From: Bradyrhizobium sp. NDS-1
GTDB taxonomy: Bacteria > Pseudomonadota > Alphaproteobacteria > Rhizobiales > Xanthobacteraceae
Length of the DNA stretch: 64,000 nt
NCBI RefSeq assembly: GCF_032918005.1
Contig: NZ_CP136628.1
Location: 1,163,501 to 1,227,500 of the forward strand
Direction: 5' to 3'
The notes beneath the pieces are model-generated. The model was not told the DNA's origin and made no database searches. It saw only the letters and a program-made list of their open reading frames with translations. The position numbers were made by a program, and so were the translations under genes. Every line of letters begins with the position of its first letter. The stretch's first letter is position 1. Positions 1 through 64,000 of this stretch are shown here, piece after piece.

Positions 1-677
1 TGCGCAGGCACGTGGGACTTGATCGCGTCGACGCCGCCCCAGATCTCCATCATCGCATTGATGTGCTGCTCGATGAACTTCATCGTGGTCATGACCTTGC
101 TGATGCGCTGGCCGGTCAGGTCCTGGAAGTTGCAGGCCTCGAAGATCGAGATCACGCGTTCCTGGATGTCGTCGGCGAGCCGCTTCTGCTGGTCGACCGA
201 GTCCACCTTGGACATTGCGCTGGCGGCCTGGTCGATCGATTCCGCGGCTTCGAGGATCTGCTGGGTCGCGTGCTCGGTGCCGCCGACGACCGCGCCGAGT
301 TCGCCGTTGACCTTGGCCATCTCGCCGCCGTCAAAGCTCTTGCCGTGCAGCGTGGCGATCTCGCGCTTGGTGCGGTCGATCGCGTCATGGATGAGGTCGA
401 GCTCGACCTTCAGCTTCTCGCACTGCTCGATCTGGGCCCGATAGGTTTCGAGCATGGTGCGAGCCTCGGAGAGCTCGTGGGCGGTGGAGGCGTCGATTGC
501 CGCCATGGCCGCGCTGCCCGATAGCGGCGCGCTGCCCTTCGCCATCTGTGCGCGGATCGCACGTAGCTCGGCCATGATCTCGCTATGCATCGGCATTGCC
601 TCTTCGGTTACGTCCAAAATCGGCATCTCGCCACCAGCGATATCCTCGACGCGAAAACGTTTGCGGTGAACAGCCAT
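1..677 (-). CDS. cheZ: Protein phosphatase CheZ-like (C-terminus beyond window)
   Basis: The gene reads leftward from an ATG at 677 and leaves the window, so only the first 225 residues are visible. CheZ-type phosphatases dephosphorylate phospho-CheY and reset the flagellar motor. The visible part is mostly helical and charged. Residues 182-190 read CNFQDLTGQ, the CheZ signature that carries the catalytic Asp (187 here) and Gln (190). A GGGGGAG ribosome site lies about 9 nt before the start. The gene stands alone beside an L,D-transpeptidase. Its likely substrate in this window is the single-domain CheY at 50767-51162. The family call rests on that motif and the helical character; the end of the protein is not seen. 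Confidence 0.8.
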   Translation of the reverse strand, partial: MAVHRKRFRVEDIAGGEMPILDVTEEAMPMHSEIMAELRAIRAQMAKGSAPLSGSAAMAAIDASTAHELSEARTMLETYRAQIEQCEKLKVELDLIHDAIDRTKREIATLHGKSFDGGEMAKVNGELGAVVGGTEHATQQILEAAESIDQAASAMSKVDSVDQQKRLADDIQERVISIFEACNFQDLTGQRISKVMTTMKFIEQHINAMMEIWGGVDAIKSHVPA

Positions 678-993
678 CAGGAAACTCCCCCCACCTCACT
701 CACGCGACTTTGTAGTCAGAAGCGATTTAACACGAAGTTCACAGCAGGAACTGTTGTGCGGCGTCGCGCGACCGCGCGCAAAGAAGCGATTAACCATGGC
801 CGCGCCGCGTTCATCGAAAATAAACGCTGATCGCCAAATTGCCCCTCGGTTGACGACGTGGTGAATCCAAACGCCCGATACGTTTACCAAACAAAACGGC
901 TTTTGCTTTTTATTGACCACGTCGAGGGGCGCGGACCGGCCATCAGCCCTCCACGGCGCATGTGATCTAGACGAAACAGTACAGAGTACGTCG
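678..993. promoter_or_regulatory. Divergent intergenic region with a 9-bp inverted repeat
   Basis: This 316-bp gap separates cheZ (leftward) from the L,D-transpeptidase gene (rightward), so both promoters should lie here. It is more AT-rich than its surroundings. It holds a perfect 9-bp inverted repeat, CGACGTGGT at 854-862 and ACCACGTCG at 916-924, around a 53-nt AT-rich spacer. I see no convincing coding sequence. The repeat could be a pair of binding sites or chance. Confidence 0.4.
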
Positions 994-1806
994 ATGTTCA
1001 AGAAAATGTCTGTTGCGCTGCTCGGCAGCGCTTGCATCCTCATTGCCGGCGCAACCAGTGCCGGCGCCTTCGACAATTCGGTGCCAAACGATCCGCCTGC
1101 GGTGCTCTACCAGCCGCGGGTGCCGCCGGCGCCGGTGCGCGTCGCATCCAATTCGAACATGGGCGGCGGCTTCATCGAGTTCCTGTTCGGCGACGGTCCC
1201 GGCCGCGGTCCGGCCTACGCGCCGGAGCAACCGGTGTATCAGCAGCAGCCCGGCTATTACGATCAGCGCCGCCTGCCGCCGATGGGCGAGCCGCAACTGC
1301 AAGGCGGATATCAGCAAAGCACGCTCCAGCAGGAGGCGGCCGATCCGCGGCAGCGTCCGTTCGATCCGAGGTTCGAGAAACAGTCTGTTGACTATAGCGG
1401 CAAGGAAAGTCCCGGCACGATCGTGGTCGATACGCCGAACAAGTTCCTCTATCTCGTCGAAGGCAACGGCAGGGCGATGCGCTACGGCATCGGCGTCGGG
1501 CGTCCCGGCTTCACCTGGTCCGGCGTGAAGTCGATCACGGCCAAGCGCGAATGGCCGGCCTGGACGCCGCCGCCGGAAATGATCGCGCGCCGCCCCGACC
1601 TTCCCCGGCACATGGAGGGTGGTCCGGACAATCCGCTCGGCGCCCGCGCGATGTATCTCGGCTCGACGCTGTACCGCATCCACGGCTCCAACGAGCCCTG
1701 GACGATCGGCACCAACGTCTCCTCCGGCTGCATCCGCATGCGCAACGAGGACGTCATCGACCTCTACGGCCGCGTCAATGTCGGCACCAAGGTCGTGGTG
1801 CTCTGA
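994..1806 (+). CDS. L,D-transpeptidase, YkuD family (ErfK/YbiS type)
   Basis: This 270-residue exported protein should form L,D cross-links in peptidoglycan or attach proteins to it, in the periplasm. The start is the ATG at 994, because it places a clean signal peptide (basic MFKK, hydrophobic stretch, cleavage near AGA-FD at about residue 25) at the N-terminus. A Pro/Gln/Tyr-rich linker runs to about residue 140. The C-terminal half is a YkuD domain with His230 (HGSNEPW), then SSGCIRMR with catalytic Cys246 and Arg248, spaced as in the family. A terminator hairpin follows 40 nt after the stop. Confidence 0.92.
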   Translation: MFKKMSVALLGSACILIAGATSAGAFDNSVPNDPPAVLYQPRVPPAPVRVASNSNMGGGFIEFLFGDGPGRGPAYAPEQPVYQQQPGYYDQRRLPPMGEPQLQGGYQQSTLQQEAADPRQRPFDPRFEKQSVDYSGKESPGTIVVDTPNKFLYLVEGNGRAMRYGIGVGRPGFTWSGVKSITAKREWPAWTPPPEMIARRPDLPRHMEGGPDNPLGARAMYLGSTLYRIHGSNEPWTIGTNVSSGCIRMRNEDVIDLYGRVNVGTKVVVL

Positions 1807-1845
1807 CTCTTCACTCGTCTCCCGCAACGGGAGAAGCTGGTCATG

Positions 1846-1879
1846 AAAACGGCCGCCTCATCGGCGGCCGTTCTCGTTT
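1846..1879. terminator. Bidirectional intrinsic terminator
   Basis: A 10-bp stem (1848-1857 with 1863-1872) closes a 5-nt loop. T-rich sequence follows on the plus strand and an A-run precedes it, which gives T residues on the minus strand. It lies between the convergent L,D-transpeptidase and DUF2076 genes and can serve both. Confidence 0.8.
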
Positions 1880-1899
1880 GCAAAGGTACGGACTGGCCC

Positions 1900-2730
1900 T
1901 TACGCGTAATCGCTATCGCCGTCGTCTCCGCCGCCGAAATCGCTGTCGTCGGCCATGTCCATGTTGCCGTCGTCGTGATTGTCGCCGTAGTTCTGATCGT
2001 TGTTGTTCCGATCGTCGTTCGAGGCCTGGTCGAAGAAGCCCTGGCGGGAATCGCCCTTCGAGCCGATGTCGTTGACGCCCGCGTCACGCGCGAGCGATCC
2101 GCCGGATGACTGGTCGCCGCTTCCTCCCCAGGGGCTGCGATCGCCCGAGGCGTTGGTATCGCCAAACGCCTGCTGATTCGATCCGCCCATCATGCCGCGG
2201 ATGCTGGAGAGCAGCAGCGAGCCGCCAACCACGCCGGCCGCCGCCGCCGCCGCCGTGCCGAGGAACGAGCCGCCGCCGCCGACCGGCGATCCTCCAAAGC
2301 CCTGACCGGGGCCTTGACCAGGACCTTGGCCATAGGGCTGTCCGTAAGGCGGTTGGCCGTAGCCCGGCTGGGACTGCTGCATGGCTTGGCCGGTGTTCCA
2401 GGCCGGCCGCGCGTCGCGCGGCGGCACGTTCGGAACCGAGCCCCGCGACGGACCGCCGCCGAAAAGGGACTCGCGCATGGAATCAAGGAAGCCGCCGGAC
2501 TGTGCCTGCTCGGGGGCCTGCCCCGCTTCCAGCTCCTGGATGCGAGCATGGGCGCGCTTCAGCGCTTCGTCCTGCAACAGCGTGGTCTGCACCAGCGCGT
2601 AGATCGCGCTCGGCGCCTTGCGCAAGCCGCTGGAGATCGCGGCGGTCGCGTCGGGATCGCGTGGTGCGCTTTCCAGCTTTGAAAGCCGGTCGAAAAGGTC
2701 GTCAACGAGCTGGCGTTCCTGCGGCGTCAT
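1900..2730 (-). CDS. DUF2076 domain-containing protein
   Basis: The 276-residue protein starts at an ATG with an AGGAGAT site 6 nt upstream. Residues 1-95 are helical and charged (opening MTPQERQLVDDLFDRL), the hallmark of DUF2076 proteins. A Gly/Pro/Gln-rich linker follows, then an Ala/Gly-rich hydrophobic segment (about 155-185), then an acidic Asp/Asn/Gly tail. No biochemical function is established for the family; such proteins are often annotated as periplasmic ligand-binding sensors on weak grounds. There is no classical N-terminal signal peptide here. It is transcribed convergently with the L,D-transpeptidase. Confidence 0.85.
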   Translation of the reverse strand: MTPQERQLVDDLFDRLSKLESAPRDPDATAAISSGLRKAPSAIYALVQTTLLQDEALKRAHARIQELEAGQAPEQAQSGGFLDSMRESLFGGGPSRGSVPNVPPRDARPAWNTGQAMQQSQPGYGQPPYGQPYGQGPGQGPGQGFGGSPVGGGGSFLGTAAAAAAGVVGGSLLLSSIRGMMGGSNQQAFGDTNASGDRSPWGGSGDQSSGGSLARDAGVNDIGSKGDSRQGFFDQASNDDRNNNDQNYGDNHDDGNMDMADDSDFGGGDDGDSDYA

Positions 2731-2855
2731 GATCTATCTCCTCTACGCAAACCAAGCGCGAGGCAGATGTAGGGTTCCATTGTGGCCCCAACAGTGCCGG
2801 CCGGATTAAATTTCGGTATGCGACAAGCTGCCCTCCCGCACCCTTTTCGCCGGTT

Positions 2856-3701
2856 TCATCCTAGCGTGGCGCCGCTGTCCGCGAGCAGGCGCGCGAAGGC
2901 ATCGCCTGAGAGATACGCGTGCTCGCGTTCGCGGACATCGGTCATCGGGTCGAGGCCGGCGAGGACATCGTCGACGAAGCCGGGATGGCACATCACGAGG
3001 CCGCCGTCCGGCAGGCCTTCCAGGAATTGCCGCATCAGCTCGCCGAAATCGGCCACCCGCGTGAAGTCATAGGCACCGGCAAAGCCGGGGTTGAAGCTGA
3101 GGCCGGCGCTGCCGGCGCGGCGGCGGAATTGCGCGCTGAGGATATCGAGCACCATGGCCTTGGGAGAGGCCAGCCGCTCCCTGAGCGGCAGGTCTCGGCC
3201 GCCCTGACGCACCCAGGCGTTTGGCGCGACTTCGGCGACCGCTTCGACAAAGCCGTCGCGCACCTGCGGGTAGAGCTGCACGTGCTGATGACCGTCGACG
3301 AAATCAGGCGCGCGGCCGAACGCCTCCGCGAAGGCGGCGAGCTGCGCCTTCACTTCGTTGCGGAAGAATTCAGGGTCGAGCCGCCGCACCAAGCCGGCGC
3401 GCAACAGCTTCGGAAACGGCATGAACATGTCGCCGTCGAGCGGACGGAAGTGCATGGTCAGCGGCCGGAACGGCGCCGACAGCGTCACGTGCAATCCGAT
3501 CGCGCAGCGCGGGCTCGTGGTCGCGGACGCCTGGAGCGCCTCGACCTCGCTGCGCGCGATCGCCGGGCCCACCATCATCACCGAGGTGGCGTTGAGGCGG
3601 CCGCGTTCGATCAGGTCGCGGATGGCGCGGTTGACGCCCGGGCTGATGCCGTAATCGTCGGCGCAGAGCCAGATCCGCCGCAGGTCCGCGGCCGCGTTCA
3701 T
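2856..3701 (-). CDS. ChbG/HpnK family carbohydrate deacetylase (YdjC-like)
   Basis: This 281-residue enzyme belongs to the YdjC/ChbG/HpnK metal-dependent deacetylases, which remove acetyl groups from amino sugars or hopanoid-linked sugars. The N-terminal CADDYGIS motif supplies the acidic residues (Asp15/16) and a central DGHQHVQ supplies metal-binding histidines. Its ATG overlaps the stop of the upstream glycosyltransferase (ATGA), so the two are translationally coupled. This suggests that the lipid-linked sugar made by the first enzyme is deacetylated by the second. The exact substrate is not readable from the sequence. Confidence 0.85.
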   Translation of the reverse strand: MNAAADLRRIWLCADDYGISPGVNRAIRDLIERGRLNATSVMMVGPAIARSEVEALQASATTSPRCAIGLHVTLSAPFRPLTMHFRPLDGDMFMPFPKLLRAGLVRRLDPEFFRNEVKAQLAAFAEAFGRAPDFVDGHQHVQLYPQVRDGFVEAVAEVAPNAWVRQGGRDLPLRERLASPKAMVLDILSAQFRRRAGSAGLSFNPGFAGAYDFTRVADFGELMRQFLEGLPDGGLVMCHPGFVDDVLAGLDPMTDVREREHAYLSGDAFARLLADSGATLG

Positions 3702-4744
3702 TCGGCCGCCGTCCGCTTCGCGGCGTCGTCAGCCTTGTCCGCCTCGAAGTGCTTTTCACTGTGCTCGGCGACGAAGTAGATCGGGCGCGCCTTCAGCTCG
3801 GAGAGGATCTTGCCGATATATTCGCCGACGATGCCGATCATGATGAGCTGCACGCCGCCGATCGTCATCAAGCCGATCACCAGCGAGGGATAGCCGGGCA
3901 CCTGCTTGCCGGTCGTCAACACCTCCCAGAGGATCGAAAGGCCGAACAGGAAGGCGCCACCGGCGAGTATGACCCCGAGCAGGCTCGCGAAGCGCAAGGG
4001 GGCGACCGAAAACGAGGTCAGGCCCTCGATCGACAGGCCAAGCAGGCTTGCGGCGTTGAACGTGGTGACGCCATGGGCCCGCGCCGCGGGCTCGTAGTCG
4101 ACGCGGATCTGGCGGAAGCCGATCCAGCTGGCGAGTCCCTTGAAGAAGCGGTTGCGTTCCGGCAGCTGCCTGAGGGCGGCGACCGCGCGCGGCGAGAGCA
4201 GGCGGAAGTCGCCGGCGTCCTCGGGAATCTTCTGGCGCGCGCCCCAATTGATCAGCGCGTAGAAGCCGTGCACGGCAACGCGGCGCAGGAAGCCCTCGTT
4301 GTCGCGATGCGCCTTGGCGGTGTAGACGACGTCGTAGCCGTCATCGATCCAGTGCCGCACCAGCTGTTCGATCAGGGCCGGCGGATGCTGGCCGTCGCCG
4401 TCCATGAACATGACGGCGCCGAGCCGGGCGTGGTCGAGGCCGGCCATCAGCGCCGCCTCCTTGCCGAAATTGCGCGACAGCGACACCACCTGGACGCCGA
4501 TCGAATCGGCCGGCAATGACCGCGCGATCGAGAGCGTCGCGTCCTTGCTGCCGTCGTCGACATAGACGACCTCGCAAGCCAGCCGATAGCGCTCCCGCAT
4601 GGTCTTCGCGAGATCGCAGATTCGCTGGTGCAGGGCGGCAAGGCCCGCCGCCTCGTTGTAGACGGGGACGACGATCGACAGTCCCTTCGCGGCGGCGCTG
4701 CCCGCGGTGGTCGTCATGCCTGACACGTCAGAGCCCAGCGTCAT
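3698..4744 (-). CDS. Glycosyltransferase family 2, polyprenyl-phosphate sugar transferase (ArnC/GtrB-like)
   Basis: The 348-residue inner-membrane enzyme should transfer a sugar from a nucleotide donor to a polyprenyl phosphate. The N-terminal GT-A domain opens with SIVVPVYNEAAG, continues with YVDDGSKD, and carries the metal-binding FMDGDGQHPP. The C-terminal quarter has two long hydrophobic segments, typical of dolichol-phosphate-mannose-synthase-like bacterial enzymes such as ArnC and GtrB. It is the first gene of a pair with the ChbG-like deacetylase. That arrangement resembles ArnC followed by a deformylase/deacetylase in lipid modification, but I infer the pathway only from the pairing. 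Confidence 0.88.
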   Translation of the reverse strand: MTLGSDVSGMTTTAGSAAAKGLSIVVPVYNEAAGLAALHQRICDLAKTMRERYRLACEVVYVDDGSKDATLSIARSLPADSIGVQVVSLSRNFGKEAALMAGLDHARLGAVMFMDGDGQHPPALIEQLVRHWIDDGYDVVYTAKAHRDNEGFLRRVAVHGFYALINWGARQKIPEDAGDFRLLSPRAVAALRQLPERNRFFKGLASWIGFRQIRVDYEPAARAHGVTTFNAASLLGLSIEGLTSFSVAPLRFASLLGVILAGGAFLFGLSILWEVLTTGKQVPGYPSLVIGLMTIGGVQLIMIGIVGEYIGKILSELKARPIYFVAEHSEKHFEADKADDAAKRTAAE

Positions 4745-4844
4745 CGATCAAGGTTCCAGAAGCGTTCAAAGTCATCTCAACAGCATATGGTAGCTGCCGT
4801 TTGCTGTCGCAAAGCTGAACGGAAAAGCCGAACGGACCCGGGGC

Positions 4845-5822
4845 TCATCGCCGCAGGAACGCCTCGAGCTTGGCGAACAGCGGGTTCTCCCGGTCGAACA
4901 CATAGTCGAGCGAAACCACCGAGACGGTCTCGGCGCCATGCTCGCGCAGGAAGCTTGCCAGCGCATAGAGCTGCCCCGGGGGGCAGTGCAACGTCAGCAT
5001 GCCTGACGAGGTCGGTCCGCCGAACGGGGTCTCGACGCCGTACCGGTTGTGGGCTTCGCCGAGCAGGGCAGCGTCGCATTGCCGGAAGCGGGTGCGGACC
5101 TCGCGGTATTTGTTGGCCCGCGCCCGCGCTGCGATGTGATCGAGAATGATTCGCGCCGTCTCCCGCGCCTGCGGCGACCAGTCGGCCTCCTTCGACGCAA
5201 CGAGATTGGCCTGGCTGCGCAGGATCACGCCGTCGTCGAGCACCCGCAAGCCGTTGGCGGCGAGGGTCGCGCCGGTCGTGGTGATGTCGACGATCAGCTC
5301 GGCGCTGCCGGCCGCCGGCGCGCCTTCGGTTGCGCCGGCGCTCTCGACGATGCGGTAATCGCTGATGCCGTGGGCCTGGAAGAACGCGCGGGTGAGATTG
5401 ACGAACTTGGTCGCGACCCGCATCCGCATGTGATGCTGCTCGCGGAAGCCGGTGGTGACGTCGTCGAGGTCGGCCATGGTGCGGACGTCGATCCAGGCCT
5501 GCGGCACCGCGACGACGACGTCGGCATAGCCGAATCCGAGCCCTTCGATCAGCGACACGCGCTTGTCGGCGTCCGCGATGGTCTCGCGCACGAGGTCCTC
5601 GCCGGTGACGCCGAGATGCGCCAGGCCGCGCGATAGCTGCGCGGCGATCTCGCTCGCCGAGAGATAGGCGACCTCGACATTGTCGAGGCCCGCGATGGTA
5701 CCGCGATAGTCGCGGGCGCCGCCGGCTTTCGACAGCTTGAGGCCGGCGCGGGCGAAGAAGGCTTCGGTGTTTTCCTGCAGGCGGCCCTTGGAGGGAACGG
5801 CCAGAACGAATGGCGCGCTCAT
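4845..5822 (-). CDS. hisG: ATP phosphoribosyltransferase catalytic subunit
   Basis: HisG catalyses the first step of histidine synthesis, joining ATP and PRPP to give N1-(5-phosphoribosyl)-ATP. The protein starts [17 protein letters not shown], the usual HisG opening. The PRPP region is seen in [18 protein letters not shown]. At 325 residues it is longer than classical short-form HisG (about 210-230 residues). Its last 80 residues (from about [13 protein letters not shown]) look like an extra C-terminal domain. It lies 4 bp downstream of hisZ, so both subunits come from one transcript. Regulation by histidine is expected through HisZ; no attenuator is visible in the short upstream gap. Confidence 0.95.
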
Positions 5823-5826
5823 GATT

Positions 5827-6990
5827 TTACGCTCCCACCTTGCGGCCGATCCGGGTCAGCGCGTCCACCCAGACCGAGAAGCCGACCGCCGGGATCGGCT
5901 CGACTGAACCGAGCTGGGTCATCAGCCCGTCATAGCGGCCGCCGGCAACCAGCGGCTCGGCGCCGTTGCCCCGATGATGCAGCTCGAATTCGAAGCCGGT
6001 GTAATAGTCGAGGCCGCGTCCGAACGCGGTCGAGAAGCGCGTCTGCTTCACGTCGATGCCGCGTGCGGCCATGAAGCCGACCCGGCTCTCGAACTGATCG
6101 ATGGCCGCGGCAAGGTCGAGCTTGGCATCAGAGGTGAGCGCGCGCAGCGCGGCGATGGCGTCGTCGGGATTGCCCGCGATCGACAGAAAGCGCTTGAGCA
6201 CGGTGATCGCCTCGCGCGGCAGCGCGCCGCCCTTCAGCGTCGACTGCTCGAGGAAGCGATCGGCGATTTCGGCCGTGGTGCGCCCGCCGACATTGGTGGT
6301 GCCGGCGATCGACATCAGATCCGTGACGAAGGCGAGCGCCGCCTTGCGGTCGGAACCGGCGAGCGCGGCGAGCACGCCCTGGTATTCGCTGGGGCCAGCG
6401 GTGGTCGCGGCCGCCAGCCGCTCCAGATCCTGCTCCAGGCTGATCTTGCGGTTGAAATCCTTGACCAGGCGGCGGCGCCAGACCGGATAGAGGTCGAGCG
6501 CGTCGAGCAGCGCGTTGAACAGAGCCACGTCGCCAGTGCGGATCTCGACGTCGCGGACGCCGAAGGCCGCGGTCGCCTCCAGCGCCAGCGCCAGCATCTC
6601 GGCATCGGCCGCGGCGCGGTCCTGGCGGCCGAACGATTCGATACCGGCCTGGAGGAATTCGCTGGCCTGGCCGCTGCGGTAACGAAACACCGGGCCGAGA
6701 TAGCTGAACCCCGCCGGCTGGCCGGCGCGGTCGGAGGCGAGATAGTCGCGGGCAACGGGAATGGTCAGGTCCGGGCGCAGGCACAGCTCCTCGCCGGACA
6801 GATCGGTCGTCAGGTACAGGCTTTTGCGGATGTCCTCGCCGGAGAGGTCGAGAAACGGCTCCGCCGGCTGCAGGATGGCGGGCTCGGCCCTGACGTAACC
6901 GGCCTGCGCGAACGACAAGAGCAGCGTATCCGCCCAGGCGGCGGAGCCGGCAGCATTCGTGGTGGCAGTCGCGGTCATAACGGGGTCCAT
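5827..6990 (-). CDS. hisZ: ATP phosphoribosyltransferase regulatory subunit
   Basis: HisZ is a histidyl-tRNA-synthetase-like protein without aminoacylation activity that binds HisG and makes it active and histidine-sensitive. The class II synthetase fold is visible in [14 protein letters not shown] and in the C-terminal [12 protein letters not shown] glycine-rich motif. An open frame extends to 7083, but the residues before [12 protein letters not shown] look non-coding. I place the start at 6990, with the ATG at 6978 as alternative; neither has a strong ribosome site. The predicted length is 387 residues. Confidence 0.92.
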
Positions 6991-7110
6991 CGTCCCGGTG
7001 GAACCGGGCAGGCAAGGGATAAGGACAGGATTGGCGCAGCCCTTAGCATGGCCGATGCGCGGTTTCGACCTCCAAAGGATCAATCGCTTAACGGGTGGGC
7101 AATGCCGGGA

Positions 7111-7857
7111 TCAGTTGCCCCAATCGCCCAGCACCGCCTGCACCAGCGCCAGCGCCGCCACCGCGGCGGTGTCCGCCCGCATGATCCGGGGGCCCAAGGC
7201 CAGCCGAAGGATCTTGGGCTGCCGCAGCAGCAGGGCCCGTTCCTCTTCGGCAAAGCCGCCTTCGGGGCCGATCAGGACGTCAATACCTTGTCCAGCCGCC
7301 GGCGCGGCTTGCAGGCTCTGAACCGGGTTTTCGACCTCGGCCGCCTCGTCGCAGAAGATCAGCAGGCGGTCGGCCGGGCGCTGGCTGAGGAAGCGCTCCA
7401 AGGCTACCGGTTCGGCGACGCTGGCGATGCTCAAAATCCCGCATTGCTCGGCGGCCTCGACGACATTGGCCCGCATTCGCTCGGTATTGACCCGGGAGGC
7501 CTGGGTGAACCGGGTCAGAACCGGCTGCAGCGTCGCGGCGCCCATCTCAACGGCCTTCTGAACCATGTAGTCAAGCCGGGCGTGCTTGAGCGGGGCGAAG
7601 ACGTAAGCGAGGTCGGCGAGCCGGTCCTGCGGCCGGGTCTGCTGAAGGATGACGAGGCCGTCCGGCCGCTTGCGGCCTTCAATGGCGGCCTGCCACTCGC
7701 CGTCGCGGCCGTTGAACGCCAAAACCTCCGCCCCCGCGGCAAGCCGCAGCACGTTGCCGAGATAATTGCTCTGGTCGCGGTCGAGCGCGACCCTGGCGTC
7801 CTGGGCCAGGGGAGCATCGACGAACAGGCGGGGAGCACGAAAATCGTGGGAAGGCAT
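7111..7857 (-). CDS. rsmE: 16S rRNA (uracil-1498-N3)-methyltransferase
   Basis: RsmE methylates N3 of U1498 in 16S rRNA of the 30S subunit. The 248-residue length is normal. The C-terminal SPOUT domain shows the two family motifs: LIGPEGGFAEEE (about residues 195-206) and LGPRIMRADTA near the end, which form the knotted SAM site. The N-terminus carries the PUA-like part. It lies 120 nt upstream of hisZ on the same strand and may be co-transcribed with it. Confidence 0.95.
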   Translation of the reverse strand: MPSHDFRAPRLFVDAPLAQDARVALDRDQSNYLGNVLRLAAGAEVLAFNGRDGEWQAAIEGRKRPDGLVILQQTRPQDRLADLAYVFAPLKHARLDYMVQKAVEMGAATLQPVLTRFTQASRVNTERMRANVVEAAEQCGILSIASVAEPVALERFLSQRPADRLLIFCDEAAEVENPVQSLQAAPAAGQGIDVLIGPEGGFAEEERALLLRQPKILRLALGPRIMRADTAAVAALALVQAVLGDWGN

Positions 7858-8068
7858 CGTTCAAAAGTCCAATTTGAGGCCGTTATTAACCGAAAGCAGC
7901 CATTTCGGGGGTAAATATTGCCAAGCTCGTGCGTCGGCGCGCCGCGCTCTTGCCCTATTCGACGGGTTGTTAAGGGCCGGCGGGAATCGTAAAATCGCGA
8001 GCACGCTGGTTGCGCTTCAATTGGGAAGACGCCGGACCCCGTAAGCTCCTGCCGGAGAGACCTTCTTG

Positions 8069-8734
8069 ATGATCCGTCATTTGATGGTTCCGATCACTGC
8101 CGCCATGGTCACCCTGAGCGCCGCGGGCGCCTATGCGCAAAGCGCCTTCCCGGCGCCGCTGCCGAATCAGGCTGCCACCAGTTCCGCGTTTCCCCCCGTG
8201 AACGGCTCGGCGCCGACCGCTTCGGTCGGCACGGCGCCGTCGCAATCGTCCTTCCCCGTGAATGGCGCTGCGCCCCTCGGGGGCGCTGGCGCGTTCAGCG
8301 CAGCTCCGCCGACGCAAGCCGGTCCCGGCGAGGACTGCATGAAGGCGTTCATGCCCCTGCGCGAAGAAGCCGAGAAGCGCGGCAAGCTGATCAAGGCCGC
8401 GAGCGACCGTCATGCGGCGCCGGACGAGGCCTGCAAGCTGATCCGCAATTTCAGCCAGGCCGAGTCGAAGATGCTCAAGTACATCGAGGCCAATGCCGCC
8501 AAATGCGGAATCCCGGCGCAGGTCGGTGATCAGATGAAGGCCGGCCACAAGAACACCGAGGCCATGGCGACCAAGGTTTGCAACGTCGCGGCACAGATGC
8601 AGAACCAGCCTCGCGGTCCGGCCGGCCCGTCGCTGAGCGAGGTGCTGGGGTCGGGCTCCGCACCTGAGGCCAATGCCGGCAAGAAGGGCGGCAGCACCTT
8701 CGATACGCTCAACGGCAACGTCCTCACGCGATGA
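8069..8734 (+). CDS. Exported protein of unknown function
   Basis: The 221-residue product has a signal peptide (MIRHLMVPITAAMVTLSAAG, cleavage near AYA-QS). The ATG at 8069 is preferred over the TTG just before it because GGAGAGA lies 8 nt upstream. A Pro/Ser/Ala-rich low-complexity stretch (residues 25-80) is followed by a helical region with Cys at EDCMKAF, EACKLI, AKCGI and KVCNVA. These could form two disulphides in the periplasm. I recognise no catalytic motif. The stop codon is directly followed by the first of two long palindromic elements, which may act as its terminator. Confidence 0.75.
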   Translation: MIRHLMVPITAAMVTLSAAGAYAQSAFPAPLPNQAATSSAFPPVNGSAPTASVGTAPSQSSFPVNGAAPLGGAGAFSAAPPTQAGPGEDCMKAFMPLREEAEKRGKLIKAASDRHAAPDEACKLIRNFSQAESKMLKYIEANAAKCGIPAQVGDQMKAGHKNTEAMATKVCNVAAQMQNQPRGPAGPSLSEVLGSGSAPEANAGKKGGSTFDTLNGNVLTR

Positions 8735-8736
8735 TA

Positions 8737-8815
8737 CACGTGCCGCCGATTTGAAGTTCCTACGATGCTCGTCGCGAGATCCTGATAGGAACTTCAAATC
8801 GATAAGCGGCACGTG
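8737..8815. repeat. 79-nt bulged palindromic element, copy 1
   Basis: The left arm (8737-8762) and right arm (8786-8815) pair over 26 bp: an outer 10-bp stem (CACGTGCCGC), a 4-nt bulge (ATAA, 8802-8805) in the right arm only, then a 16-bp inner stem (CGATTTGAAGTTCCTA). The loop is 23 nt. It begins 2 nt after a stop codon and is not followed by a T-run. Size and architecture match the element at 8831-8909. Confidence 0.85.
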
Positions 8816-8830
8816 AATTGAGATTTTCTG

Positions 8831-8909
8831 GCTAGTGCCCCTGTAGTTTTCGAAGTTCGTACCGGGATACGCCGCGATGGAATACGAACTTCGAAAACTG
8901 GGCACTAGC
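8831..8909. repeat. 79-nt bulged palindromic element, copy 2, overlapping the ubiA start
   Basis: The left arm (8831-8861) and right arm (8883-8909) pair over 27 bp: an outer 10-bp stem (GCTAGTGCCC), a 4-nt bulge (CTGT, 8841-8844) in the left arm only, then a 17-bp inner stem (AGTTTTCGAAGTTCGTA). The 21-nt loop contains the ubiA ATG (8877-8879). The bulge is on the opposite arm from copy 1, so the two copies lie head-to-head, 15 nt apart. The right arm encodes ubiA residues from about 3 to 11. Confidence 0.85.
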
Positions 8910-9833
8910 ACATCCGCCCGCGTTGCCGATTCCACCGGCAATTGGGTCGATACGCGTGCGCCGCAATGGGCGCGGCCTTATTTGCGCCTGTCCCGCTTCG
9001 ATCGTCCGATCGGCTCCTGGCTGCTGCTGATGCCGTGCTGGTGGTCGGCAGCGCTCGCGAGCGGCATGGCGCATGACGTCCGCGACCTTCCGCTCACCAT
9101 CGTCCTGTTCCTCGTCGGCGCCTTCGCGATGCGCGGGGCGGGCTGCGCCTGGAACGACATCACCGATCGCGATCTCGACGACAAGGTCGAGCGCACCCGC
9201 TCGCGGCCGCTGCCCGCGGGGCAGATCACCGTGAAGCAGGCGCTGGCCTTCCTGGTCGCTCTGGCGCTGGTCGGGTTCGTCGTGCTGCTCCAGTTCAACC
9301 GCTTTGCCGTCATGACCGGCATCGCCTCGCTCCTGATCGTCGCCATCTATCCCTTCATGAAGCGCGTCACTTGGTGGCCGCAGGTCTTTCTCGGGCTCGC
9401 CTTCTCCTGGGGCGCGCTGATGGGCTTTGCCGTCACCTTCGGACGCATCGACGTCACCGCGCTGGTGCTCTATGCCGGTTCGATCGCCTGGGTGATCGGC
9501 TATGACACGATCTATGCGCATCAGGACGCCGAGGACGACGCGCTGATCGGTGTCAAATCCACCGCGCGCCTGTTCGGCGCCCATACGCATCAGGCGCTGA
9601 TCCTGTTCTATGGCGTCGCGGTGATGCTGATCGGCGTCGCGCTGGCTTCGGGCGATGCGCGCTGGCCGGCCTGGCTCGGGCTTGCCGCCTTCGCCGCGCA
9701 TCTGGCGTGGCAGATCGCGCGCTTGCGGATCGACGATCCCGAGCTGTGCAAGCGCCTGTTCTATTCGAACAGGGATGCCGGGCTGATGCTGTTCGCGGGG
9801 TTGCTGGCCGACGCGGTGATGCGGTCGGCGTAG
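8877..9833 (+). CDS. ubiA: 4-hydroxybenzoate polyprenyltransferase
   Basis: UbiA attaches the polyprenyl tail to 4-hydroxybenzoate in ubiquinone synthesis, in the inner membrane. The 318-residue protein has about eight hydrophobic segments and both Asp-rich motifs: NDITDRDLDD (first, about residues 95-105) and DTIYAHQDAEDD (second). Conserved homology appears to begin near APQWARPYLRL; the first 20 residues come partly from the palindromic element at 8831-8909. I find no other credible in-frame start, so ATG 8877 is likely real although it sits in a hairpin loop and lacks a good ribosome site. Translation could therefore depend on that structure. Confidence 0.93.
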   Translation: MEYELRKLGTSTSARVADSTGNWVDTRAPQWARPYLRLSRFDRPIGSWLLLMPCWWSAALASGMAHDVRDLPLTIVLFLVGAFAMRGAGCAWNDITDRDLDDKVERTRSRPLPAGQITVKQALAFLVALALVGFVVLLQFNRFAVMTGIASLLIVAIYPFMKRVTWWPQVFLGLAFSWGALMGFAVTFGRIDVTALVLYAGSIAWVIGYDTIYAHQDAEDDALIGVKSTARLFGAHTHQALILFYGVAVMLIGVALASGDARWPAWLGLAAFAAHLAWQIARLRIDDPELCKRLFYSNRDAGLMLFAGLLADAVMRSA

Positions 9834-9838
9834 CTCGC

Positions 9839-9902
9839 CGTGCCCACGATCTTTCAATGATCGATAGAAAGGTGGGCACGCTTCGCATTGCCCACCCTAC
9901 GG
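9839..9902. repeat. REP-type palindrome (GTAGGGTGGGC family)
   Basis: CGTGCCCAC (9839-9847) pairs with GTGGGCACG (9872-9880), and CTTTC (9851-9855) with GAAAG (9867-9871). A second box, GCCCACCCTACGG, follows to 9902. Read on the minus strand it begins CCGTAGGGTGGGCA, the same opening as the element at 35265-35311. It lies between ubiA and the convergent DUF6101 gene. Confidence 0.7.
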
Positions 9903-9917
9903 CACCGTGATTGTCGT

Positions 9918-10436
9918 TCAATTCCTGGCGATGATCTCGCGCTCGCCCTGATGAACGGTGAGCTCGCGCGCCATCGCAACACGGCGGCGCATCAGGAATT
10001 TCGGACGGCGGGCTCGGATCGCATTGGCGCGGCGGCGGCGGGCTGCGGGCTTGCGCGCACCTTCGTCGAGCTGCGGAAGTGCGAAGAGCTCGCTCCAGAC
10101 CGCCCAGGCTTCCGCGAGTTCTTCGCTATCAACGCCGACCAGCAGCGGCACCGAGAGCGAGGGATCGCGATGCACGAGCACGAGGGCTTGCGCCTCGTCA
10201 TTGCCGCGCAGCGCGACACCGGTGAAGTCGCTGACGCGGACGTTGATCGCCATCTGCATGCCGCGGACGGCACGACGCAGCACGACACGCTCGCGATGAA
10301 GCTCGATCTGCCTCGTGTATCCGTCGGCGCGCGGATCATGCGCATCGAAGCGGACCGGGAGGGAAAGAGGGTCGAGCCGCAGAGAGCGGCTCGACCCGGC
10401 GGGACCGACCCCGCATGTTGCTGTTTGACGCCTCAC
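9918..10436 (-). CDS. DUF6101 family protein
   Basis: The 172-residue protein begins at a GTG at 10436 with GGGGAGAAC about 9 nt upstream. It is hydrophilic and has no signal peptide or membrane segment. The middle part alternates beta-like strands (IELHRERVVLRR, MAINVRVSDFTGVALR) as in a small beta domain. The C-terminal 40 residues are strongly basic (KPAARRRRANAIRARR), which may bind nucleic acid. I recognise it as the DUF6101 family of Bradyrhizobium and relatives, which has no assigned function. A perfect 10-bp inverted repeat (10371-10380 with 10386-10395) lies inside its early coding region. Confidence 0.75.
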   Translation of the reverse strand: MRRQTATCGVGPAGSSRSLRLDPLSLPVRFDAHDPRADGYTRQIELHRERVVLRRAVRGMQMAINVRVSDFTGVALRGNDEAQALVLVHRDPSLSVPLLVGVDSEELAEAWAVWSELFALPQLDEGARKPAARRRRANAIRARRPKFLMRRRVAMARELTVHQGEREIIARN

Positions 10437-10700
10437 GGCTCTAGTTCTCCCCGCCGGGATTATATTCCCGGTCGATGCGAGGACCTTAGCGCGCGCTCGT
10501 CCGAAACCGCTTAAAAAGGCTGGTTAATCCATCCTCACCGCTGCTCATGATTGACAAGAGCTTGGCGCGCATGATTGACGAGACGTTGCGCGCAACCGGC
10601 GAATCTGAGCTTTTGGCGGGCTGAAAATGCTTGAAGTCCGCGCCATTAGGGCACATCTGTGGGTTCCGGTCCCGAACCCCGCCCCAACAGGATTTCGTTC

Positions 10701-12092
10701 GTGAACTCTTCACCAAGCTCAACGCTTTCGCCTAAAGCCAATCGCGACCTGTTCGATCAGTCCGCGCTCTCCGATCTCGCGCAGCGGCTGGTGGAGGCTG
10801 CCAGGCGCGCCGGCGCGGACGCGGCCGATGCGGTCGCGGTGCGCGGCGTCTCGCAAGGTGTCGAGGTGCGCGACGGCCGCGTCGAGGAATCCGAGCGGTC
10901 CGAGGGCGATGATGTCGGTCTGCGCGTGCTGGTCGGCCAGCGCCAGGCGGTGGTCTCGACCAACGACGTCAGCGGCGATGCCGTCACCAAGCTCGCCGAA
11001 CGCGCGGTCGCGATGGCGCGCGTTGCGCCCGACGACAAATATGTCGGCCTCGCCGATCCCGCGCTGCTCGCGCGCGACTTCCCCGATCTCGATCTGCTCG
11101 ATCCCGACGTGCCTGCCACCAGCGAGCTCGAGCGCCGCGCGCTCGCGGCCGAAGCTGCGGCGCTCGGCGTGAAGGGCGTCACGAAATCCGGCGGCGCCTC
11201 CGCTTCCGCCGGCATCGGCGGCATGGTGCTCGTCACCTCGACCGGGTTTCACGGCTCTTATCTGCGCTCCAGCCAGGGCATCTCGGCCACCGCCATCTCG
11301 GGCGAAGGCACCGGCATGGAGCGCGACTACGACTTTACCTCGGCACCGCATGCCGCCGACCTGTTGTCCCCGGACGCCGTCGGCCGTTCCGCCGGCGAGC
11401 GCACGGTGGCGCGCTCCAATCCGCGCAAGGTGGAGACCTGCAAGGTGCCGGTCGTGTTCGATCCGCGCGTCGCCGGCTCCCTGGTCGGCCATGTCGTCGG
11501 CGCCATCAACGGCGCCTCGATCGCGCGCAAGACCAGCTTCCTGAAGGACAAGCTCGGCCAGCAGCTGTTCGCGAAGAACATCCGCATCATCGACGATCCC
11601 CTGCGCAAGCGCGGCCTGCGCTCGCAGACCTTCGACGCCGAAGGCGTCGCGGTGAAGAAGATCGCGCTGGTCGACGAGGGCGTGCTGACGACCTGGCTGC
11701 TCGACTGCGCCACCGCGCGCGAGCTCGGCCTCACCACCACCGGCCACGCCCATCGCGGCGTGTCGTCTTCGCCGTCGCCCGGCCCTTACAATCTTCATCT
11801 CGAGCCCGGCACACCGAGCCCGGCCGAGCTGATCTCCGACATCAAGCAGGGATTTTACGTCACCGATCTGATCGGCTCCGGCGTCAACGGCGTCACCGGC
11901 GATTACAGCCGCGGCGCCTCCGGCTTCTGGATCGAGAACGGCGAGATCACCTATCCCGTCAGCGAGGTGACAATCGCGGGCCACCTGTTCGAAATCTTCA
12001 AGTCGATGCAGCCGGCGAACAATCTCGAGTTCCGCTACGGCATCAATGCGCCGACGGTGCGCATCGAGGGTTTGACGCTTGGCGGACGTTGA
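10701..12092 (+). CDS. pmbA: TldE/PmbA family protein (metalloprotease partner subunit)
   Basis: PmbA/TldE pairs with TldD to form a protease that processes small modified peptides and CcdA-type antitoxins; TldE lacks the zinc motif, and none is visible here. The sequence carries the family features GVSQGVEVRDGRVEESERSE near the N-terminus and GVNGVTGDYSRGASGFWIENG and ISDIKQGFYVTDLIGSG near the C-terminus. I choose the GTG at 10701 (463 residues), preceded by AGGA; a longer frame begins at GTG 10659. It is the first gene of a rightward run through lpxK and overlaps the next gene by 14 nt. Confidence 0.9.
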   Translation: MNSSPSSTLSPKANRDLFDQSALSDLAQRLVEAARRAGADAADAVAVRGVSQGVEVRDGRVEESERSEGDDVGLRVLVGQRQAVVSTNDVSGDAVTKLAERAVAMARVAPDDKYVGLADPALLARDFPDLDLLDPDVPATSELERRALAAEAAALGVKGVTKSGGASASAGIGGMVLVTSTGFHGSYLRSSQGISATAISGEGTGMERDYDFTSAPHAADLLSPDAVGRSAGERTVARSNPRKVETCKVPVVFDPRVAGSLVGHVVGAINGASIARKTSFLKDKLGQQLFAKNIRIIDDPLRKRGLRSQTFDAEGVAVKKIALVDEGVLTTWLLDCATARELGLTTTGHAHRGVSSSPSPGPYNLHLEPGTPSPAELISDIKQGFYVTDLIGSGVNGVTGDYSRGASGFWIENGEITYPVSEVTIAGHLFEIFKSMQPANNLEFRYGINAPTVRIEGLTLGGR

Positions 12093-12897
12093 CGCGAACT
12101 CCCCTGGCGAAGCCATCCTGACGCGCGACGCGGCGCTGCTGCAAGACACGGTGCGGGAAGCGGGCGCGCTGGCGCAGTCGATGTTCCGCACCGAGTTGAA
12201 GAAGTGGACCAAGGGCGCCTCTTCGCCGGTGTCGGAAGCCGACATCGCCGTCAACGACCTGCTGGAAGCCCGCCTGCGCGCGGCGACTCCGGACTATGGC
12301 TGGCTCTCCGAGGAGAGCGCCGACGACGCGGCGCGGCTGTCGCGGCGGCTGACCTGGATCGTCGATCCCATCGACGGCACGCGCAACTATCTGGGCGGCC
12401 ATGACGAATGGTGCGTCAGCGTCGCGCTGGTCGAGGATGCATCGCCGGTGCTGGCCGCGGTGTTCGCGCCGACGAGCGGGGAGTTCTTCTTCGCCGCGCG
12501 CGGCCAGGGCACCACGCTCAATGGCGCGGCCGTGCAGGCTTCGCCGGGATCCGGGCTGGATTTCGCGCGCGTCGCCGGCCCGAAACCGCTGGTCGAACGG
12601 CTCAAGCCATCACTCGGCGAGATCAAGCTGCATCCGCGAATCGGTTCGCTCGCGCTGCGCCTGTGCCGGGTCGCCCATGGCGCACTGGATGCGGCTTTTG
12701 CGGGCGGCAACAGCCATGATTGGGACCTTGCGGCGGCCGATTTGATCGTGCAGGAAGCGGGTGGTAGAATGAGCGACCTCTCCGGAGAACCCATCCTCTA
12801 TAACCGCCGGGAAGTGGCGCACGGGGTGCTGGTGGCAGCGGGACGCGATCGTCATGCGGGCATTGTCGCGCATTTTCGAAACCGTCCCTTGGCCTAA
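12079..12897 (+). CDS. Inositol monophosphatase family protein (CysQ/IMPase-like)
   Basis: This 272-residue member of the lithium-sensitive phosphatase family should hydrolyse a small phosphomonoester such as inositol phosphate or 3'-phosphoadenosine 5'-phosphate. The metal-binding motifs are clear: LSEESADD, DPIDGT (about residue 97) and HDWDLAAADLI near residue 215. The likely start is the TTG at 12079, inside the end of pmbA. The substrate cannot be fixed from motifs alone. It is followed by DUF4170 and lipid A/Kdo genes, an arrangement I have the impression is conserved in related genera. Confidence 0.88.
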   Translation: MADVDANSPGEAILTRDAALLQDTVREAGALAQSMFRTELKKWTKGASSPVSEADIAVNDLLEARLRAATPDYGWLSEESADDAARLSRRLTWIVDPIDGTRNYLGGHDEWCVSVALVEDASPVLAAVFAPTSGEFFFAARGQGTTLNGAAVQASPGSGLDFARVAGPKPLVERLKPSLGEIKLHPRIGSLALRLCRVAHGALDAAFAGGNSHDWDLAAADLIVQEAGGRMSDLSGEPILYNRREVAHGVLVAAGRDRHAGIVAHFRNRPLA

Positions 12898-12959
12898 GGC
12901 GCTTTTTGTCGTGCTTCTCGAACACTGCTTTGCCGGGCAGCCCGTTAGGAACAGAACTC

Positions 12960-13202
12960 ATGCCAGATAGTGCCCCGCAACAACTGCTTCACCTCGTCAT
13001 CGGCGGCGAGCTCGTCGATCTCACGCAAAACACCTTCAAGAATCTCGACGACGTCGAGATCGTCGGCCTCTATCCGAATTATGCGACCGCCCACGCCGCC
13101 TGGCGGGCCAAGGCGCAGAGCACGGTCGACAATGCGCAGATGCGCTACTTCATCGTCCATCTCCACCGGCTGCTCGACCCGAATCAAGAACCGGCACGTT
13201 GA
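12960..13202 (+). CDS. DUF4170 domain-containing protein
   Basis: This 80-residue cytoplasmic protein starts at ATG 12960 (MPDSAPQQLLHLVIGGEL); a longer frame from 12906 has no support. The compact domain includes FKNLDDVEIVGLYPNYATAH and ends in MRYFIVHLHRLLDP, typical of DUF4170. The function is unknown. Its TGA overlaps the TTG start of the following acyltransferase gene (TTGA), so the two are probably translationally coupled. Its place before DUF374, waaA and lpxK hints at a role in envelope lipid synthesis, by context only. Confidence 0.85.
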   Translation: MPDSAPQQLLHLVIGGELVDLTQNTFKNLDDVEIVGLYPNYATAHAAWRAKAQSTVDNAQMRYFIVHLHRLLDPNQEPAR

Positions 13203-13918
13203 AAAAACTGCTTCGCAATACGCTGCGAAGCAGCTGGTTTCAGCGTGCCGTCGGGGTCCTGGCGGCCGAATATCTGCGTCTGGTCTGGCGGACCAACAAA
13301 TTCACGCTGGATCCGCCCGACGTCTATGCGCGGGTTGAGCCGCAGCTCCCTGCGATCTTCGCGTTCTGGCACGGCCAGCATTTCCTTACGCCCTTCATCA
13401 AGAACCAGAACAAGGCCTCCTATCGGGCCAAGGTGCTGATCTCCCGTCACCGTGACGGCGAGTTCAACGCCATCGCGGTGGAACGGCTCGGCATCGGCCT
13501 GATCCGCGGTTCCGGCGATCATGGCGGCGCATTCCACCGCAAGGGCGGGGTCGGCGCCTTCAAGGAAATGGTGCGGACGCTTCAGGACGGCTGTAATGTC
13601 GCGCTGACCGCCGATGTCCCCAAGCGCGCGCGCGTGGCCGGGCTCGGCATCATCATGCTGGCACGGGAATCGGGGCGGCCGATCATGCCTTTCGCGATGG
13701 CGACCAGCCGGTTCATCCGGCTGAAGAACTGGGACCGCACCACCATCAATCTGCCATTCGGGCGCGGCGCATTGGTTGGCATCAAGGAAATTCACGTTCC
13801 CCCGGATGCCGACGCCGCCGCGATGGAAGCGCTGCGGCTGGAGCTGGAAGAGACGTTGAACGAGGCGACCCGCCGCGCTTACGCGCAACTCGGCCGCCCG
13901 GGGCCTCAAGATGCCTAA
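13199..13918 (+). CDS. DUF374 family lysophospholipid-acyltransferase-like protein
   Basis: The 239-residue protein belongs to DUF374, which is related to the LpxL/LPLAT acyltransferases. FAFWHGQHFLTPF (about residues 54-66) supplies the family histidine and SRHRDGEFNAIAVERLG the next block; GDHGGA and ALTADVPKRARV follow. A moderately hydrophobic N-terminus suggests peripheral membrane binding. It starts at a TTG that overlaps the DUF4170 stop and ends 8 nt inside waaA. With waaA and lpxK downstream it probably acts on lipid A or another envelope lipid. The acyl donor is unknown. Confidence 0.85.
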   Translation: MKKLLRNTLRSSWFQRAVGVLAAEYLRLVWRTNKFTLDPPDVYARVEPQLPAIFAFWHGQHFLTPFIKNQNKASYRAKVLISRHRDGEFNAIAVERLGIGLIRGSGDHGGAFHRKGGVGAFKEMVRTLQDGCNVALTADVPKRARVAGLGIIMLARESGRPIMPFAMATSRFIRLKNWDRTTINLPFGRGALVGIKEIHVPPDADAAAMEALRLELEETLNEATRRAYAQLGRPGPQDA

Positions 13919-15227
13919 ATCGCTGCCCATTGCGCTGCCGATCACGCTGCGGATGTATCGGCGCCTGGCCTCTGGCCTCGTGCCGCTCGCGCCTGCGCTG
14001 ATCAAGCGGCGACTGAAGCAGGGCAAGGAAGACCCCGCGCGCGTCGGCGAGCGCCGGGGCCTGTCCCGGGACGTGCGGCCGCATGGCCCGCTCGTCTGGA
14101 TCCACGGCGCCAGTGTCGGCGAGGTGCTCGCCGCCGCGGCGCTGATCGAGCGCCTGCGCGATCTCAATTTGCGCATCCTGCTCACCTCAGGGACCGTCAC
14201 CTCGGCCGCCGTCGTCGCAAAGCGCTTTCCGGCCGACGTCATCCATCAGTACGTGCCGTATGACTCCCCCCGCTATGTCGCGCGCTTCCTCGACCATTGG
14301 ACGCCGTCGCTGGCGCTGTTCATCGAATCCGATCTGTGGCCGAACCTGATCCTCGCCGGCGCAGCGCGCCGGGTGCCGATGGTGCTGATCAACGGGCGGA
14401 TGTCGCCGCGCTCGTTCCCGCGCTGGCAGCGTATGCACGGCACCATCTCGGCGCTGCTGTCGCGGTTCGACATCTGCCTGGCGCAGTCGAAGACGGATGC
14501 CGAACGCTTCTCCGCGCTCGGCGGCCGCGACGTCGTCACCACCGGCAATCTCAAGCTCGACGTGCCGGCACCGCCGGCCGATCCCGCCAGGCTCGAGCGG
14601 CTGATGGCGATGACGCGCGGGCGGCCGATCATCGTCGCGGCCTCGACCCATCCGGGCGAGGACGAGATGCTGGTCACTGCGCATCGCAGCCTCGTCGGTT
14701 TCTTCCCGCAGTTGCTCACCGTGATCGTGCCGAGGCATCCCGATCGCGGCTCCTCGATCGCAGGCCAGATCACGGCCTCGGGCCTGAAGCCGGCGTTGCG
14801 CTCACGCGAGGAACTGCCGACGGCGACGACCGATATCTATGTCGCCGACACCATGGGCGAGCTCGGCCTGTTCTATCGGCTCTCGCCCATCGTGTTCATG
14901 GGTGGGTCGCTGATCCATCATGGCGGGCAGAACCCGATCGAGGCGATCAAGTTGGGTGCTGCGATCGTCCATGGTCCGCACGTGTTCAACTTCGCCGATG
15001 TCTATGCGGCGCTCGATGCGAGCGGCGGCGCGCGGCAGGCCGACACGCAGGAGGCGCTGGTCAAGCAGCTCGGCCAGTTGCTGGCCGATCCCGTCACGCG
15101 CGACAAGATGCAGCGCGCCGGCAGCGGCGTGGTCGAACAGCTCGGCGGCGCACTGGAGCGCACCATGACGGCGCTCGAGCCCTATCTGCTGCAATTGCGG
15201 ATCGAGATGGGGGCCGCCAATGCGTGA
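13911..15227 (+). CDS. waaA: 3-deoxy-D-manno-octulosonic acid (Kdo) transferase
   Basis: WaaA (KdtA) adds Kdo from CMP-Kdo to lipid A precursor at the cytoplasmic face of the inner membrane. The 438-residue length fits the GT30 family. LVWIHGASVGEVLAA (about residues 63-77) carries the family acidic residue, LFIESDLWPNL and INGRMSPRS follow, and the C-terminal GGSLIHHGGQNPIEAIKLG is the CMP-Kdo-binding region. It overlaps the preceding acyltransferase by 8 nt and lpxK by 8 nt. Confidence 0.95.
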   Translation: MPKSLPIALPITLRMYRRLASGLVPLAPALIKRRLKQGKEDPARVGERRGLSRDVRPHGPLVWIHGASVGEVLAAAALIERLRDLNLRILLTSGTVTSAAVVAKRFPADVIHQYVPYDSPRYVARFLDHWTPSLALFIESDLWPNLILAGAARRVPMVLINGRMSPRSFPRWQRMHGTISALLSRFDICLAQSKTDAERFSALGGRDVVTTGNLKLDVPAPPADPARLERLMAMTRGRPIIVAASTHPGEDEMLVTAHRSLVGFFPQLLTVIVPRHPDRGSSIAGQITASGLKPALRSREELPTATTDIYVADTMGELGLFYRLSPIVFMGGSLIHHGGQNPIEAIKLGAAIVHGPHVFNFADVYAALDASGGARQADTQEALVKQLGQLLADPVTRDKMQRAGSGVVEQLGGALERTMTALEPYLLQLRIEMGAANA

Positions 15228-16236
15228 GCCGGCCTTCTGGTACCGGCCGCGCTCCTTCACGTCCTATGCGTTACAGCCGCTGGCTCTGCTCTACGGCGCG
15301 ATTACCGAGCGGCGCATGGTGCGCAAAGGCGCGGACGCCGGCATTCCCGTGATCTGTGTCGGCAATTACCATGTCGGCGGCGCCGGCAAGACGCCGACCG
15401 TGCTGGCGCTGACCAGACTCCTGCGCGAGCTCGGTGAGACGCCGGTGGTGCTCAGCCGCGGCTATGGCGGCCGCCTCGAAGGCCCGGTCATGGTCGACCG
15501 CGCACGCCACACCGCGGCCGATATCGGCGACGAACCCCTGATGATGGCGCGCGACGTCCCTGTCGCGGTCGCGCGTGATCGCCTCGATGGCGCCGCGCTG
15601 GCGAAGTCGCAAGGCGCCACCGTTATCCTGATGGACGACGGTTTTCAGAACCCGCGCCTGCTCAAGGACGCCTCGCTGATCGTGATCGACAGCGAGCGCG
15701 GCCTCGGTAACGGCAACGTGTTTCCCGCCGGTCCCCTGCGCGTGCCGCTAAAGGCGCAGCTCGGGCGCACCGATGCGCTGGTGCTGATCGGCGATGGCCG
15801 CGCCGCCAACGACGTCGCGGCAGAGCTTGCCAAGCGCGACAAGCCGGAGCTGCGCGCGCACCTGAAGCCCGTTGCTGCATCGCTCGCGCAGCTATCCGGC
15901 AAGCGGGTCTTCGCCTTCGCCGGCATCGGCGATCCCGACCGCTTCTTCCGCACCCTTCGTGCCGGCGGCATCGACGTCGCGCGCACGCGTGCCTTCGCCG
16001 ACCATCACAAGTTTTCGAATGAGGAGCTCGCCGCCCTCGCCGTCGAGGCCCAGCGCGAGCAGCTCACGCTGGTGACCACGGAAAAGGATCTCGCGCGTTT
16101 GCGCGGCCGTGAAGGCGTGTCCGACGGCATCGTGTCGTTCGCGGTGCAACTCGAGTTCGACGAGCCGGCAAAGCTGCGGCAGTTGATCAGCGATCATCTG
16201 TACAGGGCGCGCGAGCGGCGGTTCAGCGCGCGTTGA
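15220..16236 (+). CDS. lpxK: Tetraacyldisaccharide 4'-kinase
   Basis: LpxK phosphorylates the 4' position of the disaccharide precursor of lipid A, using ATP at the inner membrane. The 338-residue protein has a P-loop (VGGAGKTPTV, about residues 51-60) and the LpxK block MDDGFQNPRL (about 138-147) with catalytic Asp residues. An N-terminal hydrophobic stretch anchors it. It is the last gene of the overlapping run from pmbA; 248 nt without a recognised gene follow. Confidence 0.95.
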   Translation: MREPAFWYRPRSFTSYALQPLALLYGAITERRMVRKGADAGIPVICVGNYHVGGAGKTPTVLALTRLLRELGETPVVLSRGYGGRLEGPVMVDRARHTAADIGDEPLMMARDVPVAVARDRLDGAALAKSQGATVILMDDGFQNPRLLKDASLIVIDSERGLGNGNVFPAGPLRVPLKAQLGRTDALVLIGDGRAANDVAAELAKRDKPELRAHLKPVAASLAQLSGKRVFAFAGIGDPDRFFRTLRAGGIDVARTRAFADHHKFSNEELAALAVEAQREQLTLVTTEKDLARLRGREGVSDGIVSFAVQLEFDEPAKLRQLISDHLYRARERRFSAR

Positions 16237-16484
16237 TCTCGTGTATTAGGCAAGCGTCTCTGCCGTAGCTCGTAAAGCGCGGCGGACGAATTCTCTTCCG
16301 CACACCTGGCAACTGATGTAGCCTTCCAAGAGAGCCGTCACCAGGACGTGCCGAACTCCCGGCAATCATAGACGGCGTTTATGCCCACGGCGGGCGCGAT
16401 CTTCATTATTTCAGGTGCGACGGCCGCAACGACCAGTTCGGAGCGGCACGGAGAGTCATTGCCAAAAGCAGAGGAGAACATGCC

Positions 16485-16820
16485 ATGCATTTTTGCCTCA
16501 CCGGCCAATACACACCACGCGCTCTCAACGCCATCTTGGAAAACCCGGCAACCAATCGCCAGGAGGCCGCCAGGAAGCTCATTGAAGCGGCCGGTGGAAA
16601 GCTGATTTCAATGTACAGCGTTGCTGCCGACGGTCCCGGCGTCCTGGTGATCTTCGATGTGCCTGATCCGAGTACGGCTCCGGCCATTTCCGGCCTGACC
16701 GTGACGGCGGGCACCCTGCAGAACGTGAAACTGGTTCGGTTGTTCACGCAGGACGAGATCAAGCATGTCCGCCAGAACGCGGCGAAGCTGCGTTCTTCGT
16801 ATACCCCGCCTGGAAGCTGA
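16485..16820 (+). CDS. GYD domain-containing protein
   Basis: The 111-residue protein matches the GYD family of small ferredoxin-like-fold proteins: FCLTGQYTPRALNAI at the start, AARKLIEAAGGKLISMY in the middle and VLVIFDVPDPSTAPAI after. GYD proteins lack an established activity and resemble dimeric alpha-beta barrel proteins. The start at 16485 is preferred because GAGGAG lies 8 nt upstream. The 248 nt before it hold no gene I can support. Confidence 0.85.
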   Translation: MHFCLTGQYTPRALNAILENPATNRQEAARKLIEAAGGKLISMYSVAADGPGVLVIFDVPDPSTAPAISGLTVTAGTLQNVKLVRLFTQDEIKHVRQNAAKLRSSYTPPGS

Positions 16821-16918
16821 CGTCCGAATCTAACGCACAGCCGCCGCAGTCGAACGACGCAGCGGCTGTGCTCATGTCGAAATCGGAACCATGTCTGCAA
16901 AGAGGCATGGGAACCTGC

Positions 16919-17005
16919 TCACCACGCCCCGACGGCCATCAAACCGACAATGGTCAGGCACGAGATGCAGGTCGCGATGACGGCATACCACTCGGGTGTA
17001 TTCAT
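16919..17005 (-). CDS. Possible 28-residue single-span membrane protein
   Basis: A short frame starts at an ATG at 17005 with GGGAG 6 nt upstream and encodes MNTPEWYAVIATCISCLTIV followed by GLMAVGAW. Most of it would form one membrane helix. Such microproteins are easy to miss and hard to prove. The good ribosome site and near-perfect transmembrane length are the only support. It is followed by a second small minus-strand gene upstream. Confidence 0.45.
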   Translation of the reverse strand: MNTPEWYAVIATCISCLTIVGLMAVGAW

Positions 17006-17075
17006 TGCTGACTCCCAAACTGCTGCCAGTTGCTTGGTCACTGCTACGCGGGAGAGATCGCCGTGTCGGGTCGCT

Positions 17076-17261
17076 TCAACTCGGCAGGACGTGACCGGTC
17101 TTGCGATGTGCCTCCGTGATCCCATCGTCATCCTGCTCCGCAGGGCGATGATCTGCTTCGAACGCTTCAGAGCGTTTAGCTGAGATCAGAAGCTGTTTGC
17201 GCATTTCAGCGAGACGGGCGCGGCAATATTCACGATAGAGCAGGTCTAATATGGTGGGCAT
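17076..17261 (-). CDS. Small basic protein of unknown function
   Basis: The frame from ATG 17261 encodes 61 residues: MPTILDLLYREYCRARLAEM, a basic helix, then an Asp/Glu-rich tail. GGGGGTG lies 4 nt upstream; an ATG at 17273 with AAGG is the alternative start. The helix has the look of short rhizobial proteins of the type LLYREYCRxRLAEMRK, but I cannot assign a function. It is cytoplasmic and probably lies in one transcript with the 28-residue frame downstream. Confidence 0.5.
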   Translation of the reverse strand: MPTILDLLYREYCRARLAEMRKQLLISAKRSEAFEADHRPAEQDDDGITEAHRKTGHVLPS

Positions 17262-17755
17262 GATCACCCCCATCGTTGCCTTCGATTTACAGATATTCCA
17301 CCGCGAGTTTCCGAGGCGATCGTAGTCCGCCGATCGGCTCTTCCATATGAGGCCGTTCACAGACGGCGGCAAATCCGAAGCTCGATGGCCGTCCGGTCGC
17401 TCGATTCCCCAACGACCTGACCTGCAATATAGCAGTGCTGTGTTTCACCGAGACTTCGTCAAACAACTTAAGGGCGCCAAGGCGCGGCGCAAATCCAACT
17501 ACAGCGCGAAATGAGTAACCACGGAGTGCACGCGCTCTTCGATGCAACGCAGGCCGATTCGACGGAGACCATTTCGGTCGCAGACGCGCAACCCAGGTGC
17601 GCGCGAGCAATGTCCGCATCTCGATGATGCCGAGAGAACTGCACCGCGCGTTCTGGCCGGCCGAAGCGTGCGCGTTGCCGGAGTTGCGGCATCCTCTCAT
17701 TCAGGGGGCATTCATCGCAAAGAGTCTATCGCTTCCGGACCATCAGGAGAGTTCG
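17262..17755. other. Gene-poor stretch
   Basis: Nearly 500 nt between the small minus-strand gene and the PsiF-like gene. Open frames exist on both strands, but they lack ribosome sites, credible protein composition or recognisable domains. I see no repeat or strong hairpin here beyond the likely promoter of the plus-strand gene at its right end. Confidence 0.4.
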
Positions 17756-18073
17756 ATGAAGCTGCCGTCTGCCGCCGTCGCCGCGAGCCTTGTGTGTCTG
17801 AGCATTGCGCCGGTGCTTGCACAAGCGAGTCCGCCGACAACTCCGGCAAATCCGGCCGGCACGGTGCCCGTTCCCGCGACCAAGCGGGTCACGTGCCTGG
17901 CGACGACACAAGCTCTGCAGGGACAGGACAAGCGCGACCAGATGCAGCTCTGCATGGCGCAGGCGCGCCTGGATTGCCTGAAGCAGGCGATCGATCAGAA
18001 GATCGTCGGGAAGGCCCGGAAGGATTTCATCAACACTTGCGTAGGCTCGTCCGATGGCACGGAGCAGCGATAG
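17756..18073 (+). CDS. PsiF-repeat-like exported protein
   Basis: The 105-residue protein has a signal peptide (MKLPSAAVAASLVCLSIAPV, cleavage near LAQ-AS) and one C-terminal unit with the pattern C-x-A-x-A...C-L...RKDFINTCVG, resembling the PsiF repeat of phosphate-starvation-induced proteins. AGGAGA sits 5 nt before the ATG, fixing the start. It should be periplasmic with one or two disulphides. PsiF proteins have no known biochemical activity. A phosphate-regulated promoter is not obvious upstream. Confidence 0.7.
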   Translation: MKLPSAAVAASLVCLSIAPVLAQASPPTTPANPAGTVPVPATKRVTCLATTQALQGQDKRDQMQLCMAQARLDCLKQAIDQKIVGKARKDFINTCVGSSDGTEQR

Positions 18074-18089
18074 CCGCGCGCCATGGGCC

Positions 18090-18317
18090 TCACGGCTGCG
18101 GCTTCGGCGCGCCGGGAAAATGCCGCTGCAGCACGGCGGCCGGGGTGGCGTAGGCCTCCTGCAAATCCACGCTCCAGTACTTCAGCTCGTCGAGCGGAAT
18201 CCGCGTGTCGGTGATGGCACAACGCACGAAGGTCCCCGGCGAGATCACGCGGAAGTCGCCGTCGAGATACTGCACCTGCGCTTCGCCATGGCCCGAGGGG
18301 CCGAACTTGTTCAGCAC
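18090..18317 (-). CDS. DUF2093 domain-containing protein
   Basis: The 75-residue protein begins at a GTG at 18317 with GGAGA about 9 nt upstream; the longer frame to 18494 is unlikely. It carries the DUF2093 pattern: GEAQVQYLDGDFRVISPGTF, then RIPLDELKYWSVDLQEAYA. This family is restricted to alphaproteobacteria, often encoded near xseA as here (about 1.6 kb away), and has no known function. It is a small cytoplasmic protein, convergent with the PsiF-like gene. Confidence 0.8.
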   Translation of the reverse strand: MLNKFGPSGHGEAQVQYLDGDFRVISPGTFVRCAITDTRIPLDELKYWSVDLQEAYATPAAVLQRHFPGAPKPQP

Positions 18318-18512
18318 GGTCGAAAGTCTCCGTGGAAGGCCGCTTCCGGGGCAACCCCTGGAGGGCACGATGTGTTGGACGGGATGTAGCATAGATAGGG
18401 CGGCTTGTCCGCCCGGTAAACCCACCGGTTTGTGATGTTTTGCAGCCGTTTCCGCGTGATGGCGCGTCGCGCCGGGGATCGCTGGTTCCGGCATCTCCTA
18501 CGGCAGAGTCCG

Positions 18513-19337
18513 ATGCGCCTTCGATTGACCGCCCTGTTCCTGTCGCTGCTGATGTCGGCCGCGCGCGCCGCGCCGGCGCCGCAAGCAGTCGACATTCCGC
18601 TGGCGTCCGGCATCCTCCATGCGCAGCTCTACAAGCCCGCAGGGGAGGGCCCGTTTCCGACCGTGATCGCGTTGCACGGCTGCGGCGGGCTCGGTAGCCA
18701 TTCCGATCCCGTGCTGCCGCGCTATCGCGACTGGGCCGAGCGGCTGCTCAGGGCGGGCAATGCCGTGCTGCTGCCCGACAGTTACGGCTCGCGCGAGCTC
18801 GGGCCGCAATGCCGCGTCAGCGAGATGCACGTCAAGGCGCGGCGCGAGCGCGTCACGGATGTCGCAGCATCGCGTGCCTGGCTGATGAAGCAGTCCTGGG
18901 TGGCGCGCGACCGCGTCAGCCTGATGGGCTGGGCCAATGGCGCGAGCGCGCTGCTCTGGGCCGTGCGCCCGCAGAGCGCGGCGCGCGATCCGGGGCCCGA
19001 TTTCCGCGCCGCGATCGCGTTCTATCCGGACTGCCGCATTTCCGCCGGCCTCGGCTGGAGCACGCGGGTGCCGACCCTGGTGCTGATCGGCGCCGATGAC
19101 GACGTCTCGTCGCCGCCGGCCTGCCGCCAGATGGTCGAGGGCGCGCGTGGCCGCAGCGCACTGGCACGCATCGTGGTCTATCCCGGCGCCAATCACGATT
19201 TCGACCGCGCCAACGCGCCACGGCACGCGGCTGCCGGCAGCGACGATGCCGCCGCGTCCGAACGCGTCCATCTCGGCACGGATGCAGAGGCGCGCACGCA
19301 ATCGCAGAAAGATGTCGCGGAGTGGCTGGCGCGTTAG
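18513..19337 (+). CDS. Exported dienelactone-hydrolase-like alpha/beta hydrolase with altered nucleophile site
   Basis: The ATG at 18513 gives 274 residues with a signal peptide (MRLRLTALFLSLLMSAARAA). The fold is recognisable from VIALHGCGG (oxyanion region), ADDDVSSP (acid) and YPGANHDFD (histidine). At the nucleophile elbow, where relatives have G-x-S-x-G or G-x-C-x-G, this protein reads GWANGAS: an alanine occupies the catalytic position. Unless the serine two residues further on substitutes, the enzyme should be inactive or a binding protein. No neighbouring gene suggests a pathway. Confidence 0.75.
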   Translation: MRLRLTALFLSLLMSAARAAPAPQAVDIPLASGILHAQLYKPAGEGPFPTVIALHGCGGLGSHSDPVLPRYRDWAERLLRAGNAVLLPDSYGSRELGPQCRVSEMHVKARRERVTDVAASRAWLMKQSWVARDRVSLMGWANGASALLWAVRPQSAARDPGPDFRAAIAFYPDCRISAGLGWSTRVPTLVLIGADDDVSSPPACRQMVEGARGRSALARIVVYPGANHDFDRANAPRHAAAGSDDAAASERVHLGTDAEARTQSQKDVAEWLAR

Positions 19338-19546
19338 GTCGGATGCGGACTTGTCGCGCCGTAGCTCGTTAGAAGCGAAGGCGGAAGCGGGGCCGCCCGA
19401 GGAACAACGTTGGGCGGACAGCCCCGCATCGACCACCGCCCTGCACGGAGAATGGCCGACCCAAAACCTACGAGTGGCGAGTGGCGCCGGTTTCAGCACG
19501 TGACGGCGCCTTAGTTCGACCACGATGTCGATTCAACGCAATCCTC

Positions 19547-19696
19547 ATGCGCAACCGCATCGTCCTCTTCTCCTCCGCCCTGGTCGTCTTCACCGTCGCG
19601 ATCTTCCTCTACGAGGCCCACGCCGGCGCCCCCTTGCGCGCGCCGGAACATTGCGGCTTCTGGACCACGATCGACGCGGGATTGTCCTGCCGGTAG
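19547..19696 (+). CDS. Small membrane-anchored or exported protein of unknown function
   Basis: The frame encodes 49 residues starting MRNRIVLFSSALVVFTVAIF, a single membrane helix or signal peptide, then LYEAHAGAPLRAPEHCGFWT and a Cys near the end. Two cysteines could pair outside the membrane. There is no strong ribosome site, but the basic-hydrophobic N-terminus is typical of a real translated frame. The REP element at 19722 follows 25 nt after its stop. Confidence 0.5.
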   Translation: MRNRIVLFSSALVVFTVAIFLYEAHAGAPLRAPEHCGFWTTIDAGLSCR

Positions 19697-19721
19697 GCAC
19701 GCACGCTCCCTCCCAATACTC

Positions 19722-19809
19722 CGTCATTGCGAGGAGCTCTTGCGACGAAGCAATCCAGACTCTCTCCGTGGAGAAGATTCTGGATTGCTTCGCTGCGCTC
19801 GCAATGACG
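19722..19809. repeat. REP-type palindrome (CGTCATTGCGAG family)
   Basis: An 88-nt imperfect palindrome opens with CGTCATTGCGAGGAGC and closes with CGCTCGCAATGACG. The inner parts CGAAGCAATCCAGA and TCTGGATTGCTTCG also pair. It lies in the gap between the small membrane-protein gene and xseA. I know this as one of the recurrent intergenic palindromes of Bradyrhizobium and Rhodopseudomonas genomes. Confidence 0.8.
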
Positions 19810-19915
19810 AGTTTGTGGCTGCACTCGCCCCACACACCCGGCGTCATCGCCCGGCCAGTGCGCAATTGCGCACAAGGCAGGGGATGACAGCGAGGGTGGA
19901 ATGCCGCCTTCGCAG

Positions 19916-21538
19916 TCAGAACAAGCTGCCCTGATCCACAGGCTTGGCCACGCGCTTCGGTGCGGCCTTTGCGTCTTGCGCGGCCGGCTTGGCCTGCGAC
20001 GGCGCGCGCTTGGCGGCAGGCGGTGGCCGATCCGCATCCGCCGTCGCCGCCACACGGCCATCGGCGAACTCGATCTCGAGCCGCGCGTTCGGCCCGACGC
20101 TGTCAGCCGCATGCAGCGGATGGCCCGCTTCATCGCGCACCAGCGCGAAGCCGCGCGCGAGCACGCTGCGATAGGACAGCGCGGAGAGCAGCTTGCCGCT
20201 GTTCTCGACGCGGGCCTCTAGCCGCTGCAGCAACGTGACGAGCGCGCGGCCGGCGCGCTCGCCGAGGCGATGCGTGCGCTCGCGCTGGCGGGCAATCGCA
20301 TTGCGCTGCGCCTGCGCGTTGGAGAGCTTTGAGGCGCGCAGGCGCACCTCGAGCCCGGCAAAGCGGTCGCGCCGCCGCCGCAGCAGCGAGCGCGCGGAGA
20401 GGCCGAGCCGCTCGCCGCACACTGTCAGGCGATGGTCGGCCTGCGAGATCTGGCCGTGCAGCACCCGCAGCGTCAGCTTCGAACTCGCCGCGGTGAACCT
20501 TCGGAAATGCGCGTGCGTGTTGGCCTTGAGACAGCGGGGCAGGGAGGCGCCCGCCGAATCCAGCCGTTGCCGCGGGATCGCGAGCAGATCCCCGGCCGCC
20601 GGCAGCGCGCGCGCGGCGGCGCGCAATTCGCTGCGGCGGCTCTCCTGCGCGCGTTGCCAATAGGCGCGGGTGCGACGGCCGAGATCGGCGACCTCGACGA
20701 ACAGATCGCTGCGCACCGGCACCGCCATCTCGGCCGCGGCCGTCGGCGTCGGCGCGCGTTTGTCGGCGACGAAATCGATCAGCGTGATGTCGGTCTCGTG
20801 CCCGACCGCCGAGATCAGCGGGATCATGCTCTCGGCCGCGGCGCGCACCACGATCTCCTCGTTGAACGACCAGAGGTCCTCCAGCGAGCCGCCGCCGCGC
20901 GCGACGATGAGCACGTCGGGCCGCGGAATCCTGCCGCCCTCGGGCAGCGCGTTGAAGCCGCGGATCGCGGCCGCGACCTGCTCGGCCGAGCCTTCGCCCT
21001 GCACCTTGACCGGCCACACCAGCACGCGGCGGGGAAAGCGGTCTTCCAGCCGGTGCAGGATGTCGCGGATCACGGCGCCGGTCGGCGAGGTCACGACGCC
21101 GATCACCTCCGGCAGCCAGGGCAAGAGCTGCTTGCGCGCCTCGTCGAACAGGCCTTCCGCAGCGAGCTTCTTCTTGCGCTCCTCCATCAGCGCCATCAGC
21201 GCGCCGATGCCGGCGGGCTCCAGCGCCTCGATCACGATCTGGTATTTCGAGGAGCCCGGATAGGTCGTGAGCTTGCCGGTGGCGATGACCTCGAGCCCTT
21301 CCTGGGGCTTGAAGCGCATCCGGCCGTGCACGCCCTTCCAGATCACCGCCTCGATCTTGGCGCTCTCGTCCTTGAGCGCGAAATAGCAATGGCCGGAGGA
21401 GTGGGCGCCGCGGAATCCCGAGATCTCACCCCGGACCCGGACATGGCCAAAGGTGTCCTCCACCGTCCGCTTCAGGGACTGGGAGAGCTCGGAGACGGTG
21501 AATTCGAACGCGTTGTTCAGTTGTTCCGCAGGCGGCAT
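19916..21538 (-). CDS. xseA: Exodeoxyribonuclease VII large subunit
   Basis: XseA with XseB degrades single-stranded DNA to oligonucleotides in repair. The 540-residue protein starts [20 protein letters not shown] and has the N-terminal OB-fold (residues about 10-115), then the catalytic domain with [16 protein letters not shown] and [20 protein letters not shown]. An Arg-rich coiled coil follows. The last 50 residues are a Lys/Ala/Pro-rich disordered tail. No xseB lies next to it in this window. Confidence 0.95.
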
Positions 21539-21641
21539 CTAGCAAACGATTCGGGTTGGGGGGATCGAGCCCGACGTTAAGGATTTTCGCCGCGCCGCGC
21601 CAATCGATTCGGTGCCTCGAGCAGGCCCCGGTGAGCGGGGC

Positions 21642-21688
21642 TTGACTCGTCTTGTATTTCATATATGAAAACTAAAAATCATATATGA
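21642..21688 (+). promoter_or_regulatory. Promoter with two TCATATATGA operators
   Basis: A -35-like TTGACT (21642-21647) and a -10-like TATGAA (21664-21669) are 16 nt apart. The -10 overlaps a perfect 12-bp palindrome TTCATATATGAA (21658-21669). A second TCATATATGA lies at 21679-21688, with centres 20 bp apart, two helical turns. This is the layout expected of a repressor that binds cooperatively and blocks RNA polymerase before the three-gene operon at 21706-24585. The regulator is not identified. Confidence 0.6.
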
Positions 21689-21705
21689 ATGAGGAAGCGG
21701 ACCTG

Positions 21706-22509
21706 ATGGCTGTGGTCACCGATCCCAACGACCCGCGCGGACGCATGTTCGGGCCGTACCGGCTCAAGCCGAACAGCGGGGTCAACCCGCCTTATTCGCC
21801 GGCCTATCCTGTCGAGTGGGGCTGCACCCTGCGCACCGTCGAGGTCATGACCCGCGTCGCGCCGGGCAAGGTCGCAGCGCTGCTTGCCGACACCCCGTTC
21901 GAGATCGCGAGCGATCGCGTCGCCTTCCGCTTCATGCGTTCGCCCGGGCATTCGCTGGCGGTGCACGCCGGCGAGATGTTCGACCTGATGATCTCCGTGC
22001 CGGTGCGCTACAAGGGGCTGTTCACCGAGACGCATATCTTCATGTATTGCAGCGATCCCATGGGGATCTGCGCCGGGCGCGAGGTGTTCGGCTACACGAA
22101 GAAGGATACCCACTACGCGTTCGATGAGCATCCCGACGGATCGATCACGGGGTGGGTCCGGCGCCGCGGCATTCCGCTCGCCGATTTCTCCTTCACGCCG
22201 GACAGTTCGGCACCTGTCATACGCATTGTTGATGGCGACGAACTGCCGGCGGGCGAGATCCACGTGCGTCGCCTGCCGGATCCCGAGCGGCTCGCCACCG
22301 CCTATGCCGACATCGTCTATCGCCGCACGCCGTTGAAATATTCCAAGCCGGCGCCGGGCCGCGCCACCATGACCCTGCACGCCAGCGCGTACGATCCCAT
22401 CGCCGACCTCGATCCGGAAATCCTGGGCGCGCATTTCATGGTGTCGGACGTGTATGGCGGCGGATTCGAGGTCGAAGACCGGCGGCTCATCGAACGGCTC
22501 GTTCCGTAA
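21706..22509 (+). CDS. Acetoacetate decarboxylase family protein
   Basis: The 267-residue protein belongs to the acetoacetate-decarboxylase superfamily, whose members use a Schiff-base lysine on beta-keto acids or related carbonyl compounds. ICAGREVFGYTKKD (about residues 118-131) matches the region with the catalytic Lys-Lys pair. I choose ATG 21706 because GAGGAAG lies 8 nt upstream; the ATG at 21685 lies inside the operator palindrome. It is the first gene of an operon with a binding protein and an SDR dehydrogenase, which suggests uptake and breakdown of a carbonyl compound. The real substrate is unknown. Confidence 0.85.
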   Translation: MAVVTDPNDPRGRMFGPYRLKPNSGVNPPYSPAYPVEWGCTLRTVEVMTRVAPGKVAALLADTPFEIASDRVAFRFMRSPGHSLAVHAGEMFDLMISVPVRYKGLFTETHIFMYCSDPMGICAGREVFGYTKKDTHYAFDEHPDGSITGWVRRRGIPLADFSFTPDSSAPVIRIVDGDELPAGEIHVRRLPDPERLATAYADIVYRRTPLKYSKPAPGRATMTLHASAYDPIADLDPEILGAHFMVSDVYGGGFEVEDRRLIERLVP

Positions 22510-22591
22510 CGACAAGATCAGCCTGCGCGCAATGCACGTGCGGGCGGCAAATCAACGTGCAGAAGCACGGGCGAGGCAGGGAGGATTTGAG

Positions 22592-23830
22592 ATGGTCGAT
22601 CGATATCGGGTGAGCCGCCGTGGGCTGCTGGCCGGCGCTGGTGGCCTTGCCTTGGGCATGACAGGTCTCGGCGCGCAGGCGCAAGAGACGAAATCGCTTC
22701 GCATCGGCGTGCTGACGGACATGTCCAGCCTCTATGCGGATGTCACCGGTCCGGGCTCGGTGCTGGGGGCCAAAATGGCGGTCGAGGATTTCCAGGCGGC
22801 CCACAAGATGACCCGGCCGATCGAAATCATCAGTGGCGACCACATGAACAAGGCCGATGTGGGTGCCAATATCGCGCGCGAGTGGATCGACCGCCAGGGC
22901 GTCGACGTGATCGTCGATGCGCCGAATTCAGCCGTCGCGCTCGCGGTTCGCAACATCGTGCAGCAGAACAACAAGACGCTGCTGGTCTCCGGCGCATCCT
23001 CGTCCGACCTGACCGGCAAGGCGTGCTCGCCGAACCTCGTGCACTGGACCTACGATACCTACGCGCTCTCCTCCGGCGTCGCGCGCGCTGTCGTCGAGAG
23101 CGGCGGCAAGAGCTGGTTCCTGCTCACCGCCGACTACGCCTTCGGCCATGCCATGGAAGCCGATATCAAGAATGTCGTGCAGAAAGCCGGCGGCAAGGTT
23201 CTCGGCGGCGTGCGCACGCCGATCAATACGCAGGACTTTTCTTCGTTCCTGTTGCAGGCCCAGTCGTCGAAGGCGGAAATCATCGCCTTGATCAATGCCG
23301 GCGGCGACACCATCAATTCCATCAAGCAGGCGGTGGAATTCGGCATTCCGCAAGGAGGCCAGCGCGTGGTCGCGACGGTGCTGTATCTCAGCGACGTGCA
23401 CTCGCTCGGCCTGAAGATCGCGCAAGGGCTGCAATTCACCGAAGCCTTCTACTGGGATCTGAACGACGACACGCGTGCCTGGACCAAGCGCTTCGCGCCG
23501 CGCAACAACGGCCGCTATCCGACCGCGCTGCATGCCGGCGCCTACGCAACGACGTTGCATTACCTCAAGGCGGTGGATGCGTTCGGCGCCTCCAGCGACG
23601 GCAAGGCCGTCGTCGAGCAGATGAAGAAGCTGCCGACGGATGATCCCCTGTTCGGCAAGGGCAGCGTGCGCGCCGATGGTCGCAAGCTGCACAACATGTA
23701 TCTGTTCGAGGTGAAAAAGCCCGAGGAATCCAGGCAGCCCTGGGATTACTACAAGCTGGTCAAGACCATTGCGCCGTCCGAGGCCTGGCGGCCTCTGGCA
23801 GACGGCGGCTGCGAGTTCCTGAAGTCGTGA
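22592..23830 (+). CDS. Tat-exported type I periplasmic substrate-binding protein (branched-chain amino-acid type)
   Basis: The 412-residue protein is a LivJ-like extracellular ligand receptor. The ATG at 22592 (GGGAGG about 9 nt upstream) gives a twin-arginine signal (VSRRGLLAGAG) that ends near AQA-QE. The mature part opens SLRIGVLTDMSSLYADVTGP, the usual ligand-pocket edge. No permease or ATPase gene is adjacent, so it must borrow a transporter encoded elsewhere or act as a sensor. It lies between the decarboxylase-like and SDR genes and its stop overlaps the SDR start. Confidence 0.88.
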   Translation: MVDRYRVSRRGLLAGAGGLALGMTGLGAQAQETKSLRIGVLTDMSSLYADVTGPGSVLGAKMAVEDFQAAHKMTRPIEIISGDHMNKADVGANIAREWIDRQGVDVIVDAPNSAVALAVRNIVQQNNKTLLVSGASSSDLTGKACSPNLVHWTYDTYALSSGVARAVVESGGKSWFLLTADYAFGHAMEADIKNVVQKAGGKVLGGVRTPINTQDFSSFLLQAQSSKAEIIALINAGGDTINSIKQAVEFGIPQGGQRVVATVLYLSDVHSLGLKIAQGLQFTEAFYWDLNDDTRAWTKRFAPRNNGRYPTALHAGAYATTLHYLKAVDAFGASSDGKAVVEQMKKLPTDDPLFGKGSVRADGRKLHNMYLFEVKKPEESRQPWDYYKLVKTIAPSEAWRPLADGGCEFLKS

Positions 23831-24585
23831 CCGGAAGTGACCGGCGGCCGGTGGCGCTCGTCACCGGCGGCGGCGGCGATATCGGACGCGCCATCGCGCT
23901 GCGGCTGGCGCGGATGAGCGCTGCGGTCGCGATCGTCGACCGCGATGAAGCGGCCGCCAACGCTACTGCGCGGCTGGTCGAGCAGGCCGGGGCGAGGGCA
24001 CTCGCGATTCCCGCCGATGTCTCGCTCGCTCGGGATACGGTCGCTTTCGTCGAGGCGACCGAAGAGCGCCTGGGACCGATCGGCATTTTCGCCAACAATG
24101 CCGGCATCGAGGGCGTCGTCGCGCCTCTCCACGAATATCCGGACGAGACATTCGATCAACTGCTGCAGGTCAACGTGAAGGGGGTCTTTCTCGGCCTCAA
24201 GCACGTGCTCGCACGCATGATGCAGCGTGGGACGGGCGCCATCATCAACACCGCCTCGACGTCTGCGATCCGGGGGCGTGCAGGGCTTGCCGGCTACGTC
24301 GCCTCCAAGCACGCCGTGCTTGGGCTGACGCGTACGGCGGCGCTGGATGTGGCCGGCACGAAAATCAGGGTCAACGCCGTTCTGCCCGGACCTGTGGAGT
24401 CGCGCATGATCCGGGAATTGGAAGGCCAGGCGCGCAACGGCGGCATTGCCTTGCGCCGAAGCGATGCGGGGGCTCATGGCCGGCCGCAGGATGTCGCGAA
24501 CATCGTAGCGTTCCTCGCCTCCGACGAGGCGGCGCACGTGAATGGCGCCGCCTGGGTCGTTGATGGCGGAATGACGCTGGCCTAG
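23827..24585 (+). CDS. SDR family NAD(P)-dependent oxidoreductase
   Basis: The 252-residue protein starts at GTG 23827, overlapping the upstream stop (GTGA). Short-chain dehydrogenase motifs are complete: the cofactor loop TGGGGDIGRAIA near residue 15, NNAGIEG, the catalytic Ser in NTASTSAI, and YVASKHA with catalytic Tyr and Lys. WVVDGGMTLA closes the protein. The Asp of VDRDEA after strand 2 favours NAD(H). It should oxidise or reduce the carbonyl/alcohol handled by this operon. Confidence 0.9.
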   Translation: MTGSDRRPVALVTGGGGDIGRAIALRLARMSAAVAIVDRDEAAANATARLVEQAGARALAIPADVSLARDTVAFVEATEERLGPIGIFANNAGIEGVVAPLHEYPDETFDQLLQVNVKGVFLGLKHVLARMMQRGTGAIINTASTSAIRGRAGLAGYVASKHAVLGLTRTAALDVAGTKIRVNAVLPGPVESRMIRELEGQARNGGIALRRSDAGAHGRPQDVANIVAFLASDEAAHVNGAAWVVDGGMTLA

Positions 24586-24737
24586 GGTCTGTACGCATCA
24601 AGGCATGTCCGCCTCCGGAGCGAGGGGCGGAAATCTCATGATCGGCCAGGCATTGCTGCTTGTAGCCCAAGGCGGACCTGGGGGCGGACAGACGCGTTGT
24701 GCTCAGGTTGCACTGGCGTTGCAATGGAGCATGAGGA

Positions 24738-25319
24738 ATGTTTGGGAAGTCTGCCGGCGTCTGGTTGAACGAGCCGGGAAAATGGTGCGAAACGGACAAC
24801 TATCTCGGGCTGGAAACAGACCAGGCCACCGATTTTTGGCGCGAAACTCATTACGGCTTTATCCGCGATAGCGGGCACTTTCTCGCTTTTCAGGCGGGAG
24901 ATGCGTTCACCGCCGAGCTTCGTGTCAGAGGTGATTTCAAAACGCTCTACGATCAGGCGGGCCTGATGGTGCGAATAGATGAACGACGTTGGCTTAAGGC
25001 TGGGATAGAGTTTTCGGACGGGCGCGCCATGCTGTCCAGCGTGCTGACCAACGAGCAATCCGATTGGGCAACAGCCCCCTATGAGCACGACCCCAGTGAC
25101 TTCCGGCTGCGCGTCACGATTGCGCATGGCGTCCTTCGTTTGCAGGCATCCAACGATGGACAGACATGGCCTCTGATGCGGCTTGCGCCATTCGCCCGGA
25201 GTTCCTCCTATCTTGTCGGACCCATGGCCTGCACGCCGGAGCGGTCCGGGTTGGAAGTCGCCTTTTCCGATTTCCGCCTGGCGCCGCCGCTTGGCAAGGA
25301 GCTTCATGATCTCGGCTGA
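24738..25319 (+). CDS. DUF1349 domain-containing protein
   Basis: The 193-residue cytoplasmic protein has the concanavalin-like DUF1349 fold: GKWCETDNYLGLETDQATDF at the start, QAGLMVRIDERRWLKAGIEF in the middle, and RLRVTIAHGVLRLQASNDG later. Relatives such as YesU are linked to sugar metabolism, but no activity is established. The ATG at 24738 has TGAGGA immediately before it, unusually close; a downstream TTG at residue 10 is possible. It is 152 nt after the SDR gene and may be independent of that operon. Confidence 0.85.
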   Translation: MFGKSAGVWLNEPGKWCETDNYLGLETDQATDFWRETHYGFIRDSGHFLAFQAGDAFTAELRVRGDFKTLYDQAGLMVRIDERRWLKAGIEFSDGRAMLSSVLTNEQSDWATAPYEHDPSDFRLRVTIAHGVLRLQASNDGQTWPLMRLAPFARSSSYLVGPMACTPERSGLEVAFSDFRLAPPLGKELHDLG

Positions 25320-25453
25320 GAGCGCCGGCCAACGAGGCTGACGTCCGGGAGCAGGAACCATGTCCGGGTGATCTGATTGGAACGTTGGCACGTCCAATCC
25401 GGGATCAACCAGCGAGCTTCCTGGGAGGCGTCTTTATCAGGAAGGAGCCACCA

Positions 25454-25642
25454 ATGGATGACAAACGAAAATCGTCGAAGGCGGGGGAGCAGGCTGCCGA
25501 AGACTTGCGAGAAGCAACCTCCAAGGACGAAGCGAAGAACGAGAGCAGGATGGGGCACGATCTGGCCAAGGGGGCCGATCGTTTCGAAGAGCGCTCGAAA
25601 AGCTCCGATGGAAAAAGCGCGGAAGACAAACAAAAGGCGTGA
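25454..25642 (+). CDS. Small, highly charged, disordered protein
   Basis: This 62-residue frame starts MDDKRKSSKAGEQAAEDLRE and is composed almost wholly of Lys, Glu, Asp, Arg, Ser and Ala, without a hydrophobic core. An AGGAGCC site lies about 7 nt upstream. Proteins of this composition are often stress-induced in rhizobia, but I know no specific family. A longer frame from 25385 lacks support. Confidence 0.6.
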   Translation: MDDKRKSSKAGEQAAEDLREATSKDEAKNESRMGHDLAKGADRFEERSKSSDGKSAEDKQKA

Positions 25643-25740
25643 AAGCAGTCGAGCACGACCGGTCGACCTGCTTGCGCCATCGCGCGTGTTGGCTTCGGCT
25701 GAAGCGATTGCGGCTGGTTGAAAGACCTGAGCGCGCGCCT

Positions 25741-25869
25741 CGTCCTTCGAGACGACCGCTTTGCGGTCTCCTCAGGATGACGCTTGGCGGCATCGTGCCC
25801 GCTCACACTGCGGTCACACACTCCGTCCTCATCCTGAGGGCCCGCCGGAGCGGGCGTCTCGAAGGATGG
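25741..25869. repeat. REP-type long palindrome (CGTCCTTCGAGACG family)
   Basis: CCTTCGAGACG near 25743 pairs with CGTCTCGAAGG at 25855-25865, and TCCTCAGGATGA at 25769-25780 with the inverted TCATCCTGAGG at 25829-25839. The element spans about 129 nt between the charged small protein and the IclR gene. It matches another common Bradyrhizobium intergenic repeat type and differs in sequence from the RAYT-linked REPs that follow. Confidence 0.75.
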
Positions 25870-25960
25870 CCTCAGGCGAGATCGCTCCAAATGCGATCGC
25901 CCTGCGCTTGTGGAAGTCGAGCGCCTACGTTGCAGCAATCAAACCTGATCTCATCACGGT

Positions 25961-26728
25961 TCAGGAAACGCCGCCGATCTTCTCGGAGACAATTTTGGCC
26001 GCGCTGCGCAGCTCGGCAGCGATGGTGCTGGCCTCGCTGGCGGGGATCTGATCCTGCCTCACCAGCGGGACGGTCATCGCAGCCACCGCGCGGCCGGAGG
26101 CTTCGATGATCGGGCAGCTATAGGCGAGGATGCGCGTATAGCCGTCGTCATTGGAGAAATTTCCTCCCTCCGAGGAAATGCGGTCGAGCGCCGCGAGCGC
26201 CTTCTTGGCGCTGATGCGGTCATTGGCGGCGATGACCTGCGCAAGCTCCTGGCGCCGGCCCTCGAGCTGAAAGGCCGTCAGGACCTTCGCCGAAGCATAT
26301 TGCTGGGTGAGCGGAAACACCGCGCCGACCTTGACCGACCAGCCCATCAGCCATTCCGGCTCGATACGGGCGATCACCATGAACTGTTCGCCGTGCAGCA
26401 CCGTGAGGTGGCAGGACAGTTGCACGCGGGAGGCCAGCTGCTCCATCACCGGCAGCGCGGCCTTCAATAGCCGCTCGGTCGGCGGGAATTGCGAGGCGAT
26501 CCGGAACAGTTTCAGCGTCAGAGTATATTCGCCGGTTGCGGGGTCGCGCGCGACATAGCCCCGACGCTCCAGCGCCACCAGCATCCGGAAGATCTCGCTG
26601 ACGGAGCGGCCGACGGCTTCGGCGAGCTGCTTCTGGCTGAGGCCGCGTGCGGCGCCCGCCAGCGCTTCCAGAAGATCGAGCCCTTTTTCCAGGGCGGGCG
26701 CGCCGGGCTGCTGTTTCTCTGGGGGCAT
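25961..26728 (-). CDS. IclR family transcriptional regulator
   Basis: The 255-residue regulator has an N-terminal winged HTH (ALEKGLDLLEALAG, then LSQKQLAEAVGRSVSEIFRM) and a C-terminal IclR effector domain (about residues 80-250) with ILAYSCPIIEASGRAVAAMT. IclR proteins sense small organic acids and control catabolic operons. It lies 1.4 kb from the decarboxylase/SDR operon in opposite orientation and could control it. Its own upstream region lacks the TCATATATGA motif found there, so that link is unproven. Confidence 0.92.
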   Translation of the reverse strand: MPPEKQQPGAPALEKGLDLLEALAGAARGLSQKQLAEAVGRSVSEIFRMLVALERRGYVARDPATGEYTLTLKLFRIASQFPPTERLLKAALPVMEQLASRVQLSCHLTVLHGEQFMVIARIEPEWLMGWSVKVGAVFPLTQQYASAKVLTAFQLEGRRQELAQVIAANDRISAKKALAALDRISSEGGNFSNDDGYTRILAYSCPIIEASGRAVAAMTVPLVRQDQIPASEASTIAAELRSAAKIVSEKIGGVS

Positions 26729-26855
26729 GCATCAGGCCTTGTCGATCCGGCCACGTGTGCCGGGAGCGGAATGGCCTTCGATGTACCCGATCGGTCGCGC
26801 CGCGAAAAGTCGTCAGTCCGATGCGCGCCGGGAATGACGGGGAGCTCGACGAGTT

Positions 26856-27130
26856 CGTAGGATGGGTTGAGCCCTTGCGAAACCCATCGCTGCTCGATCC
26901 CCGCTCTCCGTAATCCCGGCCGTCATCCGACTGATCGCCGGCCCAATCAACCGGGTAATTGCCAAGCTCGACGTGGCGGTGAAACGAGGAGGGCGCCCAG
27001 TCACGCACCCGGTTGACGAGCCCGTGCTTGACCAGATTGATGTGAACAGTTGCGCGCGGTACGCGATCATGACGCGATTTTATCACGAAACAAGCGCGAT
27101 GGGTTTCGCAAGGGCTCAACCCATCCTACG
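26856..27130 (-). mobile_element. REP-flanked, internally deleted RAYT element
   Basis: A left REP (26856-26890, CGTAGGATGGGTT...) and an inverted right REP (27096-27130) enclose a fragment of the transposase gene at 27634-28212. The fragment keeps the start region (ATG at 27070, MIAYR) and then jumps to the block that reads HINLVKHGLVNRVRDWAPSS. The element is 275 nt against 621 nt for the intact one. The 346-nt difference is not a multiple of three, so the frame is broken. It cannot encode an active protein. Confidence 0.8.
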
Positions 27131-27140
27131 GCTCTCAGTG

Positions 27141-27164
27141 AAAACGGGCGGCATGATGCCGCCC
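27141..27164 (-). terminator. Intrinsic terminator of the small HTH gene
   Basis: GGGCGGC (27146-27152) pairs with GCCGCCC (27158-27164) around a 5-nt loop. AAAA at 27141-27144 gives a T-run on the minus strand. It lies 14 nt beyond the stop of the HTH gene. Confidence 0.75.
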
Positions 27165-27177
27165 GCCAACGCGTAGT

Positions 27178-27399
27178 TTACGCAGAACGCTTCGATGCTG
27201 CGACTTGCTTGCTTCCGATGTGGTCCTTCTCAGTCAGAATCTCGCTAACGCGCCCCGCATTGATGCGGTAGTCGGCAGCAATTTCATGCTGAAGCTGGCC
27301 ACTCCAATAGCGCAACCAAACGTCTACAGCTTCGTCGGACGTAAACTTCGTCTTTCTCAAATTAGAATCCTTTGTGTTGGACCCCTTGACCGGACTCAT
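27178..27399 (-). CDS. Small helix-turn-helix protein
   Basis: From ATG 27399 the frame encodes 73 residues with one clear domain: FTSDEAVDVWLRYWSGQLQH, then EIAADYRINAGRVSEI, a tri-helical HTH in which EIAADYRINAGRVSEI is the turn-plus-recognition part. The rest is basic. It is less GC-rich than its surroundings, sits between two REP elements, and has its own terminator. A 15-bp palindrome (27403-27417) lies directly before the start, where autoregulation would act. No Shine-Dalgarno is visible. Similar tiny HTH proteins occur in rhizobial accessory regions without known roles. Confidence 0.65.
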   Translation of the reverse strand: MSPVKGSNTKDSNLRKTKFTSDEAVDVWLRYWSGQLQHEIAADYRINAGRVSEILTEKDHIGSKQVAASKRSA

Positions 27400-27417
27400 A
27401 CGTTCAGTATTACTGAA
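27386..27417 (+). promoter_or_regulatory. Candidate plus-strand promoter with palindrome TTCAGTA-T-TACTGAA
   Basis: TTGACC (27386-27391) and TATTAC (27408-27413) are 16 nt apart. The perfect palindrome at 27403-27417 overlaps the -10 and also sits just upstream of the divergent HTH gene start. A terminator on the same strand follows at 27470, so any transcript would be about 90 nt long. Confidence 0.4.
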
Positions 27418-27469
27418 GCTACAAGAGACGGCCAAAAAGGGTCGCAGGGAGTTGCTGACATTCGCGAAG

Positions 27470-27507
27470 CCGGGCGTTCCTTGGGGAAGGGGCTAGCCCG
27501 GTTTTTT
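27470..27507 (+). terminator. Intrinsic terminator on the plus strand without an upstream gene
   Basis: CCGGGC (27470-27475) pairs with GCCCGG (27496-27501), CCTT/AAGG pair inside, and TTTTTT follows at 27502-27507. No plus-strand coding gene lies upstream. It may end a short RNA begun near 27420. Confidence 0.6.
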
Positions 27508-27633
27508 CGCCTTCAGACGAATCAAGTTCGGCTGACTTGCTCATCCTACAAAAAATTCGGACGTGACGCGGAGTCCAGCGACAAGCCTCCCGCAGTTATT
27601 CGACCTATTCACAGCGCCTTGACTCTGCGCGAA

Positions 27634-28212
27634 TCAAATTAGCTCGTAGCTCGTAGGATGGGTTGAGCCCTCGCGAAACCCATCGCTGCTCGATCCCCGC
27701 TCACCGTAATCGCGGCCGTCATCCGACTGATCGCCGGCCCAATCAACCGGGTAATTGCCAAGCTCGACGTGGCGATGAAACGAGGAGGGCGCCCAGTCAC
27801 GCACCCGGTTGACGAGCCCGTGCTTGACCGGATTGATATGAACATAGTCGACATGCCGCGCGAAATCGACGTCGTCACGAATGGTATGCTCCCAATATCT
27901 GCGTTGCCAAATGCCCCGCTCACCCTTGGCCGAGCGGCTTCGGGATATCCTCTCATTGCGCGGCAGACCGCGCGAAAAGGTGGATTTGATCAGCTGCCAA
28001 CGCATTGCAAAAACGGCATCACCTTCCGGTAGCGTCCACACCGTGTGAAGGTGGTCAGGCAGCACCACGATGGCATCGATCGTGAACGGATGGCGCCGGT
28101 GCGTCTCGCGAAACGCCCCGCGCAACACCTCGATATGATCCGTCAGCAACGCCAGCCTCCGCTCCGCCAGATTGACGCCACCCGGAACGAAGTCGCGGCG
28201 GTACGCGGTCAT
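27634..28212 (-). CDS. REP-associated tyrosine transposase (RAYT, Y1/IS200-like)
   Basis: The 192-residue protein is a single-domain HUH transposase of the RAYT group, which cut and rejoin single-stranded REP DNA. The HUH metal motif is LPDHLH (His54, His56). The C-terminal block VDYVHINPVKHG (residues 121-132) is the RAYT hallmark, and Tyr123 is the likely nucleophile. The frame is intact from ATG 28212. Both ends of the element are REPs, and the last 15 or so residues (DGFREGSTHPT) are encoded by the left REP itself, so the protein reads out of its own substrate. The length fits the family. Confidence 0.92.
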   Translation of the reverse strand: MTAYRRDFVPGGVNLAERRLALLTDHIEVLRGAFRETHRRHPFTIDAIVVLPDHLHTVWTLPEGDAVFAMRWQLIKSTFSRGLPRNERISRSRSAKGERGIWQRRYWEHTIRDDVDFARHVDYVHINPVKHGLVNRVRDWAPSSFHRHVELGNYPVDWAGDQSDDGRDYGERGSSSDGFREGSTHPTSYELI

Positions 28213-28272
28213 GACGCGATCTTGTCACGAAACAAGTGCGATGGGTTTCGCAAGGGCTCAACCCATCCTGCG
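27652..28272. mobile_element. Intact REP-RAYT-REP element
   Basis: The left REP (27652-27686) and inverted right REP (28238-28272) enclose the RAYT gene. Each REP is a hairpin of GATGGGTT with AACCCATC around GAGCCCTYGCGA, preceded by GTAG (the right copy reads GCAG). A GTAG box at the foot of the hairpin is the mark recognised by RAYTs in other bacteria. No target duplication is visible, as expected for this class. Confidence 0.85.
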
Positions 28273-28350
28273 GGCTACTCGCGTGTGGGCAATCTGAGAT
28301 TGAATTTCGCGTGATGGCGGGATATCCCATACCGGGGTTGGGGAACTAGC

Positions 28351-28767
28351 ATGCGCTCATTCGTTTTCTTGTGTATTGCAGCTTTGTTGTTGTCCGGATG
28401 TAAGACGACGCAGGTGGGCGAGGCCACATCTTCGGGCGGTGCGACTGCGGCTCCCGTAACTGAAATTATCTCTCCGAGCGCCAAAGCGTTAATAACGCCA
28501 GAAGTAATCAAACAATGCGCTGACGAGATGGTCGAAAAGATTCCGACAGTCAAATTTCTCGGCCCGTTTTTTGTTGGCGCACAGCGGTTCGGCAATCTCT
28601 TTGCAAAGGGCGAGGAAGTCTTAATAGCGGTTCCGACGAGCACTGTTGGAGCGTTCAATGGAACGTACCATCAGTACTTGGCGTGTGCTTATGACTTCCA
28701 TGACAATCAGTTGGAGTTTACGAAGAAGATATTCTCGTTCAAGAGATTAGCTCGTAGGATGGGTTGA
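28351..28767 (+). CDS. Lipoprotein of unknown function ending inside a REP
   Basis: The 138-residue product has a lipoprotein signal: MRSFVFLCIAALLLSGCKTT with the lipobox LLSGC (Cys17 lipidated). The mature part has no domain I recognise. Its last residues RRMG and stop TGA are encoded by the REP that begins at 28753, so the original C-terminus has probably been replaced by the REP insertion. The region is less GC-rich than the core genes, which suggests acquired DNA. Confidence 0.75.
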   Translation: MRSFVFLCIAALLLSGCKTTQVGEATSSGGATAAPVTEIISPSAKALITPEVIKQCADEMVEKIPTVKFLGPFFVGAQRFGNLFAKGEEVLIAVPTSTVGAFNGTYHQYLACAYDFHDNQLEFTKKIFSFKRLARRMG

Positions 28768-28913
28768 GCCTTTGCGAAACCCATCGCTTTCCCAATCTTG
28801 GCTCTCCGCCTTCGGGACTATCATCCGATCTATAGTGACGATTAATCGCTCATAGCGCTCGGTCAGCTAGCTTATCGTGCAATGGGTTTCGCAAGGGCTC
28901 AACCCATCCTACG
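28753..28913. mobile_element. Minimal REP pair (non-coding derivative)
   Basis: REP 28753-28787 and inverted REP 28879-28913 enclose a core of about 91 nt. The core keeps weak resemblance to the edge of the RAYT element (GGCTCTCCG...ATCATCCGA, compare CGCTCTCCG...GTCATCCGA near 26905). It looks like an older deletion derivative, reduced to a bipartite REP unit. Confidence 0.75.
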
Positions 28914-28915
28914 GG

Positions 28916-29412
28916 CTAGGGCCGGAAAATATTGCCGCTCGGCTGCCCGGACAGCGGCGCATCGAGGAAGTAGCTTCCGAGTTTGCGGTTCTCGCCGACG
29001 GTCGCCTTCAATTCCTCAACTGTACGAAAATCTCCCGGGAAGAAGCTAACAACCGGAAACACCGGCAGCTTGAGATAATAGATGTCCCAGGTGTTGATCG
29101 TCGTTTCGCCGAAGTGCCCAATGTTGCAAAGGTCTTTGTGTACCGGTTCCTCGCTGAAGCTCATGATGAGACCGAATGCGGAAAGGCGATCTCCGAAAAA
29201 AGGTGGTTGCTACCGCCCAGCGACATCATGCCTGTTACGCCCGATTGCCGGCTGGACGTCGACTCCGACGGATCATAAAGATAAGCCCAGACGCTGATGC
29301 CCCGCGGCAGTAACCGCCGTTCGCGATCAAGCACGAACTTCACCAGATCGGGATAATTCTTTTGCAGGCTCGGCCCGCATGCCGAGAAAAACATGACGCA
29401 GATCTGCTTCAA
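28916..29412 (-). pseudogene. Two overlapping frames, possibly one frameshifted gene of unknown function
   Basis: The minus strand holds a frame at 29161-29412 (83 residues, starting MKQICVMFFSACG, with WAYLYDPSES) and a frame at 28916-29164 (82 residues, ending SGQPSGNIFRP). They meet at ATGA (29161-29164). Their composition is similar and the first ends abruptly after HSVSS. Either they are two coupled small genes or one gene with a frameshift. The left end stops at the REP at 28913. I recognise no family. Confidence 0.4.
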
Positions 29413-29622
29413 TACCCGCAGCGGGAAGGCGCGACCGCTTCACCGAACGGGCAGTCTGTGCAGGGCTGCGGGAGTGTTGGACTTCAAATTGGAGCCCGTC
29501 CTCGCCATCAGGTCCTAGGGTGACAGTGCTGGAATGCCGGGGAGTCCGCCCCCACCCCCTTCACACCCGCCCCGATTCGTGCGACCTCCGCCCCCAGCAA
29601 ACCCCTCATCCTTGAGCCCTCG

Positions 29623-30900
<1,278 letters not shown>

Positions 30901-30906
<6 letters not shown>

Positions 30907-30942
30907 CAAGACCAGGAGCTGACAAGACCATGAGCTGACAGG
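30901..30942 (+). repeat. Short 16-bp tandem repeat over the purD stop
   Basis: AGCTGACAAGACCAGG (30901-30916), AGCTGACAAGACCATG (30917-30932) and a partial AGCTGACAGG (30933-30942) follow each other. Every unit holds a TGA; the first is the purD stop codon. A T-run (TTTTTT) follows at once. I see no hairpin strong enough to call a terminator. Confidence 0.6.
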
Positions 30943-31093
30943 CTTTTTTGCTCCCGCGCGTCATTTCGGCCGCGCCCGTCGGCACTCCAAAAAAACGCAG
31001 GCAGGGCTTGAACTTAGCTACTGTGCATGGGGTTGTTTTCGCACTTTTGGGGTCGAGGGCCGGCCCCGGCTGACCCAACAAGGATGCAACAAG

Positions 31094-31996
31094 ATGTCCG
31101 ATCTCGCCGACCTCTATCCGGGCTTTGCCTCCGAATGGATCGATACCTCGTTCGGCCGCATCTTCGCCCGCGTCGGCGGCAAGGGGCCGCCGCTGCTGCT
31201 CCTGCACGGCTTCTCCGAGACCAACGTGATGTGGCACCGCGTGGCGCCAGAGCTCGCCGACGCCTTCACGCTGATCATCGCCGATCTTCCCGGCTATGGC
31301 TGGTCCGACATGCCCGAGAGCGACGCGCTGCACATCCCCTACAGCAAGCGCGCGATGGCCAAGGCGATGGTGGAGGTGATGGAGCGCCTCGGCCACGTCC
31401 ACTTCGCGCTGGCCGGCCACGACCGCGGCGGCCGCGTCTCCTATCGCCTCGCGCTCGACCATCCGGGCCGGCTGTCGAAGCTCGCCGTGCTCGATATCCT
31501 GCCGACCTATAATTACTGGGAGCGGATGAACCGCGCCTACGCGCTCAAGATCTATCACTGGACCTTCCTGGCGCAGCCCTATCCGCTGCCGGAGACGCTG
31601 ATCTCAGGGCAGGGCGAGTTCTTCCTGCGCTTCAAGATGGCGAGCCAGACCAAGTCGAGGACGCTGGACGCGATCGACGCGCGCGCGCTCGAGCATTACA
31701 TAGCCCCGTTCCGCGATCCCGCCCGGATCCATGCGATGTGCGAGGATTATCGCGCCGGCGCCTATTTCGACTACGACCTCGACAAGGCCGATTTCGAAGC
31801 TGGCAAGAAGATCACCATTCCCATGCTGGCGCTGTGGGGCAATGCCGGCATCGCGCAAGCCGCGGCGACGCCACTCGACACGTGGCGGCAATGGGCGACG
31901 AACGTGGTCGGCATGCCCGTGGATTCCGGCCACTTCCTCACCGAGGAGAATCCGGACGACACCGCGCGCGCGCTGCGCGAGTTCTTCGCGGACTAG
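31094..31996 (+). CDS. Haloacetate/fluoroacetate-dehalogenase-type alpha/beta hydrolase
   Basis: The 300-residue cytoplasmic enzyme belongs to the hydrolases that attack with aspartate. The nucleophile elbow is [12 protein letters not shown] (about residues 108-119), matching the GHDRGAR motif of fluoroacetate dehalogenase, with both arginines for carboxylate binding. Downstream, the pair His-Trp in [16 protein letters not shown] corresponds to the halide/fluoride-binding His-Trp. [11 protein letters not shown] supplies the catalytic histidine. Epoxide hydrolases share the Asp nucleophile, but the HW pair favours a dehalogenase. AAGGATG lies upstream of ATG 31094. Confidence 0.82.
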
Positions 31997-32439
31997 CGCC
32001 GCTCCCGAAAGAACTCCCGCAGCAGCCGCGCCGCCTCGCTCTCGCCGACGCCGGAATAGACATCCGGCGCGTGATGGCAGGTCGGCGAGGCGAAGAACCG
32101 CACGCCGGACTCGACCGCGCCGCCCTTGGGATCGGCCGCGCCGTAATACAGGCGCCTGACCCTCGCAAAGGAGATGGCGCCCGCACACATGGTGCAGGGC
32201 TCCAGCGTCACGTAGAGGTCGCAGTCCACGAGGCGCTCGCTGCCGATCTTTTTCGCGGCCTCGCGCAGGGCGACGAGTTCGGCATGGGCGGTCGGGTCAT
32301 GGTCGGTCAGCGTCCGGTTGGCGGCGGTGGCGATGACCTCGTGATCGCGGACCACCACGCATCCGATCGGAACTTCGCCCGATTTTCCGGCATTTTCGGC
32401 CGCCCGAAGCGCCAAATCCATGAAAGAAGGGGCTTTCAT
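31993..32439 (-). CDS. tadA: tRNA-specific adenosine deaminase
   Basis: TadA converts adenosine-34 of tRNA-Arg to inosine. The 148-residue protein (ATG 32439; a longer frame to 32535 is unlikely) has the zinc deaminase motifs [11 protein letters not shown] and PCTMCAGAI. The conserved block [14 protein letters not shown] is present. It converges with the dehalogenase gene, the two stops overlapping, and diverges from the pseudouridine synthase gene across 131 nt. Confidence 0.93.
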
Positions 32440-32570
32440 GCCTCGTATCATCGCCAGAAACCTGCTAGTAGCTGCGCCTTCAGCAGAAGTGCTTACCGAA
32501 TTTGCCTGAGCGTGCGGCTCTGAATGAGCGCGCACAATGCTTTCCGGCTATCCCCTGAGTGAGATTATTC

Positions 32571-34697
32571 ATGCCTCGCGACAGCGACAAAGACAACGAT
32601 TCCCGCGGCCGGCGAGGCCCTCCCAAGGGATCGCCCAAGGGACCACCGAAGGGCCGGTCCGGCAAGCCGCGTGGCCCCGAGAAGAAATTCGCCAAGCGCG
32701 GCCCCGAGGGCAGGAGCGACGCCCGTCCGCCTCGTGGCGACCGCGACAGCCGCCCGCCTCGCGCTGATCGTGGCGACCGTCCGTTCCGCCGCCGCGAGGA
32801 GGGCGATGCCCCGCGCCGCGACTTCAGCGACCGTCCGAAATTCAAGCGCGACGACCGCGGTGGTGAGGGGCGCGGCGAGCGCAGCTTCAAGCCGCGTGGC
32901 GACCGTCCCTTCAAGCCGCGTGAAGACCGTCCGTTCTCCGATCGCTCCTCGCGCGACGGCGAGAAGCGGCCCTTCAAGCCGCGTAGTGATCGCCCGTCTT
33001 TTGGCCGTGACGATCGTCCGCCGCGTCGGGATCGCGATGAGTCCCGCCCCGCCGGCCGGAGCAGCGATCGCAAGTTTGGCGACAAGAAGCCCTACGCGTC
33101 GCGTGGCGATCGTCCCGAGCGCAAGTTCGACGGCGAGCGGAAGTTTTCGCGTGGCGGTCCCGATCGCGAACGCGACCGGGGGGATCGCGGGCCCCGCGAG
33201 GATCGTGGCGAGCGCAGCTTCAAGCCGCGCGGCGACCGTCCGAATTTCGACCGCGGTGATCGCGCGCCGCGCGGCGATCGCCCGGAGCGCAAGTTCGACG
33301 GCGAGCGAAAGTTTTCTCGTGGCGCACCGGAACGCGACCGTGGGGATCGCGGGCCGCGCAAGGATTTTGGCGGTCGTGACCGCGGCGAGGACAAGCCCTG
33401 GCAGAAGCGCGACGACCGTCGCGATGGTGGCCGCGGCGAAGATCGTCCGCGCTTTTCGCGCTCGCGCGACGACCGTCCGTCGGGTGATCGTCCGTTCCGT
33501 GACCGTCCGAAATTCGATCGTCCGCGCGAGCGATCGGAAGGCCGTTCCGACTGGCACGAGCATCCGCGCAGCGAAGGCCGTTTCGGCGATCGCCCGCGCC
33601 GTGAAAACGAGGACGACAGCAGGATCTTCGAGAAGCGTCCGGCCTTCGGCGGCCGCGGCGCCTATCGCCAGCGCGACCGCGATTTCGAGGGGCGGCCCCG
33701 TCGCGAAGAGGCGCCGAAGCCGAAGAAGGCCGGCGAGCGCATCGCCAAGGCGTTGGCGCGTGCGGGGCTTGCCTCGCGCCGCGACGCCGAGGAGATGGTC
33801 ACGCAGGGCCGCGTCAGCGTCAACGGTCGGGTCATCAACTCGCCCGCGCTCGACATCACCAAGAACGACGTGGTCCTGGTCGACGGCAAGCCGTTGCCGG
33901 AGCGAGAGCGCACACGCCTGTTCCTCTATCACAAGCCGCGCGGGCTGATGACCACGCATGACGACCCCGAGGGGCGTCCGACCGTGTTCGACAATCTGCC
34001 GGAAGGCCTGCCGCGGCTGATCAGCGTCGGCCGGCTCGACTTCAACACCGAGGGCCTCTTGCTGCTCACCAATGACGGCGGGCTCGCGCGCACGCTCGAG
34101 CTGCCCGACACCGGCTGGCTGCGCCGCTACCGCGTTCGCGCTCATGGCGACGTCACCCAGGCGCAGCTCGACGAGCTCAAGAATGGCATCGAGGTCGAGG
34201 GCGTCAAATACGGCCCGATCGAAGCGACGCTGGAGCGCGACCAGGGCGCCAATGTCTGGCTGGTATTTGCCATCCGCGAAGGCAAGAACCGCGAGGTGCG
34301 CAACGTCTGCGCCCATCTCGGGCTCGAGGTGAACCGGCTGATCCGCGTCTCCTATGGTCCGTTCCAGCTCGGCGAAGTCCCCGAAGGCCAGGTCGAGGAG
34401 ATCAAGTCGCGGGTGCTGCGCGACCAGCTCGGCGACAAGGTGATCGAGAAGTCCGGGGCGCAGTTCGACGTGCCGCAGAAGTCCGCTTCGAGCGACGACG
34501 ATGCGCCGCGTGAGAAGAAGCCCGTCAGCAAGCGCGGCGTGATCAACGACCGCAAGGGCCGCCGCGTGCTGGTGCAGCGCACCGGGAGCGAGGAGGCGCG
34601 CGAGCGCAACGAGGAAGAGGCCAGCGGCTACGGCCCGCCGCGCCGTCCCAAGCGCGGCTATCACGGCAAGCGCGATCTGATGCCGCGGGAGGACTGA
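32571..34697 (+). CDS. rluB: RluB/RsuA-type rRNA pseudouridine synthase with long disordered N-terminus
   Basis: The catalytic part (about residues 390-640) has an S4 domain (RIAKALARAGLASRRDAEEM) and the pseudouridine synthase core with GRLDFNTEGLLLLTND, whose Asp is catalytic. It should modify 23S rRNA. The first 385 residues are unusual: almost pure Arg, Asp, Gly, Pro, Lys, Glu, with repeated DRPERKF, GERKFSRG and GERSFKPRGDRP units. Such Arg/Gly-rich tails bind RNA. Total length 708, against 250-300 for ordinary RluB. Start is ATG 32571. A basic/acidic tail follows the core. rsmD starts 2 nt after its stop. Confidence 0.92.
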   Translation: MPRDSDKDNDSRGRRGPPKGSPKGPPKGRSGKPRGPEKKFAKRGPEGRSDARPPRGDRDSRPPRADRGDRPFRRREEGDAPRRDFSDRPKFKRDDRGGEGRGERSFKPRGDRPFKPREDRPFSDRSSRDGEKRPFKPRSDRPSFGRDDRPPRRDRDESRPAGRSSDRKFGDKKPYASRGDRPERKFDGERKFSRGGPDRERDRGDRGPREDRGERSFKPRGDRPNFDRGDRAPRGDRPERKFDGERKFSRGAPERDRGDRGPRKDFGGRDRGEDKPWQKRDDRRDGGRGEDRPRFSRSRDDRPSGDRPFRDRPKFDRPRERSEGRSDWHEHPRSEGRFGDRPRRENEDDSRIFEKRPAFGGRGAYRQRDRDFEGRPRREEAPKPKKAGERIAKALARAGLASRRDAEEMVTQGRVSVNGRVINSPALDITKNDVVLVDGKPLPERERTRLFLYHKPRGLMTTHDDPEGRPTVFDNLPEGLPRLISVGRLDFNTEGLLLLTNDGGLARTLELPDTGWLRRYRVRAHGDVTQAQLDELKNGIEVEGVKYGPIEATLERDQGANVWLVFAIREGKNREVRNVCAHLGLEVNRLIRVSYGPFQLGEVPEGQVEEIKSRVLRDQLGDKVIEKSGAQFDVPQKSASSDDDAPREKKPVSKRGVINDRKGRRVLVQRTGSEEARERNEEEASGYGPPRRPKRGYHGKRDLMPRED
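33103..33360 (+). repeat. Coding tandem duplication in the pseudouridine synthase N-terminus
   Basis: A segment encoding RGDRPERKFDGERKFSRG, a short spacer and RGDRGPR occurs twice (about 33103-33189 and 33265-33360), separated by a GERSFKPRGDRPNFDRGDR block that also has a counterpart near 32880. The two copies are nearly identical in protein and DNA, indicating recent unit duplication. Confidence 0.7.
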
Positions 34698-34699
34698 CG

Positions 34700-35254
34700 T
34701 TGCGCGTCGTCGGCGGTCGCTTGAAGGGGCGCAATCTCGCCTCGCCGTCCTCGCGCGACATCCGCCCGACGGCGGACCGCTTGCGCGAGTCCGTGTTCAA
34801 TATCCTCGCGCACGCCTATGACGATCCGATTTCCGACGCGCGCGTGCTCGATCTCTTCGCCGGCACCGGCGCTCTCGGCATCGAAGCATCCTCGCGCGGC
34901 GCGAAGTTCGTGCTGTTCGTCGACAATGGTGCGGAGGCGCGTGCGCTGCTGCGCAACAATGTCGAGACGCTGGGCTTGGGTGGCGTCACCAAGGTCTATC
35001 GCCGCGATGCCACCGATCTCGGGCCTGCGCATCCGGTCGAGCCGTTTTCGCTGGTGTTTCTCGATCCGCCCTACGGCAGGGGCCTTGCGGAGAAGGCGTT
35101 GGCCTCCCTGCGCGACGGCGGCTGGCTGACGCCGGGCGCGCTGCTGGTAGTGGAAGAGGCCAAGGCCGCGCAGTTCGTGACGCCGGAGGGATACGAGGAA
35201 TTGGAGCGCCGGGCGTATGACGATACGGAGTTCGTGTTTTTGAAGAGGCCGTAG
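34700..35254 (+). CDS. rsmD: 16S rRNA (guanine-966-N2)-methyltransferase
   Basis: RsmD methylates N2 of G966 in 16S rRNA. The 184-residue protein opens RVVGGRLKGRNLASP, has the SAM loop LDLFAGTGALGIEASSRGA and the catalytic FLDPPYGRG. It begins at a TTG 2 nt after the rluB stop and is probably co-translated with it. This gives a two-gene rRNA modification operon. A REP palindrome follows within 15 nt of the stop. Confidence 0.94.
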   Translation: MRVVGGRLKGRNLASPSSRDIRPTADRLRESVFNILAHAYDDPISDARVLDLFAGTGALGIEASSRGAKFVLFVDNGAEARALLRNNVETLGLGGVTKVYRRDATDLGPAHPVEPFSLVFLDPPYGRGLAEKALASLRDGGWLTPGALLVVEEAKAAQFVTPEGYEELERRAYDDTEFVFLKRP

Positions 35255-35264
35255 GGCCGTGCTG

Positions 35265-35311
35265 CCGTAGGGTGGGCAAAGGCGCGAAGAGCGCGCTTTC
35301 GGCCACCCTAC
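35265..35311. repeat. REP-type palindrome (GTAGGGTGGGC family)
   Basis: GTAGGGTGG (35267-35275) pairs with CCACCCTAC (35303-35311), with GCGC boxes inside. It separates the convergent rsmD and mutL genes and shares its opening with the element at 9839-9902. Confidence 0.75.
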
Positions 35312-35323
35312 CGGAACGTCGGC

Positions 35324-37138
35324 TCACCGCCGCCCGAACAGCTTCTCCACATCGCTCAGCTTCAGCTCGACATAAGTCGGCCGGCCGTGATTGCACTGGC
35401 CGGAGTTCGGGGTGTCCTCCATCTCGCGGAGCAGGGCGTTCATCTCCTCGGGCCGCAAGCGGCGGCCGGCGCGCACCGAGCCGTGGCAGGCCATGGTGGC
35501 CGCGACGTGCATCAGGCGGCGCTCCAGCGGCAGTGCCTCGTCCCATTCGGCCATGTGCTCGGAGAGATCGCGCAGGAGCCCGCCGGCATTGGTCTTGCCG
35601 AGCAGCGACGGTGTCTCGCGCACCGCGACTGCGCCGGGGCCGAAGGATTCGATGGCGAGGCCGAACGAAGCCAACTCCTCGCTGCGATCCAGGAGGCGCT
35701 CCACCGTCGCTTCGTCCATCTCGACGATCTCGGGAATGAGGAGGATTTGCCGCTGCACGCCGTTCGCGGCCAGCGAGGCCTTCAGCCGCTCATAGACGAT
35801 GCGCTCGTGCGCGGCATGCTGGTCGACGATGATGAGGCCGTCGCGGGTCTGCGAGACGATGTAGGTCTCGTGGATCTGCGTCCGCGCCGCGCCGAGCGGG
35901 CGGTCGACGAGGTCAGCCACGGGCTGCGTCTCGAACCGCACGTCAGCGCTGGGCGCCCCGACGTCGAAGGCGGCTTGCGCGCGCTCGGTGAAGGCAGGCG
36001 CCGCGGTGCCTTCGAAGGACGGCATCGGCGCGACCGGGGCGGACGGCGAGGCGCGCCAGTCCCAGCTGGCCGGACGCTGTGGCGTGAAGGCGGGGCGGAA
36101 AGCGGACAGCGCGCTCTCGCCGCTGTTGGCGGCGGTGCGGCGGCCCTCGCGTGCGAGCGCCTCCTTCAATCCGTGCACGATCAGCGCGCGCACGAGGCCG
36201 GCATTGCGGAAGCGCACCTCGGTCTTGGCCGGATGCACGTTGGCGTCGACCTCGCGCGGATCGAGCGTAACGAACAGCGCCAGCACCGGGTGGCGGTCGC
36301 GCGGCAGATAGTCGGAATAGGCCGCGCGCACGGCTCCCAGGATCAGCTTGTCGCGCACCGGCCGGCCGTTGACGAAGAGATATTGCCCGAGTGCGTTGGC
36401 TTTGGTCAGCGCGGGCGCCGCGGCATAGCCGGCGACGACGATGCCCTCGCGCTCGGCGTGGACCTCGATGGCGTGGCTGCGGAATTCCGCGCCCAGGATG
36501 TCGCCGAGCCGGGTCAGCCGTCCCGCCGCGCCGGGCAGCGCTGCGGCCCAGGTCACCGGCGCGCGCTCCTCGCCGGCGAGGGTGAAGGCGATATCGGGCC
36601 GCGCCATCGCGAGGCGCCGGACCACCTCGCGGATCGCTTCGGCCTCGGTGCGGTCGGTCTTCAGGAATTTCAGCCGTGCCGGTGTCGCATAGAAGAGGTC
36701 ATTGACCTCGACCCGCGTCCCATGCGCCAGCGCCGCCGGCATGATCTCGGATTTCTCGCCGCCCTCGACCGAGAGCGCCCAGGCATGGGACTCGCTGGCA
36801 TGGCGGGTCGTGATCGCCAGCCGCGCCACCGAGCCGATCGAGGGCAGCGCCTCGCCGCGGAACCCGAGGGTGCGGATCTGGAGCAAATCCTCGTCGTCGA
36901 GTTTCGACGTGGCGTGACGCTCGACCGCAAGCGCGAGATCTTTCGCGGTCATGCCGCCGCCGTCGTCGGTAATGCCGATCCGCCGCCGCCCGCCACCATC
37001 GGTGAAGACGTCGATCCGGCTCGCGCCGGCATCGATCGCGTTCTCGACCAGTTCCTTGACCACGCTCGCCGGGCGCTCGACCACCTCGCCGGCGGCGATG
37101 CGGTTGACGACCTGTTCTGGCAATTGGCGGACGGGCAT
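35324..37138 (-). CDS. mutL: DNA mismatch repair protein MutL
   Basis: MutL couples MutS recognition to strand incision. The 604-residue protein has the GHKL ATPase N-terminus (NRIAAGEVVERPASVVKEL, then ENAIDAGA) and FRGEALPSIGSVA. The C-terminal domain carries DQHAAHERIVYE, the metal-binding endonuclease motif, and CNHGRPTY near the end. It should therefore nick DNA itself, as in bacteria lacking MutH. A Pro/Ala-rich linker joins the halves. It is monocistronic and convergent with rsmD. Confidence 0.96.
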   Translation of the reverse strand: MPVRQLPEQVVNRIAAGEVVERPASVVKELVENAIDAGASRIDVFTDGGGRRRIGITDDGGGMTAKDLALAVERHATSKLDDEDLLQIRTLGFRGEALPSIGSVARLAITTRHASESHAWALSVEGGEKSEIMPAALAHGTRVEVNDLFYATPARLKFLKTDRTEAEAIREVVRRLAMARPDIAFTLAGEERAPVTWAAALPGAAGRLTRLGDILGAEFRSHAIEVHAEREGIVVAGYAAAPALTKANALGQYLFVNGRPVRDKLILGAVRAAYSDYLPRDRHPVLALFVTLDPREVDANVHPAKTEVRFRNAGLVRALIVHGLKEALAREGRRTAANSGESALSAFRPAFTPQRPASWDWRASPSAPVAPMPSFEGTAAPAFTERAQAAFDVGAPSADVRFETQPVADLVDRPLGAARTQIHETYIVSQTRDGLIIVDQHAAHERIVYERLKASLAANGVQRQILLIPEIVEMDEATVERLLDRSEELASFGLAIESFGPGAVAVRETPSLLGKTNAGGLLRDLSEHMAEWDEALPLERRLMHVAATMACHGSVRAGRRLRPEEMNALLREMEDTPNSGQCNHGRPTYVELKLSDVEKLFGRR

Positions 37139-37390
37139 GAGGCTCTGACTTGGGCTTACGATCGGGATTCGCGGACAGCGCTATTCTAGGCCGTGTTGCG
37201 TCAAAAGCATGTGTTGGGCAACAGTGGTGTGAGGGCCTGGGGAAGAAGGCTCCCTATCACATTGAAGACATTGGGCGTTCGAGAAAAACGCGCGGTGCAG
37301 ATGGACCGCCCTTTCGCCGTGGTCGAGATTGTGAGCCGCCGGGCAGCGGTGTAGCATCGTGAAAAAACGGCAACAGGACGGGAGGACGCC

Positions 37391-37708
37391 ATGTGCCATC
37401 TCTTCGCGCATCAGCCCCAACGCGATTACGAGTCCCAGACCCGGTCTTTGCGGATCGACGGCCATTGCACCTCGATCCGGCTGGAAATGGCGTTCTGGGA
37501 CACGCTGGAGGAGATCGCGGCCAAGGAGGGCATGAGCCTCGGCAAGTTCCTGACGACGCTCTACAACGAGGTGCTCGACCATCACGGCGAGGTCAATAAT
37601 TTCGCCTCGTTGCTGCGTTGCTCGTGCTTGATCTATCGATCAAGGAGCATGGCGCCGGTGCAGGATTTCAAGGCCTCGGTGGCGCCCATCCTCGACGCGG
37701 CCGAGTAG
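37391..37708 (+). CDS. Ribbon-helix-helix domain-containing protein
   Basis: The 105-residue protein has the RHH_4-type domain: SLRIDGHCTSIRLEMAFWDT followed by LEEIAAKEGMSLGKFLTTLY, a beta strand and two helices as in Arc/MetJ-like DNA-binding proteins. The extended N-terminus carries a CHLF motif. A GGAGGA site lies 5 nt before ATG 37391. The target is unknown. The 250 nt to mutL hold no other gene I can support. Confidence 0.85.
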   Translation: MCHLFAHQPQRDYESQTRSLRIDGHCTSIRLEMAFWDTLEEIAAKEGMSLGKFLTTLYNEVLDHHGEVNNFASLLRCSCLIYRSRSMAPVQDFKASVAPILDAAE

Positions 37709-37725
37709 CTGCGCCACCCTCGATG

Positions 37726-37750
37726 TCGTCCCGGCGAAAGCCGGGATACG
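37726..37750. repeat. Half of a REP-type palindrome
   Basis: TCGTCCCGGCGAAAGCCGGGA forms a short hairpin (CCGGC with GCCGG around GAAA) after the ribbon-helix-helix gene. It resembles one arm of a common Bradyrhizobium REP whose partner arm is missing here. It may serve as terminator, though without a T-run. Confidence 0.5.
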
Positions 37751-37792
37751 CAATCTCGCCTCAATGCGTCTCGGCGATCGATGACGCCTACC

Positions 37793-39361
37793 CTAGATCT
37801 CCTTCTTCTGCATCGCGCCCGCGATGTAGTCCGCCTGCCGCATCGCGAGCGCGACGATCGTCAGCGTCGGGTTGCAGGCGGCGCCGCTGGTGAATTGGCT
37901 GCCGTCCGAGACGAACAGGTTCTTGACGTCGTGGCTCTGTCCGAACCTGTTGACCACGCCGTCTCGCGGCTTCTCGCTCATCCGGTTGGTGCCGAGATTG
38001 TGGGTGCTCGGATAGGGCGGCGTCGGATAGGTTACGGTGGCGCCGACGGCGTCGTAGACCGCGGCGCCCTGCTTGTAGGCGTGCGCGCGCATCGCGATAT
38101 CGTTGGGATGGTCGTCGAAATGGACGCTCGCGACCGGCTGTCCGAACTTATCCTTGACGACAGGATCGAGCGTGATCCGGTTGGTCTCCTGCGGCATGTC
38201 CTCGCCGACCAGCCACATGCCGGCCATCCTGGGATAGCCGTCGAGCGCTGACGTGAACGGACGGCCCCAGGCGCCCGGGTTGAGGAAGGCCGCCATGAAC
38301 GGCAAGCCGATCGACAGCGTCTCCATCTCGTAGCCGCCGACGAAGCCGCGCTTGGGGTTGTTGGCGGCCTCGTCGCGGATGATGCCGGCCATGGTGGTGC
38401 CGCGATACATGTGCACCGATTTCTCGAACACGGCGTAGACGCTGCCCGTCATGTGCCGCATGTAGTTGCGGCCGACCTGGCCCGATGAGTTGCCAAGGCC
38501 GTCGGGGAACATGGTCGAGGCGCTGTTGAGCAGCAGCCGTGGACTCTCGATCGAGTTGCCGGCGACCGCGACGATGCGTGCTTTCTGGCGCTGCATCGCG
38601 CCTGCAGCGTCGGCATAGACGACGCCGGTCACCTTGCCGCCGGCATCATGCTCGATCTTGACCGCCATGCTGCCGGGGCGGACCTCGAGATTTCCAGTCG
38701 CCTCCCCCTTGGGGATCTCGGTGTAGAGGGTCGACCATTTCGCGCCGGATTTGCAGCCCTGGAAGCAGAAGCCGATCTGCTGGCAGGCGCCGCGCCCGTC
38801 GCGCGGCTGGCTGTTGATGGCCATGTTGCCGGTGTGCACGGTCTTGTAGCCGAGCTTCTTCGCGCCGGCTTCGAGCACCTTGAAGTTATTGTTGCCGGGA
38901 AGCCCGGGAATGCCGTTGGTGCGGGTCACGCCCATCTTGTTCTCGGCCTTGGCGTACCACGGCTCCATCTCCGCAAGCGTGACCGGCCAGTCCAGGAGAT
39001 TGGCGCCGGGAAGGTTGCCGTAGGTGCTCTTGACCCTGAACTCGTGCTCGTCGAAACGCAGCGAAGCGCCGGCCCAATGGGTCGTCGAGCCGCCGACCGC
39101 CTTGACGATCCAGGCGGGAAGGCCGGAAAAATCCTTGGCGACGCGCCAAGTCCCCGACGTGGTGCGGGCATCGGTCCAGGCGAGCTGGGAAAAACTCTCC
39201 CACTCGTCGTTGACGAAGTCGTGGTTCTCGATGCGAGGACCCGCTTCGAGGATGGCCACCTTGACGCCCTTCTGCGCGAGTTCGTTGCCCAGCGTGCCGC
39301 CGCCGGCACCGGAGCCGACGATCACCACAACGCTGGAATCGTTCAGATCGAATTTTGCCAT
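37793..39361 (-). CDS. GMC family oxidoreductase, gluconate 2-dehydrogenase flavoprotein-like
   Basis: The 522-residue FAD enzyme opens with the dinucleotide fold VVIVGSGAGGGTLGNELAQK. GMC features include THNLGTNRMS and the C-terminal NPTLTIVALAMR. It has no signal peptide; in such systems the flavoprotein is carried across the membrane with its Tat-exported small subunit. It is the last gene of the operon cytochrome c - VOC - subunit 3 - flavoprotein, so it likely oxidises a sugar or alcohol and passes electrons to cytochrome c. AGGAGAAC precedes ATG 39361. Confidence 0.88.
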   Translation of the reverse strand: MAKFDLNDSSVVVIVGSGAGGGTLGNELAQKGVKVAILEAGPRIENHDFVNDEWESFSQLAWTDARTTSGTWRVAKDFSGLPAWIVKAVGGSTTHWAGASLRFDEHEFRVKSTYGNLPGANLLDWPVTLAEMEPWYAKAENKMGVTRTNGIPGLPGNNNFKVLEAGAKKLGYKTVHTGNMAINSQPRDGRGACQQIGFCFQGCKSGAKWSTLYTEIPKGEATGNLEVRPGSMAVKIEHDAGGKVTGVVYADAAGAMQRQKARIVAVAGNSIESPRLLLNSASTMFPDGLGNSSGQVGRNYMRHMTGSVYAVFEKSVHMYRGTTMAGIIRDEAANNPKRGFVGGYEMETLSIGLPFMAAFLNPGAWGRPFTSALDGYPRMAGMWLVGEDMPQETNRITLDPVVKDKFGQPVASVHFDDHPNDIAMRAHAYKQGAAVYDAVGATVTYPTPPYPSTHNLGTNRMSEKPRDGVVNRFGQSHDVKNLFVSDGSQFTSGAACNPTLTIVALAMRQADYIAGAMQKKEI

Positions 39362-39391
39362 ATGCGTTCTCCTGAACCGTTGGGGTGGGTC

Positions 39392-39940
39392 TCAAGCCTT
39401 CGGCAGCCAGTCGATGTCGGCGAAGCCACGGTTGATGTAGCCGCCGTGCTCGGCCGACGATCCCTCGTAGCCGAACCGCGGCCAGACCTCTTTCTGATTG
39501 TAGAGCGAGACGATGAGATCGCCGCGGACCTTCTGGAAGAAGTCGCTCTGCTCGATTTCCTTCAGCAGCACGACCCGGTCGGCTTCCCAGGGCACTGCGG
39601 CGTAGGCCACCTTGTGGCGGTCCCGCGCGTTCTGATCGAGCCGCGTGATGCCGTCGCTGATCAGCGACTTGACGGCGGGATCCTTGGCCGCCTTGCCGTC
39701 CCACGGCTTGATTGCGGTGATGTAGTAGCTGTCACCGAGAACGTCGTGCGGATAGATGTCGCGCGCGACCTTCAGCAGCGTCTTCATCGTGGCGGGCGAG
39801 AGCGCGCTCGCTTCATCGGCCCACGCATCTTCGATGCTGATGGCGACGCTTGTCGCGACTGCAACGACCGGCACTGCGGTTGCGGCGCCCTTGAGAAAAA
39901 CACGGCGGCTGTGCTTGCTTCGGCGATCGACTTCTCTCAT
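39392..39940 (-). CDS. Gluconate 2-dehydrogenase subunit 3 family protein
   Basis: The 182-residue protein has a Tat signal (SKHSRRVFLKGAAT, hydrophobic region, cleavage near AWA-DE) and the body of the gluconate-dehydrogenase small subunit. LSPATMKTLLKVARDIYPHD opens the mature domain. It escorts and anchors the flavoprotein encoded 30 nt downstream. The name reflects the family; the physiological substrate could be another polyol or sugar acid. Confidence 0.9.
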   Translation of the reverse strand: MREVDRRSKHSRRVFLKGAATAVPVVAVATSVAISIEDAWADEASALSPATMKTLLKVARDIYPHDVLGDSYYITAIKPWDGKAAKDPAVKSLISDGITRLDQNARDRHKVAYAAVPWEADRVVLLKEIEQSDFFQKVRGDLIVSLYNQKEVWPRFGYEGSSAEHGGYINRGFADIDWLPKA

Positions 39941-39975
39941 GGCATTCCTCCGTCAATTTTGATTTCATGATTGAA

Positions 39976-40371
39976 TCAGTTGAAACGTCCGCCCCGCTGG
40001 ATCACCTCGATCTTGTAGCCGTCGGGATCACTGACGAAGAAGAAGCGCGCCAGCGTCCTGCCGTCGTGCTTGAAGTCGCGCAAGGGCCCCGGTGCGAGCT
40101 TCTCGCGCTCGAAGCGCGCATGCTCGGCCTCGAGATCCTCCACCACCACGGCGAGATGACCGTAGCCGTCGCCGAGCGCGTACGGCTCCTTGCGATCGAA
40201 ATTCACGGTCAGCTCCACCTCAAACGACGAGGAGGGATGACGCAGATAGATCAGGGCAAAGTCGGAAAACTTCAGATGGTCGGTGACCTCCAGGCCGAAG
40301 GCGCGCCTGTAGAAGTCGAGCGAGCGCGCCTCGTCGATCACGCGGATCATGGAATGAACGGGCTTTGCCAT
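39976..40371 (-). CDS. VOC family protein (glyoxalase I-like)
   Basis: The 131-residue protein is a lactoylglutathione-lyase-like vicinal-oxygen-chelate protein with paired beta-alpha-beta modules. His6 (VHSMIRV), EVELTVNF, GHLAVVVEDL and KIEVIQRG supply probable metal ligands. Glyoxalase I isomerises methylglyoxal-glutathione. It abuts the cytochrome c gene and precedes the dehydrogenase genes, so it may remove a reactive carbonyl made by that operon. This is inferred from context. Confidence 0.85.
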   Translation of the reverse strand: MAKPVHSMIRVIDEARSLDFYRRAFGLEVTDHLKFSDFALIYLRHPSSSFEVELTVNFDRKEPYALGDGYGHLAVVVEDLEAEHARFEREKLAPGPLRDFKHDGRTLARFFFVSDPDGYKIEVIQRGGRFN

Positions 40372-40758
40372 TCAGTTCTGCTCCTTCAGGTAGGTGATGA
40401 TCGCAGCGCGCGTTTCCGGCTTCGCCTGCCGGTAGACCATGGTCACGCCCGGGATGACTCCTTGCGGATTGGTCAGCCAGGCGTCGAGCTTCGTCTCGTC
40501 CCAGGCGAAGTCCGCCTTTGCGAGGCTCTCCGAATAGCGAAAGCCCTCGACCTTGCCGGCAGGCCGGCCCACGATCTTGACCAGCGGCGGACCTTGCCGC
40601 ACCGGTTCTGACAGGCTCGTGGTGTGGCACACCGCGCATTGCTGCTTGAAGAGTGTCCCGCCATCCGGAGGCTTTGCGGCAGGCAAGGGCATCTGCGCAT
40701 CGGCAACCCGCACCACCAGCACCATCGCGGTGCACAATCCCAGCACGACTGCGCGCAT
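40372..40758 (-). CDS. Periplasmic c-type cytochrome
   Basis: The 128-residue protein (ATG 40758; an ATG 18 nt upstream is possible) has a signal peptide ending near ADA-QM and one haem site, CAVCH, about residue 41. VTMVYRQAKPETR contains the probable axial Met. It should accept electrons from the gluconate-dehydrogenase-like flavoprotein and pass them to an oxidase. Covalent haem attachment happens in the periplasm. Confidence 0.9.
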   Translation of the reverse strand: MRAVVLGLCTAMVLVVRVADAQMPLPAAKPPDGGTLFKQQCAVCHTTSLSEPVRQGPPLVKIVGRPAGKVEGFRYSESLAKADFAWDETKLDAWLTNPQGVIPGVTMVYRQAKPETRAAIITYLKEQN

Positions 40759-41069
40759 CGCCAAGAGCTCGCCCATCCAACATCGACATCAGCCTGTGCA
40801 AACTCTAGGCGGCGTCAGATGGACGGTGGTAGTAGCGGGCTGTTTTGCCGCGAGCGGAGACGCTCGCGTCGTGTGGGTGTTCCGCGCTGCCATATATGCG
40901 GAGCACAATTCCGCGAAACCGCCGTCAAATCCCTAAACGTTCACCACACCATGCGCATTGCATGACGATTGCGCCGCTTGATTTCTTTACGCGATGCGAT
41001 GGGTCGGCGCAGGCAAGCGGCGTCGGGAACGGCCGAGCCATTCATCGCGAAACAATCCAGGAGAAATGG
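40759..41069. other. Divergent intergenic region
   Basis: About 310 nt between the cytochrome operon (leftward) and the small exported-protein gene (rightward) must hold both promoters. A perfect 8-bp stem, CGCGAGCG with CGCTCGCG around GAGA (40849-40868), is the only strong structure. Frames here lack ribosome sites and plausible composition. Confidence 0.4.
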
Positions 41070-41375
41070 ATGAAGTTGGTGAAGTCCTCGATGATCGCAT
41101 GCGCTCTGTCGGCTCTCGTTGCCGCGCCTGCTCTCGCTCAAAGCGCGCCCCCCACCGCAAAGCCCGGCGGCACCGTGCAGAGCAAACCCATGCAAGGCAG
41201 CACGATGGGCAGCGGCGATGAGGAGATGAACGCTCAGCCGGGCGCGGCGGGCGAGAAGACCGGCATGAAGTCGACCAAGGGCAGCAAAGGCACGGGCACC
41301 ACGGGCAGCGCCGCGCACAGGGGAACGGCCGACGATTCCACGACGGGCGGTGCAGCTCCGTCCAAGCGTTACTAA
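41070..41375 (+). CDS. Small exported low-complexity protein
   Basis: The 101-residue protein has a signal peptide (MKLVKSSMIACALSALVAAP, cleavage near ALA-QS). The mature part is rich in Gly, Ser, Thr, Lys and Met with no fold (MKSTKGSKGTGTTGSAAHRG). AGGAGA lies 5 nt before ATG 41070. It resembles other small, abundant periplasmic proteins of rhizobia without known function. A terminator hairpin follows 20 nt after the stop. Confidence 0.7.
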   Translation: MKLVKSSMIACALSALVAAPALAQSAPPTAKPGGTVQSKPMQGSTMGSGDEEMNAQPGAAGEKTGMKSTKGSKGTGTTGSAAHRGTADDSTTGGAAPSKRY

Positions 41376-41395
41376 TCCCGCCGGGAGAACGGCAA

Positions 41396-41422
41396 GACTC
41401 CGGCCGCCTGTCGGCCGGAGTC
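41396..41422 (+). terminator. Hairpin terminator after the small exported-protein gene
   Basis: GACTCCGGCC (41396-41405) pairs perfectly with GGCCGGAGTC (41413-41422) around a 7-nt loop. The following sequence is not a clear T-run, so termination may be partial. Confidence 0.6.
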
Positions 41423-41537
41423 CTTCGGCTGCGTCTGCCCAAGCGCGATGCGATCAGGATGAATCGTCATCGCGCTTTGGGTTGTTATTGAACATGATCT
41501 TTTTGAAGAACCGCTGCGCACTTTTCCGGATCATGCT

Positions 41538-41954
41538 TTAGTCGTCGAAGCGACCGCCGCGTCCGGCCTTGACGTCGCCGCGGCGCTTCTTGCCGTCGAG
41601 CCGGCGCTGCTTGGAGGCAAAAGTCGGCCGCGTGGCGCGGCGGGGCTTCGGCCGGATCATCGCCTCGGACAGGATCTCGACGAGCCGGTCGATGGCATCC
41701 TGCCGGTTGCGCTCCTGGGTCCGAAAGCGCTGGGCGTGGATCACGATCACGCCGTCCTTGGTCATGCGCTGGCCGGCGATGCGGGCGAGCCGGATCGCGG
41801 CGTCCTCCGGCAGGGTCAGCCTGCGTGTATCGAAGCGCAACTGGGCCGAGGTCGAGACCTTGTTGACATTCTGCCCGCCCGGGCCGGAGGCGCGGACAAA
41901 GCCGATCTCGATGTCGTCCTCGTCGATGACGAGATCGCGGGATATCCGCAGCAT
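41538..41954 (-). CDS. arfB: Alternative ribosome-rescue factor / peptidyl-tRNA hydrolase
   Basis: ArfB (YaeJ/ICT1 type) frees stalled ribosomes by hydrolysing peptidyl-tRNA. The 138-residue protein begins MLRISRDLVIDEDDIEIGFV, aligning directly with family starts, so I take ATG 41954 rather than the upstream ATG at 41993. GPGGQNVNK carries the GGQ catalytic motif at about residues 25-27. The C-terminal 35 residues are very basic (RPKPRRATRPTF, KQRRLDGKKRRGD), the ribosome-entering tail. Confidence 0.93.
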   Translation of the reverse strand: MLRISRDLVIDEDDIEIGFVRASGPGGQNVNKVSTSAQLRFDTRRLTLPEDAAIRLARIAGQRMTKDGVIVIHAQRFRTQERNRQDAIDRLVEILSEAMIRPKPRRATRPTFASKQRRLDGKKRRGDVKAGRGGRFDD

Positions 41955-42026
41955 GATGGCACCATTCGTGATGTCCGGACATATCGTGGACATTCACTTT
42001 CGGCAATGGCGCATCCCCGGAAACGC

Positions 42027-42052
42027 AAATGGCCGGGCGAGCCCGGCCATTT
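42027..42052. terminator. Bidirectional terminator hairpin
   Basis: AAATGGCCGGGC (42027-42038) pairs with GCCCGGCCATTT (42041-42052). It lies 28 nt after the second M16 gene on the minus strand and before arfB, so it ends the peptidase operon. Confidence 0.75.
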
Positions 42053-42079
42053 CAGGAAGACGTACCGAACCTGCGGCCG

Positions 42080-43450
42080 TCAGTTCGACTTCGTCGCCGG
42101 TGCTGTCGCCGGCTGCGCCGCGGCCTGCGGGGCGCGGCCGACGACGACAGTCAGCAGCCCCTGGCCCCACAGGCGCCTGGCGGCGGCTTTGGCGTCGTCC
42201 AGCGTCACGGCGTCGATGACGGCGTTGCGCTTCTCGATATAGTCGATCGGCAGCTTGTCCTGTTGGTACTGCAGCAGGGCCTGCGCCAGCTTGGAGGAGG
42301 TGTCGAGCGCCAGCATCTGCGAGCCCTTCAGGTAGGACTTGGCCTCGTCGAGTTCCTTCTGGGTCGGGCCTTCCTCGGCGATCCGGCGCACCTCCTTTTC
42401 GATGGCATCGATGGTGTCGCCGGCGCGGTCGGCGCGCGTGCCGGTGTTGCCGATGAAGAGCGCCGAATGCTCCATCCAGAGCAGCGCTTCGTACACGGAA
42501 TAGGCGAGGCCTCGCTTTTCGCGGACCTCGCGATAGAGCCGGGAGGACAATCCACCACCGCCGAGGATGTGGTTGACGACATAGGCTGCCATGAAATTGG
42601 GATCGTTGCGCTTCACCCCGGGGCCGCCGAACGTGATCACGGTCTGCGGCACGTCGAGAGTCACGAAGGCACGCTGCGGCGGCTTTGCGGCCTCGACGTC
42701 GGGGACGGGTGTGAGATTGGCCTTGGCGGGCAGGCTGCCGAAGGTGTGGTCGAGCAGCTTGCCGAGCGTGGCCGGATCGACGTCGCCGACGACCGCGATC
42801 TTCAGCCCATCCTTGGCGAGCACGCGGCCCACATAGTCCTTCATGTCGGCGACCGTGATGGTCGGCACGCTGTCGAGGTTGCCGTTGCTCTGCCGGCTAT
42901 AGGGATGATCGCCGAAGGCGACCTCCAGGAATTTGCGGCTCGCCAGCGATGTCGGGTTTGTGGTCTCGCGGCGCAGGCCCGAGATGACCTGCGAGCGGAT
43001 GCGCTCGACATCGGCGGGGTCGAAATGCGGCGAGGTCAGCGCGCCCCTGAGCAGGTCGAAAGCCTCGTCCTTGTTGTCGCGCAGCATACGCAGGCTGCCG
43101 CGGAAGGTATCGCGGTTGGCGCTGAACGAGAGCTCGATGGCGCGGCGGTCGAGCCGCTCGTGGAACGTCTTGGAATCGAGATCGCCGGAGCCTTCGTCGA
43201 GAAGATCGCCGACCAGATTGGCAACGCCCGATTTGTCCTTGGGATCCTGGGCCGAGCCGCCGGCGAAGGAATATTCCATGGCGATCAGCGGCACGGTTGC
43301 GTCCTGCACGAACCAGGCCTCGATGCCGCCCGGCGAGACCAGGCGCTGGATCTTTGCGGCTGCATGCGACGGCGAGACCGCAGCGAATGCGAGGGCCGCG
43401 CCGGCGACGAAGGACAGCGCGAAATGACGCGCCCGAAGGGGATAGGTCAC
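42080..43450 (-). CDS. M16 family peptidase-like protein (non-catalytic partner)
   Basis: The 456-residue exported protein has an M16 fold with substrate-binding block GGGGLSSRLYREVREKRGLAY but lacks the zinc motif: where catalytic homologues read HFLEH, this protein has LVGDLLDEGS. It should form a heterodimer with the upstream peptidase, as in bacterial and mitochondrial two-subunit M16 enzymes. The GTG start at 43450 overlaps the upstream stop (GTGA), and a signal sequence follows. The C-terminus is Ala/Pro-rich. Confidence 0.88.
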   Translation of the reverse strand: MTYPLRARHFALSFVAGAALAFAAVSPSHAAAKIQRLVSPGGIEAWFVQDATVPLIAMEYSFAGGSAQDPKDKSGVANLVGDLLDEGSGDLDSKTFHERLDRRAIELSFSANRDTFRGSLRMLRDNKDEAFDLLRGALTSPHFDPADVERIRSQVISGLRRETTNPTSLASRKFLEVAFGDHPYSRQSNGNLDSVPTITVADMKDYVGRVLAKDGLKIAVVGDVDPATLGKLLDHTFGSLPAKANLTPVPDVEAAKPPQRAFVTLDVPQTVITFGGPGVKRNDPNFMAAYVVNHILGGGGLSSRLYREVREKRGLAYSVYEALLWMEHSALFIGNTGTRADRAGDTIDAIEKEVRRIAEEGPTQKELDEAKSYLKGSQMLALDTSSKLAQALLQYQQDKLPIDYIEKRNAVIDAVTLDDAKAAARRLWGQGLLTVVVGRAPQAAAQPATAPATKSN

Positions 43451-44841
43451 GAACGCTTCTCCTCGCGCTTGGCCGTGGTGGTGTCCTTGATCAGATAGCC
43501 CGTCACCGAGCGCTTCTTCTCGAGCCATTTCTGCGCGGCCGCGCGAACCTGCTCGGCGGTGACCGCGCGGATGCGGTCCGGCCAGCTCCTGATGTCCTCG
43601 ATCGACAGGCCCGTGGTCAGTGCGCCGCCATACCAGCGCGCCAGCACCGCCTGGTTGTCCTGGGCATAGATCGCTTCCGCAATGAGCTGGGTCTTCACGC
43701 GTTCCAGATCCTCGGCGCGGATGGGGTTCTGCGCCACATTGGCGATGACGCCGTCGACCGCCTGCTCGACCTCGGCGAAGCTGACGCCGGGCTTCGGCGC
43801 GGCCGAGATCGCGAACTGCGTCGGGTCGAGCGAGATGCTCGAATAGCTGGCGTTGGCGGAGACCGCGAGCGGCTTGTCGACCACGAGCGCGCGGTACAGA
43901 TAGGAATTGCTGCCGCTGCCCATCAACTGCGCCAGCACGTCGAGGGCGGCGCTCTCACCGGCCGCAGCCGTGGTCGCGGAGGGCACGAGGTAATAGCGCC
44001 GCATGCTCGGCTGCTCGACGCGCGGGTCGGCCAGCGTGACGGTGCGCGGCGCGGCCGGCTCGGGCTCCTGCGGACGAACGCGCCGTGCGGGAATTGCGGG
44101 CTGCGCCGGGATGGAGCCGAAATTGCGCTCGACCAGCGGGCGGATCTCGGCGGCGTCGACGTCGCCGGCGATCACCAGGATCGCGTTGTTCGGTGCGTAG
44201 AAGCGGCGGTAGAAGGCGAGCGCGTCCTCGCGATCCAGCTTCTCGATCTCCTGATGCCAGCCGATCACCGGCCGGCCGTAGGGATGATTGAGATAGAGCG
44301 CGGCCATGATCTGCTCATTCAGCCGCGCGTCCGGGTTGTTGGCGACGCGCATATTGTATTCTTCGAGCACCACGTCGCGCTCGGGCAGCACGTTCTCGTC
44401 CTTGAGGATGAGGCCGGTCATGCGGTCGGCCTCGAACTCCATCATGGTCGGCAGCTGCTCTTTCGGCACGCGCTGGTAATAGTTGGTGTAGTCGACCGAG
44501 GTCGAGGCGTTCTCGTTGCCGCCGACGCGGAGCACGGTCTGGGAGAATTCACCGGCCGGGTGCTTCGAGGTGCCCTTGAACATCAAATGCTCGAGGAAGT
44601 GGGCGAGGCCGGACTTGCCCGGCGTCTCGTCGGCCGAGCCGACCTTGTACCAGATCATCTCCGTGACCACGGGCGTGCGGCGATCCGGGATCACCACGAC
44701 CTGCATGCCATTGCCGAGCGTGAAGCTGGCGGGCGGAGCCGATGTGACGGTGGTCTGGGCAAGGGCCGCGCCTGACGTCAGGACACTGGTCGAAAGCAGC
44801 GCGGCAAGGAGGCAGGCAGCCGATCGTTTTGCGGACATCAT
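43447..44841 (-). CDS. M16 family zinc peptidase (catalytic subunit)
   Basis: The 464-residue peptidase has a signal peptide (MMSAKRSAACLLAALLSTSV, cleavage near ALA-QT) and the inverted zinc motif HFLEH (about residues 80-84) in SGLAHFLEHLMFKGT. VLEEYNMR supplies the downstream Glu. It cleaves peptides in the periplasm. Start at ATG 44841, or the adjacent ATG 44838, after AGGGATC. It forms an overlapping pair with the inactive M16 gene downstream, and an exported protein of unknown function lies upstream. Confidence 0.92.
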   Translation of the reverse strand: MMSAKRSAACLLAALLSTSVLTSGAALAQTTVTSAPPASFTLGNGMQVVVIPDRRTPVVTEMIWYKVGSADETPGKSGLAHFLEHLMFKGTSKHPAGEFSQTVLRVGGNENASTSVDYTNYYQRVPKEQLPTMMEFEADRMTGLILKDENVLPERDVVLEEYNMRVANNPDARLNEQIMAALYLNHPYGRPVIGWHQEIEKLDREDALAFYRRFYAPNNAILVIAGDVDAAEIRPLVERNFGSIPAQPAIPARRVRPQEPEPAAPRTVTLADPRVEQPSMRRYYLVPSATTAAAGESAALDVLAQLMGSGSNSYLYRALVVDKPLAVSANASYSSISLDPTQFAISAAPKPGVSFAEVEQAVDGVIANVAQNPIRAEDLERVKTQLIAEAIYAQDNQAVLARWYGGALTTGLSIEDIRSWPDRIRAVTAEQVRAAAQKWLEKKRSVTGYLIKDTTTAKREEKRS

Positions 44842-45028
44842 GATCCCTAGTGAAAGGCCGAGGTCCGGATGTCGGGCTCGGAGGCACGGCATCGTACACC
44901 GTGCGGCTGAGGCTTCGCGTCACGAAGCAGAGAACGCATCAACTCGGGAGCCGAGCCAGCAGCCGAAGCCGCACAAGGGCCGGCAGCCAGCTCCCAGCCC
45001 GCCGAAACGCCGGGGCGAAGCAGGAGCC

Positions 45029-45754
45029 CTATTGCTCCTTCTCCTTGCCGGATAGGACGTCGAAATAGGTTCGCTTCGAATTATCCGGCCCGGAGCCGTA
45101 GGCGTAGTTCGACGACGGCGTTTGATATCCCGGCGGCGGCTCTACCAGCGATTGGCGTGGCGGCTCCGCTGTGAACTGCTTTGATTCGGGATCGTTCCCC
45201 TTGAACAGCTTCCACAGGCCGCCGGTGTATCCGAGTTGGGCGGGGCTGAGCGTCGGATTAGCGGGGTTACTGCCCGGCTGGGCCGGCTCATTGCTCTGGC
45301 GGGACGGCGCGGCCGTCCTGGTGGCGTTCATCTCGCTCGGCGAGAGCGGCCGGCCTGCTTGCCAGCTTTCGGTCGGCTTGTTCGCTTTCTTCCGCGCGGC
45401 GATAGCTTCCTTGCGGCGCCTCTCGTCGGGATCTTTCGGCCAGTTGGGTGCGACTGCGGCCTCCGTCGCGGCCGGCGGCGGCAGGTCGAGCTTCGGGGGC
45501 ACGACCAGCGGCGAACGCTCGCGGTACTCGATGCCGGGCTTCTCCATGCTCTTGGCGCCGAGGCCGGACATCAGATTGTCGATGAGCTTCTCTTCGAAGG
45601 TCATGTCGTCGTCCTCGTCGTCGTCACCGGCGCGGGCGGCGCCGGTCGACATGACGAGACCAATGCCGAGCGCGACAGCGGACAATTTCAACGCCCGCCA
45701 GAACCCCGATTGGGGGTCTCGAACCATCGAACCGCTGGTCTTCGAGCTGCGCAT
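45029..45754 (-). CDS. Exported protein of unknown function between lspA and M16 genes
   Basis: The 241-residue protein begins at about ATG 45754, with an internal hydrophobic signal (LKLSAVALGIGLVMSTGAAR) around residues 22-42 and then DDDEDDDMTFEEKLIDNLMS. The rest is Pro/Lys/Ala/Ser-rich and probably disordered, with FKGNDPESKQF and TYFDVLSGKEKEQ near the end. I recognise it as a conserved hypothetical of this locus in rhizobial genomes, without function. It lies in the ileS-lspA-M16 series on one strand. Confidence 0.75.
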   Translation of the reverse strand: MRSSKTSGSMVRDPQSGFWRALKLSAVALGIGLVMSTGAARAGDDDEDDDMTFEEKLIDNLMSGLGAKSMEKPGIEYRERSPLVVPPKLDLPPPAATEAAVAPNWPKDPDERRRKEAIAARKKANKPTESWQAGRPLSPSEMNATRTAAPSRQSNEPAQPGSNPANPTLSPAQLGYTGGLWKLFKGNDPESKQFTAEPPRQSLVEPPPGYQTPSSNYAYGSGPDNSKRTYFDVLSGKEKEQ

Positions 45755-45850
45755 TACTGTACCTGTTCCATATTGTGGCAGATCGCCGCTCAAACGCGGC
45801 CCAACCCTCGCAAAAGCCGGGTTCCACCTGCCGGTCCGTATCGGCCGGGA

Positions 45851-46345
45851 TCAGGGCGCTTTTGCGGCGGGTACCCCCAGGAAGGAATCATACAATAGCG
45901 CCGCCACCCCAGCAACGATCGCCACGTCCGCGAGGTTAAACACATACCAATTATAGGTATTTCCGCCGATCTCGATGTGGAACAGGGCGAAATCGACGAC
46001 GGCGCCATAGGCCAGGCGGTCGATGCCGTTGCCGATGGCGCCGCCGATGATCAGGCCGAGCGCGATGGTGGCGAGGAGGGTGTGCGAGCGGGCCATCCAG
46101 ATCGCCAGCGCGACCACGGCGAGGACCTTGACCGCCATCAGCGCGAGCTGCGCCGCCTGGCTGTCGTGCTGGAGCCAGCCGAAGCTGATGCCGATATTCC
46201 AGGCCAGCACCAGGTCGAAGAACGGCGTCACCTTCACCACGCCGCGACGGGCGAGGTCGAAGACGTTCAGCAGCCAGAGCTTTGAGGCCTGGTCGGCCAC
46301 GAGCGTGATCACGGCCGCGAAGATGCCGGCGCCGAGCGGGGACAT
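45851..46345 (-). CDS. lspA: Lipoprotein signal peptidase (signal peptidase II)
   Basis: LspA cleaves the signal peptide of lipidated prolipoproteins in the inner membrane. The 164-residue protein has four hydrophobic segments and the two catalytic aspartates in GNGIDRL and FNLADVAIV, plus the conserved NIGISFGWL. I take ATG 46345, 9 nt after the ileS stop; an ATG inside ileS at 46381 is the alternative. It is probably co-transcribed with ileS. Confidence 0.94.
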   Translation of the reverse strand: MSPLGAGIFAAVITLVADQASKLWLLNVFDLARRGVVKVTPFFDLVLAWNIGISFGWLQHDSQAAQLALMAVKVLAVVALAIWMARSHTLLATIALGLIIGGAIGNGIDRLAYGAVVDFALFHIEIGGNTYNWYVFNLADVAIVAGVAALLYDSFLGVPAAKAP

Positions 46346-46353
46346 GGCGGGGA

Positions 46354-49300
46354 TCAGACCGTCACTCCCAACGCCTTCCATTCGCGCAGCGCCTTCGCAT
46401 CGCGCGGGGTGACGTCGGGGTATTCAGCGTCGTCGCCGACCATCGCGGAGATCTTCCAGGAGCGGGCGCATTTGGTGCCGACCGCCTTCTCCACCACGAC
46501 CGCGACGCCGGGCACGGCATCGAGACGGAACGCAGCCGCCGGCGCCTCGCCCTCACGCACCTCGTAATTCGAGGTGATGCAGATCTCGGCGAGATCCGCA
46601 TCGAACAGCGTGGCGAGCATGTCGCGGTCGGCGACATAGATCACCGGCGAGGCCTCCAGCGAAGAGCCGATATTCTTGGCGGCGCGTTCGAGCTCGAGCG
46701 CGCCGGTGACGACGCGGCGGACGTTGCGGATCGTCTCCCACTTCGCGGCGAGCTTGTCGTCGCGCAAGTCTTCGAGATCGGTCGGGAACAGCGTCAGGTG
46801 CACGGAGGGCTCGGCGTTCGGCCGGAACATGCGCCAGCCTTCCTCTGCGGTGAAGCTGAGGATCGGTGCCAGCCATTTCAGGACCGAGGCGCACAACAGG
46901 TCGATCGTCGTCAGCGCCGCCTTGCGCGTCGGCGACGACGGCGGATCGCAATAGAGCGTGTCCTTGCGGATGTCGAAATAGAACGCCGACAGCTCGCTGT
47001 TCAGGAAAGCGGACAGGATCGCGACCACGGTCTTGAAGTCGAACTCCCGATAGGCCTTGCCGATGGCGGCGGCGCGGATTGCGAGCTCGTGCAGCATCAG
47101 CCGTTCGAGCTCCGGCATCTCGGCGGGCGCGACCGCGTCGGCCGGCTTGTAATGATGCAGCGTGCCGAGCATCCAGCGCACGGTGTTGCGCAGCTTGCGA
47201 TAGGTCTCAACCGTGTTCTTCAGGATCTCGGGGCCGATGCGCTGGTCGTCGGTGTAGTCGGCTGACGCCACCCAGAGCCGAAGGATATCGGCGCCGGACT
47301 CCTTGATGACCGCCTGCGGCTCGATGGTATTGCCGAGCGACTTCGACATCTTGCGGCCGTCCTCGGCCTGGGTGAAGCCGTGGGTCAGCACGATGTCGTA
47401 AGGCGCGCGGCCGCGGGTTCCGCAGCTCTCCAGCAGCGAGGAGTGGAACCAGCCGCGATGCTGGTCCGAGCCTTCGAGGTACATCACCGTGTCGGTGCCG
47501 CCGTCGACCTTGCGCTTGATGCCGGCGAGGCCAGGAAACTGCACGGGGTCTTCGAGCACGAAAGCGTGCGTCGAGCCGGAATCGAACCAGACGTCGAGGA
47601 TGTCGTCGACCTTCTGCCAGTCCTCGCTCGCGCGGGATCCCAGGAAGCGCTCGCGGGCGCCCTTTGCGTACCAGGCGTCGGCGCCTTCCTTCTCGAAGGC
47701 GTCGCCAATGCGGCTGTTGACGGCCTCGTCCTGGAGGATTTCGGCGGAGCCGTCGCTCTTCTCGCGCACGAACACGGCGATCGGCACGCCCCAGGCGCGC
47801 TGGCGCGAGATCACCCAGTCGGGGCGCGCCTCGATCATGCCGTTGATGCGGTTCTCGCCCGACGGCGGCACCCATTGCGTCACCGAGATCGCGTGCAGCG
47901 CGCGGGCGCGCAGCGTGTCGCCGCTCTTCGCCTTGCCGCCCTGCGCGACGTCCTTGTCCATCGCGATGAACCATTGCGGCGTGTTGCGGAAGATCACCGG
48001 CTTCTTGGAGCGCCAGGAGTGCGGATATTGGTGCTTGAGCCGGCCGCGCGCGATCAGCATGCCGCGTTCGACGAGCGCCTTGATCACGGCCTCGTTGGCG
48101 TCGCCCTTCTCGCCCTTGTCGTTGATGACGCGCTTGCCGGTAAAGCCCGGCGCATGATCGGTGTAGGCGCCGTTCTCGTCGACAGTATAGGGGATCGCCG
48201 TGGTGATGCCGCGCGCTTCGAGATCGCGCGCCTGTGCCATCCAGACATCGAAGTCCTCGCGGCCATGGCCGGGCGCGGTGTGCACGAATCCGGTGCCGGT
48301 GTCGTCGGTGACGTGATCGCCAGCCAGCAGCGGCACGATGAAGTCATAACCGCCGGCGATGCCCTTGAGCGGATGCGCACATTCCACCGCATCCAGCGTA
48401 TCGCCGGGGATGTCGCGCACCTTCTCATAGGACGTGACGCGCGCCTGCTTGAACACATCCGCGGCCAGTGCGTCGGCCAGGATCAGGAGATCGCCGGTCT
48501 TCGTCCAATTGTCCGCGGGCGCGTCCGTCACCTTGTAGAGGCCGTAGGCGATCTTCGGCGAGAACGAGATGGCGCGGTTGCCCGGCAGCGTCCAGGGCGT
48601 GGTGGTCCAGATCACGACGCTCGCGGAGGCGAGCGCGCCATGCGCGGGCGACGTGATGGGGAATTTCACCCACACCGTATCGGAGGTGTGGTCCTCGTAC
48701 TCGACCTCGGCCTCGGCGAGCGCCGTTTTCTCGACCACGCTCCACATCACCGGCTTGGAGCCGCGATACAGCGTGCCGTTGGCGGCGAACTTCATCAGCT
48801 CGCGCGCGATCTGGGCTTCCGCCGGATAGCTCATGGTGGCGTAGGGATGATCCCAGTCGCCGATGACGCCGAGACGCTTGAACTCCTCGCGCTGCACGCC
48901 GAGCCAATGCGTGGCGTAGGCGCGGCATTCCTTGCGGAAATCGATCATCGCGGCACTGTCGCGGAAGTCGGGCTTCTGCTTGCCCTTCTTGCGATAGTGC
49001 TCTTCCTCGACCTTCCACTCGATCGGCAGGCCGTGGCAGTCCCAGCCCGGCACGTAGTTGGAATCGAAGCCGAGCATCTGCTGGCTCTTGGTGACGAGGT
49101 CCTTCAGGATCTTGTTCAGCGCCGTGCCGATATGAATGTTGCCGTTGGCATAGGGCGGGCCGTCGTGCAGCACGAACTTGGCGCGGCCCTTCGCAGCTTG
49201 ACGCAGCTTCTCGTAGAGGCCGATCTCGTACCAGCGCTTGAGGATCTCCGGCTCGCGCTGCGGCAGGCCGGCGCGCATCGGGAATTCGGTCTGCGGCAGG

Positions 49301-49362
49301 AACAGGGTCTTGGAATAGTCTTTGGCTTCGGACTTTTGGGACTTCTGCGGCTTTTCGGACAT
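46354..49362 (-). CDS. ileS: Isoleucyl-tRNA synthetase
   Basis: IleS charges tRNA-Ile, with editing of valine. The 1002-residue class I enzyme has the HIGH-type motif [10 protein letters not shown] near residue 75 and the KMSKS motif [21 protein letters not shown] belongs to the editing domain. The ATG at 49362 ([16 protein letters not shown]) is preferred over the frame to 49428. It sits 203 nt downstream of ribF and directly before lspA, a classical ribF-ileS-lspA order. Confidence 0.96.
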
Positions 49363-49565
49363 GAGGCTGACTGGCTCGGAAGGGCGCGGGAACGAATGGC
49401 GATGCGGAATCGCGGGGTGAAACGACAAAATCCCGGTCTTGCGCCGAGCCGAAAGCTCAGGCGGAAGCCGGGCCGCTAATCCCTATGATGCGCCGCGCAA
49501 ACATGGGCACTCCATAGCAGGGGGCCAAGGGAAGCGCAAAGGTTCGGGCAGACCGGGTTCGGCCC

Positions 49566-50537
49566 TCAATCGATCACGCCCAGCCGCGGAAACGCGTCCG
49601 GGGCGGCGGCCAGGATGGCGCGGGCGCGGGCGGAATCGTCGTCCATCTGGCGGATCAGGGCGTCCAGGCTGTCGAATTTCAGCTCCTCGCGGATGAAGCC
49701 GATGAAGGCACAGTCCAGCGCCTGCCCGTAGAGGTCGCCCTTGAAGTCGAACAGGAAGATTTCGAGCAGGGGAGCGCCATTGTCGAAGGTCGGACGGCGG
49801 CCGAAGCTCGCCACCCCGTCCAGCCGTTCAGGTCCGCGGCCAACCCGCACCGCATAGATGCCGTGCTTCAGGCCGCAATTGGCGTCCAGGCGGATGTTGG
49901 CGGTGGGATAGCCGAGGTCGCGGCCGCGCTTCTCGCCGTGGATGACCTCGCCGGTGATGAACCAGGGGGCGCCCAGCATGGTGGTCGCCTCATCCAACTG
50001 GCCCTCGGCGAGCGCGATCCGGATCGCACTGGAGGACACCGGCCGCTCGTCGATATCGACATGCGGCTGCACGTCGACCTCGATGCCGAGCCGGGGCGCC
50101 TCGTTGACCAGCAGGCTCGGCGAGCCGACGCGTCCTTTGCCGAAATGGAAGTCGTAGCCGACGGCGATGCCGCTGACCCCGAGCCGCCCGATCAGGTCAT
50201 GGTGAATGAAATCTTGCGCGCTGGTTCCGGCGCGTGCCTTGTCGAAGGTCATGACCACGGCGCCGGCAAGCCCCGTGCCGGCCAGAAGCCGCAGCTTGGC
50301 CGGCTCGTCCGTCAGACGGAATTGCGGGGTGTTGGGGCTGAAGAACCGCCGTGGATGGGGCTCGAAGGTCAGCGCCAGCGCAGGGCGGCCCTGCGCCCGG
50401 CCCATTTCCAGGGCCGCTGCGATCACGGCGCGGTGGCCGAGATGAACGCCGTCGAAATTGCCCATGGCGACCACGGCACCCCTTGGAATGGCGGAGTCCG
50501 GCGTGGTGTCGCGGATAACGGTAAAATGCGGAGCCAT
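49566..50537 (-). CDS. ribF: Bifunctional riboflavin kinase/FAD synthetase
   Basis: RibF makes FMN from riboflavin and then FAD. The 323-residue protein has the N-terminal adenylyltransferase domain (GNFDGVHLGHRAVI at about 27-40, and SSSAIRIALAEG) and the C-terminal riboflavin kinase domain (GEVIHGEKRGRDLGYPTANI). Start is ATG 50537. No FMN riboswitch is visible upstream. It is the first gene of the leftward ribF-ileS-lspA series. Confidence 0.95.
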   Translation of the reverse strand: MAPHFTVIRDTTPDSAIPRGAVVAMGNFDGVHLGHRAVIAAALEMGRAQGRPALALTFEPHPRRFFSPNTPQFRLTDEPAKLRLLAGTGLAGAVVMTFDKARAGTSAQDFIHHDLIGRLGVSGIAVGYDFHFGKGRVGSPSLLVNEAPRLGIEVDVQPHVDIDERPVSSSAIRIALAEGQLDEATTMLGAPWFITGEVIHGEKRGRDLGYPTANIRLDANCGLKHGIYAVRVGRGPERLDGVASFGRRPTFDNGAPLLEIFLFDFKGDLYGQALDCAFIGFIREELKFDSLDALIRQMDDDSARARAILAAAPDAFPRLGVID

Positions 50538-50640
50538 CAGGGGAATTCTCGAACCGGCGGGACCGGCCGGGACCGTGGCTTGAGCCGCCCGGCGAAGTCA
50601 AGCGGGAGGGGGCAACCGTATCGAATGCGATTTCAGTTCT

Positions 50641-50656
50641 TTGGGGGCGCCCCCAA
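50641..50656. promoter_or_regulatory. Perfect 16-bp GC-rich palindrome before cheY
   Basis: TTGGGGGCGCCCCCAA is perfectly self-complementary and lies 110 nt before cheY and 104 nt before ribF, in their divergent gap. It could be an operator or a short hairpin. No regulator is suggested by its sequence. Confidence 0.45.
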
Positions 50657-50766
50657 TTAACGCGCTGTTTAACGCCTTGGTGCTAGTCCTTGAGCGTGGA
50701 ACTGCCGGGCTCCCGGCCTGGCAGGTCCGATCGTAATATTCCTGCGTATGCGTTGGGGGAGTCGAG

Positions 50767-51162
50767 ATGGCGGTTGATTTGTCGATGCCGGTTCTGGTGG
50801 TGGATGACTACAGCACCATGATCCGTATCATCAGGAATCTGCTGAAGCAGCTTGGCTTCGAGAACATCGATGATGCCAGCGACGGCTCGGCAGCGCTGAA
50901 CAAGATGCGCGGCAAGAAGTACGGGCTCGTGATCTCCGACTGGAACATGGAACCGATGACGGGCTACGACCTGCTGCGCGAAGTGCGCGCGGATCCGAAC
51001 CTCGCCACCACGCCCTTCATCATGATCACGGCGGAATCCAAGACCGAGAACGTGATCGCGGCCAAGAAGGCCGGCGTGAACAACTACATCGTCAAGCCGT
51101 TCAACGCGGCGACGCTGAAGACCAAGATCGAGGCGGTCTTCCCGGACATGGCGAGCGCGTAA
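50767..51162 (+). CDS. cheY: Single-domain response regulator CheY
   Basis: The 131-residue protein is a stand-alone receiver that, when phosphorylated, binds the flagellar switch. The acidic pocket is Asp13/Asp14 (VVDDYST), the phospho-acceptor Asp58 (VISDWNMEP), Thr88 (MITAES) and Lys110 (IVKPFNA). GGGGGAGTCGAG supplies the ribosome site before ATG 50767. No chemotaxis kinase lies beside it. The CheZ-like protein at the left edge is its likely phosphatase. Confidence 0.94.
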   Translation: MAVDLSMPVLVVDDYSTMIRIIRNLLKQLGFENIDDASDGSAALNKMRGKKYGLVISDWNMEPMTGYDLLREVRADPNLATTPFIMITAESKTENVIAAKKAGVNNYIVKPFNAATLKTKIEAVFPDMASA

Positions 51163-51200
51163 GCGCGCGCCTCTCCGGATCAACAATTCTCCATCGAGGT

Positions 51201-51285
51201 CGTCATGCCCGGGCTTGTCCCGGGCATCCACGTTCTTGATGCTAGAAGTAAGACGTGGATGGCCGGGACAAGCCCGGCCATGACG
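51201..51285. repeat. REP-type palindrome (GTCATGCCCGGGC family)
   Basis: An 85-nt inverted repeat: CGTCATGCCCGGGCTTGTCC and CATCCACGT on the left pair with ACGTGGAT and GGACAAGCCCGGCCATGACG on the right. It separates cheY from the convergent HAD gene. It belongs to the common genus repeats and probably ends both transcripts. Confidence 0.8.
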
Positions 51286-51324
51286 ACGTCTGGGCTGACG
51301 CGCCCGCGCGGTCAACCGCAGCCA

Positions 51325-52179
51325 TCACCACTTCAATTCGCGCATCAGCGCCTTCGGCGGGTGCCCGAACAACTCCGCCACCGAATTCGGGTCGAGCTGG
51401 TCGAGACCCTCGAACTCCTCGGCATGGATGCCGCGGGTGACGAACAGGCAGTCGATGCCGAATTCGCGCGCGCCGGTCAGGTCGGTACGGACGGAATCGC
51501 CGATCGCGAGCACCTTTTTTCGGTCGATCTGGTGGCCCTGGCGTTCGCCGGCGAGCGCCATCGCGCGCTCATAGATCGGGCGGTGCGGCTTGCCGTAGAA
51601 GATCACTTCGCCACCGAGCTCGCGATAGAGTTCCGCGATTGCGCCGGCGCAATAGATCAGCCGGTCGCCGCGTTCCACCACGATGTCGGGGTTGGCGCAG
51701 ACCAGCGTCAGCTTTCGCTCGCGCGCCTTCAGCATCATACCGCGATAGTCTTCCGCCGTCTCGGTCTCGTCGTCATAAAGGCCGGTGCAGACGATGTAAT
51801 CGGCTTCTTCCAGCGGCGCGGTCACGGCATCGAGGCCCCGATAGATCGAGTTGTCGCGCTCGGGGCCGAGCCAGAACATCTTGCGTCCGGGATGCTCGGC
51901 CACATAGAGCCGCGTCAGGTCGCCCGAAGACACGATCGCGTCATAGGTCTCGTCGGCGACGCCGAGCTTGCGCAATTGCCGCTGCACCGAGTCGGCCGGC
52001 CGCGGTGCGTTGGTGATCAGGATCACCGTACCGCCGCGGCTGCGATAGGTGTGCAGCGCCTCGCAGGCTTCGGGGAAGGATTCGAGGCCGTTATGGACGA
52101 CGCCCCAGATGTCGCTGAGAACGACATCGACGCCGCCCACGAGCTCGCGCAGGCTTTCGGCGAAATGCAGCGTGGTCAT
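51325..52179 (-). CDS. HAD superfamily hydrolase, TIGR01459 type
   Basis: The 284-residue cytoplasmic enzyme belongs to the HAD subclass IIA (NagD-like) family TIGR01459. SDIWGVVHNG (about residues 22-31) carries the nucleophile Asp and second acid; ILITNAPRP supplies motif II, and GDSVRTDLTGA near the C-terminus supplies the motif III acids. It hydrolyses a small phosphorylated substrate, unidentified. It is 15 nt downstream of the EAL gene on the same strand, so probably one transcript. Confidence 0.92.
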   Translation of the reverse strand: MTTLHFAESLRELVGGVDVVLSDIWGVVHNGLESFPEACEALHTYRSRGGTVILITNAPRPADSVQRQLRKLGVADETYDAIVSSGDLTRLYVAEHPGRKMFWLGPERDNSIYRGLDAVTAPLEEADYIVCTGLYDDETETAEDYRGMMLKARERKLTLVCANPDIVVERGDRLIYCAGAIAELYRELGGEVIFYGKPHRPIYERAMALAGERQGHQIDRKKVLAIGDSVRTDLTGAREFGIDCLFVTRGIHAEEFEGLDQLDPNSVAELFGHPPKALMRELKW

Positions 52180-52194
52180 GATGCGCGCGGCCGG

Positions 52195-53700
52195 TCAGAT
52201 CCGGCGCGCGAGCGCCGCGTTGCCGCTGATGCGTTGTGCCGGAGCTGCGGCTGATGTCGTGCCAGATGTCGTGCCTTGGCTGGGGGGAGCGGAGCCATTG
52301 GATCCCTGAATGTCCTGCGCCTGGTTCGGCGCGGCCCCGCCGGTAGCAGATGCCCCCTCCGGCCGCAATGGCCGGGGCGGTGCGAACAGGAAGCCCTGGC
52401 CGAACCGCACGTCATAGTCGAGCAGGTCCACGACCGCGCGCTCGCCTTCGATCCTTTCGGCGATCAGGTCGATGCCGAAGCGGCCGAGTAGGTCGGAGAG
52501 GTCGGAGGGATGGATGTCCGAGGCCGAGGACTGCCTGGGGTCGAGCAGCAGCGTGGCCGGAACCTTGATGAAGCGGACCCCGCGGTCGGCCAGCTCGCGC
52601 GGCTCGATCCTCAGATCCGTGACATGGTCGATCGAGAAACGGAAGCCGCGCTGGGCGAGCGCTGCGAGATTCTCGGTCTCGGCCGGGCCGAGATTGCGGA
52701 ATGTCGATTGCTTGAACTCCAGCACCAGCGAGGGCGCCAGCGCCCGGTTGGCTTCGAGGAAGTCGAGGCATTGCGCGAAGATGGTGGAATTGCCGAGCGT
52801 TGAAGCCGCGACATTGCAGAACACGCCGACGTCCTTGTTGCGCACCATCAGGCGTCGCAGCACCTGCACACAGCGCAGCATCACCATGTTGTCGATCCGC
52901 CCGATCAGCCCGGAGGCCTCCGCGATGCTGATGAACTCCTCGGCTGCGATCAACTGGTCGCGGTCGTCGCGCAGGCGCGTCACCGCCTCGTAGAACCGCA
53001 CCTTGCGCTGCGGCAGCGTCACCATCGGCTGGAGGAAGATGTCGATGCGGTTCTCCTCGACGGCGTTGCGGAGCGTCGCCAGCAGCTGAGTCTGGTTGCG
53101 TCCGGAGGCCGTCTGAGACGGGTTGATGGTCTGGGGCTGGACCGCCGGCGCCGGCCGCGGATGCGCCAGCGGAGGCGGAGGTGCTGCGGGTAGCGGGGGA
53201 GGGGCAGCCGGGCGTTCGTCGAGCGGCGCCGCCAGATCGATGGGCGGCTCCGGCTCGGACCAGGCCGCCGGGGCGGCAGCCGGCGTCGGTGCGCCGCCGG
53301 CCAGCAAGTCCTCATGGGCCGACACGGTGGTTGCGAGCTGCTTGACCAAGCCGCCGAGTTCATTGATCTCGCCGACCACGGACTGGATGCGGTCGGAGTT
53401 GGTCGAATTGGACGAGGCGATGCGTCCCTCGATCGCAGCTAGCCGGCGGCCGAACTCGGCGACCTGGCGGGCGAGATCGGCGGTGCCACGCGACAGATCG
53501 GCGATCTGGCCGCCGACGTCGCTGCGGTCGCGCAGCCGCATCGACACTGCGTTGTAGAGGATCAGGAAGGTCAGCACGGTCAGCGCCACGATCGCCGATT
53601 CGGTTCCACTGATGCCGGCGACGGCGTAGAGCACAAGCCCGAGCGAGGCCGCGACCAGAACCATGCAGAAGGCGATGAAGATCGTCGAAATGCGAATCAT
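52195..53700 (-). CDS. Membrane-anchored degenerate EAL domain protein (TipF-like)
   Basis: The 501-residue protein has two N-terminal membrane helices (residues 3-50), a coiled coil (about 60-130), a Pro/Ala linker, and an EAL domain (about 200-450). The signature Glu remains in FYEAVTRLRD, but DDFG is replaced by SIDHVTDLR, so phosphodiesterase activity is doubtful. Caulobacter TipF has this layout: a c-di-GMP-binding EAL protein that helps place the flagellum. The neighbouring cheY supports a motility role. I infer TipF from architecture, not alignment. Confidence 0.8.
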   Translation of the reverse strand: MIRISTIFIAFCMVLVAASLGLVLYAVAGISGTESAIVALTVLTFLILYNAVSMRLRDRSDVGGQIADLSRGTADLARQVAEFGRRLAAIEGRIASSNSTNSDRIQSVVGEINELGGLVKQLATTVSAHEDLLAGGAPTPAAAPAAWSEPEPPIDLAAPLDERPAAPPPLPAAPPPPLAHPRPAPAVQPQTINPSQTASGRNQTQLLATLRNAVEENRIDIFLQPMVTLPQRKVRFYEAVTRLRDDRDQLIAAEEFISIAEASGLIGRIDNMVMLRCVQVLRRLMVRNKDVGVFCNVAASTLGNSTIFAQCLDFLEANRALAPSLVLEFKQSTFRNLGPAETENLAALAQRGFRFSIDHVTDLRIEPRELADRGVRFIKVPATLLLDPRQSSASDIHPSDLSDLLGRFGIDLIAERIEGERAVVDLLDYDVRFGQGFLFAPPRPLRPEGASATGGAAPNQAQDIQGSNGSAPPSQGTTSGTTSAAAPAQRISGNAALARRI

Positions 53701-53844
53701 GCCGCGCGTTACGCCTTTAAGAGCTGACTGCCTCCCCCGGGAAAATACGGGTCACGTCGCGATCCCGTCACGCCTCGTGCTCCCCCTAGGCCGCATGACC
53801 CTAACATCATTGTTGATTCGAGGGGATAGCGGCCTGGTCGCGGC

Positions 53845-55407
53845 TCATGTCAATCCCGCCCGGCGAAAGCCATCGATGTAGCGGTCACGGTCGCGGACAA
53901 GCTTGACCGGCATGAACTCGGCGAGCCAGGCGAGGGAGATGTTCGGCTGGGCACGGCGCAGCTCCCTCAGCGCCGCCTGGGCGAGATCCGTCTGCCCAGC
54001 CATGCCGGCAGCCGCCGTCAGCACCCGGTGCGCGCCGACGAAATCGCTGCGCTGGCGCAGGGCCTCCTGGGCGAGCCGGATCGCCTCCGCGTCATCGCCG
54101 CCGAGGAAGCGGGCATAAGCGGCGATGCCGTAATAGACGGGCGCATAGGGATCGCGCGGGCTGAGGCGGATCGCCCGTCGAGCGGCCTCGTCGGCGTCCT
54201 GCCAGCGGCCGCAATAGCCGAGCGCCAATCCATAATAGCCCTGCGCCAGGGCGAAATTCGGATTGAGCCGCAACGCGGTCTCGAATTCGGCCAGCGAATC
54301 CTCGAACCGGCGTGCAAACAAATTGACGTGCCCGAGCGCGTTGTGAGCCCAGGCATCCTCGTTGTCGGCACGGATCGCGGCTCGTGCGGCGCGTTCGGCG
54401 CCGGGGATCGCAGTGCTCATCTCCATCCAGCCCATATGGGCTGTGAACATGTAGCTGGTGCCGAGCAGTCCGAGCGCCTTGCCGTAGTTGGGGTCGAGCG
54501 CGATGGCCTTCTCGAGCAGTGCCTGCGCGACGACGTGATCCTGCCGTGTCACACGCCAGTAATGCGAAAGCGCGCGCATCACGAGATCCCAAGCGTCCAT
54601 GCTGTCCGGCGGCTTGCGTTGGGCGCGATAGCTTTCCGCGGCATAGAGCTGCGGCTCGATCGCGGCGACGATGGCCTCGGTGATCTCGTCCTGCACGGCA
54701 AACACGTCGGCGAGCTCGCGATCGTAACGTTCCGCCCAGAGATGACTGCCGGTGGCGACGTCGTTAAGTTGCGCGGTGATGCGCACGCGATCACCGTCCT
54801 TGCGGACGCTGCCTTCGACGACATAGCGGACGCCGAGCTCCTCCGCGACCTCACGCAGATGAACCGCGCGGCCCTTGTAGATGAACGAGGAGTTGCGCGC
54901 GATCACGAAGAACCAGCGCAGCTTCGACAGAGCGGTAATGATGTCTTCGCTCATGCCGTCCGAGAAATACTCCTGCTCGGCCTCGCCGCTCATATTCACG
55001 AACGGCAGGACCGCGATGGCGGGCCGGTCGGGCAGCGGCAAGCCCGCCGGTGTTGCGGTGGCCGGCCGGCTCGCCACTGCCGGCGTCGCCGCCTCCGAGA
55101 GCTCGGTGACCTCGCCGACAAACCGGACGCCTTTTCGCGCGATGGTTCGGATCAGCCGCTGCTCCTCACCACTGTCGTCGACCGCGCGCCGCGCGGCGTT
55201 GATCCGGCTGGTGAGGGTTGATTCCGAGACGACGCGGCCGTTCCAGACCGCGTCGAGCAGATTGTCCCGCGTCGCCACGCGCTCGCGGTTACGAACGAGA
55301 TAAAGCAGGAGATCAAACACCTGGGGCTCGAGCGCGATCAGCGCCTTCGCGCGGCGCAGTTCGCGCCGCTCGGCATCGAGCACGAAATCCTCGAAATGAA
55401 ACGGCAC
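53845..55407 (-). CDS. Winged-helix regulator with TolB-like and TPR domains
   Basis: The 520-residue protein begins at a GTG (MPFHFEDFVLDAERRELRRA) with an OmpR-type winged helix (residues 1-100; RNRERVATRDNLLDAVW). A TolB-N/adenylate-cyclase-associated region follows (IAVLPFVNMSGEAEQEYFSD) and at least five TPR units (about 290-500). CadC-like relatives have a membrane helix between domains; none is seen here, so it is probably cytoplasmic. Sensing through the TPR part is inferred. Confidence 0.88.
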   Translation of the reverse strand: MPFHFEDFVLDAERRELRRAKALIALEPQVFDLLLYLVRNRERVATRDNLLDAVWNGRVVSESTLTSRINAARRAVDDSGEEQRLIRTIARKGVRFVGEVTELSEAATPAVASRPATATPAGLPLPDRPAIAVLPFVNMSGEAEQEYFSDGMSEDIITALSKLRWFFVIARNSSFIYKGRAVHLREVAEELGVRYVVEGSVRKDGDRVRITAQLNDVATGSHLWAERYDRELADVFAVQDEITEAIVAAIEPQLYAAESYRAQRKPPDSMDAWDLVMRALSHYWRVTRQDHVVAQALLEKAIALDPNYGKALGLLGTSYMFTAHMGWMEMSTAIPGAERAARAAIRADNEDAWAHNALGHVNLFARRFEDSLAEFETALRLNPNFALAQGYYGLALGYCGRWQDADEAARRAIRLSPRDPYAPVYYGIAAYARFLGGDDAEAIRLAQEALRQRSDFVGAHRVLTAAAGMAGQTDLAQAALRELRRAQPNISLAWLAEFMPVKLVRDRDRYIDGFRRAGLT

Positions 55408-55527
55408 GCCAGTCTCGGCTCCGGCTCGGAAATCAAGGTGATCTCAGCGTAAAATAACGCCGCTCTCAAGGCCAGCGCGTCGCGCACACCCTATCGTCCC
55501 GGCGTTTTCAAACCCTGGAGAATTGCC

Positions 55528-56367
55528 ATGTCGACATCCGCCGCACTCAAACAGGCTCCGGCTCAGCCCGATCTAGCCGCCGTCAAGCAGCGCCAGCATG
55601 GCGCCTGGTCATCGGGCGACTATGCCGTGGTCGGGACCACACTGCAGATCGTCGGCGAGCAACTCTGCGAATCCCTGGATTTGCGAGCCGGCAGCAAGGT
55701 GCTGGACGTCGCTGCCGGCAACGGCAACGCGACGCTGGCCGCGGCCCGGCGCTGGTGTGACGTCACATCCACCGACTATGTTCCGGAGTTGCTCAAGCGC
55801 GGGCAGGAGCGCGCGGCGGCGGACCACCTGACGGTCGAATTTCGCGAGGCGGACGCCGAAGCCCTGCCGTTTGCGGACGCGAGCTACGACGTCGTGCTCT
55901 CGACCTTCGGGGTGATGTTCACGCCGGACCAGGACAAGGCGGCCTCCGAGCTCGCACGCGTCTGCAAATCCGGCGGCAAGATCGGCCTGGCCAATTGGAC
56001 CCCGCAGGGCTTCATCGGCCAGCTGTTCAAGACCATAGGCAAGCATCTGCCGCCGCCGGCCGGCGTGAAGTCGCCGGCGCTGTGGGGCACGCGGGCACGA
56101 CTCGAGGAGATGTTCGCAAGCCAAGCCTCCGACATCTCGGCCGAGCCTCGCATGTTCGTGTTCCGCTACCGCTCGCCCGAGCACTGGCTCGATGTCTTCA
56201 AGACCTTCTACGGGCCGACACTGAAGGCGTTTGCCGCGCTCGACGAGAGCGGCCAGGCTGCGCTGAGACGCGATCTGCTGGCGCTGCTCGGCGAATTCAA
56301 CCATGCCGATGACGGCACCATCGTCGTGCACAGCGAGTATCTGGAAGTCGTGATCACCAAGCGCTGA
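55528..56367 (+). CDS. Class I SAM-dependent methyltransferase
   Basis: The 279-residue protein has the UbiE/COQ5-like methyltransferase fold: motif I KVLDVAAGNGNATLAAARR (about residues 57-75), then FREADAEALPFADASYDVVL. Starts at ATG 55528 with CTGGAGAATT. It diverges from the winged-helix/TPR regulator gene 120 nt upstream, which may control it. The substrate is unknown; the C-terminal domain has no further signature. Confidence 0.9.
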   Translation: MSTSAALKQAPAQPDLAAVKQRQHGAWSSGDYAVVGTTLQIVGEQLCESLDLRAGSKVLDVAAGNGNATLAAARRWCDVTSTDYVPELLKRGQERAAADHLTVEFREADAEALPFADASYDVVLSTFGVMFTPDQDKAASELARVCKSGGKIGLANWTPQGFIGQLFKTIGKHLPPPAGVKSPALWGTRARLEEMFASQASDISAEPRMFVFRYRSPEHWLDVFKTFYGPTLKAFAALDESGQAALRRDLLALLGEFNHADDGTIVVHSEYLEVVITKR

Positions 56368-56417
56368 GATGCCGCTTGATCGGGCCGGGCAAGCTCCGGC
56401 CCGATCGTCCTCATCGG

Positions 56418-57548
56418 CTAGAATGGGGCGCTTGCACCGACCGTGTCGGCAGAGACCGCCTGGCGGGTGCCGAGCGGTTTCGGCTGCCCCTCGGTCGTAT
56501 CCCGCAGGGTCTGCCGCTCGATCTCCGAATTCAGCTCGGCGCCGAACATGATGACGATCGCCGACATCCACATCCACGTCATCAGGCCGATCGCCGCTCC
56601 GAGCGAGCCGTAGGTCGCGTTGTAATTGGCGAATTCGGAGAGATACCAGGACAGGAGCGCCGAGCCGGCGATCCAGAGAAGGGCCGCGATCACCGCGCCG
56701 AGGCTCAGCCATTGCCAGCGCGGGGCATCGCGACTGGGCGCGAAGCGGTACAGGATCGCAAGCGCCACCAGCAGGATGAGGAACAGCAGCGGCCATCGCG
56801 CCAGCGCCACGATCAGCTTGCTTTCGGGCGCCATGCCGAGGTGATTGAGCGCGAGGGGGAAGGCGACGACGGCACCGACCATCAGCAGCAGCGCCACGAT
56901 GCCGCCGACCGTGAAGGCCAGCGATACCATGTTGAGCTTGACGAAGCTCCGCTTCTCACGCTCCTCATAGGCGACATTCAGGGCATCGAAGATCGCCTTG
57001 ACGCCCGCATTGGCGCTCCAGATCGCGAGCAGGAGGCCGAGCAGGAAGGTGGCGCCGAGCGTGGTATTGCCGTTCGAGACCACGCGCGCGACCTGATCCT
57101 CGACGATCTGGAACGAACCTTCGGGCAGCATCGTCGCAAGCGTGTGGAGATTGGAGCTGATCGTGGAGGGATCGGCGAACAGGCCGTAGGAGGAGACCAC
57201 CGCCGTGACGGCAGGGAAAACCGCGAGCAGCCCAAAGAATACGACGCCGCCTGCGGTCGCCAGCAGCCGATCCTCGTCGATGCGTTGATAAGTGCGCCAG
57301 AAGATATCCTTCCAGCCCGCCCAGGGAATCGTGAACGGGCTCTTCGCATGACGGCCGCGGCCAGGCTGCACGGCCGCGCCCGCCGGATGGGTTTCCGGTG
57401 AATTCGCCTCGCCTTTGCGGCGGTCTTGGGGAGGTCCCGACCGGACCAGGCCGGAGTCCTGAAAGTAGCGCTCCGCCGTCAGCACGAAGACGGCGGTTGC
57501 CGCCACCAGCAGCCAGCTGTCGATCTGCTCGGAGCGCCGCACCAGCAT
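56418..57548 (-). CDS. YihY/BrkB family inner-membrane protein
   Basis: The 376-residue integral membrane protein has six or more hydrophobic segments, with the BrkB features WKDIFWRTYQRIDEDRLLAT and FGLLAVFPAVTAVVSSYGL, and GALIA-like LGAAIGLMTWMWMSAIVIMF near the C-terminus. An N-terminal hydrophobic stretch precedes a Pro/Lys-rich linker. The ATG at 57548 overlaps the upstream stop (TGATG). The family lacks an agreed function; early claims as RNase BN were dropped. Confidence 0.88.
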   Translation of the reverse strand: MLVRRSEQIDSWLLVAATAVFVLTAERYFQDSGLVRSGPPQDRRKGEANSPETHPAGAAVQPGRGRHAKSPFTIPWAGWKDIFWRTYQRIDEDRLLATAGGVVFFGLLAVFPAVTAVVSSYGLFADPSTISSNLHTLATMLPEGSFQIVEDQVARVVSNGNTTLGATFLLGLLLAIWSANAGVKAIFDALNVAYEEREKRSFVKLNMVSLAFTVGGIVALLLMVGAVVAFPLALNHLGMAPESKLIVALARWPLLFLILLVALAILYRFAPSRDAPRWQWLSLGAVIAALLWIAGSALLSWYLSEFANYNATYGSLGAAIGLMTWMWMSAIVIMFGAELNSEIERQTLRDTTEGQPKPLGTRQAVSADTVGASAPF

Positions 57549-58135
57549 CAAGCGTCCAATCGATGGCCGTGACGCCTGCGGCGTGCCGCAGTGAACCCCG
57601 CCAGTCCAATTGCCGCGAGCATCAGGCCAAGCTGCACGGGCCGGTTGGTGCGCGCTGGCAACGCTCTTGCGCCATGGCGGCGCTCGCCGGGCGCGAGCGG
57701 CGCAAGGGGAATGGCGGTCGCGACCTCCTTCACCGCCTCCTTGACCGTTCCGCGCGGAATTCGCGGGGTCGCTATGGCCACGCGCAAACGGCTGGCAAGT
57801 GGCACGATCGGCCTGGCTTTGCGCTTCATCTGAGCGGCCGCCACGCCGGCACAGATCGCGGCCAGCACCAGCAGCACCGCGCCGACGGCACCAAACCCCC
57901 AGAACTGCCCGTAAGCGATGGCAACCCAGCGGTACAGAGCCATCAGGCCGACGAAGAATGCCGCCACAACGAACAGGCCCGCGACGGCGAACAGCCCGCC
58001 GGCAACGGCGTAAGACGTCACCTTGCCGGTGGCCTGGCTGGTCTGGTCACGCAGATAGGATTGAGCGGCGCGTTTGACGTGGTTGAGCTTCAGCGCCATG
58101 CCGGCGCGTAGCAATTCGCCCGATGGCGCGAGCAT
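57548..58135 (-). CDS. Phage-holin-family / DUF-type membrane protein
   Basis: The 195-residue protein has two long membrane helices (about residues 44-70 and 80-103), a basic soluble part, and a third helix near the C-terminus (LGLMLAAIGLAGFTAA). It resembles the holin-like superfamily III proteins annotated next to BrkB genes. GGAGG lies 8 nt before ATG 58135. It is coupled to the BrkB gene by a 1-nt overlap. A true lytic role is unlikely, as no phage genes are near. Confidence 0.7.
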   Translation of the reverse strand: MLAPSGELLRAGMALKLNHVKRAAQSYLRDQTSQATGKVTSYAVAGGLFAVAGLFVVAAFFVGLMALYRWVAIAYGQFWGFGAVGAVLLVLAAICAGVAAAQMKRKARPIVPLASRLRVAIATPRIPRGTVKEAVKEVATAIPLAPLAPGERRHGARALPARTNRPVQLGLMLAAIGLAGFTAARRRRHGHRLDA

Positions 58136-58224
58136 CTGGACATCCTCCGAGAGCGAGAAAATTCGTCGGGGGATGAACGTGGCCGAATTTGACTTGTTCC
58201 GTTCGGGCCCGCGGCCGGGAGCGT

Positions 58225-59184
58225 TCAGTTGAGATCGGCGGCTGCGATCCAGAACACCTCGCCCTCGGATTCCTCGGTGTCGAGCCAGAGCAGCGGCAGT
58301 TCCGGAAAGGCCTCGTCGATCAGATCACGGCCGCGGCCGATCTCGCAGATCAGCCCGCCCTCCGGCGTCAGGTGCTCGGGCGCCTCGCGCAGGATCCGGC
58401 GCACCACGTCGAGGCCGTCGCGGCCCCCATCGAAGGCGAGCTTCGGCTCGGCCCGGCATTCCGGCGGCAGCGCCGCCATGCCTTCGGCATCGACATAGGG
58501 CGGATTGGTGATGATCAGGTCGTAGCGCGCATCGCCGAGCGGGGCGAACAGGTCGCCGCGATACAGGCTGATCCGGTCCTCGAGCCCGTATTCGCCGACA
58601 TTTCGCGCGGCGACCTCGAACGCGCCCTTGGAGATGTCGACGGCATCGACGGTGGCGTTCGGAAAATGATGCGCGGCAAGGATGGCGAGGCATCCCGATC
58701 CCGTGCACAGATCGAGCACGCGCTCGACGGCCATGGGATCGTCGATCAGCGCGCCGACGCTTTCTTCGCCGCCGAAATGCGACTCCAGCAGCTCGCCGAT
58801 GAAGGAGCGCGGAACGATGACGCGCTCGTCGACATAGAAGGGCAGGCCGCGCATGTAGATCTTGTTGACGAGATAGGCGGCCGGTTTGCGCGTGGTGACC
58901 CGCTGATGAATGAGATCGAGGACGGTCTTGCCCTCCGCGGCCGTGACGCGCGCGTTGGCGAACATCTCGAACTGTTCGGGATTGAGGTGCAGCGCCTCGC
59001 TGACCAGGAAGGCGGCCTCGGCAACCGGATCGGTCGTGCCATGGGCAAAGGCTAGCTCGGCTTCGACAAAGCGGCTCACCGCATAGCGGACGTAATCGAG
59101 CAGCGTGAGAAGTTCGCCCGGACCGATCTTGGCAAATTTTGGCGCGGCGCGGCCGCGCCCGGACTTTTTGGATGGTTTTGCCAT
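58225..59184 (-). CDS. prmB: 50S ribosomal protein L3 N5-glutamine methyltransferase
   Basis: PrmB methylates a glutamine of ribosomal protein L3. The 319-residue protein has motif I DLCTGSGCLAILAA and the catalytic NPPYVDAEGM typical of N5-glutamine methyltransferases. The N-terminal 30 residues are basic. VIVPRSFIGELL and EALHLNPEQFEMF separate it from PrmC. Its ATG overlaps the moaE stop by 1 nt, so it is the last gene of the leftward series from uvrC. Confidence 0.93.
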   Translation of the reverse strand: MAKPSKKSGRGRAAPKFAKIGPGELLTLLDYVRYAVSRFVEAELAFAHGTTDPVAEAAFLVSEALHLNPEQFEMFANARVTAAEGKTVLDLIHQRVTTRKPAAYLVNKIYMRGLPFYVDERVIVPRSFIGELLESHFGGEESVGALIDDPMAVERVLDLCTGSGCLAILAAHHFPNATVDAVDISKGAFEVAARNVGEYGLEDRISLYRGDLFAPLGDARYDLIITNPPYVDAEGMAALPPECRAEPKLAFDGGRDGLDVVRRILREAPEHLTPEGGLICEIGRGRDLIDEAFPELPLLWLDTEESEGEVFWIAAADLN

Positions 59185-59666
59185 CAGGATCGGGTCCAGC
59201 GTGCGGCGGCTTCGTCGTCGCGGGCCTGGGCCTCGACCCAGCCGGTGCCGGCGTCGCTTTCTTCCTTCTTCCAGAAGGGCGCGCTCGTCTTGAGATAATC
59301 CATCAGGAACTCGGCCGCCTGGAAGGCGGCCTGGCGGTGCTGCGAGGCGGCCAGCACCAGCACGATGTTCTGGCCCGGCATGAAGCGGCCGACGCGGTGG
59401 ATCACCGTGACGCCGTTCAGCGGCCAGCGCGAGGTCGCCTCGTCGACATGACGCCTGATCTCTTCCTCGGCCATGCCGGGGTAATGTTCGAGCGTCAGCG
59501 CGGCGATGTTCGCGCTGTCCTCGTCGGCGCGGCAGATGCCGGAAAAGCTCACGACGGCCCCGATGTCGGTGCGGCTCCCGGTCAGGAACGCGATTTCGCG
59601 GGCGATATCGAAATCATCCTCCTGAATACGAATCGTGACGGGGCAGGTGGAGACAGGGGAGGCCAT
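59184..59666 (-). CDS. moaE: Molybdopterin synthase catalytic subunit
   Basis: MoaE with MoaD inserts sulphur into precursor Z to make molybdopterin. The 160-residue protein has FSGICR, then GVTVIHRVGRFMPGQNIVLV and AAEFLMDYLKTSAPFWKKE with the catalytic lysine region. It lies 3 nt after moaD and overlaps prmB. Other molybdenum cofactor genes are not in this window. Confidence 0.95.
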   Translation of the reverse strand: MASPVSTCPVTIRIQEDDFDIAREIAFLTGSRTDIGAVVSFSGICRADEDSANIAALTLEHYPGMAEEEIRRHVDEATSRWPLNGVTVIHRVGRFMPGQNIVLVLAASQHRQAAFQAAEFLMDYLKTSAPFWKKEESDAGTGWVEAQARDDEAAARWTRS

Positions 59667-59669
59667 GGT

Positions 59670-59921
59670 CTAGCCGCCGGTCATTGGCGGGAAGAACGCG
59701 ATTTCGCGGGCGCCGGTGATCACAGCGTCCGATTTGACATGGGCGTGGTCGATCGCGGCGCGGATCACCTTCGGCTTCTCGAACGCGTAGGCGTAGGCCT
59801 CGCTTTGGCTCGACAGCCAGGCGATCAGCTCCGCGACGGTGTGCACGGTCGCAGGGGGCTCGATGGTCTCCTCCGCCTTGCCGACGCGCTCGCGCACCCA
59901 GGCAAAATATTTCACCTTCAT
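59670..59921 (-). CDS. moaD: Molybdopterin synthase sulphur carrier subunit
   Basis: The 83-residue protein has the beta-grasp ubiquitin-like fold and ends FFPPMTGG; the terminal Gly-Gly is thiocarboxylated. ATG 59921 gives MKVKYFAWVRERVGKAEETI, matching family N-termini; a longer frame upstream is unrelated. It overlaps the end of pgsA by 4 nt and precedes moaE, with which it forms the synthase. Confidence 0.94.
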   Translation of the reverse strand: MKVKYFAWVRERVGKAEETIEPPATVHTVAELIAWLSSQSEAYAYAFEKPKVIRAAIDHAHVKSDAVITGAREIAFFPPMTGG

Positions 59922-60535
59922 CCCTCGTCCTCCTTGATGAGGTGATGGATGCCGGCACGGAAATAGTCGTAGCCGGTATAAATGGTCACGATCGCCGAGG
60001 CCCACAGCAGCGCGAGGCCAATCATCGAGACGACGGGCACCACCTCGTCGCCGGCAGGTCCGGCGAGCAGAAAGCCGATGGCAACGAGTTGGACCGTGGT
60101 CTTCCACTTGGCAAGCTTGGTCACGGGCACGCTGACGCGAAGCGCGGCAAGATATTCGCGCAGGCCCGAGACCAGGATCTCGCGGCACAGGATCACGATG
60201 GCGGCCCACAGCGACCAGCCGTGGATGATGCCGTCGGCGGCCAGCATCAGCAGGCACGAGGCGACCAGCAGCTTGTCGGCGATCGGATCGAGCATCCGGC
60301 CGAACGCCGATTGCTGATTCCAGATCCGCGCATAATAGCCGTCGAGGTAGTCGGTCACCGCGGCGCCGATGAAGATGGCTACCGCCACCCAGCGCAGCCA
60401 CAGCGGCTGATCCAGAATCGATTGCGCGTAGATGCATCCGACCACGACCGGGATCGCGGCGATCCGGCCATAGGTCAGAATGTTCGGGAGGGACATCGCG
60501 CGGCTGGTCGTCCCTCGTGTCGTGGCGATGTTCAT
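59918..60535 (-). CDS. pgsA: CDP-diacylglycerol-glycerol-3-phosphate 3-phosphatidyltransferase
   Basis: PgsA makes phosphatidylglycerol phosphate in the inner membrane. The CDP-alcohol phosphotransferase signature is intact: DYLDGYYARI, then FGRMLDPIADK (D-G-AR-G-D-D spacing). Four to five membrane segments follow. I choose ATG 60535 (205 residues) with GGTAGGACGG before it; ATG 60496 (MSLPNILTYG) is also plausible. uvrC is 95 nt upstream and moaD overlaps its end. Confidence 0.93.
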   Translation of the reverse strand: MNIATTRGTTSRAMSLPNILTYGRIAAIPVVVGCIYAQSILDQPLWLRWVAVAIFIGAAVTDYLDGYYARIWNQQSAFGRMLDPIADKLLVASCLLMLAADGIIHGWSLWAAIVILCREILVSGLREYLAALRVSVPVTKLAKWKTTVQLVAIGFLLAGPAGDEVVPVVSMIGLALLWASAIVTIYTGYDYFRAGIHHLIKEDEG

Positions 60536-60630
60536 CCGTCCTACCAATACCGCTGCGGCCTGAAGGTCAACCGTCCCGCTCCCAGATGGGGTGCGGGATG
60601 CGACGAGCATATGACCGCGACTCCTTTAGT

Positions 60631-62673
60631 TCATCCCGGCTGGGGATGGAAATACTCGAAAATCCTGCGGGCGCTCTCGGCGCTCACCCCCGGAACCTTG
60701 CCGAGATCGGCAATCGAGGCGCGTTCGATCTCCTTCAGGGTCCCGAAATGATGCAGCAAGGCACGTTTGCGTGACGGGCCGATGCCCGGAATCTCCTGCA
60801 AGCCGGCCTCGCGGATGTCCTTCTTGCGCAGCTTGCGGTGCGAGCCGATGACGAAGCGGTGGGCCTCGTCGCGCAAGCGCTGGATGAAATAGAGCACGGG
60901 GTCGCGCGGCTCCAGCTTGATGGCCTCGCGTTCCGGCATGAACAGGGTCTCGCGGCCGGCATCCCGGTCCGGCCCCTTGGCGACCGACATCAGCGACACC
61001 TGGGTCAGGCCGAGATTTGCGAAGATCTCGCGGACGGCGTTGAGCTGGCCGCGGCCGCCGTCGATGATGACGAGATCGGGCCATTGCGGGAAGTCGTCGT
61101 CCTTCGCCTTGACCGTGCCTTCCTCGGGGGGATTGATCAGGCGCTTGAAGCGCCGCTCGAGGACCTCGCGCATCATCGCGAAGTCGTCGCCGGGCGTGAT
61201 ACCTTCCGACTTGATGTTGAACTTGCGGTACTGGTTCTTCACGAAACCATCCGGGCCGGCGACGATCATGGCGCCGACCGCGTTCGTGCCCTGGATGTGG
61301 CTGTTGTCGTAGACTTCGATTCGCTTGGGCGAATGCGGCAGGCTCAGGGTTGCCGCTATGGCGTCGAGCAGGCGGCTTTGCGTGGCGGTATCGGCGAGCT
61401 TGCGGCCGAGCGCCTCGCGCGCATTGGTCAGCGCGTGAGCGACCAGCTCCTTCTTCTCGCCACGCTTGGGCGCGGCAACCTCGACCTTGTGGCCGGCCTT
61501 GATTGCCAGCGCATCGGCGAGCAGATCGCTCTCCTCGATCTCGTGCGAGAGCAGGATGTTCCTCGGCGGCGGCTTGTCGTCGTAGAACTGGGCGAGGAAG
61601 GAACCGAGCACCTCTTCCGGGGTGAAGGTCTTTTCCGCGCGCGGAAAATAGGCGCGGTTGCCCCAGTTCTGGCCGGTGCGGAAGAAGAACACCTCGACGC
61701 AGGAGAAGCCGCCTTCCTGGTGGATGGCGAACACGTCGGCTTCCTCGACCGTGCGCGGATTGATACCCTGCTGCGACTGGATCGCCGACAGCGCGGCGAG
61801 GCGGTCGCGGTAGAGCGCGGCGCGCTCGAACTCGAGCTCACCCGCCGCCTTTTCCATCTCGCCGGCAAGCTCCTGCTTCACCGCATGGCTTTTGCCCGAC
61901 AGGAAGTCGCTCGCCTCGCGCACCAGCGTCGTATAGCCTCCGAAGTCGATCTCGCGGGTGCAGGGGCCGGCGCAGCGGCGGATCTGGTAGAGCAGGCAAG
62001 GCCGGGTGCGGCTCTCGAAGAAGGAATCGGTGCAGGAGCGGATCAGGAACGCGCGCTGCAAGGCCGTGATGGTGCGGTTGACCGCGCCGGCGGAGGCGAA
62101 CGGACCGAAATAGCGTCCGGGCCGGCTCTGCGCGCCGCGATGTTTCAGGATCTGCGGCGCCCAATGGTCCCCGGTGATCAGGATATAGGGAAACGACTTG
62201 TCGTCGCGCAGCTGCACGTTGAAGCGCGGCCGAAGCTGCTTGATGAGGTTGGCTTCCAGCAGCAGCGCTTCGGTCTCGGTATTGGTCGAGACGATCTCCA
62301 CGGTCACCGTGGCGGCGATCATGCGCAGGATGCGGGCCGGCTGCGGCGCGTTTTGCCGCGCGTAGCTGGACAGGCGCTTTTTGACGTTCTTGGCTTTGCC
62401 GACATAGAGCACGTCGGCATTCGCATTGAGCATGCGATAGACGCCGGGCGAGGTGGGGGCGAGGCGGACGGCGCGCTCGATCGCCTCGTGGCCGCTCGCC
62501 AGCGGGCCTTCGCCGACTGCGCCGCTCTCTTCCAGGATATCAGGCAGCCGCGCCTCGTCCTCATCGTCGCCGCCCGTGGTGGCAGGATCGAGGTCGGGCG
62601 GCGTGTCGCTCGCGGCAGCCCGCGGCAATTTGTGCGCGCGGTCGTCCGGATTGTCGGTGGAATCGTGAGCCAT
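60631..62673 (-). CDS. uvrC: UvrABC system protein C
   Basis: UvrC makes both incisions in nucleotide excision repair. The 680-residue protein has the GIY-YIG domain ([10 protein letters not shown] and [17 protein letters not shown], about residues 72-105), a UvrB-binding UVR region, the RNase H-like endonuclease with [17 protein letters not shown], and two HhH motifs at the end ([16 protein letters not shown]). The first 70 residues are acidic and disordered. Start ATG 62673. Confidence 0.96.
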
Positions 62674-62695
62674 GGAGCGAATTTAGGCGCTGGGG

Positions 62696-62713
62696 GTGCC
62701 GATTTGAAGTTCC
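62696..62713. repeat. Half-copy of the 8737 palindromic element
   Basis: GTGCCGATTTGAAGTTCC repeats one arm of the element at 8737-8815 with a 3-nt deletion, 23 nt upstream of the uvrC start. The matching inverted arm is not present within 100 nt. Confidence 0.55.
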
Positions 62714-62765
62714 GGCCATGCGGCGCGCACAGGCCGCGACGCAGTTCCCGGTAACACTTGCTTAA

Positions 62766-62810
62766 GCCTGTTAACAGCGCGGTAACCCAGCTTAACAGGC
62801 CTTTAACTTA
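62766..62810. promoter_or_regulatory. Inverted repeat GCCTGTTAA in the uvrC-porin gap
   Basis: GCCTGTTAA (62766-62774) and TTAACAGGC (62792-62800) form a 9-bp inverted repeat with 17 nt between. Further GTAAC/TTAAC boxes lie around it (62751, 62782, 62803). The AT-rich DNA after it probably holds the porin promoter. This looks like a multi-site binding region. Confidence 0.45.
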
Positions 62811-62922
62811 AAACTCTCGATAAATCTTACGCGAAAAGGTGGTGGTTCCGTAACCATGCGGTTTGCCGCGCGCGGCGGCGCGGGCATCGCACCGGTGGCG
62901 GCAGTTGCGTTGGAGTTAAGTG

Positions 62923-63546
62923 ATGAAGAGGCTCGTTGTGGGCGCAGCCGCGTTGGTTGCAGCCGGCTGGACAGCTTCGGCAGAGGCCGCCGATCTCAGT
63001 TACGGGCAGCGTGCGCCCTATACCGTCAACCAGCCGCTCAATGCGTATAGCTGGGCTGGCCCCTATCTCGGCGGCAACATCGGCTATGAATGGGGCTCGG
63101 TCGACAACAATCCTTCAAAGCCGTCCGGCTTCGTCGGCGGCGTGCAGGCCGGCTACAACTTCCAGAACGGCCCGTTCGTGTTCGGCGTCGAAGGCGACAT
63201 CCAGGCCGCCGGCGCCGACGATACCTTCGCGCCGTGGAAGTTCTCCAATCCGTGGTTCGGCACCCTGCGCGGCCGCGCCGGTTATGCCTTCAACAACGTG
63301 CTGTTCTACGGCACCGCCGGCCTCGCCTTCGGCGAGCTGCGCGCGCAGACCTTCGGCTGGTCTGAATCGCACACGACCGCCGGCTGGACCATCGGTGCTG
63401 GTGCGGAAGTCGGCCTGGCTCCGAACTGGAGCGCCAAGCTCGAATATCTCTACATCGATCTGTCGACCAGTCAGTTCGCAATTACGGGCGTGTCAAACGG
63501 CTATAGCGCCAACGTCGTGCGCGCTGGCGTGAACTATCGCTTCTGA
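62923..63546 (+). CDS. Outer-membrane beta-barrel protein (Omp25/RopB-like porin family)
   Basis: The 207-residue protein has a signal peptide (MKRLVVGAAALVAAGWTASA, cleavage near AEA-AD). Alternating hydrophobic strands follow (WAGPYLGGNIGYEWG, FVGGVQAGYNFQNGPFVFGV, WFGTLRGRAGYAFNN) and it ends in GVNYRF, the terminal Phe typical for barrel insertion. This fits the eight-stranded OmpA/Omp25-like barrels of rhizobia. ATG 62923 has GGAG 7 nt upstream. A strong terminator follows. Confidence 0.92.
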   Translation: MKRLVVGAAALVAAGWTASAEAADLSYGQRAPYTVNQPLNAYSWAGPYLGGNIGYEWGSVDNNPSKPSGFVGGVQAGYNFQNGPFVFGVEGDIQAAGADDTFAPWKFSNPWFGTLRGRAGYAFNNVLFYGTAGLAFGELRAQTFGWSESHTTAGWTIGAGAEVGLAPNWSAKLEYLYIDLSTSQFAITGVSNGYSANVVRAGVNYRF

Positions 63547-63577
63547 TAGCTGAAGAAGAAAATACCGGACAACAACT

Positions 63578-63605
63578 CCCGGCCGCTCGCGGCCGGGATT
63601 TTTTT
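63578..63605 (+). terminator. Intrinsic terminator of the porin gene
   Basis: CCCGGCCGC pairs with GCGGCCGGG and is followed by ATTTTTTT (63598-63605). It lies 31 nt after the porin stop, before the convergent cold-shock gene. Confidence 0.9.
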
Positions 63606-63643
63606 GCGCGAAATGTTGCGCCGAATGTTGCTCGTCAGGCCCG

Positions 63644-63859
63644 CTAGGAGAGGATGACAAGGTTGACCGCCTTCGGTCCCTTCCCCTTCTTGTCCGGTTC
63701 GACTTCGAAAGTAATACGCTGCCCTTCCGCAAGGTCCTTCAGTCCGGCCCGCTCCACAGCAGTAATATGCACGAAGACGTCGCGGCCGCCGTCGTCAGGC
63801 TTGATGAAACCGTAGCCGCGTTCGCCGTTGAAAAACTTGACCGTTCCCGTCATGGCCAT
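63644..63859 (-). CDS. cspA: Cold-shock domain protein
   Basis: The 71-residue single-domain protein binds single-stranded RNA and DNA as an RNA chaperone. FFNGERGYGFIKP (RNP1) and DVFVHITAVE (RNP2) are intact. ATG 63859 has GGGGGAG about 7 nt upstream; the ATG at 63853 is the alternative. The loop between RNP2 and the last strands is a little longer (DKKGKGPKAV), as in alphaproteobacterial forms. A long leader with its promoter probably lies to the right, partly outside the window. Confidence 0.94.
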   Translation of the reverse strand: MAMTGTVKFFNGERGYGFIKPDDGGRDVFVHITAVERAGLKDLAEGQRITFEVEPDKKGKGPKAVNLVILS

Positions 63860-64000
63860 CGGGAAACTCCCCCTCATTGCTCCTCCGCCGCGACGCAGAC
63901 TCACGTCACGACATGACCGGGCGTTACGAAGCCCGGGAGAGCTGGCCATCCTTGGGCGGACCGCTGGCGGTCCGGCCGGATCTTTCTTAGGCCTTCACTC

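Follow-up and report, generated by a model that had tools for sequence, protein, structure and literature searches.

A probable IS630-type MITE in Bradyrhizobium that appears to provide the ubiA start codon from a hairpin loop

The window, that is, the whole stretch of 64,000 nucleotides of the Bradyrhizobium sp. NDS-1 contig NZ_CP136628.1 that was analysed, carries a ubiA gene (4-hydroxybenzoate octaprenyltransferase; TIGR01474, 365 bits) placed behind a gene for which neither Pfam nor NCBIfam gave a hit. The junction between the two genes is occupied by a pair of long bulged hairpins, and the ATG assigned to ubiA lies in the loop of the second one. The features of the junction are as follows.

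8066..8734, plus strand: upstream gene, 222 aa, whose TGA stop (8732-8734) overlaps the putative remnant of the original ubiA start
8731..8754, plus strand: putative remnant of the ancestral ubiA start, ATG ATA CAC GTG CCG CCG ATT TGA
8737..8908, plus strand: putative mobile element, full match to covariance model R1 (167 bits), of which the window copy is itself a row
8737..8760, plus strand: left terminal repeat, CACGTGCCGCCGATTTGAAGTTCC
8737..8815, plus strand: hairpin 1, with an outer stem of 10 bp (8737-8746/8806-8815)
8747-8762/8786-8801, plus strand: hairpin 1 inner stem, 16 bp
8763-8785, plus strand: hairpin 1 loop, 23 nt
8802-8805, plus strand: hairpin 1 bulge, on the 3' arm
8816..8830, plus strand: linker joining the arms formed by hairpins 1 and 2
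8831..8909, plus strand: hairpin 2, with an outer stem of 10 bp (8831-8840/8900-8909)
8841-8844, plus strand: hairpin 2 bulge, on the 5' arm
8845-8861/8883-8899, plus strand: hairpin 2 inner stem, 17 bp
8862-8882, plus strand: hairpin 2 loop, 21 nt, containing the ubiA ATG
8885..8908, minus strand: right terminal repeat, read inward, CTAGTGCCCAGTTTTCGAAGTTCG
8877..9833, plus strand: ubiA
8877..8879, plus strand: predicted ubiA start codon, in the hairpin 2 loop
8877..8909, plus strand: predicted element-encoded N-terminus, MEYELRKLGTS

Both palindromes had been described in an earlier note made from the sequence, and their coordinates and build held on re-check. The stems of both hairpins are perfect. 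The folding energy of region 8725-8925 was -100.1 kcal/mol, as compared with -55.5 (sd 4.2) for shuffled sequences (z = -10.6), and 0/200 shuffles folded as well. The hairpins had been taken for two inverted copies. Their inverted, bulged arrangement is real, but they are the two arms of a single element: many BLAST and covariance-model matches elsewhere span both hairpins end to end, indicating one unit of ~172 bp.

Searching the genus with the element DNA (8735-8910), with at most three candidates scored per genome, gave matches in 126/265 genomes at E <= 0.001. The earlier note had proposed checking whether the palindromes were unique to this locus, and clearly they are not confined to ubiA. 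Away from ubiA, many matches cover query positions 6-174, that is, both hairpins. Four genomes that were searched deeper yielded 45, 40, 43, and 41 matches, split copies being counted twice. The element is ~165-172 bp long, multi-copy, and devoid of a transposase gene. The genome to which the window belongs yielded no further copy (one search scored 150 of the 2766 candidates), except for a fragment at the far end of the window.

62696..62713, plus strand: fragment amounting to half a stem of this family, GTGCCGATTTGAAGTTCC; by eye, it lies close to the start of a minus-strand gene

Outside the genome set, the exact stem pattern occurred in at least 118 stretches, from records of Bradyrhizobium, Brucella, Mesorhizobium, Rhodoplanes, Pseudaminobacter, Nitratireductor, Pararhizobium, and others. 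When the covariance model was applied to 12 of the 80 loci listed, 12/12 matched over its full length. The element was not matched in the plasmid and phage collections. At 51205-51351 and 28733-28923, the model also gave weaker matches, which by eye looked like other palindromes, outside the family. Another long palindrome of the GTCATGCCCGGGCTTGTCCCGGGCATCCACG type, with 38-nt arms that are 92% complementary, lies at 51196-51290. Incidentally, GAAGTTCCTA resembles FRT half-sites. As the stems of the family vary, we consider this likeness a coincidence and rejected the idea of an FRT-like recombination site.

An alignment of 31 copies (A1) was used for pairing and end counts. In this alignment, 97.0% of the cells were paired, and double changes were seen in 22/52 pairs (99 double-change cells). 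None of 500 shuffles reached these values, which were also far above those of slid structures. The notion that pairing has been kept while the sequence changed is therefore true between copies at different loci. The compensatory changes scarcely extended to the 26 ubiA orthologs, wherein the stems were nearly frozen, the changes one-sided, and a single double change was found, at pair 8762/8786 in 1/26.

The ends of the element pointed to a source of mobility. CTAG was found at the right end in 28/31 aligned copies and at the left end, as the first four letters of the left repeat, in 18/31. A full IS630-family transposon in genome G159 has ends CTAGTGTCCTGAATCTGAAGTTCG and sits in CTAG. Relatives of its transposase were detected in 126/265 genomes at E <= 1e-60. 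The ends of the element (CTAGTG...GAAGTTC) recur in these transposons: 28 of the 30 transposase loci examined have CTAGTG at the terminus and an equally spaced AAGTTC, two of them (L331 and L342) being one letter off at one end; the 28 are not independent, since seven (L347-L353) represent one insertion and L344 and L346 another. The right end of the window copy was identical to the IS630 terminal repeat of locus L152 at 18/24 positions without gaps (1/200000 shuffles was as good). In other genera, too, two-hairpin units among the 19 listed carry the L152 end. According to a title cited in PMC2170065, IS630 prefers TA within CTAG. At another locus, L115 (G242:C1:4917600-4922000), nested and neighbouring elements were seen, a younger copy with different stem sequences splitting an older one at its CTAG. 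On the basis of the CTAG ends, the terminal repeats common to IS630 transposons, and the CTAG split in L115, we filed the element as an IS630-type MITE, and we infer that it was moved in trans by an IS630-family transposase. No IS630 transposase of this group was found at 1e-60 in the window genome, so mobility of the element there would be historical.

REPINs are made up of two inverted bulged hairpins, as is the present element, and the window contains a gene of the kind associated with them.

27634-28212, minus strand: RAYT-like Y1 transposase gene (PF01797)

An origin as a REP/REPIN element, with mobility provided by a RAYT (Y1) enzyme, would offer the right shape and a candidate partner, but we hold it to be hardly credible. 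The element was within ~1.5 kb of a Y1 gene at 1/30 loci only, in a copy-rich genome, and a RAYT/Y1 partner was rejected on this count. Moreover, there is no GTAG tag, the ends match IS630, and the arms are 79 nt long versus 20-40 nt for REPs, as given in PMC3733652. About 0.5 kb from the RAYT-like gene lies a palindrome, GTAGGATGGGTTGAGC / GCTCAACCCATCCTAC, at 28754-28769 and 28897-28912, which resembles GTAG-tagged REPs.

We then compared ubiA starts with and without the element, as the earlier note had suggested, and found both filled and empty sites. The ubiA gene is present in 262 genomes, and among 71 distinct loci inspected, 27 were filled and 44 empty. By eye, 34/44 empty loci start at an ATGA overlapping the upstream stop, typically CGATGAGCGACACATCC, and ten deep-branching ones start slightly further downstream. 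In close relatives lacking the element, the ATGA matches the position of the remnant at 8731. In the window, translation from the ATG at 8731 would enter the element and meet a stop behind the seventh codon. The loop ATG was kept in 27/27 filled orthologs, with the frame open over the 226-228 codons read. It appears that the element has cut ubiA off from its ancestral start and that the loop ATG now supplies one. Among the best 120 public UbiA sequences listed, 7 begin with M[ED]YELRK, one of which represents 120 sequences.

Because hairpin 1 stands directly behind the upstream stop codon, the hairpins might be 3' structures of the upstream gene, with ubiA starting elsewhere. We regard this as very improbable: the ubiA frame has in-element stops just before the loop ATG, the first 20 codons past the element contain no ATG, GTG, or TTG, and the loop ATG is invariant in all filled orthologs.

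The filled ubiA sites had the same position and sequence type. Their distribution on the tree needs 13 changes, 8 of which are forced by well-supported branches, and we read these as filled and empty alleles exchanged by recombination, rather than as repeated insertion. No target duplication was visible at ubiA, where the left end is CACG and where CTAG is absent in the empty relatives inspected, L026 apart. At that locus, in the deep-branching relative G015, a half-hairpin remnant of the element family sits directly before ubiA, which is perhaps an independent hit of the junction.

Stem constraint was assessed in 26 filled ubiA orthologs. The mean pairwise difference was 0.034 at non-coding stem sites (79 sites) and 0.183 in loops, bulges, and linker (61 sites), while four-fold sites gave 0.215 in ubiA and 0.328 in the upstream gene. 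Recent spread cannot explain this contrast between stems and loops, since the loops share the history of the stems. At a second locus, the element lies between genes that by eye are ftsY-like and rluA-like in 10 genomes (L104-L108, L110-L114). There, the letters of the hairpin 2 stem are entirely different, the build is the same, and the stems are nearly invariant (0.015 versus 0.23-0.27 at four-fold sites). Of the two loops, that of hairpin 2 varies freely (0.21), unlike that of hairpin 1 (0.035). At the two loci, stems thus vary 6-18 times less than synonymous sites, although decayed copies may have escaped this count, as the sites were located through similarity.

A possibility, offered in the earlier note, was that an RNA structure controls ubiA translation; in this reading, the structure would be conserved and a signal would open or close the loop start codon. 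The location of the start codon in a loop, the great stability of the fold, and the far stronger conservation of stems than of loops among ubiA orthologs would all be in keeping with it. Yet, in genome G271 (L071, same species), a deletion has removed part of hairpin 1 and has left just 8 nt of the hairpin 2 5' arm, and the ubiA ATG and frame are intact. In addition, an RNA stem should prefer G.U, whereas mismatches over 92 copies were G.T in 79 cases versus A.C in 62 (p 0.18), and 10 versus 12 pair types at ubiA; such similar frequencies speak against selection on one RNA strand. The same structure also occurs at the unrelated locus above, and scanning the window against Rfam gave 0 matches at the gathering score. 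RNA control of this sort is unlikely in our view, and the deletion and the mismatch counts are what turned us away from it.

Alternatively, the element might be a dead MITE whose stems owe their seeming conservation solely to repair in replication, each arm serving as a template for its partner. Nearly all pairs being Watson-Crick, together with the many double changes between copies, would fit such template switching. This process predicts double changes at about the neutral rate, but only the one mentioned above was seen among the 26 ubiA orthologs. The ubiA stems are simply slow (0.034, versus 0.18 in loops and linker and 0.21-0.33 at four-fold sites), and they are slow at the second locus too. 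We therefore give this explanation a small but not negligible chance.

The preferred reading, that of a MITE starting genes from its loop, was examined in a set of 92 non-overlapping copies, window copy included. An ATG was present in the hairpin 2 loop region in 51/92 copies, and 40 of these 51 read out of the element. In eight of the 92 copies, the frame of the loop start codon leads into a gene in which no start of its own was obvious. Conserved genes entered from the loop include those for UbiA, HemW, LptE, RluD, and LolC/E, for an MBL-fold hydrolase and a VOC-like protein, and for a uracil-DNA glycosylase, where the codon is GTG. Six of the eight were ordinary Pfam hits, LptE was just below the Pfam cut-off, and the VOC-like protein had a weak NCBIfam hit only. 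In some of the eight, a start codon does exist within the conserved part or at its border.

HemW provided a second case. In G072, this protein begins MEHELRKVGTS-GQNQQEAFGVYVHWPF. Among the best 120 public HemW sequences listed, 5 have the same element-derived N-terminus and others read MINGQSQQEAFG or similar. The G072 copy is flanked by TTGACTAG on the left and CTAGTGGG on the right. In relatives without the element, the rdgB/hemW junction reads TTGACTAG in 2/24, its TAG being the rdgB stop, and is of other sequence in 22/24. The hemW flanks and the nested L115 copy fit insertion at CTAG with duplication. An upstream TAG stop falls within the left CTAG of the element in 4 of the ten cases listed, at the leuS-like/lptE, cytochrome c/soxY-like, and rdgB/hemW junctions and between one pair of unassigned genes.

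We asked how the loop-start frame compared with the two other outward frames. Among the 84/92 copies that could be assigned, there were 62 outward open frames of at least 90 codons (20, 21, and 21 per frame), of which 60 were searched in Pfam. Recognised genes lacking an obvious own start made up 8/13 in the loop-start frame versus 0/17 in the other frames (Fisher p 0.0002), a class that was defined after seeing the data and that includes ubiA itself. The VOC-like gene was found with NCBIfam only, which was not run on the other two frames. With a strict definition, by which the domain may not be preceded by any ATG, GTG, or TTG, the figures were 5/13 versus 0/17 (p 0.009). Leaving out ubiA and the VOC gene, they became 6/11 (p 0.001), or 3/11 with the strict rule (p 0.05), versus 0/17. 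When any long outward frame was counted, the loop-start frame 0 was not enriched (14 versus 18 and 18), the bias being confined to genes that lack a start of their own. The same element family seems to have supplied start codons to several other genes. With copies across the genus and several of them at gene starts, the idea of a family of mobile palindromes inserting at gene starts, put forward in the earlier note, gained support.

Several known systems resemble the element. CIR, the CcrM-associated intergenic repeats of Caulobacter and Brucella (Chen and Shapiro 2003, via PMC2229807), are summarised there as ~110 bp long, with GANTC at the terminal loop, located outside genes, and without open frames. 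They share with the present element an alphaproteobacterial host, two long inverted-repeat arms with a linker, and 5'TA3' at the termini (PMC2229807). By description, the only basis of this comparison, the present element differs in being ~170 bp long and in that its copies appear to donate start codons. GANTC is absent from the window copy and from 11/31 copies overall, so it is not a general motif of the family, and its commonest place is the linker (15/31) rather than the terminal loop. Nor does the element keep outside genes and open frames, as it appears to start UbiA, HemW, and others. The RUP/IS630-Spn1 pair of pneumococcus is similar in that a MITE carries IS630-like terminal repeats and has a TA target, but RUP is 107 bp long and is listed in PMC2229807 without open frames. 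Rickettsia palindromic elements (RPE) are, in the passages of PMC2229807 and PMC10969869, palindromes read in frame into conserved proteins; they lie inside genes and are read through, whereas the present element would give a start codon from its loop. In Brucella, a related genus, Bru-RS1/RS2 are palindromic repeats of 103-105 bp (PMC2267715, PMC2266754). Brucella records also contain stems of the present family, and the likeness to Bru-RS is taken from descriptions. Br-REP1 and Br-REP2 (PMC5082802) are palindromic repeats of Bradyrhizobium whose published consensuses are short and, by eye, unlike the element; Br-REP2 is said there to form part of a larger repeat. As far as these partial accounts go, the closest systems are CIR for architecture, RUP/IS630-Spn1 for the logic of mobilisation, and RPE for the coding aspect. 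In the abstracts and passages searched, we saw no MITE giving start codons from a hairpin loop.

Collectively, these data make it very probable that the element is a non-autonomous IS630/Tc1-mariner-type MITE and that ubiA, and likewise other genes, now start from a codon in its loop. Such a transposon, consisting of two hairpin arms and a linker and moved by a transposase acting in trans, would have inserted at CTAG sites, several of which coincide with a gene junction where the upstream stop codon and the downstream start both overlap the site. At ubiA, the insertion would have split the gene from its ancestral start. The frame of the hairpin 2 loop ATG crosses the right arm and leaves the element without a stop, from which we infer that ubiA is translated from this ATG, with ten or eleven residues encoded by the element. 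The same start rescue would have occurred at several other genes. A transcript start in the loop, or RNase cleavage, would allow ribosomes access to an ATG enclosed in a 27-bp hairpin.

Going further, we tentatively propose, as a reading that may well prove wrong, that the element acts as a portable start codon. The upstream stop codon would lie inside CTAG and the downstream start would come from the loop, such that a stop-free outward frame and a loop start would keep both neighbours of an operon junction alive; at fixed sites, the stems would then have come under strong selection at the DNA level, and essential genes would have gained a new 5' end through domestication of the element. Since related strains carry filled, empty, and half-deleted natural alleles of one gene start, the working of a start codon inside a long hairpin is directly testable. 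For annotation, it should be noted that the element is the probable source of any N-terminus in these genera that follows the pattern M-x-x-ELRK-x-GT-S/R. A MITE family that repeatedly took over the start codons of conserved genes would, if real, show a selfish element settling at operon junctions at little cost, the genes affected being those of ubiquinone synthesis, a heme chaperone, LPS assembly, lipoprotein export, and rRNA modification.
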